The position numbers and the translations under genes are program-made. This document shows, piece by piece, positions 1-9,903 of a stretch of 9,903 bases of DNA. The stretch is taken from NCBI GenBank assembly GCA_023512255.1, contig JAILZY010000115.1, forward strand, positions 1 to 9,903. Direction: 5' to 3'. The notes under the pieces are model-generated. The model worked only from the letters and a program-made list of their open reading frames with translations, searched no databases and was not told the origin of the DNA. Origin of the DNA: a bacterium (lineage in GTDB: Bacteria > SZUA-182 > DTGQ01). Numbering within the stretch: the stretch's first letter is position 1; every line of letters starts with the position of its first letter.

Positions 1-89
1 CTGCCACTGACCTTGGAACAGTCGGCTGGGATCAGTACTACGGCTATGGCTTGGTTAATGCCTACTTGGCCGTGCTGCAAGCACCATAG
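1..89 (+). CDS. C-terminal end of a subtilisin-like serine protease (partial)
   Basis: Reading from base 3, the window opens in a frame that gives 28 residues before a TAG at 87-89. The peptide contains GWDQYYGYGLVNAYLAV. The pattern G-W/R-D-x-x-Y-G-Y-G-L-V-N-A is the conserved segment just after the catalytic-Ser helix at the end of S8 (subtilase) catalytic domains, so this is probably the end of a secreted or cell-surface peptidase. The catalytic Asp, His and Ser all lie outside the window. The protein stops right after the catalytic domain, with no visible C-terminal sorting domain. It is the only well-supported plus-strand gene here, and it points tail-to-tail at the minus-strand block. 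No clear intrinsic terminator follows it. The family call rests on one short motif. Confidence 0.68.
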   Translation, partial: ATDLGTVGWDQYYGYGLVNAYLAVLQAP

Positions 90-104
90 TTTTTCGCTTT
101 CATT

Positions 105-247
105 TATTAGTGGTCTTTTTATTAGAGCTACACTTTTGCAGAAATTTCTTAGCGCCTTGACATCCTTAGAAAGTTATCTCTAATAGCAAATCCAGTAAAA
201 TCAAGGCCTTGGAGAAAAAGTGCAAAACATAGTATTAGTGGTCTTTT
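105..247. repeat. 15-bp direct repeat flanking the subtilase 3' region
   Basis: The sequence TATTAGTGGTCTTTT occurs identically at 105-119 and 233-247, 128 bp apart, in the non-coding stretch after the protease stop. The second copy also starts a short inverted repeat, ATTAG (234-238) with CTAAT (250-254). The repeat could mark a small insertion or duplication. No ORF lies between the copies. Confidence 0.6.
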
Positions 248-255
248 CGCTAATA

Positions 256-325
256 AAGTGCGCAATAAGGGCGGACACAAGGTTTGGCCCTACAATTGAT
301 AGCTTAATTGATCCGCTGCGCACTT
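256..325. repeat. Nested inverted repeat, REP/MITE-like element
   Basis: Outer 9-bp arms AAGTGCGCA (256-264) and TGCGCACTT (317-325) are perfectly complementary. Inside them, AGGGC (268-272) pairs with GCCCT (287-291). Read on the minus strand, the inner segment is TGTAGGGCCAAACCTTGTG followed by TCCGCCC. It resembles a GTAGGGGCGA..CCTTGTG..TCGCCC type of palindromic intergenic repeat that I recall from many environmental genomes. A 7-bp direct repeat AATTGAT (294-300, 306-312) sits beside it. The palindromes are seen directly; membership in a dispersed family is inference. Confidence 0.45.
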
Positions 326-388
326 GTGTTACGCATTCAGCGAGAAAACAACTAAGGAGAGCAAAAGTAAATCCCTAAAGAGAGAAAA

Positions 389-433
389 AGGCACCTCCCT
401 TCTTTTACTGAAAGGTAGAGAAGGGAGGTGCCT
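389..433 (-). terminator. Intrinsic terminator of the small secreted-protein gene at 480-1001
   Basis: A perfect 15-bp stem (389-403 with 419-433) encloses a 15-nt loop. On the minus strand the stem ends in GGTGCC followed by TTTTTCTCTTT, a good U-tract. It lies 47 nt downstream of the stop codon at 480-482. The plus strand has no T-run after the stem, so it acts in the minus direction. It closes the whole minus-strand block. Confidence 0.85.
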
Positions 434-479
434 GAAAAATAAGCAAAAATTATAATCAGCGAAAATAAGCAGCGCCGCG

Positions 480-1001
480 CTAAATAATCGGCAACAGGCT
501 AGTAAGCCCTGTGGATGAAGCCGGCGCAGTGGGAACAATGGTGGTAGTCGATATGGTTTGGGTTTGAGTCCAGGGGGGACCGGTTGGGATGGCTAAAAGA
601 GCGGGCAAAAGCGTAGCCAGAGCTGTAGGAGCTGGAGCAGTCGGAACAGTAGCCACGGCCGTTGGTGCTACGGGAAGTGAGGCAATAGGCACGGCACTCA
701 CATTTACCACCGACAGGGTGGGATCAAAGATAATGGTAATTGTTGCCGCAGCAAAACGCGTCGGCAAAATGGTGCCCATTGGGGCAAGGAGAGGCCGGGG
801 CGGAGCAATCCGCAAAGAGGGCATACCCAGAGGAGCAGGCAGAAAAGGTGCAGGTGCATAAAACGGATTGGCTGGTGGCATATAGAAAAAAGGAGCCCGA
901 ACTCCCCCGAAAGCTCCCGGCGCTACCATTTGAGCTGATCCAAAACCAAACGAGAACAATAAAGCCGCGGTGGTAAAGAGTAATGAGATCCACTTTCTCA
1001 T
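480..1001 (-). CDS. Secreted Pro/Ala/Thr-rich protein, paralogue family member A
   Basis: 173 residues; I recognise no named family. Residues 1-23 are a classic signal peptide (MRK, a hydrophobic core, G-S-A at the cleavage site), giving a mature protein that starts with Q24. Residues 35-75 are rich in Pro, Phe and Tyr (APFFYMPPANPFYAP). TRFAAATITI at 81-90 is the family box shared with the genes at 5255, 5741 and 6321. The rest is an Ala/Pro/Thr/Val low-complexity tail that includes WTQTQTISTTT. The mature part has no Cys and no Lys and very few charged residues. The start is fixed by AAGGAGGG six bases upstream of ATG (1001). The gene follows the sulfatase-TPR gene by about 200 bp with no terminator between them, so it may be the last gene of the block. 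Likely extracellular or envelope-associated and partly disordered; function unknown. Antisense frames over it are open only because of its GC-rich repetitive codons. Confidence 0.8.
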   Translation of the reverse strand: MRKWISLLFTTAALLFSFGFGSAQMVAPGAFGGVRAPFFYMPPANPFYAPAPFLPAPLGMPSLRIAPPRPLLAPMGTILPTRFAAATITIIFDPTLSVVNVSAVPIASLPVAPTAVATVPTAPAPTALATLLPALLAIPTGPPWTQTQTISTTTIVPTAPASSTGLTSLLPII

Positions 1002-1037
1002 CGTTTTCCCTCCTTTGATACAATCTTTGATTATTTT

Positions 1038-1090
1038 CCTAGAATAGATGAATCTGCTTTAAACTTGATGTGAAAAATACAAATTCTAGG
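1038..1090. repeat. Long-loop inverted repeat in the leader of member A
   Basis: CCTAGAAT (1038-1045) and ATTCTAGG (1083-1090) are perfect 8-bp arms with a 37-nt loop. They lie between the sulfatase-TPR gene and the Shine-Dalgarno of the gene at 480-1001. The AT-rich DNA at 1095-1145 could hold the promoter, but I see no clear -35/-10 pair. An unattached TCACCTCCT (1153-1161; AGGAGGTGA on the minus strand) and two GCCAAAAA copies (1163-1170, 1181-1188) are also here. Confidence 0.35.
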
Positions 1091-1202
1091 GATGCGCTCT
1101 TTATAATAATTAAATATAATTATGCTCTAAATATTATCTATAATCTCAGTGTTCACCTCCTGTAGCCAAAAATTAAAATGCCAAAAAACGGATAATACAC
1201 GC

Positions 1203-4200
1203 TTACCAACTCTCCTGCTGCTTCACGGTCTCCATAAGCATTCGAGCTTGGATATTGTCCGGCTCAAGCCGAAGAACCTCTTCTAGCTCTTGCAGCGATT
1301 GGCGATAATCCCTCCGGTATATGAGAGCCAGAGCCAGATTATAATGAACCTTTGGATCCTTCGGGGAAAGCTGTGCCGCCTTCTGCCATAGTTCTATGGC
1401 CTTTTCATAGTCTCCCTTTTTATAGAAAGCAGTACCAAGATTGATCATTGCTTCTGGATGGGCCGGAGTGCGGTTAAGGATCTTTTGCCATGATTGGATC
1501 GCCTCATCAAGATTATCCTGCTTGAGATAGGCAGTGCCGATATGTAGGTAAGCCTCATTTGAATTAGGATCAATCTCAATCACCTTTTTCCAAAGAGCGA
1601 TAGCCTCGGGATATTTCTCTGTCTGAAAGTTAACCGCGGCCAAATTCAGCAAGGGGACAGGATCACGAGGGGCAAGCCGGTGAGCTTTCTCCCATGCCAT
1701 GATCGCCTCTTGGGCCTTGCCAAGTTCATCATAGAGAACGTGTCCCATAAGCAGGTAAGCCTCAAGGTTATTTGGGTCAATCTCGGTCGTCTTCCTAAAC
1801 CAGGATAGAGCCTGGTCGAAGGAGCGAAGGTTAGTGTAAGTTTTGCCAAGGGAAAGAGAGATGTCCGATCGGAATGGTGCCAACCTGATGGCGGTTTCAA
1901 AAGGATCAACCGCACTTTTATACTCTCCTTGAGTGAAGTAGGTAAGTCCAAGGTAATTCCAGACCTCAGGATTGTTCGGAGCCAGCCTGGTGGCCTGAAG
2001 GTAGATCTTTTTAGCCTCTTCCAGCTCTCCCTCTTTGAAATAAGTCGTTCCGAGATTGACTAAAGCATCTGCATAGTTTGGCCGCAAACTGAGGGCTTTC
2101 CGAAAGGCATCTTTTGCTTTGGAGTAAGAGGATTGCGCTAAATAGAGGCTACCAAGGTTATTCTGGACTTCGGCACTGTTTGGGTCTATGGCTGCTGCCT
2201 GGGAAAATTCTCGCAGAGCCTCTTCAAACCGTGAGCGGCGAAAGTATACCACTCCAAGGTTATTGCGAGCCTCAAGGTGTTTTGGCTCAAGCTTCAGAGT
2301 ATCCATGAAATGTTGGTATGCCTCATCTAGCTCTCCCTTCTCAAGAGCTATTTCCCCAAGGAGATTTTTAGCATCACTATAGTCTGGATCAAGCTCAAGG
2401 GCTGATTTGGCTGCTGAAATAGCTTCATCCTTTTTCCCCATCTCCCTATAGACCATGCCGAGGTTATAATAAACATCAGCATATTTTGACTCTTGCAGGG
2501 CGAGCTGAAATTCTTTCATTGCCTGCTCAAGTTGACCTAACTGATGGTAGATAATCCCAAGGTGGTTTCGAGCCTCCAGATAGCCTGGCTGCATGGCCAG
2601 AAGATGTAAGAATCTATCCCTTGCCTGCTCAAATTTACCCATCTTTTCCTCTACACAGGCAAGGTAGAAGGTAGCTGAGAGATTTTCTGGATTTACATCG
2701 ATGATCTTTTTAAATTCATTATAGGCTAGCTCATAAGACTCAAGATAATAATAAGAAAGTCCTCGATCTATCCCATCGATCAAATGGATCATATCCTTGG
2801 GATCAGCCCGCTTTTGAGAAGCTTTGGCTGCCTTATCCTCCTCTTTGGCTTTGGCGGCTCGAAAATAGCCAAGGCTTTCAAGCCGCCGTAAAGCAGTCTC
2901 ATCCTGGATAAGTTTTGGATGCTGCTTTTCCTTTTGCAACTTTTCCTTTAAGAGCGAAAGTTTCTTTTCCCACTCATTGGCCAGATCGGGTTTAGTAGAT
3001 AGAAGATTGCGGTCTTCAGCAGAATCTTCAGCCAAATGGTACAGTTCAGATTTAGGTGCCTGGATATATTTCCAGTCCTCCGTTCTTATCCCCTCAATTC
3101 GGCTCCAGCCGAAATTAAGCTCTGGATACAATGTTTCACAGAAGATTTCCTGATGGAGAGTCTGACATTTCCCCGAAATTAGGGGCAGGAGGCTTTTGCC
3201 TGGCAGGTGGCTTAAGGAAACCCCCTCAGGCTGGATCGAAAAAAGGTCCATAATGGTTGGGAAAATATCCAGGGTAGTAACCATTGGAGATATTTTTTTA
3301 TGTTTTATTGTTTTTGAGACGGGCACAAGCCCTGAGGGCGCCTTGATGATCAGAGGAACCCGCAAGGTTGTCTCATAGATAAAAATCGTATGCGTGGCCT
3401 CCCCATGCTCACCCAGCCCCTCACCATGATCTGCTGTCAGAATGACCACTGTCTTATCCCATACCCCCATCCTCTTAAGCCCATTGAACAAATCCCCAAT
3501 GCACTTATCCGTATAGGCGATTTCCCCATCATAGAGGTGATGCTTATATTGCTCCCTGAAGGGAGAGGGAGGGAAATAAAGAGCGTGTGGGTCAAAATAA
3601 TGGACCCAGAGGAAAAAAGGCTGACTATGACTTTTTTCCAGCCACCTGAGGGCAGATTGGGTAACTTCCTCAGCTCGCCTTTCACTGTCAAGGGGGCTGG
3701 CACTCGATCGCTTCTTTCTCGGCAGAGAGTCATTATATTCATCAAACCCCTGACTCAAGCCGAACATGGAGTTTAAGACAAAGGCGCCGACACAGGCCCC
3801 GGTAAGATATCCCTGTGACTTCATGACTTCGGCCAGGGTGAGGGCACTGTCTGGCAGAAGAAAATTGCCGTTATTTTGTATCCCGTGCTGAATTGGATAA
3901 AGGCCAGTCATGATCGAAACATGCGAAGGCAGAGTGATCGGAACCGGAGTCAGGGCATGGGTAAAGAGAATACCTTCCGAGGCCAGAGCATCAATGGCTG
4001 GAGTCTTTACATTCTGGTAGCCATAGCAGCCAAGGTGATCGGCCCGCAGGGTATCAATTGTAATGAGAAGAAGATTATACTTTGATTTTTCCCCAGCCCC
4101 TTGAGCCGCAGCTTCACTCAAAGAAAGAGGACTTACTAGGATGAGCAAAAAGAGAAGCAACCAAAGATGAGAAAATGAAAATGATAATGATTTTTTGAAC

Positions 4201-4220
4201 AAAAGTTTTCGCCTTTCCAT
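1203..4220 (-). CDS. Exported sulfatase-superfamily hydrolase fused to about 15 TPRs
   Basis: About 1005 residues from the preferred ATG at 4220. A TTG two codons earlier (4226) gives 1007 residues, the numbering used here. ATG is preferred because AAGG lies about 10 nt before it but only 4 nt before the TTG. The N-terminus has a signal peptide or anchor (LWLLLFLLILV) with possible cleavage at AAA|QG. Residues 50-440 form an alkaline-phosphatase-superfamily sulfatase domain: TIDTLRADHLGCYGY with metal ligand D58, TLPSHVSIMTGLYP at 98-111, WVHYFDPH at 207-214, and TADHGEGLGEHG with D266-H267. The usual C/S-x-P-x-R formylglycine site is replaced by T98-L-P-S-H. A charged linker with LESLGYF follows, then about fifteen 34-residue TPRs (about 484-991) with N-L-G...Y...A...P consensus positions. 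Probable periplasmic or outer-face hydrolase or transferase of sulfate- or phosphate-type esters held in a protein complex. Substrate unknown. It is embedded among five secreted low-complexity genes. Confidence 0.9.
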   Translation of the reverse strand: MERRKLLFKKSLSFSFSHLWLLLFLLILVSPLSLSEAAAQGAGEKSKYNLLLITIDTLRADHLGCYGYQNVKTPAIDALASEGILFTHALTPVPITLPSHVSIMTGLYPIQHGIQNNGNFLLPDSALTLAEVMKSQGYLTGACVGAFVLNSMFGLSQGFDEYNDSLPRKKRSSASPLDSERRAEEVTQSALRWLEKSHSQPFFLWVHYFDPHALYFPPSPFREQYKHHLYDGEIAYTDKCIGDLFNGLKRMGVWDKTVVILTADHGEGLGEHGEATHTIFIYETTLRVPLIIKAPSGLVPVSKTIKHKKISPMVTTLDIFPTIMDLFSIQPEGVSLSHLPGKSLLPLISGKCQTLHQEIFCETLYPELNFGWSRIEGIRTEDWKYIQAPKSELYHLAEDSAEDRNLLSTKPDLANEWEKKLSLLKEKLQKEKQHPKLIQDETALRRLESLGYFRAAKAKEEDKAAKASQKRADPKDMIHLIDGIDRGLSYYYLESYELAYNEFKKIIDVNPENLSATFYLACVEEKMGKFEQARDRFLHLLAMQPGYLEARNHLGIIYHQLGQLEQAMKEFQLALQESKYADVYYNLGMVYREMGKKDEAISAAKSALELDPDYSDAKNLLGEIALEKGELDEAYQHFMDTLKLEPKHLEARNNLGVVYFRRSRFEEALREFSQAAAIDPNSAEVQNNLGSLYLAQSSYSKAKDAFRKALSLRPNYADALVNLGTTYFKEGELEEAKKIYLQATRLAPNNPEVWNYLGLTYFTQGEYKSAVDPFETAIRLAPFRSDISLSLGKTYTNLRSFDQALSWFRKTTEIDPNNLEAYLLMGHVLYDELGKAQEAIMAWEKAHRLAPRDPVPLLNLAAVNFQTEKYPEAIALWKKVIEIDPNSNEAYLHIGTAYLKQDNLDEAIQSWQKILNRTPAHPEAMINLGTAFYKKGDYEKAIELWQKAAQLSPKDPKVHYNLALALIYRRDYRQSLQELEEVLRLEPDNIQARMLMETVKQQESW

Positions 4221-4238
4221 GACCAAAATACCTTACCC

Positions 4239-4266
4239 TTAGCAATATCAATTTAGCAATATCAAT
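4239..4266. repeat. 14-bp perfect tandem duplication upstream of the sulfatase-TPR gene
   Basis: TTAGCAATATCAAT occurs twice with no gap (4239-4252 and 4253-4266), just upstream of the ribosome binding site of the sulfatase-TPR gene. It falls where promoter or leader sequence would be, so it could alter spacing or act as a paired binding site. It is equally consistent with replication slippage. Confidence 0.85.
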
Positions 4267-4289
4267 ATAGTGGGCCACAAGGAACAAGG

Positions 4290-4318
4290 GGCAGGGCTTC
4301 CATCTTGGTCACCCTGCC
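4290..4318 (-). terminator. Possible weak terminator after the beta-domain secreted protein
   Basis: GGCAGGG (4290-4296) pairs with CCCTGCC (4312-4318) across a 15-nt loop, about 70 nt after the stop at 4387. On the minus strand it is followed only by CCTTGTTCCTTG, a poor U-tract. Attenuation or mRNA processing is as likely as full termination. Confidence 0.3.
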
Positions 4319-4328
4319 AGAATCCCTT

Positions 4329-4354
4329 ATTCAGACCATGATAATTCAGACCAT
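4329..4354. repeat. 11-bp tandem-type duplication
   Basis: ATTCAGACCAT occurs at 4329-4339 and 4344-4354 with a 15-bp period, between the beta-domain gene and the sulfatase gene. It is one of several short tandem duplications in the non-coding DNA of this window. Confidence 0.7.
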
Positions 4355-4386
4355 AATGTGAATGTGCTTGCCGCAGTGCACGGAAC

Positions 4387-5103
4387 CTAAAATATAACCG
4401 GAGCTTGCAAAGTCAAATCAAATACTCCTTCATCCAGGATCGGGATATGAGTGCCTTCTACCGTGTAAAAACCTGTCATTGTTGTTGGTGAGGTAAGAAT
4501 ACAGGTCATAACCATACTATATCCAGTAGATAGGAGCCCACTGAGCGAGATAACGTTGTTTACCTTTACCCCATCAACACTAAATGGGATGCTGGCGTAC
4601 TTGCTGCCAGCAAAAACAGCAGTCCCAAGTACCGTTCCCAAGAGGGGATCAACAACGATATTCAGCGTCATCGGCCCGGTATGCCAGAGAACAATATAGG
4701 CGATATAGGTACTGGTCCAGGTACCCACCCAGGTCCCTGACTGGGCAGCCGTACGGGTTGGGGTGGTAAGGGCTGTAGTCGTAGGTAATGTTACCGGAGT
4801 AGGAAGAGGAGCAAAGGGGAATGTGGGAATAATCGGGTAGTAACTTGGTGTGAGCAGTGGATTAAAAGTGGTTGAAAGCAGTGAGGCAAAAGGATCAAAA
4901 AGAGGGTAGCTGCCCGCAGCTACTCTATAAAGGCCAGGAGAGAAAACATAGGGATTGAAGAATCCTCCATAGCCTACAGCTGTATTGAGAGGAGGCAAGG
5001 TGCCAGCAGTATACTGCGCATAACTTGATAATACCCAGATTATGGATAGCGAAATGACAGCAGTGAAGAATAGCAAAACAATACTTCTTTTCCCTTTGGT
5101 CAT
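4387..5103 (-). CDS. Secreted Pro/Thr-rich protein with C-terminal beta-rich domain, family member B
   Basis: 238 residues from ATG 5103. The frame is open 20 codons further upstream, but the perfect AGGAGG at 5109-5114, five bases from this ATG, and the signal peptide starting MTKGKR decide the start. Signal peptide 1-29 (SYA|Q30). Residues 31-115 are the Pro/aromatic/Thr-rich part, with FNPYVFSPGLY and YPLFDPFASLLSTT; the latter matches PLFDPYLSLPTT in the gene at 6321. TRTAA at 116-120 is a remnant of the family box. From about 122 there is a globular domain of roughly 115 residues starting SGTWVGTWTS and continuing with alternating hydrophobic strands and glycines to the end. It resembles lipocalin-like or other small beta-barrel domains that start with a G-x-W motif, but I cannot name the family. 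It is the only member with lysines and a Cys in the mature chain. Confidence 0.82.
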   Translation of the reverse strand: MTKGKRSIVLLFFTAVISLSIIWVLSSYAQYTAGTLPPLNTAVGYGGFFNPYVFSPGLYRVAAGSYPLFDPFASLLSTTFNPLLTPSYYPIIPTFPFAPLPTPVTLPTTTALTTPTRTAAQSGTWVGTWTSTYIAYIVLWHTGPMTLNIVVDPLLGTVLGTAVFAGSKYASIPFSVDGVKVNNVISLSGLLSTGYSMVMTCILTSPTTMTGFYTVEGTHIPILDEGVFDLTLQAPVIF

Positions 5104-5108
5104 AATAA

Positions 5109-5116
5109 CCTCCTTT
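5109..5116 (-). promoter_or_regulatory. Shine-Dalgarno site that decides the start of member B
   Basis: AAAGGAGG on the minus strand, with five bases (TTATT) before ATG 5103. The upstream in-frame start at 5163 has no comparable site. Its extra residues, MRDIRDIR, are encoded by the repeat AGAGATATTAGAGATATA, which looks like leader DNA rather than coding sequence. Confidence 0.85.
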
Positions 5117-5122
5117 CTTATT

Positions 5123-5140
5123 ACCTTATTATAATAAGGT
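5123..5140 (-). promoter_or_regulatory. Perfect 18-bp palindrome in the leader of member B
   Basis: ACCTTATTATAATAAGGT is fully self-complementary and has no spacer. It sits 6 bp upstream of the Shine-Dalgarno of the gene ending at 5103 and contains TATAAT at its centre. It could be an operator overlapping a -10 box or a leader hairpin. I see no good -35 for the TATAAT. Confidence 0.5.
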
Positions 5141-5193
5141 CTTATATCTCTAATATCTCTCACAAAAACCCGGTTCGCAGGCTTTGTCAGGCT

Positions 5194-5237
5194 GTAAATT
5201 CCTCAAGATTCATTTTGGTGAATCTTGAGGAATTTAC
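5194..5237. repeat. Perfect 19-bp hairpin without a U-tract, after member C
   Basis: The arms 5194-5212 and 5219-5237 are perfectly complementary (GTAAATTCCTCAAGATTCA and its reverse complement) with a 6-nt loop. It lies 17 bp after the stop of the gene at 5255-5716. Neither strand has a run of T after the stem, so it is not a textbook intrinsic terminator. It could be a 3'-end stabiliser, an RNase III site or a small palindromic insertion between members C and B. Confidence 0.75.
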
Positions 5238-5254
5238 GTTTACACGCCTCCTTA

Positions 5255-5716
5255 TCAGATAAATAAATTCGATAATACAGCAAAAAGGAGCGGATTAGCT
5301 GTACTTATGGCTGCTGGCGAATAAAGTGCCTGAGCATAGAGTGAAGCCAGAGTCGAAACGATTGGACTTACTGTCGCTGTAGTAGTAGCCGCCGCCGTAG
5401 TAGCAGGAGCTACTGTGGTTACTGACACCGTACCAGTGGTTGGGTTAGTAATAATAATCGTTGTCGCCGCAGGTGCCCTGGTTACAGGAGCCGCTATAGG
5501 ATCAATAAAATAGGGATAAGGCTGTATAAAAAATGGCGGAGGAACAGGTGGTGCGTAAATTGGCACGATCGGATAAAAATATGGATTTGCGGACCAGGGG
5601 AAGAAATAGGGTACTTGGGCCGCACCTGTTGATGACAAAGAAAAAATGACCATCATGCAGAAAATAACTATCTGAGAAGTTAATGCCAAACCTCTCGCCC
5701 CTTGCTGTTTTGACAT
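5255..5716 (-). CDS. Secreted Pro/aromatic- and Thr-rich protein, family member C
   Basis: 153 residues, no named family. Signal peptide 1-33 (GAA|Q34). Residues 35-73 are a Pro/Tyr/Phe stretch (YFFPWSANPYFYPIVPIYAP). Family box TRAPAATTIIIT at 79-90. Thr/Ala/Val region 91-120. The C-terminal module at 124-153 has LYAQALY and, at 140-145, ANPLLF. Member D, also 153 residues, has the same module with NPLLF at exactly the same positions (141-145). In the mature chain I find only one Asp and one Arg as charged residues, no Lys and no Cys. The ribosome site is moderate (AAGGGGA about nine bases before ATG 5716). The start lies 24 bp after the stop of member D, so the two are very probably co-transcribed. 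Likely an insoluble or surface-associated extracellular protein; function unknown. Confidence 0.82.
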   Translation of the reverse strand: MSKQQGARGLALTSQIVIFCMMVIFSLSSTGAAQVPYFFPWSANPYFYPIVPIYAPPVPPPFFIQPYPYFIDPIAAPVTRAPAATTIIITNPTTGTVSVTTVAPATTAAATTTATVSPIVSTLASLYAQALYSPAAISTANPLLFAVLSNLFI

Positions 5717-5740
5717 TGCTTTAGTCCCCTTACTTAGCTT

Positions 5741-6202
5741 CTAAAGAAGCAATGTTGATAAATAACCAAATAATAATGGATTAGCTACAGAAAGAGGGCT
5801 CTCATAGAGGGCACTTGCGTAGAGTACACCTAAAATCCCTAACAGAGGTGCGGGAGCCGCGGTTGTGGTCGGCACTGTTGTGCTGACCACTGTGGTGGTC
5901 GTAGTGGGCGTAACCACAGTCGGAGCGCCAATGACCAGGGAGCCGGCTGTTGGGCTTACCGCGGTAATCCCTGGGGAAAGAATAATGGTCGCCTGAGGTG
6001 CTCTGATGTAGGGTATTGGCGCAATCGGATAAAATATGGGCGCTGGATAGATAGGAACAGGAGCATAGAAAGGTACAAGAGGGGGATAGAGAAATTGACA
6101 TGCCCCTTTCTGGAGAGCTACTCCGAAAGTAAATACACAACATAGAGCAGAAATGAGGAGTAATTTTTTAGTAAAACTCATAAAATAGCTCTTACTGCGC
6201 AT
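5741..6202 (-). CDS. Secreted Pro/aromatic- and Thr-rich protein, family member D
   Basis: 153 residues, clear paralogue of the gene at 5255-5716. Signal peptide 1-35 ends GAC|Q36. A Cys at the cleavage edge suggests a lipoprotein, but K-G-A-C is not a proper lipobox. Residues 37-66 are Pro, Tyr and Phe rich (FLYPPLVPFYAPVPIYPAP). Family box IRAPQATIIL at 66-75. A Thr/Val/Pro tract with TPTTTTTVVSTTVPTTT follows, then the C-terminal module LGVLYASALY and ANPLLF (140-145). The mature chain has only one Arg and one Glu as charged residues. ATG 6202 has AGGAG seven bases upstream, which supports this start over the internal Met at residue 8. It is first of a two-gene unit with member C, and a promoter is proposed at 6223-6252. 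Confidence 0.82.
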   Translation of the reverse strand: MRSKSYFMSFTKKLLLISALCCVFTFGVALQKGACQFLYPPLVPFYAPVPIYPAPIFYPIAPIPYIRAPQATIILSPGITAVSPTAGSLVIGAPTVVTPTTTTTVVSTTVPTTTAAPAPLLGILGVLYASALYESPLSVANPLLFGYLSTLLL

Positions 6203-6222
6203 ATTGTAACTCCTAACACTTC

Positions 6223-6252
6223 AATATAAAGTTGTGTGAAATAATTATTCAA
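6223..6252 (-). promoter_or_regulatory. Putative sigma-70-type promoter of members D and C
   Basis: On the minus strand, TTGAAT (6252-6247), an 18-bp spacer, then TATATT (6228-6223). The expected start gives a leader of roughly 15 nt before ATG 6202. The -35 overlaps an 11-bp palindrome TTCAAGTTGAA (6248-6258), a possible operator. The motifs match the consensus only in part. Confidence 0.4.
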
Positions 6253-6320
6253 GTTGAAGTTTTATAGAAAAATTATAACCTGTTAAAATAACCCTCCTTC
6301 TTCCTATACCAATAGCCTAC

Positions 6321-6689
6321 TCATTCCTCCAAAGATAAGAATAGGGTTAGCAGAACAAGGGTAGTTGGGGTCAGAGATAGGGTACCCAAAGGTGCGGCTG
6401 CGGTAACTGTAGGGGTTGTGGGTAACAAAACGATGGTTGCCGCGGCAGCTCTTGTGGCCGTAGTCGGAAGAGACAGATAAGGATCAAACAGCGGGATTGT
6501 GGGATATATCGGAGCAAACACAGGATATGGCGGAACATAAGGATAGAAAGGTACGGCTGCAAAAGGTACGGCTGCGTATGGTGGAACATAGGGAAGAAAT
6601 TGAGCACTAGCCTGAGTTGAAGCCAATAAATTAACCGCTATAGTAAAGATAATAGCGCAACTTACGTATTTCAAAGAAAATTCTTTCAT
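6321..6689 (-). CDS. Secreted Pro/aromatic-rich protein, short family member E
   Basis: 122 residues. Signal peptide 1-29 (ASA|Q30). Residues 31-70 are almost entirely Pro, Tyr, Phe, Val and Ala, ending PLFDPYLSLPTT. A five-residue internal repeat, AAVPF AAVPF, comes from a 15-bp DNA duplication at 6547-6575. Family box TRAAAATIVLL at 79-89. The chain then has a short Thr/Leu tail ending in LEE, and it lacks the LYAxALY/ANPLLF module of members C and D. AAGGAGA lies nine bases before ATG 6689. It appears to be the first gene of the minus-strand block, with a proposed promoter at 6727-6756. The 118-bp gap to member D has no evident terminator but carries that gene's own promoter candidate. Function unknown; probably an extracellular or envelope structural protein. 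Confidence 0.8.
   Translation of the reverse strand: MKEFSLKYVSCAIIFTIAVNLLASTQASAQFLPYVPPYAAVPFAAVPFYPYVPPYPVFAPIYPTIPLFDPYLSLPTTATRAAAATIVLLPTTPTVTAAAPLGTLSLTPTTLVLLTLFLSLEE
6547..6575. repeat. In-frame 15-bp duplication inside member E
   Basis: AAAGGTACGGCTGC occurs at 6547-6560 and 6562-6575, period 15 bp. It is in frame and duplicates the peptide AAVPF, which shows that the Pro-rich segment can grow by slippage without breaking the gene. Confidence 0.8.
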
Positions 6690-6726
6690 AGTGAATAATC
6701 TCCTTTTAGCTTAGTTTTTAAGAGAG

Positions 6727-6756
6727 AATATACACATGAAATTAAAAAACTGAGAA
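6727..6756 (-). promoter_or_regulatory. Putative sigma-70-type promoter of member E
   Basis: On the minus strand, TTCTCA (6756-6751), an 18-bp spacer, then TATATT (6732-6727) preceded by TGTG, an extended -10. The expected leader is about 30 nt to ATG 6689. The -10 and spacing are the same as in the promoter proposed for member D, suggesting shared control. The -35 is weak. Confidence 0.42.
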
Positions 6757-7012
6757 TTAAGGATGGTTGGCATCAATCGATATGGCTACAGGCATAAGTA
6801 CCAAAATCTAACACCCGGATAACTATACGTACCTTTATTGATCATAAAAAGTATCTGAAATAGCTACCTACCAAATTGGGGGTACCTACTTTGAGCTCTT
6901 ACTCACCCTCAATGCATCTTGAAAAATGGACAGCAAATTCACCCATAATTCAAAAGATTGTCAGTAAGGTAAGGATCATGTAAATCTGCCTATAAACTCA
7001 CCAAACCATACC

Positions 7013-7029
7013 TTGGCACTTACTTTGCA
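7013..7029 (+). promoter_or_regulatory. Sigma-54 (RpoN) promoter
   Basis: TTGGCAC at 7013-7019 and TTTGCA at 7024-7029 match the sigma-54 consensus TTGGCACR-N4-TTGCW, differing only at the R position (T). The GG (7015-7016) and GC (7027-7028) are exactly 12 bp apart, as the family requires. The predicted start is at about 7040. No plus-strand gene follows; two hairpins and a terminator do. A sigma-54 promoter would need an enhancer-binding activator upstream; I cannot identify its site. Confidence 0.65.
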
Positions 7030-7039
7030 TATTAATAGA

Positions 7040-7132
7040 TTGCATACAAAAGGTCCCAAACTTTCTGTATGTATCACGAAGGTCATCGGTATTAATATGA
7101 TCCGTCCATTGAAAATACCGGTGACCTTTTTT
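7040..7132 (+). ncRNA. Predicted sigma-54-dependent small RNA, about 93 nt
   Basis: The transcript expected from the sigma-54 promoter is about 93 nt. It begins with hairpin 1: CATACA (7043-7048) plus AAAG (7049-7052), paired with CTTT (7061-7064) and TGTATG (7066-7071). This hairpin has one bulged C and an 8-nt loop, GTCCCAAA. A single-stranded segment, TATCACG, follows, and the RNA ends in the terminator at 7079-7132. Promoter, structured 5' end and intrinsic terminator in the correct order are typical of a trans-acting sRNA. No conserved family is recognised. Targets are unknown; one natural guess is the secreted-protein genes next door, but I found no decisive complementarity. Confidence 0.5.
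7079..7132 (+). terminator. Intrinsic terminator, plus strand
   Basis: Arms 7079-7093 (AAGGTCATCGGTATT) and 7114-7128 pair over 15 bp with a single G-U wobble and a 20-nt loop, followed by T6 at 7127-7132. The minus strand has only AA at the matching place, so the direction is plus. It ends no coding gene and so implies a non-coding transcript. Confidence 0.75.
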
Positions 7133-7149
7133 ATCAACCCTTCTTGCAA

Positions 7150-7403
7150 AAATCACCTCCTTATCTACTATAAGCCCATATAATTACATACTTATAAGCA
7201 CAGATAAAGCATATAAAAAGGTTCTTCTTAGTATAAATTATTCTCTCCTCATAACCAGGAGAGCGGTCTCTATCACCTCCCTTTCTCTAAAAGTTCTCTA
7301 AAAGCATTTTGTTAAAAACTTCTCCTTCGAGCACTTTCCTTATTATTTGGAGAAGGCTCCTAGCCTCTCACCTCCTTTCTTTGCCTATTTATCCATATCC
7401 CCG
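7150..7403. other. Pyrimidine-rich segment with three 16S-tail (anti-SD) mimics and hairpins
   Basis: ATCACCTCCTTA (7152-7163), ATCACCTCC (7272-7280) and TCACCTCCTTTCT (7368-7380) match the 3' end of 16S rRNA on the plus strand. Equivalently, they are strong GGAGGTGA Shine-Dalgarno sites on the minus strand, but the last two lack a usable start codon. Hairpins lie at 7243-7263 (CTCTCCT/AGGAGAG, 7-nt loop), 7319-7355 (CTTCTCC/GGAGAAG) and 7354-7366 (AGGCT-CCT-AGCCT). The plus-strand terminator at 7404-7432 follows. A second plus-strand RNA is possible, but no good promoter is seen. Confidence 0.4.
7283..7304. repeat. 11-bp tandem duplication
   Basis: TTCTCTAAAAG occurs twice back to back (7283-7293 and 7294-7304) within the pyrimidine-rich non-coding segment, directly after the second 16S-tail-like motif. 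Confidence 0.8.
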
Positions 7404-7432
7404 CTCTCTTTTTACAGATAAAGAGAGTTTTT
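7404..7432 (+). terminator. Intrinsic terminator, plus strand
   Basis: CTCTCTTT (7404-7411) pairs perfectly with AAAGAGAG (7420-7427) around an 8-nt loop, and T5 (7428-7432) follows. The stem is AU-rich at the loop end, so strength is moderate. No plus-strand gene precedes it. Confidence 0.6.
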
Positions 7433-7460
7433 CTTGAGGCTACAGATGTTCCCCAGCTCT

Positions 7461-7489
7461 TCCTCCCTCTTGGGAGAGGCGAGGGGAGT
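7461..7489. repeat. Remnant of a GGGAGAGG-type palindromic repeat
   Basis: CTCCC-TCTT-GGGAG (7463-7476), followed by AGGCGAGGGGAGTGAG, resembles the dispersed CCCTCTCCC...GGGAGAGGG(T)TGGGGTGAGG type of intergenic repeat. The family assignment is from memory; the hairpin itself is visible. Confidence 0.3.
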
Positions 7490-7527
7490 GAGATTTGGCT
7501 TTCACACCTAGCAAGAGGCATACATAA

Positions 7528-7625
7528 TAGCCTACTATGCTTGTTGGCACCCTAAACAAATAGCCTACGCTAGCACCCTAAAGCAAGCCGTGGCAGCGCG
7601 CACCCTAAGTAAGAGGAGCTTAGGG
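7528..7625. repeat. Decayed repeat cluster with a terminal hairpin
   Basis: TAGCCTAC occurs at 7528-7535 and 7561-7568. GCACCCTAA occurs at 7547-7555, 7573-7581 and 7600-7608. The third GCACCCTAA runs into a hairpin, CCCTAAG (7603-7609) with CTTAGGG (7619-7625) and a 9-nt loop. The unequal spacing (33, 26 and 27 bp) argues against a CRISPR array and for degenerate copies of a small repeat unit of about 26-33 bp. Confidence 0.55.
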
Positions 7626-7706
7626 CGAGCTCTGGAAACAAGAAGGTCTCACTTTGATCAACAGGAAGAGCGGGCTGTCTGCCTGAGCTTTCTTTGGCTA
7701 AGGTAA

Positions 7707-7829
7707 ATGATGGAGGAGAAGTGGAGCCCCTGGATCAACATCACATTGGTTAAGTTATTCATAAAAAAGGAAAAAGATGAAATCATGGCTCGCTGTCGCT
7801 TTAAAGATTGCTCGGATATAGTATGTTAG
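7707..7829 (+). CDS. Possible small ORF, 40 codons, unknown
   Basis: Opens with ATG ATG (AAGG six bases before the second ATG) and runs to TAG at 7827-7829. The peptide starts MMEEKWSPWINITLVKLFIK and is Lys/Glu rich with three Cys in its last third; I recognise no family. An in-frame stop directly precedes the first ATG. Composition is protein-like, but nothing else supports it: no promoter, no terminator, no neighbouring gene. It could be a remnant of a larger gene or chance. Confidence 0.2.
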   Translation: MMEEKWSPWINITLVKLFIKKEKDEIMARCRFKDCSDIVC

Positions 7830-7877
7830 CTAAACAGAGAAAACCACAAAAACATCCCAAATATCAATGAATAAGAA

Positions 7878-7903
7878 ATCAATGCATGAATTTATCAATG
7901 CAT
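7878..7903. repeat. 10-bp direct repeat, 16-bp period
   Basis: ATCAATGCAT occurs at 7878-7887 and 7894-7903. A third partial copy, ATCAATG, begins at 7863. It lies in AT-rich DNA with no gene. Confidence 0.6.
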
Positions 7904-8011
7904 TATTTCCCATTCCCTGATCCTGATTGGGCTTTCTCTGATTGATAAAACAAAAATTAACTTAATTTTTTGAATTGCTGGGGTGTAAAACTGGGGTATC
8001 TAATTCGGATA

Positions 8012-8087
8012 ATTCTATTCTTAGATAGAATAGAAGCTACAGAGCCGTCACCCGGCAACCTTGCCAAAACCCGGGCAAGTCTTCTAT
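8012..8087 (+). ncRNA. Candidate structured RNA: hairpin plus three-way junction
   Basis: A 7-bp hairpin (ATTCTAT 8012-8018, ATAGAAT 8025-8031, 6-nt loop) is followed by a closed junction. P1 is ATAGAAG (8030-8036) with CTTCTAT (8081-8087). P2 is GCCG (8044-8047) with CGGC (8053-8056). P3 is CTTGCC (8060-8065) with GGCAAG (8074-8079). The joining strands are CTACAGA, AAC and T. P1 and the upstream hairpin share two bases, so they compete, as in a switch. The segment is locally GC-rich inside AT-rich DNA and holds no ORF. It matches no riboswitch consensus I can recall. The strand is uncertain. Confidence 0.3.
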
Positions 8088-8091
8088 AACT

Positions 8092-8119
8092 TTTCTTTAC
8101 TAAAATCTTTCTTTACTAA
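8092..8119. repeat. 12-bp direct repeat, 16-bp period
   Basis: TTTCTTTACTAA occurs at 8092-8103 and 8108-8119, immediately after the structured segment at 8012-8087. Confidence 0.75.
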
Positions 8120-8431
8120 TTCCTTATGCTTATGGAGATGCAAATTTCATGCTCATATGGAAAAGTTAAGGAAATTCTTGCATTTCTTCCCTGAAATGCT
8201 CAATCGGATAATAGGCTTAACTTATTGATTTATCATTATGATATTTATCACTTAAAGTTGGTCTTACCCTTAGGGTGGGGTGAATTATGACTTGAAGTCA
8301 AGACCTGAGCTGGTTTTCTCATTGAAGAGATTAAAATTTTATGTATTCCCTTACACAGAGTAATTAGCAATTATGAAGGAATGCATCATCTAACCATCTG
8401 TTAATAAACTGAAAACTCTTGTCTGCTAGAT

Positions 8432-8472
8432 TATGCATTTTTTTGCATATCTCATTCATACTATGAATGAGA
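8432..8472. repeat. Two adjacent palindromes
   Basis: TATGCA (8432-8437) and TGCATA (8444-8449) flank T6. Next to them TCTCATTCATA (8450-8460) and TATGAATGAGA (8462-8472) form a perfect 11-bp dyad around one C. The second has the form of a dimeric-regulator operator. No gene start lies close by on either strand. Confidence 0.6.
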
Positions 8473-8520
8473 CAGAACAGCTTGAATGTGGATGAAGAGA
8501 GTACCTTTAAAACTATTTGT

Positions 8521-8586
8521 TATTTCAAAATGAAATATATCAAGAGGAGAATATTCAGGGTTCATAGAAACTATGAACCCTGAATA
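8521..8586. repeat. Perfect hairpins, 7 bp and 15 bp
   Basis: TATTTCA (8521-8527) pairs with TGAAATA (8531-8537). Next, TATTCAGGGTTCATA (8552-8566) pairs perfectly with 8572-8586 around the loop GAAAC. No T-run follows the 15-bp hairpin on either strand. Its architecture matches the hairpin at 5194-5237, but the sequences differ. Confidence 0.7.
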
Positions 8587-8707
8587 ACAGATGAAATTAT
8601 GCCCTCCTGCCCCTGTGCCTTTTTGTTTCAGGATGAACAAGGCAAGCAAAGCTCAAAAAGATACTCATGGTCGCCGCAAGGAATTTTAAAAAAGAGAATC
8701 CTTGTCG

Positions 8708-8749
8708 CTACAAGACGATTTGAAGAACCTACAAGACGATTTGAAGAAC
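8708..8749. repeat. 21-bp perfect tandem duplication
   Basis: A 21-bp unit beginning CTACAAGACGATTTG is present at 8708-8728 and again, identically, at 8729-8749. It lies just beyond the terminator of the gene at 8899-9681. The 21-bp length keeps all reading frames open, which produces spurious repeated peptides such as LQDDLKN. Confidence 0.9.
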
Positions 8750-8765
8750 AGTAGAGATAAAAAAA

Positions 8766-8803
8766 GGCGCTATAGGCAAGAGAAAAGACTTGCCCGTAGC
8801 GCC
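8766..8803 (-). terminator. Intrinsic terminator of the DUF4412-like gene
   Basis: Arms 8766-8780 and 8789-8803 form a 15-bp stem with one wobble and one mismatch around an 8-nt loop (GGCGCTA...GGCAAG / CTTGCC...TAGCGCC). On the minus strand it is followed by T7 (8765-8759), a strong terminator. On the plus strand CTTTT follows, so it may also work in reverse. Confidence 0.88.
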
Positions 8804-8821
8804 CTTTTCAGTAAAACTTTC

Positions 8822-8884
8822 TGCCCGCAAATAGGCCCGCCATGCCCACAAATAGGCCCGCCATGCCCACAAATAGGCACGCCG
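8822..8884. repeat. Three tandem copies of a 21-bp GC-rich unit in the 3' UTR
   Basis: Units at 8822-8842, 8843-8863 and 8864-8884 share the core CAAATAGGCCCGCC, with single-base differences (CGCAAA versus CACAAA; GGCCCG versus GGCACG). They lie between the stop of the DUF4412-like gene and its terminator. They are contiguous with no spacers, so this is not a CRISPR array. Confidence 0.85.
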
Positions 8885-8898
8885 CGGGTGTATCTGCG

Positions 8899-9681
8899 TC
8901 AAGGGGCTGCTGCCGCTGCCGCGGGAGCAGCAGCCGAGGCAGGCTGCTGGCCAGAGGTGCTGCTTTTTTTATCCTCAGACTGAGGAGAGGCTTTAGGCTC
9001 CTCCTTTGCCAGCAGGCCTTCTATCTTGTACCCTGGCGGTATATCAAACAATTTCCCATCGATTTCCTTTTCCTCCACCTTAACTAGCCTAGTAACCATA
9101 TCAAGTTTCTTGTTCTGGGCATCCATATGGACGGTGATCTCTACCGGATAGCCAGAGTATTTATTCAATTCGCTGACAATTTTCTTTTGGCCAAAATAAA
9201 CAGCCATTTTTGACCTTATTTCCTTGGGTACCTTGACCGCATCGCTGAGCCAGTACTCTACATCTGTAGGAATCCCCTTAGCCGTGCTGGTCATAATTAC
9301 CTGGTAGGCGTCCCATTGGCCAATCTTTTTGGTTTTACCGGTCTTTTTTGAATGGACCTCAATCTCTTTTTCAAGAGCCGCAAACTGAGCTTTTAAATCG
9401 ATTTCCCTGGCGGTCTTCTCCTGCTCATTAAGCTGATAGGCCTTGTCCTGATCCATGTGAATAATTAAGACCGTATTTTTATCGCTCTCATTTAAATATC
9501 TTATCTTATCCTGTTTTACCCACATCTTCAACACCGAACTATTACCCGATGGTTTTCCATCAAGCAAGGTCTCGGTCTGTTTTTCAATATAATAATCACC
9601 CGCCCAAACAAAGCTACCTCCCAAAAAAGATATAAGGCATCCTATAATCAGCCCCAGGACTACTATTCTGTTTGATTTCAT
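8899..9681 (-). CDS. Exported DUF4412-like (LolA-fold-like) protein
   Basis: 260 residues. Signal peptide 1-27 (VWA|GDYYIEKQ). The mature part starts with short alternating strands (SSVLKMWVKQDKIRYL, NTVLIIHMDQDKAYQL), then EWQ-type segments such as IGQWDAYQVIMTS and PTDVEYWLSDAVKVPKE. It ends with NKYSGYPVEITVHMD and LFDIPPGYKIE. That order (a WVKxDK-like strand, then a GYPV strand, then a closing PPGYK) is typical of DUF4412 proteins, thought to have a LolA/LolB-like half-barrel in the periplasm. The biochemical role is unknown. Residues from about 222 form a charged, then Ala/Pro-rich low-complexity tail (SAAAPAAAAAAP), encoded by GC-rich DNA that continues into a 21-bp repeat after the stop. 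GAGGA lies seven bases before ATG 9681. It has its own terminator and appears monocistronic. Confidence 0.72.
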   Translation of the reverse strand: MKSNRIVVLGLIIGCLISFLGGSFVWAGDYYIEKQTETLLDGKPSGNSSVLKMWVKQDKIRYLNESDKNTVLIIHMDQDKAYQLNEQEKTAREIDLKAQFAALEKEIEVHSKKTGKTKKIGQWDAYQVIMTSTAKGIPTDVEYWLSDAVKVPKEIRSKMAVYFGQKKIVSELNKYSGYPVEITVHMDAQNKKLDMVTRLVKVEEKEIDGKLFDIPPGYKIEGLLAKEEPKASPQSEDKKSSTSGQQPASAAAPAAAAAAP

Positions 9682-9848
9682 GTTCTTATCCTCATCTTTA
9701 TTTTTGTAGTTAAAAACATTAAGACTCCCTTAGCTTAAGGCTAAAAGCAATAGTTTATACAATTTCCATGATTAAATCAATGATTAGGAAAACCCGAAAA
9801 ACTCTAACCTCCATACTACTTAATTTAACCTTATGCCAGAGCGAATGC

Positions 9849-9901
9849 TTGATTGCATTTTAAAATCAATCAGTTAACTTTCACAAAATGTGTGAGTTAA
9901 C
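9849..9901. repeat. Two neighbouring palindromes at the window edge
   Basis: TGATTG (9850-9855) and CAATCA (9867-9872) flank the self-complementary ATTTTAAAAT (9857-9866). Next, GTTAACT (9873-9879) plus CACA (9882-9885) pairs with TGTG (9891-9894) plus AGTTAAC (9895-9901), with a TT bulge. They lie about 170-220 bp upstream of the DUF4412-like gene. They could be operators or the 3' hairpins of a gene beyond the window. Confidence 0.5.
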
Positions 9902-9903
9902 AT

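Follow-up and report, generated by a model that had tools for sequence, protein, structure and literature searches.

The window analysed here (the whole stretch of 9,903 nt) carries five short genes, A to E, all found on the minus strand at the positions given in the original prediction, together with a minus-strand gene for a 'sulfatase'-TPR enzyme (1203–4226) that lies between D and E. Gene A (6321–6689, 122 aa) encodes a signal peptide ending in SAQ/F, a Pro/aromatic part and the box TRAAAATIV (Arg80), and its conserved C-terminus reads APLGTL.LTP.TLVFLILFLSL.E in an alignment of five orthologues. Gene B (5741–6202, 153 aa) carries the box IRAPQATII (Arg67) followed by a Thr/Val/Ala tract, and its C-terminus aligns with B/C homologues as LYASALY..PLSVANPLLF.YLS.L. 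Gene C (5255–5716, 153 aa) is a paralogue of B (E 1e-9, tblastn) with the box TRAPAATTI and the same C-terminal motif; the terminus common to the two, LYA.ALY...ANPLLF..L..L, had been overlooked in the original prediction. Gene D (4387–5103, 238 aa) combines a Pro/aromatic part, an R-T-A-A-Q junction and a conserved domain of about 115 aa (alignment consensus GTW.GTW...GPMTLN..DPL.G...LTSPTTM.G.Y...DEG.F.L.L..PV), and gene E (480–1001, 173 aa) has the box TRFAAATITIIFDP..SVVNVSAVPI (Arg82), a Thr/Ala tract and the terminus LTSLLPII. A signal peptide and a Pro/aromatic segment are found in each of the five, as originally described; the signal peptide junction is conserved in alignments as (A/C/G)-Gln, and Gln stands at +1 after the predicted cleavage in all of A–E. 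A clear Shine–Dalgarno sequence precedes four of the five start codons, C having GGGG only, and comparison with the orthologues in a congener indicates purifying selection on the cluster genes (dN/dS 0.12–0.23; 0.12–0.14 for A).

The cluster ends in a terminator-like hairpin followed by TTTTTCTCTC (389–433, minus strand), where a 100-nt stretch folds at -35 kcal/mol. Folding also identified a perfect inverted repeat between C and D (5194–5237; 19-nt arms, 6-nt loop), the stem of which is kept in the congener with a different loop. A search for TTCCTCAAGATTCA-N-TGAATCTTGAGGAA gave a single location each in the window genome and the congener, both between C and D, and none in three other genomes. 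Neither this hairpin nor the C-terminal Ile described below had been part of the original prediction. Upstream of A lie about 2.2 kb with no evident gene (6690–8898), within which the islands 7003–7162 (78%) and 7630–8590 (63%) are conserved by BLASTN in the congener only. No Rfam family reached its gathering score in this region, and an RNA family there was rejected, the permissive hits being weak and judged to be chance. The end of a subtilase gene (3–89) at the left edge of the window was left out of the system, since a subtilase does not adjoin E in the related clusters (L092, L094).

Contrary to the original prediction, A–E do not constitute a single divergent family; in our sequence comparisons they form four, namely A, B/C, D and E. 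The supposed common denominator, an Arg box of the form R-x-x-x-A-T-(I/V), is shared by A, B, C and E, with the Arg invariant across all orthologues, and does not extend to D. In composition-controlled profile comparisons with 40 local shuffles per pair, A matched B/C strongly (E 5e-8; none of 40 shuffles as good) and E weakly yet above the shuffles (E 0.005; 0/40), the match between B/C and E was ambiguous (E 0.0015, but 10 of 40 shuffles as good), and a relationship of D to the other families was unsupported. The box thus did not vanish under composition control but was kept for A, B and C; a five-member family was rejected, with B and C paralogues, A related to them by profile, E doubtful and D separate. 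In mature A, B and C the box Arg is essentially the sole basic residue, although some relatives deviate. The further claim of just two charged residues and no Lys is accurate for mature B and C and fails for D, where 11 residues are charged, two of them Lys.

The order A–B/C–D–enzyme–E is conserved in the window genome (G000), the congener (G001) and a member of another family of the same order (G004), B homologues sharing 59–70% identity in the congener and 41–52% in the other family. Homologues beyond this contig, on which the original prediction had been made to depend, therefore exist: two further genomes of the order carry them, arranged alike and adjoining sulfatase–TPR genes. Families A and E (the latter in an alignment of seven) are limited to three genomes of the order. 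G000 and G001 each have a second cluster, in which the enzyme is accompanied by B- and E-like genes and by five members of a Trp-rich family, W. In two further genomes (G002, G003) the enzyme, W and D domains are present and A, B/C and E are absent.

The enzyme is predicted to be exported and joins an alkaline-phosphatase-superfamily domain (PF00884, 1e-49) with a Thr nucleophile (ITLPSH) to a C-terminal TPR solenoid (TPR_1, 1e-92); PADLOC and PHROGs returned TPR-type matches only. By sequence, the closest relatives with a solved structure are S1 sulfatases, but the features of a formylglycine-dependent sulfatase of this class are lacking, with Thr at the nucleophile position and His for Arg in the alignment with 6hr5. 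Among 53 homologues from the order, T-(L/M/F)-P-(S/A)-H is present in nearly all, the DHG(E/Q) motif is also conserved and the formylglycine motif C-x-(P/A)-S-R occurs in none. The sulfatase-fold domain, metal-ligand motifs and Thr nucleophile place it among the Thr-nucleophile members of the alkaline phosphatase superfamily, with a predicted activity of phosphoryl transfer or hydrolysis. It is expanded to 8–13 copies per genome in the order, and a low-charge secreted gene lies within 1 kb of 18 of 49 copies versus 10 of 83 distant large genes (odds ratio 4.2, p 0.0016; a first, stricter count gave 14/51 versus 26/198, p 0.018). In a supported tree the type of partner tracks the enzyme clade, with array, Pro/Tyr/Thr and W-upstream clades.

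Across five genomes of the order, related cassettes contain other low-charge partners, namely W, GGLYGG-D and Pro/Tyr/Thr chains. Family W, which is new, is the most expanded, with 14–29 or more copies in each of these five genomes; it is absent from 381 other genomes searched and carries (R/K)NTILPVQP at a place comparable to the Arg box. The D domain was found in 5 of 290 genomes, at 2–10 places per genome and often behind silk-like GGLYGG repeats. A C-terminal Ile is present in 56–100% of the chains in five families, compared with 4–9% across the preceding 60 residues, and the last residues of B/C, D, E and W are for the most part hydrophobic and uncharged; family A is the exception, having no C-terminal Ile and an acidic end (LSL.E).

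No match above cut-off was found for A–E in Pfam, NCBIfam, PHROGs or PADLOC, or for the partner families in Pfam, NCBIfam or PHROGs; known defence or phage proteins were accordingly rejected as an identity for A–E. A viral origin was rejected, D, W and B/C having no relatives in viral contigs, as was a plasmid origin, D having none in plasmids. Among solved structures there was no meaningful relative of D or W, and AF2 models of the D domain alone (single sequence, pLDDT 42) and of W (three-sequence alignment, pLDDT 39) were too poor to use. A literature search on sulfatase–TPR pairs, silk-like bacterial proteins and JAFGSM01 returned nothing relevant.

Considering the closest known systems, EptC and PptA modify flagellar and pilin proteins. 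A catalytic Thr has been described in LtaS, EptA, MCR-1 and YejM (PMC7576196). The window enzyme resembles LtaS, EptA/MCR and YejM in superfamily, predicted export and Thr at the nucleophile position, and differs from them in its long TPR solenoid, lack of a multi-TM anchor and many paralogues (8–13). Like silk, chorion, glycine/tyrosine-rich structural proteins and bacterial PE_PGRS proteins, the relatives of the D domain combine long GGLYGG repeats with one conserved domain and occur as many paralogues per genome; in contrast to silk, chorion and PE_PGRS, the conserved domain of D is C-terminal, with no Pfam or NCBIfam match, and the window members carry Pro/aromatic rather than Gly/Tyr segments. 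A–E also recall PEP-CTERM/exosortase proteins, which the genome encodes in similar form (L135), in being short, secreted and rich in paralogues, but their C-termini have no PEP motif, TM segment or basic tail and are uncharged and hydrophobic (acidic in A).

A–E are low-charge Pro/aromatic/Thr/Ala chains with signal peptides for predicted Sec export, in conserved order around a putatively exported enzyme. They have the secreted, low-complexity, low-charge character of a self-assembling extracellular structural protein, assembly itself being predicted. We suggest, tentatively and at somewhat less than an even chance, that the window is one cassette of order-restricted secretion/assembly loci, in which paired enzyme–substrate cassettes build and decorate an extracellular or envelope protein material. 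We favour this because of the A–B/C–D–enzyme–E synteny, the second B/E/W cassette, the expansion of the enzyme, the neighbour enrichment, the pairing by enzyme clade, the C-terminal Ile, the D domain behind silk-like repeats and the purifying selection; the enzyme copies (about half) that have no obvious low-charge neighbour, the absence of A, B/C and E from G002 and G003, the occurrence of Thr-nucleophile sulfatase–TPR genes in many phyla that lack such partners and the missing C-terminal Ile of family A argue against it. The self-assembling material of the original prediction is partly supported, being compatible with the composition, the multiplicity of the array and the GGLYGG relatives of D. 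After signal-peptidase cleavage, the uncharged chains, with N-terminal Gln and hydrophobic C-terminal Ile, would be released or displayed on the cell surface and would pack together as a coat, sheath or matrix of protein. Where the Pro/aromatic half meets the Thr/Val half, the conserved Arg may mark a site of processing or make a specific contact. With its TPR part the enzyme may grip the partner chains, perhaps via the terminal hydrophobic tag, while its phosphatase-fold domain would attach a phosphate-linked group to the Thr tract, or to a glycan borne by it, or take such a group off.

Alternatively, A–E may be mucin-like surface or secreted glycoproteins, with O-glycosylated Thr/Ala/Pro tracts whose glycans the enzyme trims or decorates, giving a hydrated glycan coat and not a self-assembling protein material. 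The Thr-rich Pro/Ala tracts of A, B/C and E and a paired enzyme from a superfamily known to act on glycans, lipids and proteins that bear sulfate or phosphate esters speak for this; since, however, this enzyme family's GGLYGG and W partners have no long Thr tracts and no glycosyltransferase is conserved across the cassettes compared, we consider it the best of the alternatives but rather unlikely.

Less probable still is that the Pro/aromatic half is a propeptide, which a protease, trypsin-like or of another kind, would cut off behind the invariant Arg; the A-A-T-I-I beta-strand would then be free for the strand exchange known from type V pili, and in A, B/C and E the C-terminal half would make up the mature unit. 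In type V pilins (Bacteroidales FimA/Mfa), a beta-prone segment follows a conserved Arg, and the N-terminal part of the precursor may be removed. The window chains likewise have a conserved Arg (with putative cleavage) that precedes a beta-prone segment and marks the boundary between domains, in D directly before the conserved domain; that this Arg is the only basic residue in the window's mature A, B and C, and that W has its (R/K)NTILPVQP at a comparable place, fits such processing. Unlike those pilins, however, the chains are much smaller and of low complexity, show no lipobox consensus before the +1 Gln and have no Pfam fimbrillin (FimA/Mfa) match above cut-off in A–E; moreover, no protease is conserved in the related cassettes compared, the subtilase does not adjoin E there, and the homology of D's box is unsupported.

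Finally, that unrelated low-complexity envelope proteins are gathered by chance composition beside an unconnected enzyme is improbable: D fails to match the other families, an obvious low-charge neighbour is missing from about half of the enzyme copies, and Thr-nucleophile sulfatase–TPR genes occur in many phyla with no A–E-type partners, so that the role of the enzyme in the envelope may be a general one, but gene order is kept across two families of the order, partners pair by enzyme clade and are enriched as neighbours, and the C-terminal Ile is common to otherwise unrelated families.

Returning to a protein material built by paired cassettes, a more specific and doubtful version is that a common code (Gln at +1, C-terminal Ile) marks the otherwise unrelated low-charge families, each served by a dedicated enzyme paralogue whose TPR solenoid would read the Ile tag and whose catalytic domain would modify the chain, parallel cassettes building different layers or materials of one cell. 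TPR-fused 'sulfatases' of many phyla are easily misnamed, because those examined have no sulfatase nucleophile. In this poorly known uncultured group, the clusters may serve to make a protein material of the cell surface or the extracellular space that has yet to be described. If so, a large and previously unnamed share of the secretome of this order would consist of uncharged silk- or chorion-like proteins and their partner enzymes, to which tens of W, GGLYGG-D, Pro/Tyr/Thr and A–E genes per genome would belong, and which would provide new protein-material sequences and a testable class of substrates for TPR-fused 'sulfatases'.

The five small minus-strand genes A to E, which the original prediction had taken as one divergent array with a common R-A-x-x-A-T-I box, encode proteins with export signals and low charge that fall into four families (A, B/C, D and E) and not one, according to profile tests and to alignments that drew orthologous and paralogous sequences from five members of the order. 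As judged from sequence, what links these four families into an 'array of five' is their composition, their type of signal peptide and, in three of them, a related core. The A and B/C profiles match (E 5e-8, beating 40/40 local-composition shuffles) with box Arg aligned to box Arg, so that the shared box, R-x-x-x-A-T-(I/V), withstands composition control here; the matches of A and of B/C with E are weak, and comparison of D with the other families against composition-keeping shuffles gave no match. D carries a separate C-terminal domain (~115 aa), B and C have in common a C-terminal motif not mentioned in that prediction, and in all four families Gln is the first residue past the signal peptide. 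The box Arg is invariant across all orthologues of the four families and is the sole basic residue of mature A, B and C in the window; as an alternative to the main reading below, the chains may be processed at this Arg in the manner of type V pilins.

The window is one entire 9.9-kb contig (G000:C131) of a metagenome-assembled genome of 3.8 Mb (completeness 97%). In transcription order, all on the minus strand, lie A (6689-6321), B (6202-5741), C (5716-5255), D (5103-4387), the sulfatase-fold–TPR enzyme (4226-1203) and E (1001-480), followed by a terminator-like hairpin (389-433). Since Shine–Dalgarno sequences are clear in four of the five small genes (C has GGGG alone) and dN/dS against the congener G001 is 0.12-0.23, A to E are genes under selection rather than open frames arising by chance. 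An inverted repeat, perfect over its 19-nt arms, separates C from D (5194-5237); it occurs at one place in each of the two congeneric genomes, its stem is unchanged between them although the flanking genes have dS >1 (saturated synonymous sites), and no T-run follows it. It may make D and the enzyme less strongly expressed than A–C. The ~2.2 kb upstream of A (6690-8898) hold no evident gene, and islands at 7003-7162 and 7630-8590 are kept upstream of A in the congener. Tandem 21-nt repeats in two (8708-8749) and three copies (8822-8884) and a perfect 16-nt palindrome (8552-8586) lie near the end of a gene for a DUF4412 secreted protein with a poly-Ala/Pro C-terminal tail (8899-9681, minus); G001 likewise has this gene upstream of its cluster, and G004, from another family of the order, does not. 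Convergent with E is the end of a subtilase-like protein (ATDLGTVGWDQYYGYGLVNAYLAVLQAP; 3-89, plus), no counterpart of which lies beside E in the related clusters of G001 and G004.

Homologues adjoining sulfatase–TPR genes outside this contig, which the original prediction had proposed to look for, were indeed seen in both these genomes. The G001 cluster (L092) has A1, A2, B1, B2, C, D1-D3, enzyme and E, ordered as in the window; that of G004 (L094) has A, B/C, D, enzyme, one extra gene and E, and a second G004 locus (L095) has A, B and E without the enzyme. Families A, B/C and E were confined to these three genomes among 116, apart from a marginal B/C match in a distant genome (E 0.009, first 65 positions only). 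A paralogous cluster in G000 (L004) and G001 (L093) contains B-like and E-like genes, five tandem genes of W, a Trp-rich low-charge secreted family, and a further enzyme copy, with the gene for a Tyr-rich secreted protein (22-23% aromatic; L004:3881-4441, L093:2778-3302) separating the W array from the enzyme. W proteins follow the patterns PPYNVLWPLWSP...(R/K)NTILPVQP... and PPYNVLWPLWSP...WGLPPI; the copy number per genome is 14-29 or higher in five members of the order and zero in 381 other genomes, with tandem arrays of 3-5 at L004:4633-7899, L093:3519-6669, L013:609-2634 and L280:1374-4936. A few copies read through one stop (G000:C18, G001:C22, G002:C97). The five W-bearing genomes also carry the D domain, at 2-10 places each, and 285 others have none; absence outside the order rests on 116-386 genomes per family, a sample of all genomes. 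Most D domains are preceded by a signal peptide plus a long GGLYGG repeat, in silk/chorion-like proteins (G000:C118, C46, C36, C132, C160, C26 and C20, L129-L135; G001:C1, C61 and C87) encoded singly or in pairs amid housekeeping genes. Two PEP-CTERM-like proteins adjoin one such gene (L135:6038-7384), which suggests an exosortase system in that genome. Pfam, NCBIfam, PHROGs and PADLOC gave no hit above cut-off for A-E, W or the D domain, and AF2 models reached pLDDT 42 for the D domain (single sequence) and 39 for W (three sequences), values too low for interpretation.

The enzyme, present in 8-13 copies per order genome, is paired with such partners: a low-charge secreted gene lies within 1 kb of 18/49 copies versus 10/83 large genes >2.5 kb away (odds ratio 4.2, p 0.0016), and a stricter definition gives a weaker effect in the same direction (14/51 versus 26/198, p 0.018). 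The count is conservative, since many copies are located at the ends of contigs and the filter missed some neighbours visible by eye (L231, L245), and the p-values are indicative, since the sampling of locus genes depended on the enzyme and copies related to each other do not count as independent. Partner type tracks clade in a maximum-likelihood tree built from 48 copies: those with A–E arrays, with Pro/Tyr/Thr partners and with W upstream sort into supported clades, and one clade has, immediately upstream, Pro/Tyr secreted proteins ending TTTSTIGTTTALLLGG(V/T)STTTLLALGI (L223:988-1644, L233, L245:4274-4987). Chains ending in Ile make up 56% of B/C, 60% of the D-domain set, 89% of E, 64% of W and 100% of the Pro/Tyr/Thr set, whose members were selected with a terminal I/L filter. 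By comparison, Ile accounts for 4-9% of the 60 residues before the terminus and for 0% of terminal residues in the enzyme; A is the exception.

By sequence the closest solved relatives of the enzyme are S1 sulfatases, but it has Thr at their formylglycine-Cys position and His instead of the Arg that comes next. T-(L/M/F)-P-(S/A)-H is present in nearly all of the 53 order copies, none of which has the sulfatase motif C-x-(P/A)-S-R, and T-x-P-(S/A)-H recurs in most named homologues elsewhere. Because Thr replaces the Cys, the enzyme resembles, in that feature alone, the Thr-nucleophile phosphatases/phosphotransferases LtaS, EptA, MCR-1 and YejM, for which a catalytic Thr has been described (PMC7576196).

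The chains may, as a further alternative, make up a glycoprotein coat. We suggest instead that they would make an uncharged material in the envelope or outside the cell. Given that the TPRs of HOP and PEX5 read C-terminal peptides, the TPR part of the enzyme would, by analogy, bind the chains, possibly via the terminal hydrophobic residue, and the catalytic domain would place or remove a phosphate-linked group.
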